From positions 1,562,673-1,626,672 of the forward strand of contig CM055109.1 in the NCBI GenBank assembly GCA_029204225.1: a stretch of 64,000 nucleotides of DNA, read 5' to 3'. The position numbers were made by a program, and so were the translations under genes. The notes beneath the pieces are model-generated. The model did not search any database. It was not told the origin of the DNA and saw nothing but the letters and a program-made list of their open reading frames with translations. Each line of letters opens with the position of its first letter. Position 1 is the stretch's first letter. Shown piece after piece: positions 1-64,000 of this stretch. The stretch comes from Diphasiastrum complanatum. Lineage: Eukaryota; Streptophyta; Lycopodiopsida; Lycopodiales; Lycopodiaceae.

Positions 1-68
1 TACTTGACAAAGGATGAGAAAGAAATGAATGCAAAATCGAAATATTTCTATTCATGGTCAATCTTGAA

Positions 69-393
69 GGATTCGTGAAATTTTATCTTGCTTGATACTC
101 AAAAGATTCGCGAAACAATTTCTTGTAGAAACTCGTGGTTTCTTATTGAAGCTCGAAAGATTTGCGAACATAATCTTGTTGTGAAATATTTTGTTTCTTG
201 TTCAAACCTCAGATGTCACGAAATTGTCACGAACAATTTGCAAAATCTTCTGAATTTTTCTTCAAGCTCAAAGATTGTCATTTGTCGCGAACAATTTGCG
301 AAAGACGAAAATGTCGCAAAGAGACAAGTGTCGCGCACAATTCACGAAACACGAAGCTATAACGAAGAGACAGACTGTCGCGAAATATTCACG
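69..393. repeat. Dispersed TCGCGAA-type motif in U3
   Basis: A short motif of the form (T/G)TCGCGAA or its degraded versions (TTCGTGAA, TTTGCGAA, CACGAA) recurs at about 69, 108, 160, 218, 285, 330 and 377, several times followed by CAATTT. TTCGCGAA is itself a palindrome. Repeated short motifs in U3 upstream of TATA boxes are typical of enhancer-like repeats in plant copia LTRs. The regulatory role is inferred. Confidence 0.5.
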
Positions 394-492
394 AACAAAA
401 ATTATTTAACCCTGGAAATTGAGCATTTATTTGAATATAAACAATCGTAAACGGTTAGATCTACTGTTACAGAATTAAAAGACCAAAAGACC

Positions 493-536
493 TATAAATA
501 AAAGGCCAAGAGACTTGTCCTGTAGCAATATAAATA
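493..536 (+). promoter_or_regulatory. Two TATA boxes of the copia-1 LTR
   Basis: TATAAATA occurs at 493-500 and again at 529-536, about 340-380 bp before the primer-binding site. This spacing suits a U3 core promoter followed by R and U5. Confidence 0.45.
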
Positions 537-874
537 CATGTGCACTACTCGTTATAACTAACTCAAACTGAAGAGACTCTCAGACTCATTCAATCAGAGA
601 CACAATAACAAGATAAGACAACATGATATGTCTACTGATTCAGATTCATAATTATATATTCATTTTTGATCAACAGTTTCTGTTTGTCTACAATTGTCTT
701 AAGTTGTCTCTTAATTCCACATATTATTTCTGCACGCTAATTCAATCAAGGCAAATACTGTTCTATTAGTATATAGACCAGAAACAGAACCGATTGAAGA
801 CACTGATATTGGTTTGATTTATTCAAACTTTCATCGTATTTTCTGTGGAAGAATTATTACTATTTTTCCTACAG

Positions 875-982
875 TGGTATCAAAGCGAATTAGAACTGAT
901 AGTGGTATCAGAGCTTACAAGATCAGAACTGATACAGTGGTATGAGAGCGTACGAGTCAAGTTGATACAGCGGTATCATCGC
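875..982 (+). repeat. Four tandem copies of a tRNA-Met primer-binding-site motif
   Basis: The element does not have one primer-binding site but four in a row. They are TGGTATCAAAGC (875-886), TGGTATCAGAGC (903-914, the canonical plant copia form), TGGTATGAGAGC (938-949) and CGGTATCATCGC (971-982). They are spaced 28, 35 and 33 bp apart inside repeats that also share GAACTGATAC-like stretches. Only the first abuts the LTR edge. The canonical second copy would match the tRNA best. Confidence 0.7.
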
Positions 983-999
983 ACCTCTCTCAACATTCT

Positions 1000-3530
1000 T
1001 CATACATCCATCAGCAAGCCGCTACTTGGAGACAATTCTAAGCATGTAGTTGATGGAACTGGTGTACTATGGTTGGACATGAATCATGGTGACAAGAAAT
1101 TGGAGGAAGTTCTCTATGTCCCTACTCTTGACAAAGATCTTCTATTCGTAGCTAAGATAGTTGATATAGGCATGTCAGTAACCTTCACAAAGAACTCTTA
1201 TAAATTGTTCGATGAAGATTCTGATAACCTGGTTGCTAATGACAACAGAGAAAAAAATTTGTATCACTTGAACATTCGAACTAGAATCAAACAAGCAAAT
1301 CAAACTCAGGAATCAACAAATATTATGTGGCACAAGAGGCTATGTCACATGAACATGGAAGCCTTGTACCAAGCCAACAAAAGTCAGAGAATTGAAGGAG
1401 TCGAAATCAAAAGTAGAGATATTCGAACTACCTACGAATCCTGTCTTAAAGACAAGATGACTAGAACACCTTTCAATAAGGATGTTTAAAGAAACTAAGG
1501 TACTTGAAATTGTGCATTCAAATATTTGTAGACCATTCGGAATATTGTCATTGGGTAATTCAAAGTACTTCATTGCATTCATTTATGACTTCAACAAATT
1601 CGTTGTAGTATACTTTATACGTACAAAATCTGAAGCTTTCGAGTATACGAATTGGGCTTAGAAGCAGACAGGCAATAAGCTGAAGCAGATTCACACAGAT
1701 TGTGGAGGTGAGTACATTTCCAAGGAATTCAAAGCTTACTGTACTGATCGAGATATTATGCATACAAAGACTGCATCATAAACACCTCAGCACAATGGAA
1801 TAGTTGAACAAAGAAATTGTACATTGATGGAAGTTGTTAGGTGTATGATGGCTCATGCAAAAGCACCAAAACAGTTGTGGGCAGAAGCAGTGGCTACATC
1901 AAATTATCTTCAGAATCGTATTCTCAAATCTTGAATACCGGATAAAACTCCTCATGAGATATGGTGAAAATCGAAGCCAAATCTAGCACATGTTTGGACA
2001 TTCGGATGCGCAGTGTATATGCACATACCAAACAAGCTGAGAAAGAAACTCGATGAAAAGATAGAACAACGTTTTCTGGTAGGATTCGAGTTACATTCGT
2101 CATATTATCATGTCTATGTATCCGAAACTGGCAAGATAAAAATTGTTCGAGATGTTAAATTTGATGAGTCAAAATACATAGCAGACAGTGATCTAGTCGG
2201 CTATGAAATTCTCAAAAACTATTATGAGCTACCAACGACGACATAAGTAAAACAAGCAGAAGATAAAAGAGAATTACCAGATTTAGAAGGAGGTCAAGAT
2301 TGAATACCTGAAAAACTAGAATCACCAGTTCGAATTCCAGCAGAAAACATCGAATCAAACCAAACTCGAAACCTGTAGAATCGAACTCAAAACCACCTGT
2401 GAGAAGATCTGACAGACAATGTATACCACCCAAAAGGTATGGTCAAGATGTTTTTAATACAGTAATCGAATTTTGTGGTTTCTCTGATGAACCTCAAACA
2501 TTCGAGGAAGCAATTCATGGACCAGATAAAGATCGCTGATTCAAGCAATGGAGGACGAAATGTCATCCATGTATAAAAACAATGTATGGACACTTGCACC
2601 TATACCTGATGGCAGAAAACCAGTCAAATGCAAGTGGATTTACAAGATCAAAATAGGTCTTGATGGAGAGAACATCAGATACAAAGCAACAATTGGAAGA
2701 AGACTTATTCATGGACCAACCACTTGGTTCTGTAAGCCAAGAATATCCAGAATATGGATATGACATGAATAAAAGTATTTATGGTCTGAAACAAGCAACA
2801 AGACAATGGTATAGAAAGAAGGACGAAGCACTACATTCCTTAGGTTTCAAACCTCTATTTGCTGAATCAAATGTCTATATCAAGCATGTCCAAAATGAAA
2901 TAATCATTCTAGCTATTTATGTTGATGACACTCTTATCTTCTCAAGAAGAGATAAGTTAATTTCAGATGTCAAAAGAGACATTTTTTGAATATTTAAGAT
3001 CGCTGACCTAAGAGAAGCTAAAATCTATCTAGGCTTGCAGATCCAAAGAGACTTTGAAGGTGGTAAGTTGTATCTTCACCAACAAAAGTACACTCAAAAG
3101 ATCATTGAAGACTTCAACATGCTCAAATGCAAAGGTGTGCATACTCCCATGATACCTGGAACAATATTGTCCGCGGACTCTCGAGAAAGAGAAGCGAATG
3201 GCCAAAATACCCTATCGTAGGCTGATTGGATCATTGTTGTATTTAGTAGACAACACCAGACCTGATATAGCATTTGCAATATACAGACTGAGCCAATGTA
3301 ATCAGAACTCAGGATCATTGCATTGGAAGTTGGCAAAAAGAGTACTATAGTATCTCTAGGAAACGAAAGACTATGGATTGTGTTATTCGAAGGAAGCTGG
3401 ATTTCACATCGAATCTTATAGTGACGCAAGTTGGGCATCCATGAAGGACGATAGCAAAAGTATTTCAAAAGGCTGTACATGTCATTCGGGACTTAGTTGA
3501 AAAGAAGATACTGAAGACATCTTCACACCT
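1000..3530 (+). pseudogene. Decayed copia pol (protease end to RNase H), gag missing
   Basis: Translated pieces follow the copia order. A protease/pre-integrase stretch (VLYVPTL-like, then WHKRLCHMN) lies at 1060-1489. Integrase core (TDCGGEYISKEF, QHNGIVEQRN) lies at 1515-2010, its C-terminal domain (TFGCAVYMHIP) at 2010-2246, and reverse transcriptase at 2548-3000 (CKWIYKIK, then YGLKQATRQWY and LAIYVDDTLI). RNase H start (SLHWKLAKR, YSDASWAS) lies at 3200-3480. Gag and most of protease are absent: the frame runs from the primer-site repeats straight into the end of protease. A second deletion near 2690 removes the reverse transcriptase segment carrying the first catalytic aspartate. There are several stops and frame changes. 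The element is dead and stops near 3530 without a visible 3' LTR. Confidence 0.85.
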
Positions 3531-4013
3531 ATTGAGAAAATGATACATTAGAGAAACTTAGAGCTCGACGAGGACCTTTGAAAAAGATGTTTATTTATTT
3601 ATTTATTATTTTCGTTGCCATGTGGACCAATTGAAAGCTTAGTTTCGGGTCGTAGAATTTTCCAAATATAAATAAAATAAAAACTTTTTAATTATATTGT
3701 TGTTTTGTCGGGCAGCATGTGAAAATGCTATTGGTTGATGAGGCCTACCCATCTAGCTCATCACTGCTCGAAGAGACCCAAAAATATTGAAAATGAATAT
3801 GACAGATGGTTGAGATGAGAAAATCAATGTACCATTAATGTATATGCATTGTCAACTCATGGTTAACAAGGTTAACCAAAGTTAATCTGTGGCGCCAAAT
3901 ACATTAGTGTTATAAATTTTTGCCAACACTTTTTCTCAGATTCATGGCTTTTTGTCTACGCAAATTTTCAGATTCATAGTTCATTGTTTCAGATTTTTGC
4001 ATGCAAATTACGA
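3531..4013. other. No gene recognised
   Basis: AT-rich sequence between the copia remnant and the next pseudogene, with a TTTA microsatellite-like run near 3590-3610. I see no coding or transposon-end signal. Confidence 0.4.
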
Positions 4014-5398
4014 ATGGAGCCATCAAGGAAGCCATGCTCCTCAATCGACTATGTGCTTCTATTCAACGAGATAGATGATAATGGATTATGGGTGCCAAAA
4101 AAATATTCAAAAAACTCTTGGATTTTGATGCATCCATCATTAAGAGGAGCATTTCGAAAAAGAAAAAAGTCAAAACTATCATTTCGATCTTATTGGAAAG
4201 CCAAAATTTTGGATTTCAGAACATCATCAGGAGGAAAATCTATTTTTGAAATTCTAGTCCAACATGTATATATGCATTTAGAGATAACTGTGCAAGGATT
4301 CAACCGTGATATTTCCGATACTTTGATTTTTGTCATTCATAAATATCTAATAGTAAACTTTTCAATCTGATTATTTTTTTCTTGCAAATTTATATCCATC
4401 CAACATAAACTAATGGCAGCCAAGTGGATCTTTAGCAGGCGTGTTAGATGTTATTCACACTCATATTGGACAGCTGCAATATCGAAGTAGAACTGCAAAA
4501 GATCTAGCTGACAGTGGGATCTTTTTTTATGAATCAATGTACATTCCTGATACAAAAGAAAATTTTGGACAAATAGTACCAATTCCAATACCTAGTTTTG
4601 AAAGTGATGAATGGATTGCACCAGATGCTACAGTTTCAGAATCATTTCGTTGCAAGATATATAATGATGTAAAAAATTCATTAAAAATGAGCACGAGATC
4701 AAAAAAAGTCAGATTGAGTTGGTTTATTTCCTTGAATATATTTGTGGATTTCTTTTCAAGTGTCAATGTACACAAAACCCCAACGATGTTTGTACGCAAA
4801 AATTTATCAAATAGTTTATTATCTGAACTTAGGGATGAAGACTGGGACAAAAGATCAGATGGAGAAATAGAATGCAGAATTAAAATGTCTTCCATGTGCT
4901 TCCGTTATCAAATTGAAAAACAAATGTTGAGCTTATGCTTCCATTATCAAAGATGGAAAAAAAATAAAGGTAAATGGGTGCCACTCGATCAAGACTTGGA
5001 AGCAAGTGGACATTCAAAATGAAAAAATATTGAAATTATATACAATGATGCCGTTTTGACATGTGTTGAGGTAGAAGAAGATTGGAGTCTAAACTACATC
5101 CGGGGGGAACTATTGCTCCTCCAAGATGATGTACTTTCAGACTTCAGATTCATTTTCAACGATAAACTCGTAAGTAACTGTAAACACTCGATCTTTTATG
5201 AATAGTTTCAATCAAAACTTTCTAATACAAACTCTGTACTAATTCTAACTAACTTTGTATTAGTTTTATGCAGGTACGTAAAAGACATGAGCTCGAGATC
5301 AAATGCAAAGATATTGGCGAAACAATCAACTTATGGAAGAACATTGAGATTCACTATCATCAAATAAATGCCAATCATTATGTCTTTTTATCATTATA
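4014..5398 (+). pseudogene. Unidentified spliced gene remnant
   Basis: I do not recognise the product. A reading frame opens with ATG at 4014 (MEPSRKPCSSIDYVLLF...). It appears to be interrupted by an intron ending in TTTAGCAG at 4438, resumes at 4439 and runs to 5169 (VLDVIHTHIGQLQYR... FYESMYIPDTKEN...). It then meets a clear intron at 5170-5273 (GTAAGT...ATGCAG) and continues in phase to a stop at 5396. A TGA at 5020-5022 breaks the middle exon, but coding character continues beyond it (CVEVEEDWSLNYIRGELL). The protein would be charged and soluble, with no signal peptide or membrane segment. Splice sites that preserve phase argue for a once-real gene, either a host gene or one carried by a DNA transposon. 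Confidence 0.5.
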
Positions 5399-5548
5399 AA
5401 AAAATTGCATTCCAGTATTTGACTATGGACACAAGCTGATTGTAAGAATCTATTGTGATATCAATAAAAAAAACCCATAAACGGGTTGTTTACAAGTAAA
5501 ATGATTGTATCTTTTTTTTTTTATGTCTCTCTATTTACAAATAGATCT

Positions 5549-6322
5549 CTATTCAATCAATTTTTCTATATTTTCTATATCAATATTAGGAACTGATAAG
5601 GCAACAGCTCCATCTATAATCTCACTCTCCTCTGTTTCGGGAAGGGCCTCAATGCCTTTTAAGGCAAGAGGAATATCTGTTATAAAATTGTCTTCCTCTA
5701 TATTAGGAAGGACTTTTATTCCTTTTTTATCATATAAAATAAGATCTGCATCTTGAACAACCTGAAAGGCTGTTAAGGCAGGAGCAGCTTCCTTTTGAGG
5801 GCCCTCGATTGAGGGCTTATACCGTACTGGGCATAGATTCTGATCAACTCTTGCCGAAATCTATATACATCATCAGGAGTATCCGGCTCAAGAGTGAACT
5901 GTCATCACAAAACACGAGAATCAACAAATTACAAACAATGATAGTAATAAAATATGAATCAGAATGAAATGAACTACAAATGAATAGAATATTACCTTTT
6001 CAATATCTACATCCGTTTGTAAATTATACCATTCAAAAAATGGCTTCTATTGTGCAGGACGAACCATGCACAACTAAAAACGTCTTGTTGTTGTACACAC
6101 TGCATATATAGAACGAAAATTAGTAATATAATGATAGAAAATTTATTTATGCTATGACAATACATTTGAATTAAAAAGGAATACATGCATATCAGAGATA
6201 AATTGAATATACTTTGAGAGATTTAATGGTTATCTCTCCAATTGAAGTTGTCGTTGTCGGTATTTCTCGACCGGCATCATGAAGTAGAGAATCAAATTCT
6301 CTATGTGTATTTGCAGCTGAGT
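5549..6322 (-). pseudogene. Unidentified spliced gene remnant, convergent with the preceding one
   Basis: Three exon-like blocks on the minus strand are joined by plausible GT-AG introns. They are 6322-6213 (SAANTHREFDSLLHDAGRE), 6099-5996 (KPFFEWYNLQTDVDIEK) and 5898-5549 (TLEPDTPDDVYRFRQEL). The last block continues, after one frame change near 5825, into an acidic tail (GIEALPETEESEIIDGAV) ending with TAG at 5549. Two in-frame TAG codons lie in the middle block. There is no domain I can name. It faces the plus-strand remnant at 4014-5398 tail to tail, and the two could belong to one element or locus. No terminal repeats were found to prove it. Confidence 0.45.
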
Positions 6323-6974
6323 TTAATTACCGTGTGTTGTGCCTACCGGATCATCATTCTCATCTTACGACAATGAGACTAGATTTTCATCTAAACGCAA
6401 AACAAAAGAGCTGTTATCAAATTAAGTATAGCAAAATATACATGTCAATAATGTTGTAGAGCACAAGACAATAGCGGACAAAATCGCGTACTCTACAAAG
6501 CTAATTCAATCTGTAAAAGGAATGAACATATTACTGACGATAAAGAATCAATACGCAAGGCATCTACTTCGTCTATCTTTGATAAGCTTCTTATACTGTT
6601 AGTTTACACACACACTTCATCATCTGAATACGCAAATGGTATTCAATATATATACACAATGTTACAGGTGTGCAGATGAAGAAAGTACAAAGTGGATGTG
6701 CTATCTATAGGAGATCGTGGGTGGTTGATGTCGTTGTCAAGCCTGTTAGTGTAGCTGCATGGGACGAGCGTGAAAAGGACACGACGTCAGCCTTTGCTGA
6801 AGTGAATGTTGGTGAAGATGCGAAAAATGCATCTCTGACGATATGCCTTAGGATTTGATTTACAGGGTGCCTTTGCTTTTCCTAGGGCACCTTTGGCATT
6901 TTGTAAGGCAGTGTCATCTTTTTCGCTTGTCAAAACACATGTAAAAACACAGTGTCGCGTTTTTCATCTTTTCT
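6323..6974. other. No gene recognised
   Basis: Only a 62-codon open frame at 6670-6858 on the plus strand is present. It has no recognisable motif and is too short to support as a gene. Confidence 0.35.
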
Positions 6975-7274
6975 TCACCTGTGAGAATTTACGCTCCAGC
7001 CATGAATGACTCTTGCATTGGTGAGCCATGGGCGACCAAGTAGTAAGAGGGAGGTGGAAATGATGATGACACCTGAGCCACCATCCAGTACAACTAGGAC
7101 TTTGCGAGATTGGCGATGGGTAGCTGGAATTTTGATATTGCCCCTTTCACTAAGCGGATTGGTGAGGTGTAATGGCAATTTGAGCAGCTCGTCAGGGGTG
7201 GTGGTGTCGGTGGATTGGATTTGTTGTTTCCACTTACCTGCATGTTTCCAGAGAATGTGGAAAGGGAGAGTCAC
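6975..7274 (-). pseudogene. Gypsy-type aspartic protease fragment
   Basis: On the minus strand the frame reads VVLDGGSGVIIIS and, a few residues later, LLLGRPWLTNARVIHGWS. The first motif matches the retropepsin catalytic loop (D-S/G-G-S-G) and the second the LGRPWL signature found near the end of plant Ty3/gypsy proteases. In an intact protease roughly 60-80 residues separate them; here they are nearly adjacent, so the middle is deleted. The strand matches the LTR at 9391-10141, so this may be the pol start of that element, about 2.1 kb inside it. Confidence 0.55.
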
Positions 7275-7633
7275 ATTAGCTTGTAATAAATCCCCTAGAC
7301 TTTAGTACCTTCAAGGGCTTTGTTCTCAAAAGGCATGTGAGGTACTTCACCTCCTCCTTTTCCTCTTAGCAATGACAGATGTGGTGTTGTAGTGCTCTCC
7401 CTCATACCACTGGAGAAACGCTCCTTTGTTCCAATGATAAGTGCTCTATACACCGATGTTTTCTTGCTTTGGAAAAGTTTATTAAGAAATCACATATCCA
7501 TTGTAGTGCTGCCTATTACATCACATTATTGATAATGCATTAGGGCTTGGATTAGGCATGAAGCATTATTGCTTACTCGCTGCCTATCGCTGATCCCTAT
7601 ATGGCTTTACTATAAATATTCATGAGAGGTCAT

Positions 7634-7722
7634 GCGTGCCATCACTGGCCAAATCCACCTTGAAGCCATTGCTGGCCATACACTTTGGATAAAGCTTCTA
7701 TGAAGCCATCGCTAGCCAGAAA
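7634..7722. repeat. Three imperfect copies of a GCCATCGCTGGCCA motif
   Basis: GCCATCACTGGCCA, GCCATTGCTGGCCA and GCCATCGCTAGCCA occur within 90 bp, with a weaker trace near 7757. The motif contains TGGCCA, a palindrome. Function unknown. Confidence 0.5.
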
Positions 7723-8780
7723 ACATATATGTTTGAATAATGGGTAGTAGTACGTTGTCCATCGCTGCTCATAATCATTACATGACATTTGCCAGTGCAT
7801 ATTTCAGCATGTTATAGCTGGCCAGAAGAGTTATAACTCTTGGCATACATTCTATCATAAAACACATATGCCTCATGCATACTTCATGCATTACACATAC
7901 TATTGATATGTATATTCTTGAAGCAACTGATCTGTGCTGTCCGAGCAGCATACTTGCATACTAGCACGCATTTTTTATGATAGGTTGACGTAACCATTAT
8001 ACGGAAACATATCGCTAGCGATGATAAACTAAGCATTCTTGATCATTTGAAATCCAGCGTTGAGCTACACTTATGATTCCTTTGTGTATGACTGCTATTA
8101 TCATAATGAGCACCTCTTGAAATGTATACTCTTTGACGGTACTTGCTATCATTTTTGTTTGTCAGAGTATAGCAGCAACGTAGCACGATTTTTAATACAT
8201 ACTTCTGGATTCCGACTTACCACAAAAGAAGGTATGAATACTACAAGCTACGCATGAGATACACTGTAGTATACTACTACGAAAGCTTTGATAATGATTT
8301 TTTCAGAAGTTCCGGGTTATGACAATAACATATATGTCTTGCATATGGATATGTTATGATATGTATAAACTTGGACACAGATTTAGACGTTTTTTCAAAA
8401 GCATTTAAAAGCAAAAATGGCCAGTTCACAAGAGTCGGTAATGTTTACCATTCAAGTTGGTACTTCTCACATATTTAAGTGGATTTCTTTTACAAGAAAA
8501 TACTTCGACAACACAAGAAATTTCTAATCATAATACTTGCAGGTTGTTTTTTCGCACACCATTTTCTCTAGCATTCACTAACGCAGCACGTAGTATCACT
8601 ACGGTTTTTTTTTTAAGTAAACGATTATGAACGCTATTGTCTATATGTGTGTGTATTGTGTTTGATTGTAGTAGTGATCTGTGTGCCACCATAAAGCATG
8701 GTATCAATCATTCACACATTTGGTGTCGTGTGTGAAGTTGCTGGATTTTTCACACTGGGTCAGTCTTATACACGCAGGAA

Positions 8781-8945
8781 GTCAATGCCCTCACGAGGGA
8801 GGGAGCGGAGGAGCAGGGAGCGAGAAGGGGGAGGAGAAGAGAGCAGCAAGCGAGAGAGGGAGCGAGAAGGGGGAGGGAGCGGAGCAGCGTTAGTGAGGGA
8901 GAGCAATGAACAGAGGGGAAGGGGGAGGGACAGGCTAGGGAAGAG
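8781..8945. repeat. G/A-rich (polypurine) block
   Basis: About 160 bp made almost wholly of purines on the plus strand, with internal repeats of GAGCGAGAAGGGGGAGG. The unrelated-frame ORFs through it are low-complexity artefacts. Just before it, at about 8754-8796, a stretch (CACTGGGTCAGTC, then GCCCTCAC) resembles the region near 10050-10090 inside the LTR. Confidence 0.6.
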
Positions 8946-9370
8946 AGAGATTTGTTGTTTTTTTTTTTTTTGGAAAACAAGGTTAAGAGGGATTTAGAAA
9001 GGGATGTTTTTTAAAAAAGAGGGTTGATGCATAGCAAAACTGAGATTACGGCAATACGAAACTAAAAACACTTTTTAAACAAGGGAAGTATTTAATGAAT
9101 TTCCAGAAAAAAGTGAACTAAAGTCATAACAATGGGCAATATGAAAAAACCTTAATCAAAATTAGGTACACAATATATGGCCTACAAAATTAAAATCACT
9201 ACTTAGAAAACAAAACTAATCCCTTGAGAGCTTGGGCATTTTTTTTTTTTTTGATGGAAATGGAAGATTCCAAAGAATGGGAGAAAGAGGAGGGGAAGCA
9301 GAAAAGAGTGGAGAGAAGAGTGAAGAAAAGAGAATTTGAAAGGCAGCTATGTGGTGAGCAACGTTGGCGC

Positions 9371-9388
9371 TCCCCGACAATGGCGCCA
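9371..9388 (-). other. Gypsy primer-binding site
   Basis: Read on the minus strand the site is TGGCGCCATTGTCGGGGA, close to the TGGCGCCGTTGCCGGGGA primer site of many plant Ty3/gypsy elements. It lies two bases from the LTR edge, which fixes the element's orientation. Confidence 0.7.
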
Positions 9389-9650
9389 ATTGTAGTCGGT
9401 TGTAGTATAGGGGTCCATTCACTGGGAGCAGCCTGTGCGAACCTGCATAGCAATAGAGAGAGAAGGGAGGTAGAGAGAGAAGATAGAGAGAGGTAGAGAG
9501 ATAGGAGTGATGAAAGAGAGTTTAGAGAGAGGAGAGAGAAAAGAGAGATAGAGAGCTAATGAGAGATTAGAGAGAGAAGAGAGCTCACCAAAGATGGTTG
9601 GGGGCTATGGGGGCTCGTGCGCCTACCCATAGCTATGCACCAATCACCCT

Positions 9651-9652
<2 letters not shown>

Positions 9653-9739
<87 letters not shown>
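9653..9739. repeat. (GA)n microsatellite
   Basis: 87 bp of uninterrupted GA dinucleotide. On the minus strand it lies in the transcribed part of the LTR, downstream of the TATA box. Confidence 0.98.
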
Positions 9740-9741
<2 letters not shown>

Positions 9742-9796
9742 AAAAGAAGAGAGCTTTATTATGAGGAATGGAAGATGTGTACAATGGAAAATGGCC

Positions 9797-9808
9797 TCCT
9801 TATATAGT
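9797..9808 (-). promoter_or_regulatory. TATA box of the minus-strand LTR
   Basis: CTATATAAGG on the minus strand, about 400 bp upstream of the primer site, in the right place for a U3 core promoter. Confidence 0.5.
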
Positions 9809-10141
9809 TGAGGAGGGAGGGCCATCTAGGCTCTCATTGGCCTATTTACAATGGCATCCTAGCCCTTCAAACTAAATGAACTTCAATCTAATGGTTCATT
9901 AGGAAAAGGGCCAAACTCACATGATTCATGTGAGTTTGTGAGATTTCCTTTTAACTTAGAACCTTATGAACTTGACTTTGGGCTTTTTAATTAATTTATT
10001 CTACTAAGGCCCAAGGTCCTTTTAGTCAAGTTCTATTTATCCAATTTGCATGGTCACTGGGTCAGTCAAGAAGTCGGTGCCCTCACACGTTATTACTTGT
10101 ATTATACACTATAGGTGGTAGGACCCACCCGTCGCCCTACA

Positions 10142-11245
10142 GTGGACCATTCGGAGTAATGTTTTTAGGTGATGCAAAATATTTCATCATGTTTATTGAT
10201 GACTTCAGCAAGTTTGTTGTAGTATACTTTATTCGTACAAAATTAGAAGCGTTCGAGAAATTCGTTGAGTATATCAATTGGGTTGAGAAGCAAACATGCA
10301 ACAAGTTGAAGCAATTTCTCACAGATCGTGGGGCTGAGTACATTTCCAATGGATTCAAAACTTTTTATACTGATTGAGGTATTATGCATACGAAGACTGC
10401 ATCATACACACCTCGGCACAATGGAATTGCGAAATGAAAAAATCGTACACTAATGGAAGCTGCCAGGTGTATGATGGCTCATGCAAAGGCACCGAAGTAG
10501 TTGTGGGCAGAAGAAATTGCTACGTTGAACTATCTGTAGAATCGAATTCTGAAATCCAAAATACTGGAAAAAACTCCTCATGAATTATGGTGGAAGTCGT
10601 AGCCAAATATGTCTCATGTTCGGACATTCGGATGTGCAGTTTATATGCACATACCAGACAAATTGAGAGAGAAACTTGATGAAAAGATAGAACTAGGTTA
10701 TCTGGTAGGACTCGAGTTACATTTTTCATACTATCGAGTCTACATACCTGATACTGGAAGAATAAAAGTAGTTCGAGATGTTAAATTCGATGAGTCAAAG
10801 TACATAGCAGACAATGATTTAATCAGCTATAAAATTCTTAAGACGTATTATGAGTTACCAACATGAGAAGTAAAGCAGACAGATGATGAATTGGAATTAT
10901 CATCTGGACATAGTAGTGATTCAGCGGGAGTTCAAATTCGACTACCCGAAAAACTCGAATCACCTGTTCAAATTCAAGAAGAACCAGTTGAACTTGAAAA
11001 TGCAGAATTGAATTCTAAATTCATAGAAGGTGTGAGAAGATCTACAAGACATAGAATACCACCAGTAAGGTTTGGTCAAAATGTTTCAACAAATATTGCT
11101 ATCAAACTTTGTGGTTTTGTCGAAGAACCTCAAACATTTGAAGAAGCTAATGATGGGCCAAATAAATATCATTGGATTCTAGCAATGGAGGACGAAACAT
11201 CATCAATGCATAAGAACAATGTACGGAAACTGGCCCAAGATCAAA
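10142..11245 (+). pseudogene. Second copia-1 pol fragment (integrase to start of reverse transcriptase)
   Basis: This piece matches 1529-2590 of copia-1 in sequence and order. It has the integrase core (FIDDFSKFVVVYFIRTK, SYTPRHNGI-like region), then RTFGCAVYMHIPDKLREK, the linker domain, and RSTRHRIPPVRFGQN leading into MEDETSSMHKNN at the start of reverse transcriptase. It is cut at the left by the gypsy LTR insertion and at the right near 11245, where an unrelated minus-strand remnant begins. It keeps longer open frames (10609-10866, 10891-11274) than the first copy in the linker region. Stops at 10376 and elsewhere make it non-functional. Confidence 0.85.
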
Positions 11246-12526
11246 GATCCATCAGTTTTGTTTTGGATCTGTAATTTTCACATATGGCAGTAGACATCTT
11301 CACATATGTGTAATTTGAAAATTCTTCTTTTATATACAATTTATGAGTGGATAGCAGGGCATAAGAGATAAGAAAAACAACATTTATATAATTGTATGTA
11401 TAGTATGATTGTGTAATAAGATTTATGGATCGAAGCAGGTTTTGCTCCTTTATTTTGTTCAGATATTGAGAGTAATTTACTTTCCAATCTGTATAAATGG
11501 TCCATAATCCAGGGAAAAACTGATGACTGGCGTATCTGTGAGAAATGGATAAGGGACTAGGCGGAATTTCATGAACATCAAAAACGTTTATTGTTTCCAA
11601 TATATCCACATACTCGTCCAGAGTAGGAAAAATTGTGTTTTCAATTTTTTTCAAATATTCAAGGATATATATATACAAACATCCTATAACAACATGCATG
11701 TAGTTTATTGGCACATTGAACTTATTTTGAACAAAGGCCAAGGCCAAGATACCTTTTTGGTGCATTGTTAGTTTGGCCCAAAAATTCTTAAGAGTGGAGA
11801 AAGTCCAAGGACTTTCCCATTGTTCTTTGGTGTAACCAAAAAGTTTTGGCAAAAATAGGTAATTCATTCTCCATTGGAGTTCTAGACTAAACAGAGGAGG
11901 TAAGAAGGTGGTTAGTTCCTACTGAAATGCAGTAAATTCTAATTTTAGTAGTGAGTAGACTACCTTATTTTTCCTCTGTACATTGCCACTTGGTGAAGCT
12001 TCACTCTACTGTAGAATCATTGCTAAGGTCGGTGGTTCTTCTATAGCAGCTTTGGCAATTGGTTTCAGCTTCTCGGCATCCTCTACATCCTTGACATTAG
12101 TCTACACTGCTTGACCTCTATGGATTTGTTTGAAAACTGAATCAGTCTGGATGGCCTTGTCTGATATATCATGGACTAGCGCATCCGTTTGCATCAACTG
12201 TTCTTGGTGCTAGATTTTTCTTTAGGAATCTGAATCTGGCATGAATGAAATTTTGCCTCTTCTAGCTCTTTCTTCAATTTTTCATAGGCAGCCATCTGTG
12301 GTTGGAGATAAGTCTTTGACTGGAAGGTTTGGATGATCCTCTCTTGGATACCCTTCCAAGCTATCAGATCAATTCTATATTTGCCATGAGATACACATGC
12401 TCCAAGTATTACTTTGATGCTTATTCGCCATAAGATTGCCTCCTCAACTTGTCTCTTATAAATTTTGTTGTCTTTGTTTAGCAACCCAAATTCAAATAAT
12501 TTGAGACTATTCATGTTCTCAAGCAT
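11241..12526 (-). pseudogene. Unidentified protein remnant with coiled-coil segment
   Basis: Reading leftward, an N-terminal block at 12526-12194 (MLENMNSLKLFEFGLLNKD...) contains a coiled-coil-like KLKKELEEAKF. A frame change near 12205 leads into QLMQTDALVHDISDKAIQTD. The frame continues through three TAG codons to a 208-codon open block at 11867-11241 (LFGYTKEQWESPWTFSTL..., FPGLWTIYTDWKVNYSQYL). I cannot name the family. The general build (globular part plus coiled coil, repeated in a retroelement-rich region) recalls the unknown minus-strand ORF at 43460-44591, but I cannot show homology by eye. Confidence 0.45.
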
Positions 12527-13399
12527 GGAATTTCAAGAGGCGTAGTGTTTGATATTAGCAACTAAGAGGCAAAGTTGGAAGTCAATTTATTAGGTATGGT
12601 TAGAATAAAGATCATTTAGGTCAATGTATGAATAGTATTTTGTATAAGAAAATATGATTTTAAGCCAAATCTTTTACTTATGAAATATAGCATGCACATA
12701 ATAAATTAGAATTTAATTGAGAATTATAACAATAAGATTATTTTCTTGTCATAAATAATAAGATCTCCCTAACACTTGTTGAGATTTTTAGTGAATCCAT
12801 ATCATTATAATGAATTTATTTGAATTGGTATGTCTTGGATTCATATGCCAAAAGTCACTGACCCAGCAACCTCATTAAATAAATTGCGTCTCCAACTATC
12901 CCTCACACAAGTCGTATACAATCTGTTTGTGAAATGTCATTATCACCTATTCTTGTTCTTAACAAATATAATATATCTCTGTTGATTGCGTTTGTAATTA
13001 GGTCTATGGTCATGTCTGGGTATTTGACAAATAGGTATTTTCTCCTCGCTTTATCCAGCTTCTACTGTTTGCCATCAAGAATGTGATCAATCAGTGCTAG
13101 AGAGTTCATTCTCTTTTTACTTTTGCTTCTATTGGCATGTGTACACCATGAGTATCAGGCCCTCCTCCTTGTTCTGAATTTCTGTGATATTAACTTGGTC
13201 AAGAATATATTGTTTGACGGCTTGTTTTTTTATGCAATCATGCACCAATTGTCCTGGTCCCATCACAGGTTAAGTCCATTGGATTATGTCTTGAAGGTCA
13301 TGTCTTCCAAACATGGCCCCCAAGTTGTTGCCAAAACCATGACCCAATGATCACTTCATTATTTGAATAGCCTATCCATAAAATCTGATTCCATATCCC
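12527..13399. other. No gene recognised
   Basis: AT-rich sequence. A 75-codon open frame at 13123-13350 has no recognisable motif. Confidence 0.35.
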
Positions 13400-13700
13400 T
13401 ATCTGAAATGCAACTCCCTACCCCACCGGTTTTGGAGACAGTACGAGTTTTGGAGTGCCTATCAAGGGCTAGTACAAGTGTTGCCTAAAATGTATCTCCC
13501 TACCCTGTCTACGTTGTGACTTCTGGACCCCAACTAAAACGTGACTACTTGTCTTAAATGAAACTCTCTACCTAGATGAAACTCTCTCTGCCCCTGCCTA
13601 CATTCACTTTCTGACCTCAACTAAAATGTGACTCCATGTAGTTGCCAAAAATGTGACTCCCTAGATCACTATCTAAAATGCAATACTTTGCCTCAATGCG
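13400..13700. repeat. Degenerate tandem repeat around (A)AATGNNACTCCCTACC
   Basis: The phrase AAATG(C/T)(A/G)ACTCCCTA and its decayed forms recur about seven times between 13405 and 13690 at irregular 30-80 bp spacing, with intervening CCCCAACTAAAA-like phrases. It is probably an old minisatellite. Confidence 0.45.
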
Positions 13701-13899
13701 ACTCGAACCAGCTTCAAGTTGTTGATTTCCAAAAACTCGAAGCAAGTTCAAGTTATTCAATTTCAAATATTTTTTACTAAATTATGTATTATAGTGATGT
13801 TCATATATTTCTTCTACTCTTCAAATACCTAGCTAGTAAATAAGTGTTTGTCCTAAGCCTTTTAATCATTGTATAAGGACCCAACCATCCAGGCCAAAA

Positions 13900-14720
13900 A
13901 TTTTTTTGTTAATTTCATTTTCTTTAAAGGATAATAAACATAAAGTTTCACACTTTTGGGTCTTTAAAAGCACATCCTTAATATAATTTTTTTGGTTAAT
14001 ATAATCTGAAAACTTTAGAAAACATTGTTAATCTGGGACTAGGAGTAAATCAAGAATATCGATTATATAAAGTTTGAAATGGATTCTTGAGCAATCAATG
14101 TATGAAAAGCACGTAGAACATAGAGAGTACATTGATACATAGAGAGATGTGATATCATCTATTCAGCCTTGCAATCTCAACTCAAATCAAGTTCGAGTTG
14201 ATGTTTTGATTGAGATTTTGAAAGCATGAATTCAAGCCTATACAAAAGGATAGGCACTTGGTTGGAGGCAATTTCTTATGCAACTCCATCACATTCCTTT
14301 TCTTATATGCATAAAACTTTCTACTAATGTCATTTTCTTTGAAGGTTAATAAACATAAAGTTTTCAACTTTTTCTGAAGTTTTTAAAAATACATCTTTAT
14401 AATAATATTTCTTTTTTTTTTTTGTTGTGTAATCTATAAATTTTGTAAAATTGCCATTACATATTACTTTTGGTAAAGAATTGTATATCATTGTTGAGCA
14501 TTTTTCAAAAATTGCATATCATTGTTGGGCAATTTTGAAGTTCAAAAAATATTGTAAGAGTCTAAAACTAGGTGGAGATAACATATGGTTTTATGTTATT
14601 TTCAACTTGAAACAAGTTTGAGGATGATTTAATTGACTTTTTTTAAAGCATAAATGTAAACCTATATTAAAAGATAGGCACTGGTTGAAAGTAATTCCTT
14701 ATGCAATTCTTTGCCCCTGC
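13900..14720. repeat. Diverged direct duplication, unit about 410 bp
   Basis: TCATTTTCTTTAAAGGATAA near 13916 recurs as TCATTTTCTTTGAAGGTTAA near 14330. The following AACATAAAGTTT, ACATCTTTATAAT and TTGTAAAAT phrases recur in the same order. The pair AAAAGGATAGGCACTTGGTTG (14245) and AAAAGATAGGCACTGGTTG (14670) continues the match. The two copies are clearly diverged. Confidence 0.55.
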
Positions 14721-15328
14721 TTAAAATATTTTCTTGAGATTCTTTTCATTTTTGAGAGCCCTAGAAGCCTTATGACATTTCCCTTCTTGCAAAATTTTGT
14801 TCATAAGCAAGGTATAGTGTAGAGAATTTATGACTAAAAAACAATGTATTATGATAAATGGTAGAACTCAAATCCCATACAATGAATTTTTAACTCTATT
14901 ATAAGAATCATTTTTTCATTTGAATTCACAAGATTACTATGAGCTACATATTATCATACTATTTACAAAAGCCAAGGAAGAACATCCATTTGCCAAAAAT
15001 GACATTAATGAATTTTACCATAATTGTTCATGAATGTCACAACTCAAATCTCAAAAAAATTCTCATGTCTTTCTCGCTGAAGTTTGAGGAATGTTTTGAT
15101 GAACATAAATCTAAAAGAGTGAAAGTTGTCAAAACATCGCCTCGACTAATTTTCTTTTTTCTGTGATACTCACATAATAGATTTTTTTGATGAGCACTCA
15201 CATAGTCTATTTTCTCAACATGTTTTTCCATCTTGGAAAGTGTACCTTCCAAAATAGTGCACCTTGATGTGGATACAATCAAAGGAGTAACCGATAGCCT
15301 ATAAGGCGGAAACAAAGAATAACTAAAG

Positions 15329-16072
15329 TTAATCAAATTTATATTCGCAAGAATCTTTCAATGGCTCTTGCCCCAATCGATTGTTTTCGATATAATACGG
15401 TATGCTTGGAGCATCTCTAACACGAAGCAAATATGGCCAAAGAATTGTATTCAGAAAATCAACTTCAGAACAATTGTTAAAGGGATGAAGAAAAATCCCA
15501 TTACCAGGTGGATTCATACAAGCTTTGTATGGAGCATCATCAATCAACAAAGTATTGATTGGAAGCATTTCGTAGCATCTGTTCCAAAGGTAGCTCAATG
15601 GCTTGAAAAAAGCTCGAACTTGTCGGTTTTCGAGCATTCTATACTTTGTCTCACTAAAGCATTTTGTTTGATCCCAAATAATATGAAAGTTATAATGTCA
15701 TTTTCCAAGTACTTTAAAAAATGTAACACATTCTTGGATGATTTGCATTGTCATAGAGCTCCAAATCCCGACTTCAAAATGTTGGAACAAATTATCCAAA
15801 AATATTGTTGCTCCTCTACGCAATTGAATTGCGTTATCTCCAAGCATGAAGTATGCACATTCATTATTTGGTTTTCCTTGCCATTTCTTCACAAGAAGTC
15901 CATTCAAGTTAAGTATTATATATTTCATAGGCCGATGACACATTGATAGTCCCAATCCTGCAATACAATCACATTGCAAATTAAGAAAACAAATGTGCCA
16001 TTCATTGAACTTTAATTTGACTTTATAACTAGATACATTTATAATCATCTTCTTGATAAGATTTGGCAACAA
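15329..16072 (-). pseudogene. FCP1/NIF-like HAD phosphatase fragment
   Basis: On the minus strand KYIILNLNGLLVKK is followed about 45 residues later by FEVGIWSSMT. Next comes IWDQTKCFSETKYR, then TLLIDDAPYKACMNPPGNG and FLNTILWPYLLRV. This order is that of the FCP1 homology (NLI-interacting factor) domain of HAD-superfamily phosphatases, which dephosphorylate proteins such as the RNA polymerase II C-terminal repeat. The first catalytic aspartate appears as asparagine (LNLNGLL where the family has LDLN/DLD), and one TGA near 15699 splits the domain in an otherwise continuous frame. The late acidic pair (IDDAPYK) is kept. It is flanked on both sides by the GGTTCGAG repeat field, so it may be a host gene fragment captured by a transposon. 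It could also be a locally decayed gene. Confidence 0.7.
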
Positions 16073-16122
16073 GATAAATTGTCATTCCAAAGAACTTCGT
16101 AATAGACTGAATACCAAAAAAA

Positions 16123-16617
16123 TTATTCTATAAATGTTCCAAATTCATTTATAGTTACAAAATCCATTTCGTCCAAAATTTGTTGAAGCTCTACATTAGT
16201 TTTGGAGCATGCATATGGTCGATGCAATATGTTTCCATGAGTAGGTTTGAATTTATAAAGAGATCCAATCCTAGCTTTACCAAAACTAGTATTCAAAACA
16301 ATTCTGATCTTTTCATCCAAATAATGAAGAGCATAATCACATTGAATGTTTGAATTACTTGGACATTTCAATGGACCTTTTCCACTTTCAATATCCACGG
16401 CAGAATAAGAATCAACAATAGAACAATCCACTGAAAGTGATTTAAAGAAATCAATGTCATCACGCTTGACAAGTGAACAACCAATCTCCTCATTTGTGCT
16501 TGTAGCACATTGCGATGTTTGAAAATACTCCCCAACATTATTTACCAACATATCTTGGTCAATACCATGCACATCCATATTTGTTTCTAATATTGCATCG
16601 TTTTGTAAGTCTTGCAC
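16123..16617 (-). pseudogene. Open frame upstream of the FCP1-like fragment, product unknown
   Basis: A 164-codon frame on the same strand and just upstream of the phosphatase fragment (MQDLQNDAILETNMDVHG... ending INEFGTFIE). It is acidic at the start and then contains CSKTNVELQQILDEMDF. It may be the N-terminal part of the same gene, separated by an intron or by decay between 16123 and 16072. No domain is recognised, so the link rests on position. Confidence 0.4.
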
Positions 16618-16619
16618 TT

Positions 16620-18065
16620 TGCAACATACTCAGCTGAGCTTGAACAGAAACTCACCTTAACTTGAACCTGGTTCAAGTTCCTATCTACAATAAACTCAAT
16701 TCGATAAGACTTGACTCGACACAACAAGACTCGAGTTGGAACTCGAACCCGAACACGACCTAGATTCGAGTACTCAAATTATGTGTATCCAATAAAGCAT
16801 ATGCAAGAATAATATGTAGGTATTATTCACCTTAATCAATCACAATTTGGAAAGTGTTTTAAAACTTGACAACTTGAAGGTTTCGACTTGATGAAATTTG
16901 ACACTAGTCGTAAAATTATGTGACATCTGTTTTTAGAATTTATGGGTGGTTAGGTGACTTTCTTTTTCTTACTATGTACTAAAACATACTCAGCTAAATT
17001 TGAACACGAACTCACCTTAACTCAAACCTGGTTCTAGTTCCTATTTTCAATAAACTCAACTCTCTCTATTAAACTTGACTCGACTTAACAAGACTCGAGT
17101 TTGAACTCGAACCCGAACTCGACCTAGATTCGAGTACTCAAATTATAAAAGCATATGCCTAAATAAAATGTAGGTATTATTCAACATAATCAATCACAAG
17201 TTGGCAAGTGTTTTGAAACATGACAACGCGAACTTAGAAGGTTGTTGCTCTACCCAACTGAGAAGGTTTTGACATGACAAAAATTGACACTAGTCGTAAA
17301 ATTATGGCTCCCCCTATGTTTAGGTTTTATGGGTGTTCTTACAATGTACTAAAACATTATGTGAGTACAGTTTGAAATTAAAGAGCCTCAACTCGAACCA
17401 GCCAGATTCGAGTTGAGAATACTTCACTTTGACCTTAATTTATTGCAAATATCAGATCTTATCAATTTAACTCGTTTACATGTGTACCATGCAATAAAGC
17501 ATACTCAGTTGTACTCCAACTCGTTCTCGAGCTCACCTCAACTCGAGCCTGGTTCAAGTTCTTGTCTCAATAAACTCAACATGACAAGACTTGAGTGACT
17601 CAACAAAACTACATCTCAAAATAGGAATCAAACTCAAACTTGATCTCCACTTAAACAAGATTCGAGTCCTCAACTTCAGATTGCTATGAGTTCTTGTCTT
17701 TCTTCACACCCAACTCGAGTCTGGCAAGAACTCGAACTCAACTCAACTCCACTCAGTTGGCAAGAACTCGAACTCAACTCAACTCAACTCACCTCCACCT
17801 TAATTCAAGCTCAATAAAGTAAACCCTACAGGACTAAACTGAACAAGAATCTATCAACTCAACTTGAACCTTGTTCATCAATCAACCTAGACTTTCATCC
17901 CATGTTCAGCTATTGTGGGGTGTAGCTTGAACCCGAACCAGGTTCGAGTTGTTTATCATCCACTCAACTCGAACCTTGTTCATCAATCAACCTAGACTTT
18001 CATCCCATTTAATCTATAGTTCAAATATTGTGGGGTGAGCTTGAACTCGAACCAGGTTCGAGCTG
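16620..18065. repeat. Inverted-repeat field (AACTCGAACC / GGTTCGAGTT), left part
   Basis: Dense copies of a short palindrome: arm AACTCGAACC, one central base, and the inverted arm. Good copies lie at 16659-16679 (A-to-T variant arms), 17538-17558, 17935-17950 and 18046-18062. Many half-sites (ACTCGAACCCGAA, AACTCGAGCC) lie between. A longer unit is also duplicated: 16625-16930 matches 16985-17320. A pentamer run of AACTC lies near 17720-17800. Such clustering of a short palindrome resembles the subterminal transposase-binding repeats of CACTA-type elements. GGTTCGAG also resembles the tRNA B box. Confidence 0.7.
17247..17262 (-). other. tRNA A-box-like sequence
   Basis: On the minus strand the sequence reads CTCAGTTGGGTAGAGC, which matches the tRNA A-box region (CTCAGTTGGTAGAGC) with one extra G. 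It is followed by CAACCTTCTAAGTTCG, reminiscent of an anticodon arm and a weak B box. A copy lies at 40794-40809 in the homologous block. It is probably a tRNA-derived SINE scrap rather than a working tRNA gene. Confidence 0.4.
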
Positions 18066-19189
18066 AGAAATCTCAACTTCAATCTAATTTCATGATATCT
18101 TGATCATGAACTTGAACTAGAATTGAACTTAAAACTAAATCTAAACTTCACATTGAAGAAGAAACTTCACCTGAAATTTAAATGAATATGAATCAGCCTG
18201 AACCAATCTATTTCTGATATAATCTCTGTAGACAAATTAGGTAAGTGTAGATTGCTATGAGTTCTTATTAAATAAGTGTGGATTGCTATAATCATGAACT
18301 TGAACTGGAATTGGTCCCAGTAAAATTGTTGCCTTTGTCACATAACTCAAACAAAACTAGATTGTCACCAACTAGCATGGTAATTTCATTGTATTTGGAT
18401 AAGATAGATACTTTGTCTGCTTAGTCTGATTTCAACCCATATAGAGCATACCCCTTATTGTGCTTGGTCTAATTTCAGGCCCAACAAAAATGGACCTTGA
18501 TTTTAAACAATCAGCATCAACTACTATTTCACAAATAACTATCATACAAAAAGGAAATTAGGTTGAGTCAAATAATAAAACGTCGATATGCAATGAAGCA
18601 ACTTCTAATTAAGCAAACTTCTCAAATTGCAACTTCTCACACATATTTTTTGGTTGCACGTGTAATCAACAATACCTATTACTACTCTAAAAGAACATTC
18701 AAATGTGCAACTTATGTTCTTATCTAAGATCAAGATCTTGATACTCATTCAATATACCATGTGCTTCCAATTCAAATTTGTAAGGCCTCCCAAATCTAAG
18801 GCTACAAGTACTCTTTAAGAATAGTTCATAGCTAAAAGTTTTTTTGATGCATTTGAATAAGAAATATACTCTGCGTGCTTGGCCTGATAGCCCTTATCGG
18901 GATTAAAAATCCATATAGGAGTTATTGAAATAAGCATGATTGTCAACTTTCATGTCTCATGTGTGCACGTCTATTCGAAAGATGGTTTTGATGTACAAGA
19001 AACAATCGAATAACTTATTAAAAGTCTATCATCAAAGAAGTCTAATTTGAGGATTTGATAAACCAAGATTATGTCTTTCTACTTTAAAGGATTTTCAGGT
19101 TGAGGCAACTAAGAAAACATTGACAGTAGGTGAAACAACCTGAAAATAGTGCGCTGGTTGTTACGATTGGGGGGCATCAGACTGATGCT
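18066..19189. other. No gene recognised
   Basis: AT-rich sequence with fading traces of the GAACTTGAACT repeat theme up to about 18320. No coding signal. Confidence 0.35.
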
Positions 19190-19385
19190 GGCCATAGCAA
19201 CGTAGCATGGATGGACTATTTGGCAATCAGATGTCAGAACTGCATTTCTCAATGGGGTTTTGAAGGAAGTCATATACATGACTCAATCATAGGAAATCAA
19301 AGATGAGACTGATCGTGTCTGCCTGTTACAAAAGACTATCTATGGGCTCAAACAAGGATGTAAAGAATGAAACGAAACTCCTCAC
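19190..19385 (+). pseudogene. Copia reverse transcriptase scrap
   Basis: A frame without a start codon reads SDVRTAFLNGVLKEVIYMTQS, a stop, then DETDRVCLLQKTIYGLKQG. This is the catalytic DVKTAFLNG motif and the YGLKQ motif of Ty1/copia reverse transcriptase at their usual spacing. The flanks carry no more pol, so it is an isolated fragment, possibly left by repeat-mediated shuffling within the inverted-repeat field. It comes from a different subfamily than copia-1, whose deletion removes this part. Confidence 0.8.
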
Positions 19386-20949
19386 ATTGCTAGGAGTTCT
19401 CAAATCTTCTTTGCAAACACTGCTTCGGGTTTAGCTACATGTGTATTCTAAAATACCTATTGCTATTTCAGAAGCACATTTATATGTGCAAATTATAGTC
19501 TAATCTCAAGAACTTGTTTTTCAATATGCCATGTGCTTCCAATTCAAATTTGGGAGCCCGCTCAAATCCAAGGCTACTCTACATCATCAATTGAACTGTT
19601 CAAATCATTTAAACTACTAATCAGTTAAATAGGCCAAACTCGTTGTTTCCAGTTCAAAAATGTCAAATGCAAGATCGTCTACACTACTATATTACTGACC
19701 ATCCAACTGTACACAGCGTATTCCTAGCAGTTCAACTACAGAATGTCAAACTCTAATAGAAGATTTCCATATTGTCACTAATCTACAATCAAATTAGTTA
19801 CCTTAATGAAGCTCAACCAGGGCGTAAGGTGCACATTAATTCAACTGGCACAGTTCAAACTATTGAAAGTGTCAAAGGCGAGCTCAACTACATAAACACA
19901 ATACTAAGCTCCCAAGCTAAACTGCGAACTTCAATAGCCCAAGTGTACTACTTCCGATTCAAATTCTGAAGCCCACCCATATTCCAAGTTGAACTGATCA
20001 ATAGCCCATATGTTGTATCTCGAATTCAAATTTAGAAGCACACTCATAACCAAGGCAGCTCTCTTGGAGAAGTCGCTTTAGATGTATTGTGTAGGCGATT
20101 AATCGATATTTGTAGACATTTTTTTTTGAGCTAGATTAGATTGCAGTCCTTATCTCTATATTCACAATATCTGATTCAAATTTGGCTTGCACGCCAAAAG
20201 TATTTGTTGTAGCCAAAGTCTTGGGTCCTTGCGAGCAATTCTTCTCAAGATCTCATTTATGTTATGATTCTCTAGGAGCTTCATCTGTGTAAGCATATAT
20301 TTAGGAACATTCATGGTGTTCATTGGAAAATGGCAAATATCTTTATTAAATCGAGTAATTCTCTTCTAGCATCTTTCGTTAACATTGTGCATCATTGAGA
20401 GAGAACTTAGTAGTTGCTTGCTTTTTGTGGGATCTAAGTGAGAGCCTGATACTAAAGATCTGCCTAGTTCGTCGTCCTTAACTTGAGTAACTGGCATGTA
20501 GAAAAGTGAAGAAACAAAAACAGTGACACGTTGAGGTCAATCAACAAAAACAATATCTGAAGGTAAGCAAGACATACCTCTATCAACTTTTGGAGTAGTT
20601 GATTTTGCTACAATTAGCATAGCTTCATGAGATCCTGGAGTACTTGATGTTGCTATGGTCGAATCCATTTTGTTTTCCTTTGAGATCTTCTGATTTATAG
20701 ACATGAATAAAAGCACTTATCATTAAAAAAGACTTGATAGTACTACTTAGTGAATCAATAAACTGTCAAAAGAAGAAATATATAGGAAACTTATATAACA
20801 CATATTCTTTGACATTGATCATTTGATTTGTTTCAAATGTATGCTTTTTATAACTTAATATTTGTATAATAACAAGAACATAACTTGGGAATAAACACTT
20901 AAGACTTTTGGTTTCAATATCTATTAAAGGATTAGAAAACATAATGTTT
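19386..20949. other. No gene recognised
   Basis: AT-rich sequence with short phrases repeated within it (for example CATGTGCTTCCAATTCAAATTTG near 18760 and 19530, and the ATTCAAATT... phrase near 19960-20040). The 65-codon open frame at 19772-19969 has no motif. Confidence 0.35.
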
Positions 20950-23480
20950 GTATATTTTAGATTAGTCTGTTTGTGGAGATCCTATTCTTTAAAGTCCCAT
21001 AAGGAATTATGTTAAAACCTCACATTAGGTAATCAGATCCATGAATGTGTTATTCCATTCAATTCCTAGTTAAAGTTCAAATCTTGATTGAATGAATGTA
21101 AACATACATACCTTGAATCTAGTTCAATGTAAAAGACTACACCTCTTAGGAGAAAAGCATTGTCATCAAGAGATGGTTTAAGACTTCTTCAAGCTGTGAA
21201 TCCATCTTGCCTTGCTAGGACAAAATGATTCTTCTAACTCGAACCAGGTTTAAGTTTGAAGCGTCTATGTGACAGCAAGAAGTTCTTGGCTCCATCAGAA
21301 TAGTGTCCCTCCAACTCAAACCTAGTTGAACTTGTGTTGCTGTTTTTAAAAACTATTTGTAGATTTATTACATCAAACATTGGATACAATAGTGTGCCTT
21401 TAGCTTGAACTTGGTTAGAGTTGTGAATCAAAACATGTCAGTATTACTAATAAAAAATGTAACATCAACTAAGAATATTATTTTCAGGTTATTGGAAAAA
21501 AATGAATTTACTATATCCCATATTTTGAGGTGCTTAGCTGGTCCAGTAGCTCGAGATTCCTGATTTGGATTGAGGAATGAACAAGAGAATTTGATTCCTC
21601 CTAACTCGAAATAGGCTCGAGTTGTGAGTGTTCATGTGGTTCATAGTTCTTTCTATCACAAACATGACTAAAAGATCATGTAAATTGAACATTTTGTTAT
21701 TGAATTTAGTCTGTGTGTGGATTTTATCCTTTAAGGTCCATAAAAATTTATATTGAAATCTCACATTATTTCTTTTTCTATCACCTTGCTTGGCTCGAAC
21801 ATAACTAGTGTTTGGAGTGATCAGAATAGTGTCCTGCAACTCAATCCTAGTTAAACTTGTGTTGCTAACTTTAAATACTATTGGTAGGTTTATTACATTA
21901 AACATTGGATACAATAGTGTGCCTTTAACTCGAACCTGGTTCGAGTTGTGAATCCAAACATACGCTAGTATTACTAAAAAAACTATAACATTAACTAAGG
22001 ATGTTATTGGAAGGCAATGAATGTACTATATCCCATATTTTGAGGTGCTTAGCTGGTTCAGCAGCTCGAGATTCCTGGTCTGGATATGAACAAGAGAATT
22101 TGATTCCTCCTAACTCGAAATAGGCTCGAGATGTGAGTGTTCATGTGGCTTTCATATATCTTTCTATCACAAACATGACTAAAAGATTATGTAAAATGAA
22201 CATTTTTTTATTTATTTGAGTCTGTGTGTGGATTTATTCATTAAGGTCCATAAAAATTTATATTGAAATCTCACATTAGGTAGGTAACTACTCACTATAT
22301 CAAACAGAATCTATAATTACCATGAATGAGTAATTTAATTCAATTCCTACTTCATGTTACAAATGGATGTATGTCAAAAACATGTATCTTGAACAAGTTT
22401 CAATGTAAAAAACTACACCTCTTACATTGTAATCGGTTTAAGACTACTTAAGCCATGAAACTATGTAACAAAGCATTACCAAAAAAAATATCACTTCGAA
22501 CTTGAACCAGGTTCGAGTTATAAAGTACTAATGTGGCATACACAAGTTCTTGGCTCAAACATGATTGGTGTTTGGAGTGATCACACCATCCATAATTATT
22601 TCCCAAGTACAACTATCGTTGCTGCTCTTAAGTTCTATGTATAGATTTTTGACATCAATCATTGACAAATATAGCGTGCCTTTAACTCGAACCTGGGTCG
22701 AGTTGTGAATTAAACTTGCTAGAATTTCTAGAAACAAATATAACATCAACCAAAAATAGTCCTAACTTGAATAGGGTTCAACTTGTGAAGCATTCATGTG
22801 GCATTTACATTTTCTACCATCACCACCATGACTAAAAGATTAGGAAAAATTAACTTTGTTTGATTTGTTTCAGTCCATTCATGAAGATCCTATTCGTTAA
22901 GGTCCAATAAATATTTATATTAGAACCTCACATTAGGTAAGAACTATTTATTATATCAAGCAAAATGTATGAATACCATGATTGGGTAATTCCACTCAAT
23001 CTCTAATTCAAATTGTGGGGGGATGTGTATCTAGTTTCGGTGTAAAAACTAACCTCTTAGGAGAAAGACATTATCATCAAGATATGGTTTAAGAATACCT
23101 ACAACTATGAATCCAGCTTGCTAGCATTACTGAATGCAGCTTGCTAGCATTACTAGAAAATTTGTTACTCCAAACTCGAACCAGGTTTGAGTTCTGAAGT
23201 GTTTATGTGTCATTCACAAGTTCTTGGCTCAAACATAATTGGTGTTTGGAGTGATCAACCATGTATAAGTTTCCTCCCAACTCAGACCTAGTAGAACTTG
23301 TGTTGCTACTTTTAAATACTATTTGAGATTTTTGGAATCAATCATTGGCAAAAATAGTCTACCTTTAACTCGAACCTGGTTCAAGTTGTCAATTAAAGCT
23401 TGCTGGTATAACAAGAAAAAAATGTGACATCAACTACGATAGTCCTAACTCGAACCAGGTTCGAGTTTTGACATGTTTAT
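20950..23480. repeat. Long-period tandem array carrying the GGTTCGAG palindrome
   Basis: Four to five diverged units of roughly 0.5-0.75 kb. Landmarks recur in the same order. One is the phrase with CCTCACATTAGGTA (about 20990, 21760, 22270, 22930). Another is a phrase ending GCCTTTAACTCGAACCTGG then TTCGAGTTGTGAAT (21376, 21901, 22657, 23340). A third is TTGGTGTTTGGAGTGATCA (21810, 22565, 23240). Perfect palindromes with arm AACTCGAACC occur at 21927-21947 and 23447-23467, and near-perfect ones at 22684, 23173 and 23367. The open frames at 21234-22749 fall in these units and are repeat artefacts. The array stops at the CACTA insertion and resumes beyond it. Confidence 0.75.
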
Positions 23481-23629
23481 GTGGCATTTATTTTCTTCCA
23501 TCACATACATGAATTAGAGGTTGAAGTGTTACCATCCATAAGTGTCAATTCTATAATACATAGATGCTTTAAACAAACGCTTTAAATTCCAATACTAAAA
23601 AATGTAAATCACAACAACACTCGCCGCGA

Positions 23630-24125
23630 TTTGTGACGTGAATCGCGAGTTTAATTATTTTTTAATTCATTGCGGACGTTGGAAAAACACATCGCTATAA
23701 GGTCGTTGGAATCCAACGACTTTAAAACACGTCGCAGTCTGACAGGCACAATGTGTCGGACACCACAAAACAAAATTTCGGTGACGGGAATAGGTGCTGA
23801 CCTGGACGTCGCAATGCGACGTCTGACGTGGACGTCGCAATGCCACATCCTACGTGGATGTCGGATTGCGACATCCAAAGACGTCGCAAACGCTCTAACG
23901 TGGCTGTCGGAATACGACGTCCTAGAATTCAATCAGATTTCGACGTCTGTAAACACAGAATGATGCCAAAATTTCACTGACGGATGTTCGACGCTCATCC
24001 GACGTATCCTCCGACGTCGGATTCCGACGTCCGTTAAAGTTGTCGGAGTCCGACATCTGTTAACAGAATGATAAAAAAATATGTCCGACGTCTATCCGAC
24101 GCGTTAGGATGCCAGATTTCGACAT
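23630..24125. repeat. Left subterminal palindromic repeats of the CACTA element
   Basis: Many copies of GTCGGANTCCGAC-like and CGTCGCAATGCGACG-like palindromes and their halves (GTCGGA, GACGTC, TCCGACG) lie within 500 bp. They include 23810-23880 and 24000-24060. Subterminal repeats of about this size bind the accessory transposase in En/Spm. The CpG and ACGT content contrasts sharply with the AT-rich surroundings. Confidence 0.8.
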
Positions 24126-24716
24126 CCCAAACTAGATAAAAAAAATAAAAAATGCGTAAAAAACAGCGTGCGCATTTTTCTCGGGCTGTTCTTAGAGTTG
24201 AGGTCTTGGAGAAGCGATGTTCGTGAATTATTTTTGAAACAATATTTTTGAGTTGCATTCAACATTTGGATTAAACAACAAACTAAGCATGAGATACTTT
24301 TCATTCTTAAACTACTTTTCATTTTATATTTTATTGCATTACTTTATGTTCATTATGAATGACAATACTTTATTGCATTGCTTTGTGCACATCATAAATT
24401 TCATTTAGATTTTTAGATATAATATTGATTGTTGTTTTGAAATCCAACATTTCTTAGTTGATTATTACATTAATCCACAACTCTAAATTTGACATTGCAA
24501 TTTTTGAAAAAAAAAAACATTGCACATATAAAAGCAATATAGCACGATCATTTGCAATAATAATATTTTTCATAATATGAATTAATGTATTACAAAATTG
24601 GTGCTTTAATGTCGCACGAGTCTTTCTAAATCTAACATCAACTAAAATTTATAAACCTAATCTACTCGTCGTCGTCGTGATGTCCAGTCTGCATGAACAC
24701 AAGCAAGCAAACTACA

Positions 24717-25269
24717 TTAGTATTTAATACTTGATCGTATTAAATTAAATAAAATTGACGTCAAAATACAAACCACATTGGTATAGATACAAAAACTAGT
24801 ACTTACATTTGGAGGATGGCCCTCGCTCTTTAGTTTGTCAACTAATGCATCGTACGATTCCCTGAAGGCAAATTCGTACTTCTCCTTAGTTGACAGACGT
24901 CCATACCCCGCCAACTATCCATGCCTTCAATTGAAGTTGAAATTAATTTAGGACTACGTTGAAGCAGCTAGTCATAATGCATATTAAATAATAAATGCAT
25001 ATAAAATCAAAGATAAACTATAAGAGTAGTGTAAGTTCACTTACCATACTTGCTTGCAATTCCGCCTTTCCGCTCGAGCCCAACCTAGGATTGCCTATCC
25101 CATGCATCCTAGCGGTCGCAACATCTTTTTGAATCTTGTATTTATCTGGCGTTCGTTCATTCGCATTTACACAGTTCCAATCACTTCTTGAACACCAGGA
25201 AGGCTTGGATTGCCCGTCCCTATAAGCTCGTTGTTCCATATCACGATGATGCCTAATCCATAAGCTCAT
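24717..25269 (-). CDS. Putative CACTA accessory protein (TnpA-like position), two exons
   Basis: Two open blocks on the minus strand are joined by an apparent intron. The first, 25269-25045, reads MSLWIRHHRDMEQRAYRDG... ARMHGIGNPRLGSSGK and ends LQASMVSEL. The second, near 24914-24805, reads AGYGRLSTKEKYEFAFRESY and DALVDKLKSEGHPPN. The protein is small, basic and rich in charged residues. It is divergent from the TNP2 gene and inside the same element. The Ptta/En_Spm-type second protein usually has a similar length class and sits beside TNP2, but I see no decisive family motif, and the opposite orientation is unusual. Exon ends are approximate. It could instead be a captured gene. Confidence 0.45.
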
Positions 25270-25532
25270 ATAATATATTGAGATGAAGTAGAAAAGAAAA
25301 TCGCTTACAAAACTTTAATGCATATTGAAGTGAGACTTTCATACCTTTGTTAACAAAAAGAGAGAGATATGCATGTAAAGCTCAAACCTGCACCAAGATT
25401 GGCATAAGAATCATGTAAGTGACAATGTATAAGAATAAGTATATCTAAAAATTAAAACATTAGAATCATACAATAATTTTATGCATACAATAATTTTATG
25501 TTATTTGTGTTTTGTACTTGTGCATATATGCA

Positions 25533-28500
25533 GTTTATCACAACGAGATGAATTACATTCAGATCAGTCTAGCGATGAAAACAGTACTCAAGTTAACAGA
25601 GTAAGTAATAAACATGCATGTGTTCTTGTTCATAAAAACTTTGTTATTATAAGTTAAAATATTGTGCTAAAGTGACATGTACTTGATTTTTGTTTCTCGT
25701 AGAAAAATTATTTGCAAAATAAAATATGGTGCACATGCCTCAAGTGTGATGGACAAAAGATACGTGAAAGACGCATTGTTGAAAATCATTTGTGGAAGTT
25801 TGGACGAAAAGAAAAAGGTCAGTCATCGAATTTGGAAGACGTTGAGGTTTGTTAATTTTATATGATTGTTTTTTATTATAATCTTCGTCAATCTATATAT
25901 GTCACTTATGAAATTTGTTTCATGTGTATAGCCAATACATCGAATGCCATTCCACGGAGTTGATCCATCCGTGTTTAGTTACAATCAACGTCAAGTTTTG
26001 ATAGACATGAGAAAACAAAGAATGAAACAAATTGAAGAGGCAAACACAATTGGATAAGAGAATAATCAACTTGATTCTAATGATTATGATGATGAGGTGC
26101 AACACGATGAAGCAATGCACAACATGTTTGAATCTTACTTTGAAACAAATGAGAATGATGATATGCATGCATCTTCTAATAAAAACGGAGATCACGAACA
26201 ATTTGAGATGGATGAAGATGAGATTCTATTGCGCAAGGAGGCAGACACTCCTCTATATCCTGGAGCATCCATTTCGAGACTAGCTATGTCAATTCTTATT
26301 CTAAACCTTCAAGCAACATACAAATGGAGTGATCGTAGCGTGACATCTTTATTTGGGAACTTAACGCATAACACAACTATTATACTTTATAGCATATTTA
26401 CATTAAGTTGATTTTTTTTTCTTTTCTAACAACTCACGTTGCTCTTTTTTTAGGTTGTTGCATCATACTTCCGAAAGAAAATGTGATACCTAAAACACGA
26501 AAAGAAGCACGAAAGATGATGACCGTGCTTGGAATGGATTACGACACAATACATGCATGTCCAGAAGACCATGTTCTATATAGAGCTGAGCATTCAAAAA
26601 AGCTTCAATGTCCAGTGTGTAACGCTTCACGTTTTCGAGATGACGTACAAGGGGATAAAGTGCCACAAAAAGTGTTACGACATTTTCCAATTATCCCACG
26701 ATTGCAACGTTTATTTCGATGTAAATCTTTGGCACAACTAATGGATTGGCATGTCAAAAATCGATCTACGGATGATGTGATGCGAGTACCAAGTGATTCA
26801 ACTGCATGGAAACAGATTGAAGACCAATGACCTGAGTTTAAAAACGAACCTCGTAATTTGAAATTTGGCCTTGCTATGGATGGTGTAAATCCTTTTAGCG
26901 TTCAAGCGTCAACTTGGTCCACATGGCTAGTTGTGCTCGTTAATTACAGCATACCTCTATGGTTGAGTATTAAAACGGGACACTTGTTATTGGCTTTATT
27001 GATTCCAGGAAAGTACAAGGCCAAGAACATGGATGTGTATCTTGCACCTTTGATCGATGAATTGTGCATTCTTTGGAATGGTATTCATGCTTACGACATC
27101 TCGAGACCTTTACAACAACAAAACTTCATTGTTCGTGGAATTCTAATGTGGATGATGCATGACTACCCCGGTTTAATCGAATGTTCAAGTATCTATATAA
27201 TGAATCTAATCTGTTTTAGGGTTTGACGTTTGAGTATATTTAACTAAGCTTATGTTTAATTTGGTTTATGAACTATGCAGGTTTAACCACATCGGGCTAC
27301 AATGCATGTTATATTTGTGGACCACTTTTGGAGGCTCGACATAGTACAAATATATTAAAAAAAATGGTGTACAAAAATCATTGCAAATACTTGCCGCCTG
27401 ATCATCCTTTTCAAAGGTTGAATAGGCGATTTTTTGGAGGGCGAGGAGATAATCCTCTAACTACACCACCACCCACACCCCCACGCATGGGAGTAGCAGA
27501 ATGGCATGGTGAATGGCTTAAACATCACGATGTTAATTCTTCATGGAATGAATCCATTGATGGTATGAAACGGTTGTCTATTTTTCATAAATTACCCTAT
27601 TGGAGGAATTTATTGATAAACCATCTATTGGATCCTATGCACATATTCAAAAACGTCGGTGAATCCTTATGGAACCACATCATTGGCATAAAAGACAACT
27701 TCGCAACTCGTAAAGATCTACAAGCGGCCGATGTAAAAAGACCCTATTGGATTCAATACACGGAAGGTGGAGATGAGATTCTACCTAGCGTGCCGTGGAT
27801 TCTTACAAAAGAGCAACTCTCATATGTTAAACATGTCATAAAACAAATGAGAACTCGAACAGGCTATGCACATTCTTTATGCAAGTCATTTATTAAAGAT
27901 GGTAAATTAAGTGGATTGAAATCACATTATTGGCATAAGATGTTGCAATTTATACTTCCACTTTCTATTCAAGGTCTCTTCAACGATACGTACGAAATAC
28001 GCTTTACAATTTGTCATCGATGATTAGGTTTGTATATCTTTTTAAACACTTGTATAAATATGTGATATTTCAATTTTGTTATGTGTTAAACAACCTAATG
28101 TACTATCAACCTTGCAAGTGGATTTCCTCAAAAGAAATAAAAATTTGTAAATTGAATTCCATGAAAATCCAAATGATTGAAATGATATGTTTGTTGGAAA
28201 GAGATTTTCCAACTTCCTTTTTGGATATACAAGTTCATCTTCTAGTGCATTTGATCAAAGAAGTATCAATTGCAGGACCTGTGCACACGAGATAGATGTT
28301 CTACCTTGAGCACTTTATGAAAGTTTTGAAGGGCTTTGTGAGACAAAAGGCAAGGCCAGGAGGTAGCATTGTTGGCTTGTACAGGAATCTTTGTTTTATA
28401 TCACCGAAATAATTTCACAATTGCATCCTGCAAGTCCAAAGATGTGGTGCGAAAAAAAAGATGAACGTGTTAAAGGTGAAGTACCACAAGGAAATGGTGT

Positions 28501-29651
28501 GCAAAAAAGAATTTCACCTCAATTAAAAGAGAAAATTGACACATTCATATTATATAATTGTGGACAAATGGAAAAGTGGATTTCAAGGTATGAAGAAGCC
28601 AAAAAGGAAAGAAACATAACATTGAAACGAAGAAGAAATATCAATCGAAGAAGAAGAAGAGCGTTGGAGAACGACGAACCTTTGGAGCCTTTACCTTCAA
28701 AATGCTCTCGTGAATGGGTTTTTGATACGATGCTAAAAGCATCCGGAAATGGAGAAGAAATGATCGAATTAGAATGTGGATGGAAGGTTAGTGTAATATT
28801 GTTTATGTAAAGTTTTATTTTTGTACTACTCAATATATGAATAGTATTTCTAATTACACACATTTGTTTTTTTTTTTTGTGTTTTAGTATACATCATACA
28901 CTGCCATGTGGGCATAATGGCCAACTTTCAACAAGAGAGTCGTTCTAGTGCTAGAGAACCTAATGTCATTTCGGGTGACCTAGACTATGTTAGCACATTG
29001 CAACATATTTACGAAGTCGATTACGAGACTAACGGCAAATACTTTATTTTTGACGTAAAATGGTTTAAGGTCATCTATCATGGAAGCAATGCCCTGATTA
29101 AAAATGATAACTCAGTTTTTTCAAATTGACTCACCAAAATGTATATTGATGGACTCTCATGACACTTTAGTATTGCCACGACATTGCGAACAAGTGAGAC
29201 TCTAAAATCTCAATGTCATTAATATTCGCAATCCAATTATTTATGTATCAATCTTATAATACTAACTTAATTTTTTTTAATTCTTTGGCAGATTATATTC
29301 CATCCAGATCAAATAGATCCAAGATGGTGGTATGTGATCCAACTTAATGCAAAAAAACGATGCGTGTTTGAAAGAAAAGATATTGTTGAATTGGATACAC
29401 ACGACGAACCACCACCCAATTTTGGCGATGTTTTGGAAGAACCTGAACCACTCATCCAAACTCCAAATGATGTCGAAATGATGGGAGAAGAAGGTACAAA
29501 TGGAAATGATGAGATTCCTACAATCCTACAAGACCAAATTGGGGGTAATTTGAGGCCCCCACGTTTGGATGAGATAGAATTCGAAGAAGAGGAGATTGAA
29601 TATGAGGGTAGCTCACATCATCAAAGATACACAATTTACGATTATACCTAG
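25533..29651 (+). pseudogene. TNP2 transposase of the CACTA element, broken
   Basis: Exons follow the TNP2 order. 25533-25599 is a short acidic exon with AG and GTAAGT borders. 25703-25846 is a Transpos_assoc-like cysteine block (WCTCLKCDGQKIRE, VENHLWKFG). 25932-26340 is an acidic linker running into LNLQATYKWSDRSV. 26452-27226 carries GMDYDTIHACPEDHVLY, CPVCNASRFR, LKFGLAMDGVNPFS and PLIDELCILWNG. 27277-28020 continues with GYNACYICG, NHLLDPMHIFKNV and the start of DUF4218. 28100-28400 holds the rest of DUF4218 (LLVHLIKEVSIAGPV, GFVRQKARPGGSI). 28900-29400 is DUF4216-like (YEVDYETNGKYFIFDVKWFK, DQIDPRWWYVIQL). In-frame stops occur near 26055 (TAA) and 26828 (TGA), with more frame breaks in DUF4218, so it is inactive as read. 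Confidence 0.85.
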
Positions 29652-30340
29652 ACCTAGATTCAAATGAGTGTCAAGACTTGTGTGGTGACGAAAATGATGT
29701 AAATGATGATAATGATCTATGATTATCTATCATTCTTTTTTTTATATTCATCGCAATATTTTTTATGTATATTGTTATAGATAGAGTTGAATGTGATAAT
29801 TATAGTACCCGAACCTTGCGGTTATGTCTTATTTCAGAATGTCACCACATATTCCCTCCCTGCGGCGTGTAGGTCTTTCCATGCAAGTTGGAAAGAATAG
29901 AACCTTACCTTTAACGGGAGAAAAGTTAGGGCTACACACCTTCCTAGGATTGGGGATTTTAATTATCTACATTTCACCTATGCATTTTAATTAATTGCTA
30001 GTGTATGCGATAAAATATGATATTGCTTTGAACAAAATGAAAATTATGAATTACATTTAATTTCTTACTATGTTAGATATCGTATTCTAATAATAAAACA
30101 AATTGAAATAACACAAACTCACCAGTAAACTCACTCGAAGCTTAAGTGCAAACGTGCAATTGCTCGCTCTTTAAACACTTGCCCTTTTTTTTTTTTTTGT
30201 CACATATACAAGCAATTAAAAAATAACATTATATTACACAATTGAACCATTATTATAAGCAAATTCAAACATACAATTACCATCAAACACTATCTAGTCA
30301 TCTACTACTATAAATCTTAATCAAAATACACACACACATA

Positions 30341-30403
<63 letters not shown>

Positions 30404-30497
30404 TAAAAATCCAATATAAATTCAATCAAACACTATTTATTTATCTATCACTCTTAGATACCCTAAACTAATGCATACCCTAAAACACACACACACA

Positions 30498-30567
<70 letters not shown>

Positions 30568-31059
30568 TTTATTTAAAAAAAAAAGACTCCAAAATCTTTC
30601 AATATCTTCAACCATACATGTGCACTTCACCTCTTCTCTCTCTTTCTCTCTCACAAATTACAAATATAATAATCATAAATCTACTATCCTAAATAATACT
30701 AATAATACAAGACCATTCAAAACCATTTTAAATCAAGGTAAAATTTAAACACACACACACACACACACACACTCTGTCTCTCTTCATCTCTTTTTATCAT
30801 TCACACTCTCTATCTCCTCTTCAAACAAACAAACAAACATCAACCTCAAACAAGCAAACATTAACCTCAAACAAACAAACAAAAAGCAAAAAAAACAAAA
30901 ATCAAACACCAACCTCAAACAATGGTCTTCAATCCATCAAGCATTGATCTTCAAGCCCTCAAGCATGGATCGCCCGCAATCGCTCCAAAGACGCTCAAAT
31001 CTACAAGAGACAAAGTGAAAGAGAAGGCGTTGGATCGCACGAATTGGAAGATTGAAACA
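29652..31059. other. CACTA interior without genes; microsatellites
   Basis: No coding signal. Simple repeats are (CT)n at 30349-30404, (AC)n at 30485-30499, (TC)n at 30500-30561, (AC)n at 30749-30772 and a CAAA-rich run at about 30822-30910. The ORFs through these tracts are artefacts. Confidence 0.7.
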
Positions 31060-31445
31060 GACGTCGGAATCCGACGGCCTCCAAACATGTCGAAATCTAA
31101 CGTCTGTGCCCATTCAGACACGGACAAATGTGCCAGATGTCGTGGATAGGCTTTTTGGCATGCTGACGTAGACGTCGAAATCCGACACACGTCAAATTCT
31201 GACGTCCACGTCAGATGACACGTATTTTTGTTTAAAAAAATTCTGTGACAGGTCATATCCATGTCTGCAAGTCAGAATCCGACATGTCGGACTCCGACGT
31301 GCCTTTAAAAAATTGGTTGCCGCCCAAACTGTGATTGTCGGATTTTTTACTGGGACGTCGAAACTCGATGTGTCGGATTGCGACAGATTATGAAATTTTC
31401 GAGCATACGTCGGACGCGGACGTCGGAATTTGCGCGATATGCTAT
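31060..31445. repeat. Right subterminal palindromic repeats of the CACTA element
   Basis: GACGTCGGAATCCGAC, GACGTCGAAATCCGAC, GTCAGAATCCGACATGTCGG and similar units mirror the left subterminal zone (23630-24125). They end about 10 bp inside the right terminus. Confidence 0.8.
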
Positions 31446-31449
31446 TGTG

Positions 31450-32090
31450 AATATTGATATATGCTTTTTTAGCATCCATTAATTACAACACGAACCTGGG
31501 TCCTAGTTTGAGTTGCTAACTCGGACCTGGTTCGAGTTGCTAACTCAAAACTAGTTCAATGCATGATTGTGAATGTGAACTTAGATAGTTTCTCCTAGCC
31601 CAACCCAACAAGATTGTGTTTTGAGATGCATATACACAAGTTCTTATTGCTCACACAAATTAGAGTCATTATTGGCAATATTCAATAGCAAAGACAATGC
31701 GCATCTAGCTTGATCAACTTCAACAACTCTCAAAATTCAATGTTGAAAAAACGGGCATAGATTATTGAATAGAGCCAAGTGTTAGTGTGATTCTCTTCAC
31801 TTGAACCAAGCTTTTTTAGCATCCATTAATTACATCTCAAACATGGTTCGAGTTCCTACCTCAAATCTAGTACAAGTCATGAATTGTGAACATAACTTGG
31901 GTAGGTTCTTCTAGCACAAACCAGTAAGTTTTTGTTGTGATGTCGGAATACACAAGTCACCAAAGTCAAACCACATTCGGACTAGAAGCACATTGCCTTT
32001 GGTAGTGAATGTTGCCATGATATTCAAAAGAGGACATCAAAAGTTGAACCAGGTTTGAGGTATTTGAAATTCAAAGATGATAGGATCATT
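31450..32090. repeat. Inverted-repeat field, continuation right of the CACTA element
   Basis: Copies of the GGTTCGAG motif resume immediately outside the element: 31518-31538 (CTCGGACCTGGTTCGAG), near 31842 and 32046. A phrase AGCATCCATTAATTACA occurs at both 31470 and 31810, each followed by the motif, showing a 340-bp direct duplication. Confidence 0.65.
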
Positions 32091-33199
32091 CCAACACTGA
32101 AAATCTTTTTAGTGAATCTAACTTGAACTATTCTTGCTCGTACCACGTCCTAACCAAATTGAGTCAAGTTTTTCTTCTATGCAAGTTAGTAGAAGTTTTC
32201 TAATATAATGTATGTATCAATGTTTGCTCAAATCACAATTCCAACCAGGCCGAGGGTTTGAATTACTAAAACTGCTATTTCCATGTCTGGGCCCAAGGAG
32301 AGAAATAACATGTTTTTCAAAGTGTATTGGAAAGAAGAGAAGATGGGAGAAAAGGAGAGGGAGTGAGATCTGAGGTCCATCAATAAATCTAGTATCTACT
32401 AGTAGCCTGCTCATACTAACATCATTGAGGAGTTGGGACTCAGGAGGCAACGACATTCGGAGGACTTAAAAGAGAGTATATTGTTGTTTTGTAACTTGTA
32501 AATTTCCAGCGAACCCTCAGAGGCCTTCAATCTAGTATCAATAAATCCAGTGTCCAAAGTCTAAATGATTCAATGACTATGCTAGCTTGATGTAATATAG
32601 ACATCCTCGAATCCCAACTTAGCTTGATATAGGGTTATTACTAAGTTTATATATTAAGAATCATGATTTGTCCTAAAAGAGAATCAAATTTCAATAAAAA
32701 TACAAAAATCCTAAAACCAATTTGAATGGTTCGACGGTTCGAACAAGGCCTATCCGATTCAAAAGCAGTTCACACCATCGAACCGGCCGGTACGAACCGA
32801 GTATGTAAACATTGATATGTATCATGCGCGTCATATCTAACAAAAGCCACCCTATCTTAGGACATCAACTCAAGCCCAATACAAGTAAGACTCTGTAGAA
32901 AGCCATTTTAAACAAATGAAAGTTTCTCTGTCTTCATGCTAAACATCTGTAAAGTTGATTCAATGCTAGGTTTTTGAATGATTGTTGCTCTACCTCTATA
33001 GACAATTAGATACTTTCAATAATTTCGTGGTGTGTCAATTTCAGTAATGAAACAAAGTGTGGAGGCAATTGGAACAATATAAATATTGTGTTTTGAGATC
33101 AACTGCAACTAATAAACATAATATATGCATTGATAATTTTGCTAATTTTTACTTTCTCGAATTGAGAAGACGTGTTGTTCCACAAGGCATGAAGTCCAT
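32091..33199. other. No gene recognised
   Basis: AT-rich sequence. An ORF of 79 codons on the minus strand (32217-32456) has no motif. A small GC-rich inverted patch (GAACCGGCCGGTAC) lies near 32777-32793. Confidence 0.35.
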
Positions 33200-33224
33200 A
33201 TGACATTTTCAATATTGCAGATGA

Positions 33225-35879
33225 TTGCAGGTGATGAAGTACGTTTGTATGTTGGCGGCCACATGGTTGGCCTTGCTACTATCACAAGCATGGATCCAAG
33301 GGCCATATGTCATTTAGTCCCACTAGGTGAACGATGTGCATCTGTAAATGTCACAAGCGCGTGTGTTCCACAAGCTAAATTACCGTATCTCTCATGTGGA
33401 GTTTCATGCTTGGAAGAGGTAGTTGGTGGCTTCGCTAAGTGGCATATAAGTGAAATGCAAGCAATCAATGACCTTTCTCAGACCAATTACCCAATTTTGG
33501 ACATGAACTATTTATAGCCTACAAATGGCCTAACTCGAGAACATGCCAATTGCCAAGTTTTGGAGTTCGATCATTCACATCCCACAAATTGGCCACCTAA
33601 ACAACGTACCAACTGCCCAATTTTGGACATTGATGACCTATTTTCTTCGGATAAAGAATGTGACCATCAATATGTACCAATACAGCCTACCGATACAAAA
33701 AGAAAATGCACATATGGAGGAGAAAATATTTTCAAAAACAAAAAACCAAAAATCACATCAATTTGCTCATATGAGAATGTTTGTGAAATTTCCATGATTG
33801 ACTGTTGTCATCGTAAATGTTGTCAATTGGCAAGACGTGATGTGGTTTTAAAGACACGCATAGAATATTGGGATCAACCATTTTCAAACAGACTCAACTT
33901 CAAATGGGATGCAATGTCATTGTCTCCCAGAGGTAGTACTACGCTTATGCATGACGGCATTGAAGTTTGTCAAAAAGCATGGTATAGAATCTATGAAATT
34001 TCAAGAGCCACATTTCATCGATACAAACGAGCATGCCTTTCAGGTTGTGTGAAAGGCATACATGGAAATGAAGGCATCTCAAAGGAATCTCAACACGTCA
34101 CTGCAGCAAAGGAAACAATATGGCATATTGTCAACGGCTGATTAAATTCCTAACAAAGTCGAACAACTATTGAGGGAAGAGAGAAACACAATACATGCTA
34201 GCAAGTATTTACAAACAAAAGGATGTCCTACAAGAAGTAAATCAAAACTTGAGAATGGCATGCATAAAAGGAGTATCTCAAGCGACATTTAATAGGATGT
34301 GGAATATAGAATTCAAAGAGGTGCAGATGGCAAAAAACAATGGATTTTTCAAATGTGACTTTTGTACAACAATCAAAATGAATATTTGATGTCTACAAAG
34401 GTTCAAGTTGAAAGAGCGCAATACATGAAAGAGAGGGATGAGCACAACAAATTGCAAAGGCAATGTCGTAGTGAGTATTATCGCAATCGTGCGCTATCAT
34501 GTACAATGTCAGAAGAGTACTTGTGCATAATTCATGATAAAATGGATAAAAAAAAGACATGTGTACCAAGATTATTTCCTGAGCCAAAGGCAACAGCCCA
34601 AGCATTTCCATTGCCTATCTCTTTAACATGAATGCTAACACATGGACATGGTCCAAAAGGATATGGTCATTTTTGGCTTGGACTTTGGAAAGGTGATTCT
34701 AATTGCACAATAGGTTCCATGGCAAAAGGCTTGCGGGATCTTGAGCTATTCAATGGGAAATGCATGGGTGATCTCCAAAACCTACACCTAGAAACAAGAG
34801 AGAACTTATTCACATCATTACTTTCACAAAAGACGATCAATAACATACAAATTTTAGCTCCAAATCCTAAATCAAGGAAAGACAATAAAAAACGTTGGTT
34901 ATTTAGCTTTTTGTCTTTGCTTGTAGCCAAGGGTATTTTCGAGGAAATAATAGTAAATTTTCTCATGGTGGGACATACACATGAGGATATTGATGCTTTA
35001 TTTGAACATTTGTCAGAGAATTTGAGATGAGGCAATGTGTTTACCTTGCCACAATTGCTAGACATTTTTCAAACATGTGAAAGCACAATTACTCCAATAC
35101 CTCTCATACGTGAAATTCTCGATTTTAAGAGCTTTGTTAATGGCTACATTCCAGAGGGTTCAAGCGAATTAATAGGACATCGTAAACCATTGCAATTTCG
35201 ATCTAGCATCAACAACGAATTTCCAGTCATGCACTACAAAATGCACCCCACAAATGAGGAATGACTACCTACGGAAGGAATCACAATGTGGAAAAAGGGA
35301 CAAGATGGAAAAGCCACTCTTCCAAAAGGCAAGCCAAAGGAATTATCCCCAACATCACACATAAAGGATGTTGAATTGGTAATGCAAGGTTTAAAAAAAT
35401 TCGTTGACTACTGGAGAAAAGGAAAGCAAACATCAAAACCAGAGTCGTCATTTTGCAAAAATATACAACCTATCATTGAGTATTGGGAAGCTGTGATAGA
35501 AAAACTGCAAATCCCCTATTTACACAATCAACAATTGCAAGAAGGATTTTGGCCAAAAACAACATGGAAAGCTTCTCTAATACCCGAGATTAGTCATGAT
35601 GGAGAGAACCTCGTTGATGATATTGAGGAGGAACACTACTGTGGGCCTAGACATGCAAGACCACGAGAAGAGTTTCGACCACATATTGATATTGACATTG
35701 GTATGTTTCTACTAATAAGACCATATGATGAAAAAGAATGTCCAGTTTGGTTGGGCTCAACAGCAAGTTCGATAATCAACTACAAAAATAATGAGCACTT
35801 CATAAAGGTTTTAGTGGATTGGTGGGAACCAATTTCAAAGCGAAGGAAGACTCTCTTTGAGCAATATAAAAATTGTTGA
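33225..35879 (+). pseudogene. Decayed DNA-transposase-like gene with VGHTHEDID motif (DUF7869-type)
   Basis: Blocks in order are as follows. 33225-33517 (GDEVRLYVGGHMVGLATI, LPYLSCGVSCLEEVVGG) is reminiscent of the small domain found in En/Spm-linked plant proteins. 33560-34141 carries CHRKCCQLARRD and VCQKAWYRIYEISRATFHRY followed by a HGNEG motif. 34500-34630 reads HDKMDKKKTCVPRLFPEPK. 34632-35030 carries HGPKGYGHFWLG, KKRWLFSFLSLLVAKG and NFLMVGHTHEDIDALFEHLS. 35286-35879 ends in LVDWWEPISKRRKTLFEQ. The D...D...HEDID pattern suits a DDE-type nuclease; I connect it with the DUF7869 group of transposase-like proteins from memory, not by search. Several stops and frame changes show it is dead. 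No terminal repeats were identified. Confidence 0.6.
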
Positions 35880-37594
35880 GAAAAAAAATGGCGAAAAAAT
35901 CATATAGACCCAAGTAGATGGGAATCTTGTCAAAGTGTTCTTTGGAGTTGGCATGCAAGCAAAAGCCCGAAATCTATCGAATCCCTAAAAGTTCCATTGG
36001 TGGCAAAACAATCGGCAATGCAAAATTTGCAACATATTTGAGTTGCGGTATTATATCATATAATGCACATCAGTGTCATATGAAATTATGTGACATTCTG
36101 TACTTCCACTAGCAAACTTTATTTCTCATTCTAATTACAAGTATGTATTTCCAGGCTATTAACAATGAATATCATCTTCTTTGTCTAAATGATTTACATT
36201 AAGTATGAATGTGTGAAAGCTTATAGAAATTTTCTTTTATTGTATCTCTCTGCCGTGTTAGACAAAAATAAACAATGTCTAACATGGCATAGGGATACAA
36301 TAAAAGATAATCTTTTACATAAGCTGCACATTCATATTTCTTGCATGTGAATGGAAAAGAGCCAATGATCAGCTTTGCTCTTTAGCTCTAGCATTTGTCA
36401 TAGCCAAGTTTGTCTTTCATGTTTGGAGAAGTGACAGGAATTCAGCTTGTTAGTCTACTCTTTTGAAAAATCTAGAAAAGTGTTTTGGGACACGTATTAA
36501 TGCATGTGAGGCCAATGATTTCTCAAGTCGATGTTGTAGAAGATAGTCCATCCGCGCATTATGGAGTTGAATATCAAAATATGTGGGTGGAATTCATACA
36601 AATATTTCATTCTTTGTTAATGATGTTTGGGCATCATCCTAGAGTCCTTGGCTTGCACTTTGAAGATTTGTCAGCTCCACCATTTTTTACTCAACGGGTA
36701 GTAGAGCATGCATTGTTTGTTTCTTCCAAGCATTGTTCTAGACTGAATATGGATGCACAAAGCAATTTGAACTTGATTATCCTGAGTGTGGCTGGATATG
36801 GGGCTTCAAGGACTGTTATAAAAATATTTACAATTTTTTTATAACAACGTTCCTGAGTTCCAGAATGCAGTGTTTCGGAATCATTATGTCTTACATGCAA
36901 AGATATAGGCTGAATGTTTTCCAACTTGATTGCCCAAGGCATGATACTAAGACAGAACTCCCCAAAGACGGGCAAAATCAGCAAGCCAACAACCTGTCTC
37001 CTCCATTCTAGTTGTAGGCCATATTTTCTAACACCCTATTGTCTGGTAATGACATCATTTGGATGGTGTATAAATACACCAGTGTGTACACTTTGAACAT
37101 ATAACTGACAAGACTATACACTAAAAAAGTACATATTATTAATGAATGGAGGTTAATACTTAATAAGAGTCTATGGAACATCTCTCTCTTTCTCTATGTC
37201 TCTCTCCAATACATCTCACATAGTGCTAGTTTTTGTCCCAAAACCTTAAAACTCTATCTCAATGCTATTTAAGATTAGCAAATCCAAAACCGAAGAGATA
37301 GTTTGAGCAGAACATTTTCTCTCGCCAATTTAAAAAAAAAATTACGTTTTAAAAGCTCCATGATGTGCTCAAAAAATTTTACCTGACCTAGTGGCTCCAT
37401 GATGTGCTCAAATCTCTCTCAGCTCCGATGAATGATGTATTTTGCTAGTGACCTGTCCAATGAAGATGACAACACCCAAATCGCTCCCAAGCAAATGTGT
37501 AAAACAATCGAGCAACCGCAGATAAAATCAAAGCATAGAGTAAGAACAAAAGCTTTCACTAGCATAACAAGTGGCTGACAAGAAAGCATGGATT

Positions 37595-37598
<4 letters not shown>
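35880..37598. other. No supported gene
   Basis: AT-rich sequence. A 119-codon plus-strand frame at 36485-36844 (VLGLHFEDLSAPPFFTQRV...) has some protein-like texture but no recognisable motif or neighbour support. A stem-like pair lies at 36236-36305: TTTTATTGTATC and its reverse GATACAATAAAA, with GTTAGAC / GTCTAAC between. This could form a hairpin or mark a small inverted-repeat element. Confidence 0.4.

Positions 37599-37653
<55 letters not shown>
37599..37653. repeat. (CT)n microsatellite
   Basis: About 55 bp of CT dinucleotide. Confidence 0.97.
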
Positions 37654-37655
<2 letters not shown>

Positions 37656-38980
37656 CATTTATTGATTGGAGTGAAAGTCATCCACATGTATTTGAGCTAA
37701 TACATGAAGGCAAGCTAATAAAACTACAGGGTAGAAGATACCTGTGCAATATAGAACCACTTAAGAAGTGCAATCTCACTTAAATTAAATTTTTTGGACG
37801 AGCAAACAGAACATCTCATATGACTTTGGTTTGGGTTGCATTACAAGTTAAGTTCATATATTTTTGAAAGAAGCTCAACAGTGTCCTCTTGTTGAGAGGC
37901 TACATTCGTGATCTTGTAATGTAAGAATAATTAAAAATACTCCCTGTCAATAGGTGGAGTTTTCTATGATATGATATAAACTTATAATTGGATACAAGGA
38001 TGTAAAAGTTTTTTAAAATTAGGTTTGCATTTTCAGTTGTCTGTCCTGCCTTATATATTTTGCTTCAAAGATACTTATTACTCATTGATGAGCAGTAGGA
38101 GAGATAGCAGAGCGCGAGATGAGAGACCGTGAGAGCACAAGAGATGAGAGAGTTGCCTGCCCTACCTTTTATAACAGTATCTTCAAATACCAATACAAGA
38201 CAAAGTAGAGACTAGATTTCATGATTGATGTACAAACTATTACAAATTTAGAGACAAAATTCACTGAATACAGCCTGACAAAGTTGAGCCAGAATAAAAC
38301 TGGAAATTCAGATAAAATTTCAACTACGTATTAGAAACTTACAGGAATTATGGATATGCTTTGCTTAAATCAGGAAGATTTCTACATTAAAAGGACTCTG
38401 ATCTTTACATCTACTGAATGGTTGCTGTTTCATGGACCATATCAGGATTTTGTTTGCTGCCAACTCGCCCTCCTTACTCCCAGTCTAAAGCTCCCATCCT
38501 AGACAACCTTGCACATTCAAGATGTGAAAACAGGGAAGGTGCACCCTGATTGCCATCGACCAGTCACTTTTTTTCCAAGATCTGCGACATGTTTCAACTG
38601 CAATAAGGACTTATAGGGCTCAACAATTGACAAAAAATTCTACAACTGTTTTCTTTCAAGAATCCAACCGGTCCATAACAGTTCTGTGCAGGTCATTAGA
38701 TTTAATGAACAATGCCGCTGCCCTTAAATCGTACGTGAACGTTACCGCTCCTATGGCTCCCAACTCCAAGTCTAGTCGAGCTTGCAAGTTTTCAACTACT
38801 TTGCTCATAATAAAGTTACAACCCGAAGTCATTAAGAGGTTTCTACTAAAGATCAGCAATATATAAGGGAGGTCATCAATATATAAGGGAGGTCATCGTT
38901 CGACAGGTATGGAACGAGCTCTGCTCGCGAATAAATGAAGGGGGCATTCTGCGAGCTTTCAGTCATTTTCTGCGCACTGG
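37654..38980. other. No gene recognised; short tandem duplication
   Basis: A perfect 20-bp tandem duplication (CAATATATAAGGGAGGTCAT) lies at 38857-38896. A 67-codon minus-strand frame at 38656-38859 (ARLDLELGAIGAVTFTYDL) looks somewhat protein-like but is unsupported. Confidence 0.45.
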
Positions 38981-39139
38981 AACACTTGATTCAAGGGGAG
39001 CCGAAACTGTCCGTTCCATATTAGGGTGATACCACGGGTTCCACCCAGAGCAGCCATCGCTAGAACACTTGATTCAAGTGGAGCCAAAACTATCGTTCCA
39101 TATTAGGGTGATACCACGGCCCAGAGCAGTCGTCACTAG
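38981..39139. repeat. Tandem duplication, unit about 80 bp
   Basis: AACACTTGATTCAAG(G/T)GGAGCC, then CGTTCCATATTAGGGTGAT, then CCAGAGCAG(C/T)C(A/G)TC occurs twice: 38981-39061 and 39064-39139. The second copy is a little shorter. Confidence 0.85.
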
Positions 39140-39572
39140 CAAAAAAAGTCTATTTGCCTCTTCAGCTGCTCGCGCTTCCTCCCGCCCGTGCACTCATCAT
39201 CAACCAACTTTTCAATCACCTCACAAGCACCCAAAAAAGGTGAGTAAGCCCACCTTGAACTGCTGGAATTTATTCAGAGATGCACATTTTCAGATCCCAC
39301 ACAGTCACAGATGCCATTCTCTCATACGGGAAGCAGACACGTAGCAACACTCACACAGGGATGGCGTTTTTTTTCAGCACGTAGCAATGGACCTCACACA
39401 GGGATGCCCTAATATCTAGTTTTTTTTTTCCCAAATCGTGTTTTGGGGAGCAGAATGTAAAGTCCGATCTGCTTTTCCCTCAATCTCATTTTCCTAAAAG
39501 CATAATTGGAAAGCCCTATTATCTCGTTTTCCCCAAAGGAGCATTGTAATGGGATTTCTCCAAAGCAAAATT

Positions 39573-39574
<2 letters not shown>

Positions 39575-39612
<38 letters not shown>
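39575..39612. repeat. (GA)n microsatellite
   Basis: 38 bp of GA dinucleotide at the left edge of the first copy of the 0.95-kb direct repeat. The second copy has only a remnant (GAGAGAG) there. Confidence 0.95.
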
Positions 39613-39615
<3 letters not shown>

Positions 39616-40529
39616 GTTTTGCCCCAGTTTGGAAATTTCCCATTAAAATTGTACAAATAGAGAGTGGGGTTTTGCCCAAGCCCCCCAAGCAAAATTGTAG
39701 ACACACACACACACACTTGCATGTTACAACGATGGTAGAGACGAGGTTCATAATTCAAGTTCAGGCCTGCCTCACTTAATCAAAGCTTACGTGCCGGAGT
39801 GTTAGCACTTATTCAAACTTGGGAAGTTTGTTAGCACAAATTCGAAGGGACTGGCCAGTACTAGACTAGCATTGTTGACTTCTATCTCTAGCAGAACTTC
39901 TACACTTCTTGCTCCCAATCTGTGCAAGTTTGTGGAAAGCATGAGACATCATTCACCATTACTTGGAGTATGTACTCGAATCACAATCTCAAATCTGGAA
40001 TAGAATCTCGGTGTGGTGGAATTGGCACAACTACATATACTAACAGGATGTGGGGTGGGACTGATGAAAATGGTCCCTGGGCTATTCAAAGCAAGGCGCT
40101 AACAATTGTGGGGGACTTTTGGACTGGCCAAACATGTAGCACACAAAATTCTAATTCAAGTGCAATAGAGCAAGGGCCTATTAGCACATGTCACACTTAC
40201 CTTGGGCGCTCTAGGACAAACCAACTAGCTCCTACCTTCGGTATGGCCTTAATTTGATAAGTTTTCGAGGCGGCACTCCAATAGCCCAGTACTCATGCTC
40301 AAGTGCTTATAAGACCATCTGTCTCAACAATGTATGGAAAGAAAGTTTAATCAGGTATGTAACCTAAATGGACCTCTTTGGTAGTGGACCAAGTCCCTGT
40401 AGCTCATCTGCTCAGACTTGTTCATTGAAAAAACCAAGCATCTCATTTGGCACATTATGCAAAACATAGTGTGAACTCAGATATGGCAACAACACATTGG
40501 AAAATATAGTGGCATGTGCAACAAGAACC
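39613..40529 (+). repeat. Direct repeat, copy A
   Basis: This block recurs at 41071-42024 with high similarity, including GTTTTGCCCCAGTTT, AAATAGAGAGTGGGG, an (AC)n tract and GTGGCATGTGCAACAAGAACC at the end. No protein family is recognised. The open frame at 39922-40257 is not preserved as such in copy B, which argues against a gene. Copies A and B flank a piece of the GGTTCGAG repeat field. Confidence 0.8.
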
Positions 40530-41065
40530 TAGTTTGAAATTTAAACACAAACTCACGTTAACTCAAACCTAGTTCGAGTTTCTATCTTCAATAAACTCAA
40601 CTCGATAAGACTTGACTCGACTAAACAAGACACGAGTTTGAACTCGAACACGAACTCGACCTAGATTCAAGTACTCAAATTATGTCTATCCAATAAAGCA
40701 TATGCCAGAATAAAATGTAGGTATTATTCAACATAATCAATCACAATTTGGCAAGTGTTTTGAAATGTGAAAACTCGAACTTAGAAGGTTGTTGCTCTAC
40801 CCAACTGAGAAGATTTTGACACAACGAAAATTGACACTAGTCGTAAAATTATGTCCCACCTTTTTTTAAGGTTTCATGGGTGACTTTCTTTTTCTTACAA
40901 TGTACTCATTATGTGAGTACTGTTTGAAATTGAAGAGCCTCAACTCGAACCAGATTCGAGTTGAGAATACTTCACTTTGACCTTAATTTATTGCAAATAT
41001 CATATCTTTATAAATTTAACTTGTTTACATGTGTACTATGCAATAAAGCATACTCAATTATACTC
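40530..41065. repeat. Displaced block of the inverted-repeat field
   Basis: This 536-bp block is collinear with 16990-17513, from the GAACACGAACTC-like phrase through GTTGTTGCTCTACCCAACTGAG to GCAATAAAGCATACTCA. It carries the palindrome at 40941-40965. It sits exactly between the two direct repeats. Confidence 0.8.
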
Positions 41066-41070
41066 GAGAG

Positions 41071-42024
41071 AGATGGTTTTTGCCCCAGTTTAGAAATTTC
41101 CCAAAGTAAAATTGTACAAATAGAGAGTGGGGTTTTGCCCAAGCCCTCCAAGCAAAATTGTAGACACACACACACACACACACACCCCTGGATGCTACAA
41201 CGATGGTAGAGACGAGCTCGGTTCACGAGTCAAGATTAAGGCCTGCCTCACTTAATCAAAGCTTACATGCCGGAGTGTTAGCACTTATTCGAACTTGGGA
41301 AGTTTGTTAGCACTCACTTGAAGGGACTGGCCAGTACTAGACTAGCATTGCTGACTTCTGTCTCTAGCAGAACTTCTACATTTCTTGCTCCCAATCTGTG
41401 CAAGTTTGTGGAAAGCATGAAACATCATTCACCATTACTTGGAGTATGTACTCGAATCACAATCTCAAATCTGGAATAGAATCTCTGTGTGGTGGAATTG
41501 GCACGACTACATATACTAACAGGATGTAGAACGGGATTGATGAAAATGGTCCCTGGGCTATTCAAAGCAAGGCGCTAGCAATTGTGGGAGACTTTTGGAC
41601 TGGCCAAGCATGGTTTGCTCCCAAACAGGTAGTACACAAAATTCTAACTCAAGTGCAATAGAGCAAGGGCCTATTAACACATGTCACGCTTAGCTTGGGC
41701 GCTCTAGGACAAACTGACTAGCTCCTACCTTTGGTATAGCCTTAATTCGATAAGTTTTCGAGGCGGCACTCCCATAGCCAAGTACTCATGCTCAAGTGCT
41801 TATAAGACCATTTGTCTCAACAATGGATGGAAAGAAAGTTTATTAAGGTATGTAACCTAAATGGACCTCTTTGGTAGTGGACCAAGTCCTTGTAGCTCAT
41901 CTGCTTAGACTTGTTCATTGAAAAAACCAAGCATCTCATTTGGCACATAATGCAAAACATAGTGTGAACTCAGATACGGCTACAACACATTGGAAAATAT
42001 AGTGGCATGTGCAACAAGAACCAA
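41071..42024 (+). repeat. Direct repeat, copy B
   Basis: Second copy of 39613-40529. It differs by scattered substitutions and by a short insertion near 41608-41640 (GGTTTGCTCCCAAACAGG, itself a small inverted repeat). Confidence 0.8.
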
Positions 42025-43459
42025 ATCACGCTTGATTGGGATTGTCCCACCTCCTGAAAGGATTGGAAAAGCATATGCAACTTGCAAAGGCACACTCTTT
42101 GCTACAACCCACACTTTATGCAATTAAGCATTATTAATGGGAGAGACATGAGATTGGATAAGGACAAGGCAACAACTTGGTGCATATTAAGGGGCTATGC
42201 ATTAGGGGTGATCTGGCAGATATGCACAAGTTTCACGTATGACACTACCGACATTATCAGTGTCCTTGCAAATGCATACTCCCAAGTGCGCTGAGTGAAA
42301 AGCATTCCAATGATGGTATGTAACCTCTTAATTGCTGCTTCACTTGCATTAGGTGGATGAAGGACCCTAGCCATTCGGGACATAGCTTGGAAGGTTCCAA
42401 GGTGAAAAGTTTTCCTCGATTCAATAGTGAATTTTGAATGTTTCACTCTTAGTACAAGCCTTTGATGAGATAGAAGGCGTACATAAAATAATTCTTGTTC
42501 AATCAACTGGTGTTTTAAACTCCTAAAAGATTACAAATTTTTTTTTGTCAAGTCTCCCTTTCTAATGCATTTTTGCAACTAAAAAAAAGAGACATACAAC
42601 AAAGCAATTCTCCCTTCTTATTTTATAAACCTTCAAAACCAAACCAAGCCTTTTAATTTTATGTGCCTTCAACACCAAACTATCCTATTGAACACAAAAA
42701 ATAAGAGAGGCAAGAAAATCTCTAGGCCTATTGTTTGTACAAGTTGTATGGAAAACAAAACCCCCCAAACGGAGAAAGAGTAGCATCATTTAGTGTTTTC
42801 AAAGGTCCTCGTTCAATACTCCAATTTTGTAAGAGGAAGAAATCTAAACCAAGTACTTCTTGTATCACCACAACCTTGGACATAGTGTGTTGGATTTATG
42901 TTGATTTTCTCATAAGCTTATGTTGAATTGTGTATCTCATCTAAATTGTCTATGTATATCAATAGAGTAAGAACATGAGATGTTTAAACTCTTATACTTT
43001 GTCAGAATAATATTAATTTGTGTTGGATTTGATAATAATACAAATGTCTTCAAAAACACTTGACTAATTAAGTGAGACTTGTGTAGTTTGAGAAAGACCA
43101 TGCAAGTTGTCCATTTTGGGTGTTCAATTAGGTGTCATCATGTCATGATCCTAATGAAAATTTTGGCATTCTTGATCTATGTTGGTCATTGGCAACAATT
43201 ATTAAATTTTTTAAATGAATATAAAACACAATTCCAAATCTATAGGCATATAAAGACTCAAATCACAGTCAAAGTAAAGTGGTTCACAACTACCAAGGTA
43301 TCTAACTTGGATAACATTTGGCTATTTTAATAGTACATGAAATAAATTCAAACTACACAAGAAGATTCCTAACTTAGATATATTTGGTTGTAAAAAGTCT
43401 CAAATCATGAATATAGTCTCAAATTACTTGAATTTGTGTTTAGCATGTTTGTGGAATTC
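42025..43459. other. No supported gene
   Basis: AT-rich sequence. The 103-codon minus-strand frame at 42195-42506 (TFHLGTFQAMSRMARVLH...) has no recognised motif. Confidence 0.4.
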
Positions 43460-44591
43460 TGCAGTTGTGGACAACAGAGTCCTACAACGGCTTCTGGTTT
43501 GCTTCAACGCTATCCTTGTCAGCAATGTCTTTCAGCTCCTTGTTGGTGCTTCGTAGAGTAGCCTGCACATGTCTTTCTTCCTGTAGAGAAACATGCAGGG
43601 TCTAGATCTGTTGCTTGAGCAATGCATTTTCATTTTCAAAATTGTTGGATTGACTTGCATTGGACTGGCGACTCAATATCATCGTCATCCTATTCCGGAT
43701 TGATAGCAGGGACTTCCTGCTCTTCTTATGGTATCTCTGGTTGAATGTCTTCCTACATCGGCTTAGGATCAGCAGCTACTTCGGAGTCTTTTCTGACTAC
43801 TTTTTGCACTTCTTCGCTGCTAGAGATTGGCTTGTACTATGATGAAGGAGAAGATCCTCTCATTGAACTTGCGTTCTTCTATGTTGACGATGATGTTTCG
43901 GCAAGTTCAGTTGAGGTCACCTTCGATGTCTGCATCTAGAAGTCAGCCTCTTCAATGGTTGAATCTGCTACTTGCTGCACTTGAGCTATCCTGATATCCT
44001 CTTGCACAATCAAGACTCCAACATGCATACATAAAATTCCACTTTGTAATCCAAGTCTGGAATATTGTTGATCCTTTGTCAATTTACAGAATTGCTTAAA
44101 AGCAATTTGGCCAAATGCAATGTGCTCTCCCTCCAAAGCTCTCAGCAGGTATCGCATGTTTTTATTTGAAATGTTATACTCTTGCTCCAGTAAAAAGATG
44201 GAAGCAAGAGCAAAGCAAAGCGAACGAAACTCTTGAGATTCGGGTCTCTGATATAAGATAGCTTCTATCCCCTCTTCTCAAGGTATGCTTCCTCCTTAAA
44301 AGCTCCACTTCTAGTAATGTAGTCGGGCTTTGTAACTGGAATTGTGCCATCAATAGGCAAGCCTAATGCACGACAATAAAAACTTTCAGAAATAACAACC
44401 TCCTGATTGTGGACGATAAGACGAACATGTCCATCATCAGTTTCATTGATATTTCTAATGAATTCATGACAAAGATCCATTTGAATGACTGAAGGATCAA
44501 ATTGAAGTAATCCATCAATCCGAGCTCTAACATCAAAGGGTTGTAAAACTAGTAGCACTGGTTTAGGATGCATTTTGAAAACGATAGCCAT
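43460..44591 (-). pseudogene. Unknown retroelement-associated ORF with coiled-coil tail, copy A
   Basis: The frame starts with MAIVFKMHPKPVLLVLQPF at 44591 and runs through RIDGLLQFDPSVIQMDL, YCRALGLPIDGTIPVTKPDY and SGAFKEEAYLEKRG. A TAG and a small 5-bp frame change follow near 44190-44265. It resumes at MRYLLRALEGEHIAFGQ (44157) to CKLTKDQQYSRLGLQSG. After more stops it ends in a coiled-coil-like stretch (NENALLKQQIQTLHVSL) near 43630-43570. I do not know the family. The same protein recurs at 45165-45638. Multiple copies beside retroelements suggest an accessory ORF of a retroelement. Confidence 0.5.
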
Positions 44592-45164
44592 GGCAATAGT
44601 ATTAGTGAACTAGCGATGGCAGAAAAAAGAAACTTGATCGTAAGGATTGCAAAAACAGGAAGCAAAGAGTGATGGAAGAAAAAAACAAAAAATAGAAGTG
44701 TTCGAGGTGTTCGGTGTATTGATGATATATCAGCGGATTAGACTGATACTTAACAAAAGTGTGTCCTTACTTTTGAAGGTACAGGCTCAAGAATAAAATA
44801 TCTAATCCTAATAGAAAAGAAAAATAATAAATAATAAAATAATAAAAATAAAATAAAATACACAAATGCTTCGCTCAGTTCGCAAAAGTTTAGCTTGGTA
44901 TTCATGAGTATTGAACTGCAAAAATAAATAGTATACACAGTCTATGAAACAATGTATATGATATTGGCGGCGAAGACTATCACTTTTTTCCGTTGAAATG
45001 TATGAGCAAAATTTGTAGAGGCTGAAGTGTTAGCATTTTCACAAAAATAAAGATGACAAATATGAATGGCAAATGAATTCAAGCAAGTCAAGTGCCAGAA
45101 AAATCCCGAAAAATGCAAAGGTTCAAGTGTCGCAATTTTCGCTTTCCCAAAATGATGGATTTAC
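44592..45164. other. 5' flank of the unknown ORF, duplicated to the right
   Basis: AT-rich sequence that reappears, diverged, upstream of copy B at about 45740-46178. The shared part includes GATATATCAGCGGATTAGAC-like, CAGTTCGCAAAAGTTTAGCT-like and AATGAATTCAAGCAAGT phrases. It may be promoter or LTR sequence of the element carrying the ORF. I see no clear LTR ends. Confidence 0.45.
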
Positions 45165-45638
45165 TTAACATAGCAAACTCCAAAATAGTGTCGCATTTTT
45201 CGCAAAAATATAGTGGGCACTATTGATGAAGCAAAGGTGTCGATTTTTTTTGAATTTTTCTCGTATGCTAAAAACATGGAAAAACAAATTGACATGGCAA
45301 ATGAATGTGCGTTTAAGACTCTCATATCTCATGTTTTTATTGGAAATGATATACTCTTGCTCCGGTAAGAAGATTGAAGCAAGAGCAAAGTGAACGAAAC
45401 TCTTGAGATTTGGGTCTCTGATATAAGATAGCTTATATCCCCTCTTCTCAAGGTATGCTTCCTCTTGAAAAGCTCCGCTTCTAGTAATGTAGTCGGGCCT
45501 TGTAACTGGAATTGTGCCGTCAATAGGCAAGCCTAATGCACGACAATAGAAATTTTCAGAAATAACAATTTTACTGATTGCGGACGATACTATGAACATG
45601 TCCATCATCAGTTTCATTAATATTTCTAATGAATTCAT
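45165..45638 (-). pseudogene. Unknown retroelement-associated ORF, copy B (truncated)
   Basis: This copy matches 44160-44450: SENFYCRALGLPIDGTIPV, RSGAFQEEAYLEKRGYKLSY and IFLPEQEYIISNKNMRY. It keeps the tyrosine codon that is TAG in copy A and lacks copy A's 5-bp frame change, so it gives the better reading of this section. After NKNMRY the match stops and the frame runs on into unrelated sequence. Its own N-terminal part (45640-45735) is frameshifted. Confidence 0.5.
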
Positions 45639-46139
45639 GACAAAGTTCCGTTAGAATGACTGAAGGATCAAATTGGAGTAATCCGTCAATCCGAGCTCTA
45701 ACAACAAAGGGTTGTAAAACTGGTAGCACTGGTTGACTGAACGAGAGCCAAGAGTAATGGAAAAGAGAACAACGAAAAACAGAAGTGTTTAAGGTATTCT
45801 GTGTATTGATGATATATCGATAGATTAGACAAGTATTTAATGAAAGCGTGTCCTTATTTTGAAGCTACAAGCTCAAGACTAAAGTATCTAGTCCTAAAAA
45901 AAGCTAAAAATAAATAAAAAAAAGCTAATAAAATACATAAATGCTTAACTCAGTTCGCAAAAGTTCAGCTCGGTATTCATGAGTATTGGACTGCAAAAAT
46001 AAATAGTACAAACAATCTATGAAACAATGTATATGATACTGGCGATGAAGATTGTTGAAATATATGAGCAAAATTTGTGAAGGCTGAAGTGTAGGCATTT
46101 TTGTGAAAATAAAGATGTCAATTATGATGGGAAATGAAT

Positions 46140-46403
46140 TCAAGCAAGTAAAGTGCCAAAAGAAATCCCAAAAAATGCTTCATGAAGCACATATATTATA
46201 GTGACGGTTTCGGTGGGTTCTAAACAATGACGAAGATTATCGTCGGCTCCTAATTTATACAATATTTTATTTATATTCGTGTAGGGTCCTACTTTTGAAA
46301 GAAAAACAATTTTTTGTTGTTTATTAAAATGATCAGGATAAATCTGATCCTTTAAAGAGTTAATAATATCCATATAAATTGATGTTTTCGATTGGATGCA
46401 CAT
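46140..46403 (-). pseudogene. gypsy-M integrase N-terminal zinc finger
   Basis: The frame reads KILYKLGADDNLRHCLEP and, about 15 residues on, VLHEAFFGISFGT. This matches the linker and H-H-C-C start of gypsy integrase (LYRLG...LRRCL, then HEAHxGxxGGHFG), with the second histidine changed. It ends at the truncation. The upstream frame is joined to RNase H through a TAG at about 46444 that also occurs in the plus-strand copy. Confidence 0.7.
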
Positions 46404-46442
46404 TATATGTTCATCCGAAAATTCATCAGAAATACGATCAAC

Positions 46443-47054
46443 CTAATTTTTTGTTTGGAGGCGTGATATATAATCAACATTTTGATGATCCTTGCCTCTC
46501 CTTAACTCTACTTCGTAATTAAACTCATCTAATAACAATACCCATCTAGCTATCCTACCTGAAAGATCAAGTTTATTCACTAAATGTTTTAATGCATAGT
46601 GATCTACATGAAAAACAAAAGGGTATCCTAAAAGATAGTGTCTAAATTTCTTAACTGAATAAATCATTCCTAATGTTTCACGCTCTATAGCAGAATAATT
46701 CTTTTCTGATGCTGCAAGTTGTCTACCTGCATAATAAATTGAGTAATCTATATTTTGGTCATCTTTCTGACTAAGCACTACACCTATTGCAAATGATAAA
46801 TTATCTACATATACATGGAACTTCTTGGTCCAATTTGGAGATCTAACTCCAGTTGCTTATGCTAATGACTGCTTTAGCTTTTCAAAAGCTTGCTGATGTT
46901 TTTGTGACCAATGACACTCAACAGATTTCTTTAATAAACTTGTTAAGGGAGTTATTATTGCATAGGCCTTATTTATCCTATGATAATGTCCTACATGTTT
47001 TAGAAATCTTCTAAGCTCTTGTAAATTGGTTGGTTCTAATAATTCTAAAATCAT
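46443..47054 (-). pseudogene. gypsy-M reverse transcriptase thumb and RNase H
   Basis: 47054-46857 carries LQELRRFLKHVGHYHRI and HQQAFEKLKQSLA, the thumb that follows the polymerase core. 46778-46443 carries IYYAGRQLAASEKNYSAIE, FHVDHYALKHLV and GKDHQNVDYISRLQTKN, the RNase H_like domain of gypsy pol. A stop near 46860 separates the two blocks. The frame closes with TAG after QTKN. Confidence 0.85.
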
Positions 47055-47084
47055 TTTTACTTTTTCGATGTCGGCTTGAATGTT

Positions 47085-47527
47085 TGCTAGTGTGTAAGAA
47101 CATGGGCATTCTTGTGGGAACTAGAGGTGTCTACACATATTCTCAATTGTTATCCATTTGAAAATGAGCAGATATAGTGAGGAAAGTTAAGACAAGAAAC
47201 GTCTGAAGTCAAGGTAGGATGTATGAAGAATGTTTTAAGTCTACACCTAGATAATCTATATATTTGTCATATAAATTAGCTCTCAACTAGTAGAGTGAAT
47301 AAGAAAATATGTTTGTCTAGCATTCGCCAATGGTGTAGCTCATGAATTCACTATTTAGGTAAGTACCAATGTAAAATTCTTAAGTGCTCACAATGAAAGT
47401 TTGTAAGTAGAAAGAGGGTTGTGAATGCACATAGTAACAAGTGCATAGTTGAATCAAAGTGCACCTCCTTCCACTAGTACAAAGAGTCTCACTCCATATT
47501 AGGAAAATTTTCAACAAATTTTTCTAT
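47085..47527. other. 443-bp insertion in gypsy-M pol
   Basis: Gypsy-M and gypsy-P agree up to GGCTTGAATGTT on one side and CTTCAAAATTTCATGGCC on the other. Between them gypsy-M has 443 extra bases (TGCTAGTGTGTAAGAAC... AACAAATTTTTCTAT). A few bases of target sequence are missing or altered. I see no terminal inverted repeats or poly-A and no coding. Confidence 0.65.
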
Positions 47528-47611
47528 CTTCAAAATTTCATGGCCTAACTGGATGCCTTCTCTCATCCCGAAGTAACACTTGGCTGGATGCAATTTAAGA
47601 GATGTCTCTTG

Positions 47612-48235
47612 TCATCTTCTCAAGGTCTTTTTTAATGAGTCTAAATGATCTTTAGTTGACGAATAGACACAAAAGTCGTCCATAAAAATTTCTAGAAACT
47701 TACAAAAATTTTTTTGGAAAATGTTTGTCATCATACGTTGAAATGTGGTGGGTGCATTACAAAGACCAAATGGCATTTGCGTGTAAGCGTACGTCTCCCA
47801 ATCAGTGGTAAAAGTGGCCTTGTATCTATCTTCTACTTTAATAAGAACTTGATTGTAACCTGAGAAACCATCTAAAAAACTATAATGTTCATGACCAGCT
47901 ACTTGGTCAAGAATGGTATCTGTATAAGACAGAGGATGATAATCCTTTGCTGTAGCAGCAACATTTAGTTTCCTAAAATCTTGGCAGACTCTAATCTTAC
48001 TTGTTTTCTTCTTAGGTACTATGACTATTGGTGATACCCATTCACTACTTAGAACATGATATATGATACCCACTCTAAGGCATCTATCTAATTCGTCTTT
48101 TACTAACAAAGAATACTTCGGATTCAACCTGTATTGTCTCTGCCTAACATGTATTGCTCCATGAATGAGATCTATTCTATGTTCTCCCCATCTAACCGGT
48201 ATTCCTGTCAAATCATCCATCGACCAAGCAAACAC
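47612..48235 (-). pseudogene. gypsy-M reverse transcriptase
   Basis: A 207-codon open block holds the polymerase motifs of Ty3/gypsy: EWVSPIVIVPKKK, IRVCQDFRKLN, YSFLDGFSGYNQ (first catalytic aspartate), MPFGLCNAPTTFQR and IFMDDFCVYS (catalytic DD intact). It ends at a TGA (C to stop) after KKTLRR. Reverse transcriptase itself looks intact in this copy; the rest of pol does not. Confidence 0.9.
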
Positions 48236-48820
48236 ATTTTGATATTTTTGAAGAAGTAGTATGTACTCTTCATGCTCTTGGTTTGATTGGTATTTATATA
48301 ATTTAAAATTTTACCTTTACTGATTTCTATTTCTATAAAATTATTTTTATCAACCATTCTCTCAGTCAAGCTTGTTATGGTTCCACCGAGAACTTCCCTC
48401 GACTCGAATGTTGTTGGTAGTTCCATTTTCTCTTCCTCATCAATCTCATAGCATTCTATGAAATTGATCCAAGATTTAGTAGGTCCTCCAACCTCCTCAC
48501 CCCATCTCATAAGGTGACTCACTATTGGACTATGACTGTGAGAATGCAAATAATATTGAGTACAGTGGTGTGTCTAATGGGTTTATGACAAAGAAATTCA
48601 TAACAGACATCTCTGTCTCTATAATTATGCTAACACCCCTCAGCTCTCCTACTGGTATGCATTTAGATGCATCTGCTAAGTGGATTTGATGGTGAGTAGT
48701 AGGCCGGATCTATTTTTTTTTTACTTTCTTTGTTTCTTCGTCTAAAAGCTTCTTAGCTTCTGAACTAATATCAACCTCGTAGTATTTTTCAGCCAACCTA
48801 TCAAAGTCTAAGCTGGCTGT
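48236..48820 (-). pseudogene. gypsy-M protease remnant and protease-RT linker, active site deleted
   Basis: 48549-48236 is the linker (WGEEVGGPTKSWINFIECY). Before it the frame keeps only the end of protease (SKCIPVGELRGVSIIIETE, NFFVINPLDTPLYSILF). It then joins directly, near 48715, to the gag-end linker (SSEAKKLLDEETKK). Compared with gypsy-P about 520 bp are missing, including the DSGSS catalytic motif. The change of frame between protease and RT at YSILF/HSHSHSP is shared with gypsy-P. Confidence 0.75.
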
Positions 48821-50540
48821 TTTGTGACTTTCGCTTTATCTGTCACGTTTTTTGCAGATTTTGTTTTCTTGATTTTCTTCTTATCTCTAAGAGTTGAAAC
48901 GTCTTTACTACTTCTAGTAGTTACTTTGTTTACTTCTACATCTAAATCAAGCCATTCTTGGTCTTGATTTTGTAGTTCTGACTCTATTTCTATCCTTTGG
49001 ACTACCATGTCAGTATTAGTTTTAGATGGCCTTAGCTCATCTTCTCTAGACGAATTTACAAACCTCATTTTGGACCGTGGCTGTTGTGGCTGAGGTCATT
49101 CAACAGTGAGATGCCCTTCGCCTTTACAGTTAGCACATAGCGGCACATATCCTACCGACCTCCTGGGTTCACGACAATTAGACAAATAGCGACCAGGGGC
49201 TCCACAGTTGTAACACGAACCCCTTACTCTGGGTGGAGGAGTGGAATCTCTTTCCTTCCTCTACGCAAAATGGTGTACTGTTGACCAGTACATGGTTTTG
49301 GTATAGAGTTCTTTTGGTTCGAAGGAGTTGCAGTATACGCTACCTCTTCATGGTTATTGACCGGACAGAGGAATAATTCCTCTTCTAAATTGGGACAATT
49401 AGTCTTAGAGTGACCTTCCTTCCCACAAGCGGTACACTAAACATTGGCGTTAGATTTCACTTTCTTGTGCTTTGCCTTAACGTCGGACATCTGGACTTTT
49501 AAATCGCCCATTTCTTTCGCTAATATCTCAACACTCTTTCTTAATGGATCCATCTTGTCAGACTTCTCCATTCTCTTTTTCCTATCTGAATTCTTACTCT
49601 TCGATTTCCTACAAGAAGATTCTTCTTCTGACGAAGAAGAATAGGATGAATAATCTGAAGACTCTTCCTCATCTGCCGAGTTGGATTTCGATTCAGACTC
49701 GATAGATGATTCAGACTCTTCCGTTCATTTTGATTTATTCTTTTTACTACTTTTTCTCTCGTTCCTCAAAGGCCTACGAGAAATTCGAGAAGTTTCATAA
49801 TTTTTGACAGAGGCAATGACATCTTCTAAAGAGGTCATTAATTCATGTCGACAATAACGATCCATCTTCTTGGGCAAACCACCCAAGAACCATTCGTTTT
49901 GCATAGGAACTGGGTACTGGGCTCCTAACTTTCCTATTAAATTCATAACTCTACGAGTATACTTTCTAAATGATTCCTTTAGTTTTTTCTCAACATAATT
50001 AAGTCGTGCTAACAATCTAGTGGAGTACCTATCTCCCTAAACTGTTTAAGGAATGCTGCTTTTAAAGCATTCCAAGTATTAATTGTTTCTAGTACTAATT
50101 GACTATACCAAATCCTAGTCTGCTTTAGTAGAAGACCTGGCAATATTGTAACTTTGTCCTCGTCTGTATGTTCTTTATTTGCTATAGTAATAGATTCAAA
50201 CTGGGACAAGTAACTATCTGCATCTTCAGACAATGATCCCTTAAAGAAATCATATCTGATTTTGGTATATGTGGGTGGCGCTGGATTTGCCATATTATCA
50301 GGTGGTGGATTAGGTGGATTAGGTGGACTAGGAAGACTAGGCGGATAATTCTGATGAAGAAGATTCTAGTTCTGAACTGGGTTCAAAACTAAGATCGGAC
50401 GATACAGATTCTGATGAGTTTGTAGGACTTGGTGTTTTAACAGACCTTTCCTCTAAAGAATCTACAAAAGCTGTAGTAGCATTAAGAAGATCGTTAAACA
50501 CTTCAGGAGTTAATCTTGTTCTAACTAGTGAGTCACGCAA
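48808..50540 (-). pseudogene. gypsy-M gag with CCHC knuckles
   Basis: The N-terminal part is 50540-50337 (RDSLVRTRLTPEVFNDLL, serine/glutamate-rich tail). After a proline-rich tract the capsid region lies at 50293-50009 (YDFFKGSLSEDADSYLSQFE, WNALKAAFLKQFREIG) and 50015-49725 (LNYVEKKLKESFRKYTRRV). An acidic serine-rich stretch follows (EESESSIESESKSN-like), then a basic KKRMEKSDKMDP region. Three CCHC knuckles come next (CTACGKEGH..., CYNCGAPGH..., CANCKGEGH...). A TAG precedes the first knuckle and a TGA replaces the last cysteine of the third; both stops also occur in gypsy-P. A basic tail lies at 49068-48808. Confidence 0.85.
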
Positions 50541-50685
50541 ATTCTACAGATACAAATTTCTAGATTTCCTATATGCTTCTAATCGTTGTGCACGTTATTG
50601 CTTGCGACTGTGCTCTTGGCATGCGTTACATGAGAAGATTCGTAGACTTAATACACTTAAAAATGTAACAAAAGATGAAATTCAT

Positions 50686-50704
50686 CTCTTCGGCAACGGC
50701 GCCA
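50686..50704 (-). other. gypsy-M primer-binding site
   Basis: On the minus strand TGGCGCCGTTGCCGAAGAG, the standard plant gypsy primer site (TGGCGCCGTTGCCGG...) in its first 15 bases. Five bases separate it from the LTR edge (TG at 50710). Confidence 0.85.
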
Positions 50705-50709
50705 GATTA

Positions 50710-53240
50710 TGTGGTAGCCTAGTCATTTGAGATTTCCACAAAATCAATGAATTAAACAGTATAAAAGGTTTGATCGTTTCCCAAGAGAGAGAATAATCTC
50801 TTCTTTTGTATAATAAGTGTATGTAAGAAGATGAATGAAACGTGATATGTAATATTCAGAATGAATACTACAGCTATACCTAGGCTGAATATCTGATATA
50901 TCAAAAATCATTTACTAGTATGTGAAACCGTAGTAGTCTGATCTTTTGAATATAATTCACCATAGGATTTTAGTGGAAATGAAATCAGTAATGTAATTCT
51001 TTTATTACAAAATTTCCAAAAAACTTGGACTGTTTTTTCTTTTTATTGACTGGTTTGGCATTACTCCGTTAATATTGACAAAACCTATCCAAACACAGAA
51101 TATGAAATTACATGAATGGAAATCTCCCCAATAGGATTTCAGTAATTTTTGAATCATATCCTATCAGATTTACTGTCTAGATAAAGAATACTATTGCCAC
51201 TCATTCAATCTGGTTTTTTCATATTGTTTGACGATTTTAATCAAATTTAATGAGTATCTTGCACAAATCTTTACTTGACTGATTTCTAGCAATCAACATC
51301 GATTAGAAAATTATCAGACAAGTAACTAATTTCAGTTTTTTACCAAATTGAAATTCAACAAAAATAAAATAAAATTCAAATTTTAACTTTCAATCTAGGA
51401 GTTCCCAACTCCAAAAGTTAAAAAAAAAAACATAGTAAAAATTGTCGGTAATTCATTGTGGTTCCTTCTGTCAATTTTAACTTATCTATCACCAGGAAAT
51501 AATTTAGACTTAGTGAAAATATTGTGACCAATTCTGAGTGATAAACTCAATTTAATCAATTCACTTATCTAAACTAATTCCATAGATAACGAAAAAATGA
51601 CCGAAATTTCTTTTTTTTTCTGAAAAACTCCAAAATTGCTTTATTTTATGTAATTCAAAAATTCTGACGAAAATATTGTTAGTACAAAAGGCAATCGAAA
51701 TCGAAAAATTGAAACATTGTCCGATTCCTAATGTTACTAACCCAATGTTAAAACTGACATGCAAAGAACAGTACATCAGTCATAATCGTCATTACGAAAT
51801 TTTTACGTAAACTTCAGTTTTACGGAATTTGTCAACCATTAACACTGATTTGTGACCCAACTGTCAGAGCACATGCGTATGACCACTCAAATCGATTGTA
51901 AATCCTTCATGCATGTCAGAATCACTTGGAGAATCAGCATGCAACTAATCCATGCAAACACAGTAGTACTACAAATTAGAGAAATGATTGGCATGCAATC
52001 AGAACAATTTCAAATTTTGCCAATTTTACTCACAAAAATACAAAACTTCAGATGATCATAACTTTAGCTACCAATATTGGGTGTTGTAAAGCTCAGTATA
52101 GAGGGAGAACAAGTGAAGAAGATGCTTGCCACGTCAGCCTGCCACCTAGGCTTCACATGTGCGAGATCAAAGTGTCAGAAAATCAGTAGTAGGGCGCACT
52201 TCCACAAAAAGGAATCATACAAAAATGTGCAAACACCCATCCTAGCCCAAAATTGATGCTACCAACAGTCTTAAACAATCAATTAGACTTCCATGAAGCA
52301 TTCATATTGATCCTAAGATGCAGTATAGGCTGAGAACGAAAATTTCTTGATTTGTAGAAGTCAAAATAACTTTAAACTTGATGGAGATGGTGCATAAGCC
52401 ACTGGCCATCAATTTATAGGTCTGATAGCTTGCTGGGAAGGTAAAAAAGAATGCTAATTATGCTATAAATAATTCCAAAACTATCTCCTTATGGATTTGG
52501 AGAGATCCATCCCCCAAAAATCACCAAAAATGGTCATTTTTTGCACTTTTTTGACTTCCTACAAGTTCAATTGCTAGAATTCTTGGCTCTAACTTCAGGA
52601 GAAGCTTCAAAAGACTTTGGTTCACCACTTTACAAGCTCTACATGGTGTTTTACAGCCACCTACTATCTAACTTCATGAAAAAACAAGCAAAAAATGATT
52701 ATTTTTGGCTATTTTATGGTTTTTTCATCACAATAAAGTGGAAATTCATGACATGCTACTCTTTCTCTAACACATGCAAACCAATTTATAGAATTGTAAC
52801 CATCTAATTGATATGATCCTGTTGGATTTTGGTTCTTACTATCTATTTTGTGCCAAAAAGCATGAAAAACCAAGCAATTTTGACCAAAACATAGCCTAGA
52901 ATCATAAATCATTGGAGAGAACCGGCATGCATCATTAATTTCATCATTAATGAACCCTAAAACGAAAGTACACTTGCTGTAAAATTCAGATCTACCAAAT
53001 ATTTGATCTACTCATGAAAAAGCTCCAAAAAAGCATCACAAATTGGCCTTCAAGGACAATTCTCCATAAAACCACAAAGAATTCCAAGAGTAATGGATCT
53101 TAGCAACATGCACATTCAAACCAGGATAGTACACCCACTTGCACCCTTGCTATCCAACTTGGAAGAGAATTCCAATGATCCAATCCAAAATTTCGACGAA
53201 AGGTAGCGCTTCTCCATATTCTCCAATCTTTGTAAGCCTT
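50710..53240 (-). mobile_element. gypsy-M LTR (left edge 50710) and undefined sequence to its right
   Basis: The LTR begins with TGTGGTAG at 50710 next to the primer site. Its far end cannot be set because no partner LTR is in the window. AT-rich, non-coding; open frames at 51852-52055 and 52541-52807 are short and motif-free. Part of the right side may instead be interior of the minus-strand copia-type element primed at 53252. Confidence 0.5.
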
Positions 53241-53775
53241 GCTCTGATACCAATATAAGGGAAGCTCCCTAAGATCCTGCTTACAAAACAAGACACAATG
53301 GAAAACACACTACGGAGCAACCACCCAACCAAGTAGAAGCAACCAATCAACTCTAGAAGCTTCACCCCCAAGCCAAGGAACAAGAAGCATGAACGTAGAG
53401 TGAAACCCTGGCAATGAATCAATGATCACAATGAGGAGTAGGGCGAGTTTGGCCTCAATATATAGAGCCAAAAGTGACCTGGGCACATAGCCATGCATAG
53501 CCCTAAGTTTCCTATACATAGATTCAGCTAGAATAGAGTCCTAAGCATGGACCAACTATTCATAGAATTGTTATTGATAACTCTACACATGCATACACTG
53601 TCTCAAACCTTGTCTAAACTCCATTTAGTGTGTTCTGGGCCTCACAAGGATATTAGTTACTTTCAGGTCACATCCAGTATGACGTGGCATAACTAACAGC
53701 TTGATTTACTGGAGTACCGTGTATCCAAGACTAGGAGTATACTGAATCCTACTTACTGGTCATGGACATAACAAT
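53241..53775 (-). mobile_element. Second minus-strand LTR with copia primer site
   Basis: Read on the minus strand, 53252-53241 is TGGTATCAGAGC, a perfect copia primer site. To its right, where the LTR should lie, is about 0.5 kb containing a TATA box (CTATATATT on the minus strand near 53457-53465). The LTR edge is not a clean TG...CA, and the far end is cut or unrecognised near 53775. The open frames inside (53100-53519) are likely chance. This probably marks the 5' end of another non-autonomous or broken copia-type element. Confidence 0.45.
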
Positions 53776-53789
53776 GTACAAATCCTAGG

Positions 53790-54249
53790 AAAGTACTTCT
53801 TGGTGACAATAGTCAGGGAATTGCATAAAATTGATCGAATGCATCAAAGGAAAACTGGCAGAGGAATTTAAAATATTTGATCTCGGTGAGGCAAAAGTTT
53901 GCTTAGGACTGGAAATTGTAAGAAACAGAAAGGGCAGGACCTTGCATCTTGCACAAATGAAATACACACTAGAAGTAATAAAAGAATATGGAATGCAGAA
54001 CAACAAGGTAGTCACCACTCCTATGGAGGAAGGGACAATATTGACCAAAAATGACTGCCCTCAAACTGAAGAAGAAAAGGCAGAGATGGTAAGAATCCCA
54101 TATCACAATCTCATTGGAAGTCTTATGTATCTTACTTTCTATACCCGCCCTGACATTGCATTTGCAGTTTACTCGTTAAGTCAATTCTCAAAAAATCTCG
54201 GCAAAATGCATTGGAAATATGCAAAAAGGATTTTACAATACCTAAAGGG
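53790..54249 (+). pseudogene. copia-2 reverse transcriptase/RNase H, left half of a split gene
   Basis: The frame reads LAEEFKIFDLGEAKVCLGLE, IPYHNLIGSLMYLTFYTRPD and WKYAKRILQYLKG, the end of copia reverse transcriptase and the connection to RNase H. The YVDD region just upstream (53780-53815) is degraded and everything 5' of it is missing. At 54249 the gene is interrupted by the young LTR element. It continues in the same frame at 59778 once the element and one copy of the AAGGG duplication are discounted. Belongs to a different copia lineage than copia-1. Confidence 0.85.
54245..54249 (+). repeat. Target site duplication AAGGG (left)
   Basis: AAGGG directly precedes the left LTR and recurs directly after the right LTR at 59773-59777. 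Five bases is the usual duplication for LTR elements. The interrupted copia frame reads through correctly across one copy. Confidence 0.95.
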
Positions 54250-54896
54250 TGTGAAAAATACAGATCCTAAGTGGATCTAAACTCCAAGATCATTGGCTTG
54301 AATGCTTGCACTCCAAACTACATAAGCTAGGAATTGGCAACACATTCTATGCTACCTAGAATGCAAAGAACTTGATCAAAAAGCATTTATCACAAATGGA
54401 AACTTCCATAAACATCAAGTGCGGCCCAAAATAGCATTATACAGTCCATAATACATCAGCCTACCACTTTTGGAAAGCACCTAAGATCATACACACAAAG
54501 CTTGAACTCAATCACTACACAATGCCAACAATGGAAGGAGAACCCAATAGAAAAATCTCTCATTAAGCAAATGAATACAATGGATCTGCTCCAACCTGTT
54601 TCTCCACGGCCTACCTGCTATATATAGCTGAGAAAGATGACTCTCTCTCCTCTCTCTAGACCCTCCTTACCTAAAATATGCCCTATATAGGTAAAATTGG
54701 CATATATGTCCAAAATACATGAAAATGGACTCATTTCGAAGGTCTTGAAGTTTGACACTTCTTCATACTGAAAAAATACACTTACTAAAAATATCTAGAC
54801 CTGTTTCACACGTGTGAAAAGTCAGATCCTAAACTATGTGCCATTTTTAGCAATTTTGGCCTAAAACTAGACAAGGAAATGTTGACAATTTTCACA
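54250..54896 (-). repeat. 3' LTR of the young element
   Basis: 647 bp, TGTGAAAA...TTTTCACA, an 8-bp perfect terminal inversion. It has a TATATATAG box near 54618-54627 (read on the minus strand CTATATATA). Matches the other LTR with one difference. Confidence 0.96.
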
Positions 54897-54906
54897 CTCC
54901 CTCTTC
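54897..54906 (-). other. Polypurine tract
   Basis: On the minus strand GAAGAGGGAG, directly against the 3' LTR. This is the primer for second-strand synthesis. The ORF ends only 3 bp upstream, so coding sequence reaches the tract. Confidence 0.9.
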
Positions 54907-54909
54907 AAC

Positions 54910-57900
54910 TTAACTTGCTAGTTTTACAACACTACTTTGTTCCAACTTAAGAATGATCTCCATCATCAGAATAGATCTCTTCTCAAGGATCCTAATATGT
55001 ACAAAATAGGACACAACATAATTGATATAGATAATAGTGTCCATATAGGATGCTTCACTATTTCTTACATCAATTTTACATAGAATCATAAAAATGGTAC
55101 ATGTAAAAGAACATAGAATCTCAATTAATGAATTCCTCCATGTATCCATCTCTGGTTTCTCTGTAAAATAGCAGCAAACAAGTTGTAAATGAAAGTGATC
55201 AACAAGTGTTTGCATGCCTCCTCCACATTTCACTATACATATAGTGAATGCAACATGTATCTCCATGAATGAACTTCCATCACCACCTTGCCTTTGTAGA
55301 TCTTCAATCCATGAAAGCCTTTGAGTGAATGAATGCCAAAAAGATGTGTTCCCTACTCCATTTGAATGACCAAAACCTGAACTTGAAATACTTGAAGTAC
55401 CTCCACAAGATTTGCACACAACGCTTGATCCTACAATGTCAACAAGTTGCCAATTTGCCAACACTAGAATACTAGATCTTGAACTTTGTTCAAAAGAAAA
55501 CATATTGACCACTTCAATACCTTTCAAGATCTGAATGAATTCATGTACTTGATCATACAAACCAGCAATGATAACTATTCCATCTCCAAGATCCAAATTT
55601 GACAATTTCAACACATTGACATAACAATGTTCATACATGAGATTAGGCAAGTGAGGTAGAGTAAGAAGACACTTCCTTGCAGCTCCAAAGACCTTACTTG
55701 AACCTTCAAGAACCTGTAAAAACAGATCCAAAATGCCTTGACCATTTGTCTCTTCTTTGATGCTTTTCACTAGCTTCGAATTGCCACTTGTCTCTTGGTG
55801 TTGATGAAGCAATCCAAGATCAACCTCTTGATCTTCCAATAAGACATCAAAGATCTTGCATATGTGAACATCTTCAGATCTGAAACTCTGAAGATACTCC
55901 CTCTCAAACACATGATTAAGATCCCACAAGATCTCATCAATGCTCAAATTTGACCCTTCACTATAGTTAGTGAAAACAATGCCACCATCATAAACCAAAA
56001 GATAGATTCCAACATTTCCATTTAACATGAAGTAGAGTAGGTGAAGATGAGTATCAAACCTAATCAAAACAGCCCTCTTGAGTTCATAACAAACCTCAAT
56101 AAGCTCACCAATGATATCTCCCTTGCCTTGAAGAAGTTGCCACTTGAGTTGCTCCATGTAGTCTTCTTCAACCAACCTTTTGCCATCTTGACCATGAATG
56201 AACAATCCACCACAATCATAGAATGCTTTGAGTTGATGAAGAGATTTTAGATCCATGCTTTGGATCTTCCCAAGAACCACTCTTCCATTGCCCTTTCCTT
56301 CACAAGACTCCCTCTTAATGCTAGCACCACAAAAGTTAGAAACCTCCCTCTTGATAGTTGCACCATAAGAAGTAGAAGACTCTTGAATATTAGAAGCCAA
56401 GAAAAGAATCCTTAGTACCTTCAACATAAGAGTGATTGAAGTACTCTCTCTTTTCAAACATGAACTTCTACTCAATGATTTAGGTAATGAGTCATATGAT
56501 AATGATTCTTCCTCACTATCGTTCATAAAAACATCATTCAAAGTACATCCTACTTTGAACACTTCACATACTTCTCTTCCTTTTGACTTGTGATCTCCCT
56601 CACCAAGTCTCATGATAGAAACCTTTGATCTACTCTTTTTATGAAGAAATGTGACACCACTTGTTGCACAAATGACTTTATCACAAAAAGATGTAAAAGA
56701 ACCATTTCCTTCAAGCATGCTCAAAGCACCATCATCTTTTCCCACATGATTACATACATCAATATGAAAAGAATTAGAAGAACAACCATCTTCTTGCAAA
56801 GAATGACACTTAGCATCTCCATCTTTTTCCATATGAACAAACAAGTCATTAGCAACAATCACTTCCAAAGAAGAATCTTCATCAACTCCATTGATGAAGT
56901 TAGCTCCTTCCTTACCTTTTCCATTTTTGCACTTGCCATCTAGCACCATTGAAGAACCACCAAGCCTTGGAAGTCCATGAGTAGAAGAGTACAAACATGA
57001 TGCTAATTTAGCTCCACATGACTCCATATGACTAGTAGGTAACACTAGTGCATCTTCAAGATCCAATGGATCCAAAAAATTGACCATAGATTCACCAAAG
57101 CTTGCCAAGTTAGCACAACAATTATCATCTCCAAGAAGTACATTAGATCTCAACCTAGATCTAGCATTTTGTTTCTTATGGCATTCATTTGCAAAATGTC
57201 CTTTTATCCCACAATAAAAACATTTGAACTTGGACTTATCTTGCTTCCTACTTTGCAAAGAAGAAGAATGCTTTCCATGCTCCAAACTACCTTGCTTGGA
57301 CCACTTGCCTTTGAACTTGCCCTTTGTGAAAAGAGCTTCTTCATCTCCACCTTGTGTTGATGCACCACCACCTTTGGCTTGCAACCTATGCTCTTCAGCC
57401 ACCAAGATCTCTTGCAAGTCATTGACACTTGGCAAGGACTTTTGTATAGCAAAGCATTGTACAAGGTTAGAATGTTCATCAAGCAAACCATTCAACATGA
57501 CTTGAACTAGTTCCCCATCCTTTATGCTTTCATCTATGCATGCTAGATCATCATTCAAGGATTTAACATTCAAGACAAATGAATGTGCACTCTCTCCCTC
57601 TCTTTGACAACTTTGGAAGATTTGCCTTCTTAGGGTGAGAACCCTAGATGTGGATTTGGACTCATAGATCTTCTTCAAAGCATTCCATGCTTCACTTGAA
57701 GAAGTACATTTACCAACTTCTTTAAGAAGTTCATTGGTAACATTCATCTTTATGATATGTAAGGCTCTTTTAGCCCTTCTATCAAAATTTAGTTGCTCTT
57801 GAAGAATTAGAGGTCTTTCTTCAATTCCCACAACTATATCCATTAGCTCATTCAACTCTAGTAAAGACTCCATCCTCACTTTCCAAGTTGAATAGTTTGT

Positions 57901-58017
57901 AGAGTTTAACCTCTCTTTAGCTTCCAACATGATTCCACCATTGGATGTCATGATGCTAAAATCTTCTTGTGTCCTTAGGCTCTGTTCTAATGCACCTAGC
58001 ACTCTCCTTTCTCTCAA
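54910..58017 (-). CDS. gag: Gag-like protein with long novel C-terminal region (1035 aa)
   Basis: One uninterrupted frame fills the interior. Residues about 36-215 form a copia-type Gag/UBN2 region: LNSTNYSTWKVRMESLL, LKKIYESKSTSRVLTLRRQI, GESAHSFVLNVKSLNDDL and QVMLNGLLDEHSNLVQCF. Residues 215-262 are glycine- and lysine-rich. A single CCHC knuckle uses C266, C269, H274 and C279 (FKCFYCGIKGHFANECHKK) to bind RNA. Residues 280-1035 match nothing I know: no DSG protease, HHCC or DDE integrase, YVDD polymerase or RNase H motif is present. This part is cysteine- and serine-rich at first (to about 550), then more hydrophobic (LHLLYFMLNGNVGIYLLVYD, and TCTIFMILCKIDV near the end). The start was chosen as the first ATG; an ATG 22 codons on (MTSNGG) is equally plausible. 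It would assemble particles with a helper's enzymes. Confidence 0.9.
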   Translation of the reverse strand: MRERRVLGALEQSLRTQEDFSIMTSNGGIMLEAKERLNSTNYSTWKVRMESLLELNELMDIVVGIEERPLILQEQLNFDRRAKRALHIIKMNVTNELLKEVGKCTSSSEAWNALKKIYESKSTSRVLTLRRQIFQSCQREGESAHSFVLNVKSLNDDLACIDESIKDGELVQVMLNGLLDEHSNLVQCFAIQKSLPSVNDLQEILVAEEHRLQAKGGGASTQGGDEEALFTKGKFKGKWSKQGSLEHGKHSSSLQSRKQDKSKFKCFYCGIKGHFANECHKKQNARSRLRSNVLLGDDNCCANLASFGESMVNFLDPLDLEDALVLPTSHMESCGAKLASCLYSSTHGLPRLGGSSMVLDGKCKNGKGKEGANFINGVDEDSSLEVIVANDLFVHMEKDGDAKCHSLQEDGCSSNSFHIDVCNHVGKDDGALSMLEGNGSFTSFCDKVICATSGVTFLHKKSRSKVSIMRLGEGDHKSKGREVCEVFKVGCTLNDVFMNDSEEESLSYDSLPKSLSRSSCLKRESTSITLMLKVLRILFLASNIQESSTSYGATIKREVSNFCGASIKRESCEGKGNGRVVLGKIQSMDLKSLHQLKAFYDCGGLFIHGQDGKRLVEEDYMEQLKWQLLQGKGDIIGELIEVCYELKRAVLIRFDTHLHLLYFMLNGNVGIYLLVYDGGIVFTNYSEGSNLSIDEILWDLNHVFEREYLQSFRSEDVHICKIFDVLLEDQEVDLGLLHQHQETSGNSKLVKSIKEETNGQGILDLFLQVLEGSSKVFGAARKCLLTLPHLPNLMYEHCYVNVLKLSNLDLGDGIVIIAGLYDQVHEFIQILKGIEVVNMFSFEQSSRSSILVLANWQLVDIVGSSVVCKSCGGTSSISSSGFGHSNGVGNTSFWHSFTQRLSWIEDLQRQGGDGSSFMEIHVAFTICIVKCGGGMQTLVDHFHLQLVCCYFTEKPEMDTWRNSLIEILCSFTCTIFMILCKIDVRNSEASYMDTIIYINYVVSYFVHIRILEKRSILMMEIILKLEQSSVVKLAS

Positions 58018-59113
58018 TAAATGAAGAAGGAGAAGATCTTAAAAGATTTAGAACCCTAAATGACCTCTATCTTGAAACTATTTGGCTTTCAAGCATAGAA
58101 AGGAAGATTGAAACACATGCAACACTTTGCACACACTAAGAATGGATTACAAACTCAAACCAACCTGAACACACTCTTGCTTAAGCTCTCAAACTTTCCA
58201 GCAAGTGACCAAATCAAGTTATGGTGTGAAGAGTTACTTGCATTCTTAGAAAATACCCAAAACTAGGATGCCAAAATTACCTAGTAATGAACAAACTTGA
58301 TCAACATATGATCACCACACTAAGATATTGATTCAACCTGTAAAACCACATGTAAACCACACTTCTAAAAGTTTATAAACTCCAGCAAGTGATAAATACA
58401 AGATTTAGAGGTGAATGAATGAGCACACTTAGTGAATCACAAGACTAGCTTCACTATCTTGTCAAAATTTGGTGTTTAGATGTAGATCTAAGATCACTTC
58501 ACATGAGAATGTTCCTCAACCTGTTAAGAACCTGAAAACACACTTGCATAATGGTTAACACCTTCCAGCAAATGCTCCAATCAAATTACATAAGGAGAGT
58601 TACTTACATGCTCAACAAAGTACACCAAAATTTATGCCAAAATTGATGACAATCTTTACAATATGCTCTTCACAATGGAGCTTACAATATGTTCACCCAA
58701 AAAAGGGGATCTTTCATCCAAATGGGAGCTTTGCTCAGCCTTTAGGAGAATTACAACTCACTCAAAAGAGCATTTGTCATCCACTTAAGGAGAAGTTTCA
58801 TCCACTTAAGGAGAGTGTTCATCCAAGAATGGAGATTGTCAACAATAGGATTGAAAAGAACATTGTTAGTATTGAATATGCACAAGCCTCACAATCAACA
58901 AATGATTAAGTGTTATGATCTGATCCAAAATAGTTTCTTTTCAGCCTCTGATCTTCAATAGACCTGAAATATGCTTTTGATCCACAAGTTCAACTCACAA
59001 AACAAAGGTTAGTAAGATTTGATCAACAAAGCAATGCAAAATCATGCTAGAACTTGATCAAACATCCAAATATCACCAAAAATGGAATACTTACTATGAA
59101 TAGAAGCCAACCA
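58018..59113 (-). other. Leader of the young element with internal repeats
   Basis: Non-coding leader of 1.1 kb between the primer site and the Gag start. Three diverged units of about 175-180 bp begin near 58161, 58335 and 58516 (AACCTG, then CACACTTG/CACACTTC, then CCAGCAAGTGA or CCAGCAAATGC). A 21-bp tandem repeat (CATCCACTTAAGGAGA...) lies near 58779-58825. The plus-strand frame at 58634-58909 is antisense to this repeat and is not supported. Structured or repeated leaders in retroelements often carry packaging or dimerisation signals; that role is inferred. Confidence 0.6.
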
Positions 59114-59125
59114 GCTCTGATACCA
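59114..59125 (-). other. Primer-binding site (initiator tRNA-Met)
   Basis: TGGTATCAGAGC on the minus strand, directly against the LTR edge (CA|TGGTATCAGAGC). Perfect copia-type site. Confidence 0.97.
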
Positions 59126-59772
59126 TGTGAAAAATACAGATCCTAAGTGGATCTAAACTCCAAGATCATTGGCTTGAATGCTTGCACTCCAAACTACATA
59201 AGCTAGGAATTGGCAACACATTCTATGCTACCTAGAATGCAAAGAACTTGATCAAAAAGCATTTATCACAAATGGAAACTTCCATAAACATCAAGTGCGG
59301 CCCAAAATAGCATTATACAGTCCATAATACATCAGCCTACCACTTTTGGAAAGCACCTAAGATCATACACACAAAGCTTGAACTCAATCACTACACAATG
59401 CCAACAATGGAAGGAGAACCCAATAGAAAAATCTCTCATTAAGCAAATGAATACAATGGATCTGCTCCAACCTGTTTCTCCACGGCCTACCTGCTATATA
59501 TAGCTGAGAGAGATGACTCTCTCTCCTCTCTCTAGACCCTCCTTACCTAAAATATGCCCTATATAGGTAAAATTGGCATATATGTCCAAAATACATGAAA
59601 ATGGACTCATTTCGAAGGTCTTGAAGTTTGACACTTCTTCATACTGAAAAAATACACTTACTAAAAATATCTAGACCTGTTTCACACGTGTGAAAAGTCA
59701 GATCCTAAACTATGTGCCATTTTTAGCAATTTTGGCCTAAAACTAGACAAGGAAATGTTGACAATTTTCACA
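59126..59772 (-). repeat. 5' LTR of the young element
   Basis: 647 bp, same ends as the 3' LTR. It drives transcription leftward; a TATA box reads CTATATATA on the minus strand near 59494-59503. Immediately followed by the AAGGG duplication. Confidence 0.96.
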
Positions 59773-60283
59773 AAGGGCACTTCAGATTTTGGCATTACCT
59801 ATAGAGGCGACACATACTTCAATTTGCAAGCATATAGTGATGCCAGCTGGGCAAGCAATAAAGATTATTGCAAATTAGTCAGGAGGTTGTTTTCTGTTAT
59901 GCAAAGGGGCTATCAGTTGGATATGTAAGAAACAATCCATAATTGCTTAATCATCATGTGAGTCTAAGTACATAGCAGCATCCAAGGCCACCACCAAAGC
60001 TATATGGCTAAGAAGTATTCTTGGAGAGATTGGTGCAGAATAGGAAGGACCAATAGTGATTAAAATGGACAGTCAAAGTGCCATAAATCTATACAAGAAT
60101 CCTATTTTTCATTCTAGAACCAAGCATATTCCACTGAAGTATCATCATATCAAAGATATGATACAAAAATTAGAAATAATAGTTGAATTCATAAAGACAT
60201 TTGATATGACTGCTAATGTCTTCACAAAACCATTAGGTAGGAAATCATTTGAAAAACATAGGGAAATCTTGGGAGTAGGATGA
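59773..60283 (+). pseudogene. copia-2 RNase H, right half of the split gene
   Basis: It resumes the frame broken at 54249. LQAYSDASWASNKDYCK is followed by one frameshift and stops near 59880-59950, then ESKYIAASKATTKAIWLRS and, from 60056, IKMDSQSAINLYKNPIFH, RTKHIPLKYHHIKDMI and NVFTKPLGRKSFEKHREILG. This is the complete end of copia pol with its normal stop. The damage is modest, so copia-2 is younger than copia-1. Confidence 0.88.
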
Positions 60284-60293
60284 GGTTCTTGGT

Positions 60294-60304
60294 TCAAGAA
60301 AGGG
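60294..60304 (+). other. Polypurine tract of copia-2
   Basis: CAAGAAAGGG-type purine run directly before the TGTTAG start of the 3' LTR. Confidence 0.65.
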
Positions 60305-60622
60305 TGTTAGGTATTTGCCCCACGAACCTCATCCACTAACCCACTCAATGATTGTGTCAACTTTTTTGTTTTATGTTGAAAGTGGTCACTCAGACAAATA
60401 GTTCGTTAGAATCTTTTAATCTTAGTAGCTTGATTAAATAATTAAAAGATAGGTTAGTCTGAGCAGATAGGTTAGCCTGAGTAGAATAAATACTTGTAAT
60501 AGAAATGGCAATGTATCGTTCTCTTCTCTTTTTCTGAGTTCTTGTCTTCTATTCTTGTGAGTGGGTATGTTATTAGCATTTCTTGTTTTCAGGTCAAGTA
60601 ATGTTCTGAGTTTATTGAAACA
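60305..60622 (+). mobile_element. copia-2 3' LTR
   Basis: It begins TGTTAGG at 60305, just after the polypurine tract and the pol stop. The right edge at 60622 is inferred from the AACA that mirrors TGTT and because homology to the gypsy-M gag begins at the next base. About 318 bp. The matching 5' LTR is absent since copia-2 is truncated on the left. Confidence 0.65.
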
Positions 60623-61250
60623 TCAAAACGAATGGAGGAGTCTGAATCATCTATCGAGTCTGAATCGGAATCCAACTCAGCAGATGAGGAAGAGTCTTCA
60701 GATTATTCGTCCTATTCTTCTTCGTCAAAAGAAGAATCTTCTTATAGAAAATCGAAGAGTAAGAATTCAGATAGGAAAAAGAGAATGGAGAAGTCCGACA
60801 AGATGGATCCATTAAGAAAGTGAAAGGGGCGATTTAAAAGTCTAGATGTCCGACGTTAAGGCCAAGCACAAGAAAGTGAAATCTAACGCCAATGTTTAGT
60901 GTACCGCTTGTGGGAAGGAAGGCCACTCTAAGACTAACTGTCCCAATTTAGAAGAGGAATTATTCCTCTGTCCGGTCAATAACCATGAGAAAGTAGCTTA
61001 TATTGCAACTCCTTCGAACCGAAAGAACTCTATACCAAAACCACGTACTGGTCAACAGTACACCATTTTGCGTAGAGGAAGGACAAGAGATTCCACTCCT
61101 CCACCCAGAGTAAGGGGTTTGTGTTACAACTGCGGAGCCCCTGGTCACTATTCGTCTAATTGTCGTGAACCCAGGAGGTCAGTAGGATGGATATATGCCG
61201 CTCTGTGCTAACTGTAAAGGCGAAGGGCATGTCACTGCTAAATGATCTCA
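60623..61250 (+). pseudogene. gypsy-P gag, 3' part with CCHC knuckles
   Basis: It starts abruptly at the copia-2 LTR with the acidic serine-rich stretch (EESESSIESESESNS...) that lies mid-gag in gypsy-M, so copia-2 inserted in gag and the upstream half is not here. A small deletion near 60820 removes about 20 codons of the basic region. Knuckle 1 is at about 60900-60941 (CTACGKEGHSKTNC), knuckle 2 at about 61123-61164 (CYNCGAPGHYSSNC) and knuckle 3 near 61204-61245 (CANCKGEGHVTAK then TGA). The TAG before knuckle 1 and the TGA in knuckle 3 are the same as in gypsy-M. Confidence 0.85.
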
Positions 61251-61740
61251 GCCACAACAATCGCGGTCCAAACCGAGGTTTCTAAATTCGCCTAGAGAAG
61301 ATGAGCTATGGCCATCTAAAACTAATACTGACATGGTAGTCCAAAGGATAGAAATAGAGTCAGAAATACAAAATCAAGACCAAGAATGGCCTGATTTAGA
61401 TGTAGAAGTAAACAAAGTAACTACTAGAAGTAGTAAAGACGCTTCAACTCTTGGAGATAAGAAGAAAATCAAGAAGACGAAATCTGTGAAAAACGTGACA
61501 GATAAAGCAAAAGTCACAAAACAGCCAGCTTAGACTTTGACAAGTCGGCTGAAAAGTACTACGAGGTTGATATTAGTTCGGAAGCTAAGAAGCTTTTAGA
61601 CAAAGAAACAAACAAAGTGAAAAAAGTAATGTTCTTAGACCCAGTTATAAGTAGTGAGATACCTAGAGACCCATCGTCACTTAGACATCGCTCATATGAC
61701 ATAGTGGAAGATTTTGCCTCATGCCCAATATACCTTTTAA
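61251..61740 (+). pseudogene. gypsy-P gag-pol linker
   Basis: A basic block (VVQRIEIESEIQNQDQEW, then KKKIKKTKSVKNVTD) runs to a TAG after KQPA at about 61531. The coding sequence continues in the -1 frame (LDFDKSAEKYYEVDISSEAK, LRHRSYDIVEDFASC). The same frame change is present in gypsy-M. It could be a shared lesion or a programmed frame change. Confidence 0.7.
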
Positions 61741-61961
61741 ACAGTTATTAGATGATAATCAGTATTATAAGAAAGAGATTAAGCAATTTCTGCAAAAGAA
61801 AAAGAAAAGGAAAGCTAAGTTGCCGCTAGTCAATGTAGGACTAATAAACCATGGTGACTACTTGAGAGAAGGACAAATATGAAGGTGAGACACCTACATC
61901 TTCCTCAAGTTATACTTCAAAGGATGAAGGAGTTCATTCCGTAAGGACTGAGGAACGGGAG

Positions 61962-62324
61962 ATGTTTGTCACATTATTCATACCTGCATACAACAATAGA
62001 GTAGAATATGTAGATAGAGGAGATTGTGGAGTCCTAGAGATTAGTGCTATTATAGGAGGCCATACCATTGATAGAATTCTAGTAGACTCAGGATCTAGTA
62101 TTAACTTAATGACCGAAACAATGGTTAAGGAGTTAGAATTAGAAAACCAGATCCAGCCTACTACTCACCATCAAATCCATTTACCAGATGCATCTAAATG
62201 CATACCAGTAGGAGAGTTGAGGGGTGTTAGCATAATTATAGAGACGGAGACGTTCGTTATGAATTTCTTTGTCATAAACCCATTAGACACATCATTGTAC
62301 TCAATATTATTTGCATTCTCATAG
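61962..62324 (+). pseudogene. gypsy-P aspartic protease
   Basis: The frame has DRILVDSGSSINLMTETMV, the retropepsin active-site loop (DSG followed by small residues), then SKCIPVGELRGVSIIIETE and NFFVINPLDTSLYSILF, which in the family leads to the LGRPW-like end. The active site is intact here but deleted in gypsy-M. It ends at a TAG two residues after the point where the frame should change into the RT linker. Confidence 0.85.
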
Positions 62325-63382
62325 CCACAGTCCAATAGTGGGTCACCTTATGAGATGGGGTGAGGAGGTTGGAGGACCTACTAAATCTTGGATCAATTTC
62401 ATAGAATGCTATGAGAATAATGACGAAGAGAAAATGGAACTACCAACAACATTCGAGACGAGGGAAGTTTTGGGTGGAACCAGAGCAAGCATGACTGAGA
62501 GAATAGTTGATAAGAATGATTTTATAGAAATAGAAATTAGTAAAGGTAAAATTTTGAATTTATATAAATACCAATCAGACCAAGAGTGTGAAGAGTACAT
62601 ACTACTTCTTCAGAAATATCAAAATGTGTTTGCTTGGTCGATGGATGATTTGACAGGAATACCGGTTAAATGGGGAGAACATAGAATAGATCTCATTCAT
62701 GGAGCAATACCTGTTAGGCAGAGACAATACAGGCTGAACCCAAAGTATTCTTTGTTAGTAAAAGACGAATTAGATAGATGCCTTAGAGCGGGTATCATAT
62801 ATCCTGTTCTAAGTAGTGAATGGGTATCACCAATAGTCATAGTATCTAAGAAGAAAACAAGTAAGATTAGAGTTTGCCAAGACTTTAGAAAACTAAATGC
62901 TACTGCTATAGCAAAGGATTATCATCCTCTACCTTATACAGATACCATTCTTAACCAAGTAGCTAGTCATGAACATTATAGTTTTTTAGATGGTTTCTCA
63001 AGTTACAATCAAGTTTTTATTAAAGCAGAAGATAGATCCAAGATCACTTTTACCACTGATTGGGAGACGTACGCTTACACGCGAATGCCATTTGTTCTTT
63101 GTATTGCACCCACCACATTTCAACGTATGATGACAAACATTTTCCAAAAAAAATTAATGTAAGTTTTTAGAAATTTTTATGGACAACTTTTGTGTCTATT
63201 TGTCAACTAAAGATCATTTAGACGCATTAGAAAAGACCTTGAGAAGATGTCAAGAGACATCTCTTAAATTGCATCCAGCCAAGTGTTACTTCGGGATGAG
63301 GGAAGACATCCTGTTAGGCCATAAAATTTCGAAGGACAACATTCAAGCCGACATTGAAAAAGTAATGATTTTAGAATTATAA
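62311..63382 (+). pseudogene. gypsy-P reverse transcriptase
   Basis: A 283-codon block (62311-63162) carries the linker and polymerase motifs (EWVSPIVIVSKKK, IRVCQDFRKLN, YSFLDGFSSYNQ, TTFQRMMTNIF). After a frameshift near 63155 it continues at 63179-63382 with FMDNFCVYLS, CQETSLKLHPAKCYFG and LGHKISKDNIQADIEKV. The catalytic pair DD is DN here, so this enzyme is dead; gypsy-M keeps DD. FGLCNAP is degraded to FVLCIAP. Confidence 0.88.
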
Positions 63383-64000
63383 GAACCAACCAATTTACGA
63401 GAGCTTAGAGGATTTCTAGGACATGTAGGACATTATCATAGGATAATTAAGGCCTATGCAATAGTAACTCCCTTAACAAGTTTATTAAAGAAATTTGTTG
63501 AGTATCATTGGTCACAAGAACATCAGCAAGCTTTTGAAAAGCTAAAGTAGTCATTAGTAGAAGTGACCCTAGTTAGATCTCCAAATTGGACCAACAAGTT
63601 CCATGTATATGTAGATACTTCATCATTTGCAATAGGTGTAGTACTTAGTCAGAAGGATGACCAAAATATAGATTACCCAATTTATTATGCAGGTAGACAA
63701 CTTGCAGCATCATAAATAATTATTCTGCTATAGAGCGTGAAACATTAGGAATGATTTATTCAGTTAAGAAATTTAGACATTATCTTTTAGGATACCCTTT
63801 TGTTTTTCATGTAGATCACTATGCATTAAAACATTTAGTGAATAATCGTAATCTTTCAGGTAGGATAGCTAGATGGATATTGTTATTAGATGAGTTTAAT
63901 TATGAAGTAGAGTTAAGGAGAGGCAAGGATCATCGAAATGCTGATTATATATCATGCCTCCAAACGAAAAATTAGTTTGATGCTATTTTTGATGAATTTT
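63383..64000 (+). pseudogene. gypsy-P thumb and RNase H, runs off the window
   Basis: The thumb (LRGFLGHVGHYHRIIKAYA) contains two stops. RNase H includes VYVDTSSFAIGVVLSQKD, IYYAGRQLAAS, FHVDHYALKHLV, GKDHRNADYISCLQTKN and then TAG at about 63973, as in gypsy-M. The sequence continues in frame beyond the TAG towards integrase (FDAIFDEF) at the window edge. Confidence 0.85.

What the first reader, a model, noticed from the sequence alone, without database searches (positions are those of the whole stretch)
54250..59772. Intact, very young Gag-only LTR retrotransposon with a large unknown C-terminal domain
Everything needed for retrotransposition in trans is present: 647-bp LTRs with one difference, primer site, polypurine tract, AAGGG duplication and an unbroken 1035-codon ORF. 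Every other element nearby is decayed. The ORF has Gag and one CCHC knuckle but no protease, integrase, reverse transcriptase or RNase H. It carries some 750 residues I cannot place. TR-GAG elements in plants are known as gag-only; a Gag fused to so long an unknown region, kept open up to the polypurine tract, may be a new variant or a captured gene.
Basis: partly seen in the sequence, partly recalled or inferred. Interest (0 to 1): 0.85.

Follow-up and report, generated by a model that had tools for sequence, protein, structure and literature searches.

The report
Semi-autonomous Copia retrotransposon with dead-RT tail
This is a very young plant jumping gene that makes its own shell protein, apparently borrows its enzymes from a full-length relative with which it swaps pieces, and carries a 750-codon tail that mostly stays readable although its protein content hardly seems to matter.

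Summary
The element is real and intact: minus strand, 647-bp LTRs with one difference, AAGGG duplication, primer site, polypurine tract, one ORF (1013 codons from ATG) with Copia Gag and one CCHC knuckle. It belongs to a recent burst: 62 of 62 scored genomic matches to its tail are near-identical and stop-free (the ranking favours such copies). Its likely enzyme source is a 1322-codon Gag-PR-INT-RT Copia family in the same genome. The two recombine like retroviruses: downstream LTR part plus leader ~99% shared, upstream LTR part ~23% different, and one tail (X) behind either of two Gags. X is not pol-free: residues 579-683 are a reverse-transcriptase remnant (31% identity, 0 of 1000 shuffles as good) with catalytic YVDD lost. 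The rest has no known relative. Gag is under purifying selection; X amino acids drift nearly neutrally (omega 0.6-0.85). Yet no stop is fixed in X (4.75 expected, P 0.009), though two older copies share a frameshift. A third family fuses X's second half in frame to the partner's Gag-PR-INT. Best reading: a semi-autonomous (TR-GAG-like) Copia element mobilised in trans. That the frame is kept for translation itself is inferred and unproven. New variant of a known kind.

The parts
59126..59772 (-). 5' LTR (TG...CA)
   Evidence: 647 bp, 1 mismatch to the other LTR
54250..54896 (-). 3' LTR
54245..54249 (.). target-site duplication AAGGG, left copy
59773..59777 (.). target-site duplication AAGGG, right copy
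59495..59502 (-). TATA-like box in the 5' LTR (start of transcription about 30 bases downstream is inferred)
   Evidence: sequence
59114..59125 (-). primer binding site TGGTATCAGAGC (initiator-tRNA-Met type, label recalled)
57952..59113 (-). untranslated leader; up to about element position 1650 (window about 58120) nearly identical to the autonomous partner
   Evidence: 29 upstream ATGs between the presumed TSS and the main ATG
54910..57951 (-). single ORF Gag-X, 1013 codons
57373..57873 (-). Copia Gag domain (Retrotran_gag_2, residues 27-193), 'gag B' allele
57181..57225 (-). CCHC zinc knuckle (residues 243-257); the Gag/X switch point lies here
54913..57177 (-). X region (residues 259-1013), unknown apart from the RT remnant
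55903..56217 (-). dead reverse-transcriptase remnant (residues 579-683): first-Asp region and EED-YMEQ kept, YVDD replaced by YDGG (motif names recalled)
54897..54906 (-). polypurine tract GAAGAGGGAG

Best explanation
A semi-autonomous Copia LTR retrotransposon. SHOWN by sequence: it encodes its own Gag; a Gag-PR-INT-RT Copia family with identical or near-identical LTR pairs is present in the same genome; the PBS and polypurine tract are shared; leader and downstream LTR part are nearly identical; young copies of both are numerous; the recombination boundaries are of the kind reverse transcription makes. INFERRED: both RNAs are packaged into one particle built from Gag A and Gag B; the partner supplies protease, integrase, reverse transcriptase and RNase H; template switches during reverse transcription keep exchanging the 5' half (downstream LTR part, leader, gag) while each family keeps its own 3' half (X or pol, polypurine tract, U3). 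X is a former coding region that includes a dead RT segment; it is no longer, or hardly, held to its amino-acid sequence. INFERRED and less sure: the active lineages keep X open because the RNA must be translated to near its 3' end, most simply so that a stop after Gag does not leave a >2.3-kb 3' UTR that would mark the RNA for nonsense-mediated decay.
For: Partner: 4 of 4 fetched loci of the 85-86% LTR group (L013, L014, L017, L018) have 1322-codon ORFs; Pfam finds Gag, Pol_BBD, gag_pre-integrs, rve and RVT_2 in L013 (Pol_BBD taken as protease-like; no RNase H family was listed). LTR pairs: A16 identical, A10 no substitution but 9 gap columns, A23 one change. 57 of 91 scored copies have exactly a 1322-codon frame (counted). 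Exchange: window copy vs A16, LTR positions 1-400 differ 12-44% per 50 bases (91 of 397), 400-1650 by 0-2 per 50 (11 of 1250), gag about 22%; sister C3's gag differs by 2 of 950. Of 31 copies (window's own and 3 with broken gag included) 19 carry gag A, 12 gag B. Burst: 62 of 62 scored X matches about 100% identical without stops, 58 of 62 with a frame of at least 1035 codons (hand count). RT remnant: 37.4 bits, 0 of 1000 shuffles as good (max 28.1); z 5.7-9.9 with three matrices. Selection, 9 older copies vs L021: gag fixed N/S 3.5/8.5 vs singletons 72.5/26.5, p 0.008; X 86.5/27.5 vs 145.5/45.5, p 1.0; with C3 as reference 2/9 and 88.5/26.5 (p 0.0006 and 1.0). Frame: 114 substitutions in unanimous codons of X, 4.75 stops expected, 0 counted, P 0.009. 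Fixed indels in X: 4 of 4 multiples of three. Window type (C3) vs the 1347-codon family, X half: omega 0.62, 5.0 stops expected, 0 seen, P 0.007.
Against: No expression, particle or transposition data. With all 11 older copies the stop test is marginal (64 substitutions, 3.0 expected, 0 counted, P 0.05). Ten of the 11 were chosen by me partly for long frames, which favours openness, and the window family was noticed because it is open. Two older copies on different contigs (L050, L054; 5.5% apart) share an 8-base frameshifting deletion in X, and several rows at different places share frame length and stop (501 codons with one TGA at C11:1204664, C3:14658001, C11:1466454): lineages with a broken X may have spread, unless these are duplicated segments. 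The in-frame indel excess is weak (4 of 4 vs 6 of 15, p 0.09). Omega of window type vs 1347 type has a bootstrap interval of 0.42-1.00, so weak protein constraint is not excluded. Against RNA-decay escape: 29 upstream ATGs in the leader, and a 3' UTR already over about 300 bases because of U3.
Confidence: 0.8

Rival explanations
1. On X only: X is a functional accessory protein (as a Gag-X fusion or cleaved product) under weak constraint, for example a dead-RT decoy or packaging helper.
For: Frame open in three lineages; codon usage of residues 268-599 as gene-like as Gag (0.41 vs 0.40 bits per codon, other forward frames 0.04 and below); omega 0.52-0.57 in the RT-remnant part.
Against: Fixed and private replacements have the same N/S; the 288-580 part has omega about 1; no family match.
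Confidence: 0.28
2. On X only: X is passive filler, a decayed pol or patchwork; its open frame is recency or chance.
For: Nearly neutral replacements; dead RT inside; stop test marginal with all 11 copies, P 0.05; shared 8-base frameshift in L050 and L054.
Against: 4.75 (9 copies) or 5.0 (1347 family) stops expected with none seen; all 4 fixed indels in frame; frame open in window-type and 1347-codon families.
Confidence: 0.25
3. On X only: X is a captured host gene carried as a passenger or new function.
For: Gene-like codon usage; no match to the partner's pol outside the RT remnant.
Against: No Pfam, NCBIfam, PHROG or PDB match; RT remnant inside it. Genome searches return only the best-scoring element copies, so a single host gene would be hidden.
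Confidence: 0.08
4. The element is autonomous with an unrecognised pol.
For: Long ORF to the polypurine tract.
Against: No protease or integrase match; RT catalytic YVDD lost; Gag knuckle joined directly to X.
Confidence: 0.01

Closest known systems
TR-GAG elements (Terminal Repeat with GAG domain); rule as printed in the Inpactor paper PMC6022998 (passages seen)
   Same: LTRs, PBS, PPT, only a Gag domain recognised; the older relatives have Gag plus a protease-like domain, also inside that rule
   Different: Fused in frame to a 750-codon X with a dead RT; likely partner and gag-exchange recombinants identified. The founding TR-GAG paper was not held under the DOI I tried, so its size limits were not checked
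RLG_Sabrina_SA / RLG_WHAM with partner RLG_Wilma, wheat (PMC9744471; sections 2.6, 2.7, 3.2 read)
   Same: Semi-autonomous, own Gag (with protease), RT and INT from a partner, very high copy number
   Different: Those are Gypsy and share only a few motifs with the partner; ours is Copia and keeps high identity and recent recombination with its partner
RLG_Quinta with RLG_Cereba, einkorn wheat (PMC11302176, abstract seen)
   Same: Non-autonomous member contributes Gag, partner the rest
   Different: Gypsy, centromere-targeted; no X tail mentioned in the abstract
Recombining family Onsen (PMC5668417, abstract and two passages seen) and LTR swapping in soybean (Du et al. 2010, reference entry only)
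   Same: Retrovirus-like recombination in bursts; [quoted passage not shown]
   Different: Here the exchange crosses from autonomous to semi-autonomous and moves gag as a cassette
Additional ORFs of plant LTR retrotransposons (PMC7264820, abstract and passages)
   Same: Unknown coding region before the 3' LTR, present in many copies
   Different: Those accompany gag-pol, mostly between pol and the 3' LTR; X is fused to Gag in the place of pol

Membership tests
Ty1/Copia superfamily | Copia-type Gag | tested here: met
   Retrotran_gag_2 E 4e-22
Ty1/Copia superfamily | PR-INT-RT-RH order in pol | tested here: not met
   Absent in this element; RT remnant only. The partner shows Pol_BBD, integrase, RT in that order; RNase H not listed by Pfam
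TR-GAG | Only Gag (or Gag plus protease) domain recognised, between LTRs | tested here: met
   rule
TR-GAG | Size limits and other criteria of the founding paper | not tested
   Paper not held
LARD | No coding domain in the internal region | tested here: not met
   Intact Gag; rule
BARE-2-like | Gag disrupted, other genes intact (as described) | tested here: not met
   The reverse: Gag intact, pol lost
Semi-autonomous LTR retrotransposon | Conserved own Gag plus a young autonomous partner with shared cis signals | tested here: met
Semi-autonomous LTR retrotransposon | Mobilisation in trans by the partner | not testable with these tools
   Needs expression and particle data; the recombinants imply co-packaging

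The most novel reading that the evidence does not exclude
X is an open reading frame selected for being translatable, not for what it encodes: the element must be read through to the polypurine tract for its RNA to survive or be packaged in cis, so stops and frameshifts are purged in the lasting lineages while amino acids drift. The in-frame reuse of X behind two different Gag alleles and behind Gag-PR-INT would be the natural experiment that shows it.
Probability: 0.32. Interest if true: 0.82.

Novelty: new variant of a known kind. Interest (0 to 1): 0.53.

Why it matters
It shows, within one genome and at very low divergence, a three-tier recombining system: autonomous Gag-Pol, semi-autonomous Gag-X, and chimeric Gag-PR-INT-X. 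Gag moves between them as a cassette, much as in recombining retroviruses. If the X frame is really kept for translation alone, it would explain why some non-autonomous retrotransposons carry long 'unknown' ORFs, and would warn that an open frame is no proof of a functional protein.

Tried and rejected
Rejected: autonomous element with hidden pol; chance ORF; host gene (no support, not excluded). X against the partner's pol outside the RT remnant: no signal with three matrices. No match to X in PDB sequences, NCBIfam, PHROGs or viral contigs (close relatives only); no Rfam match in the element. Polymorphism within the window family is useless for X because copies were ranked by X identity (23 S, 4 N private). 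The origin of gag B was not found or specifically searched. No plant collection other than this genome was available to me, so distribution in other species is unknown. Corrected on re-check: an earlier column-wise count (162 substitutions, 7.05 stops expected, P 0.0009; all 11: 109, 4.95, P 0.007) did not itself count observed stops and used C3, which has 6 private changes in X; the codon-wise count with L021 replaces it. For that reason, and for the frameshift shared by L050 and L054, I lowered the novel case from 0.38 to 0.32, the best explanation from 0.82 to 0.80 and the interest from 0.55 to 0.53, and raised the filler rival from 0.20 to 0.25.
Full report
OBSERVATION. The element spans 54250-59772 on the minus strand. 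LTRs are 647 bp with one mismatch (K2P 0.0015). AAGGG flanks both ends, and the joined flanks give a Copia RT/RNase H-like frame, recognised by eye. A PBS of initiator-tRNA type (label recalled) and a polypurine tract are in place. At a recalled rate of 1.3e-8 per site and year one change would mean some tens of thousands of years; the right rate for this plant is unknown. The ORF is 54910-57951, 1013 codons, with Copia Gag and a CCHC knuckle.

COPIES. The genome has 1.74 Gb. A protein search with residues 288-1013 gave 18,780 first-look candidates, of which the best 62 were scored: all about 100% identical, none with a stop, 58 of 62 with a frame of at least 1035 codons (hand count). The ranking favours intact X but does not look at gag. 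Of the 30 cut out (the window's own copy among them), 27 have Gag-X unbroken and 3 (L022, L031, L044) are broken in gag. Two gag alleles occur behind one X: of 31 copies (these 30 plus C5), 19 have gag A (3 of them the broken ones) and 12 gag B. This is a ranked, not a random, sample.

PARTNER. An LTR search (40 of 108 candidates scored) gave 3 near-identical rows, one of them the window's own, and 37 at 85-86%. All 4 loci of the latter group that I fetched hold a 1322-codon ORF, with Gag, Pol_BBD, gag_pre-integrase, rve and RVT_2 in L013; RNase H was not listed and is inferred from length. LTR pairs: A16 identical, A10 no substitution but 9 gap columns, A23 one change. A16, A10 and A23 have exact 5-bp duplications (ACAAT, CCTCG, TAATT); sister C3 shows only 4 matching bases. 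Of 91 scored matches to the integrase region, 57 are in a frame of exactly 1322 codons and 2 in 1347 (counted).

MOSAIC. Window copy against partner A16, in element coordinates: 1-400 differs by 91 of 397 (6 to 22 per 50 bases), 400-1650 by 11 of 1250, 1650-1700 by 5 of 50, 1700-2550 by about 22%, then a nearly identical stretch at the knuckle (4 of 50), then X without alignable similarity. Sister C3 has the same U3-like part and leader, but its gag differs from the partner's by only 2 of 950; the switch is at the knuckle. Both LTRs of the window copy carry the same boundary, as expected if the 5' end of one RNA and the 3' end of another were combined in reverse transcription. The boundary lies near 410, some 110 bases downstream of the start expected from the TATA box at 271, so it would fall within R or U5; an early strand transfer is inferred, not proven.

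X. No Pfam, NCBIfam, PHROG or PDB match, and no Rfam match in the element. Against the partner's pol, residues 579-683 match RT positions 910-1021 at 31% identity, 37.4 bits; 0 of 1000 local shuffles reach the real score (max 28.1). It is the only segment with signal under BLOSUM45, BLOSUM62 and PAM250. The alignment keeps the first-Asp region and EED-YMEQ and replaces YVDD by YDGG (motif names recalled). X has gene-like codon use: 0.41 bits per codon in residues 268-599, 0.21 in 690-1030 (numbering of C3), other forward frames 0.04 and below, leader negative.

OLDER RELATIVES. N5 and L050-L059 have Gag, a protease-like stretch (Pol_BBD E 6e-8 in N5) and X; N5's LTRs differ by 0.046. Window-type elements lack that stretch; the difference is 579 bp, in frame, in 7 of 11 and of other lengths in 4. 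L050-L059 are 10 of the 126 rows, chosen partly for long frames.

SELECTION. Pairwise, window copy vs N5: gag omega 0.15, X 0.75 (1.02, 0.57, 0.61 in three parts). Fixed against private changes, 9 older copies (L056 and L059 dropped for poor alignment), reference L021: gag 3.5 N/8.5 S fixed vs 72.5/26.5 private, p 0.008; X 86.5/27.5 vs 145.5/45.5, p 1.0, omega of fixed changes 0.80. All 11: gag 1/3 vs 142/40, p 0.04; X 47/17 vs 354.6/117.4, p 0.76, omega 0.67. With C3 as reference the picture is the same; for the window's gag B, fixed changes are 38 N/42 S. Gag A is nearly the partner's gag, so the gag test covers that lineage. So Gag is conserved and X amino acids are not, or hardly.

FRAME. 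In unanimous codons of X, 114 substitutions, 4.75 stops expected, 0 counted (P 0.009); with all 11, 64, 3.0, 0 (P 0.05). Fixed indels in X are 4 of 4 in frame; private ones 6 of 15 (L056 and L059 dropped, hand tally), p 0.09. Against: L050 and L054, on different contigs and 5.5% apart, share an 8-base frameshifting deletion in X, and rows at different places share frame length and stop. Some X-broken lineages may have spread. My choice of copies lowers stop counts (also among private changes) but should not change N/S.

THIRD FAMILY. A search with the older X half listed 96 matches, 27 of them matching query 10-440 at 92%, 19 of these in a 1347- or 1348-codon frame (hand count). At two loci on C1 the partner's integrase region and this X lie exactly 180 bases apart in 1347-codon frames (1399605-1401005 with 1401186; 97575152-97576552 with 97576733). 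The fetched 945 bases (L060) begin LEEDIYMEQ as in the partner's RT and continue as X. So Gag-PR-INT and the first part of RT are joined in frame to the second half of X. Of 126 scored matches at 98-100%, 76 are in a clean 1347-codon frame and 3 more contain a stop (counted). Against window type (C3) its X half has omega 0.62 (bootstrap 0.42-1.00), 101 substitutions, 5.0 stops expected and none seen (P 0.007). For loci other than the two on C1, frame length is the evidence.

HOW IT WORKS. Shown: anatomy, partner, shared cis signals, recombination pattern, Gag constraint, X drift. Inferred: co-packaging, enzymes in trans, template switching. Least sure: whether and why the frame is kept. Plants degrade RNAs with 3' UTRs above 300-350 nt (PMC4417159, passages seen); a stop after Gag would leave more than 2.3 kb. 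Window type stops 13 bases before the LTR, and the partner's frame ends within the first bases of its LTR. Against this, 29 upstream ATGs in the leader. A weakly constrained protein and passive filler remain serious rivals.

KNOWN. Semi-autonomous Gag-only or Gag-protease Gypsy families with partners are described in wheat (PMC9744471, sections read; PMC11302176, abstract), recombination of an LTR family in bursts in Arabidopsis (PMC5668417, abstract). TR-GAG is the formal class (PMC6022998, passages). My ten literature searches showed in their listings no Copia element with Gag fused to a dead-RT tail and no claim of a frame kept without content; the library lacks most subscription papers.

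Noticed in passing
L010:602-7117 (G000:C5 about 48.10 Mb): A window-type copy and an older Gag-PR-X relative stand head to tail with 9 bases between their LTRs.
   Followed up: partly
G000:C12:1664619 and 1670487; G000:C19:19455866 and 19461734: Two pairs of the 1347-codon family lie exactly 5868 bases apart on one strand, which suggests tandem elements sharing an LTR.
   Followed up: no
L050 and L054, X about residue 849 (C3 numbering): Two older copies on different contigs share an 8-base deletion that breaks the X frame although they differ by 5.5%.
   Followed up: partly
window 57952-59470: The leader has 29 upstream ATGs and several GTAAGT-like sites, which hints at a spliced leader intron.
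   Followed up: no
window 57225-57951: A second Gag allele (gag B, about 22% different in DNA) of unknown source; no autonomous element with it was specifically searched.
   Followed up: partly
window 27268-28023: CACTA-type transposase fragment (Transposase_21, E 1.6e-5, below Pfam's cut-off; CACTA label recalled).
   Followed up: no
window 47612-48220 (-) and 62350-63162 (+): Two similar RT fragments on opposite strands (RVT_1); Gypsy-type by recall.
   Followed up: no
window 53700-54249 and 59778-60300: The insertion target looks like the RT/RNase H region of another, decayed Copia element.
   Followed up: partly
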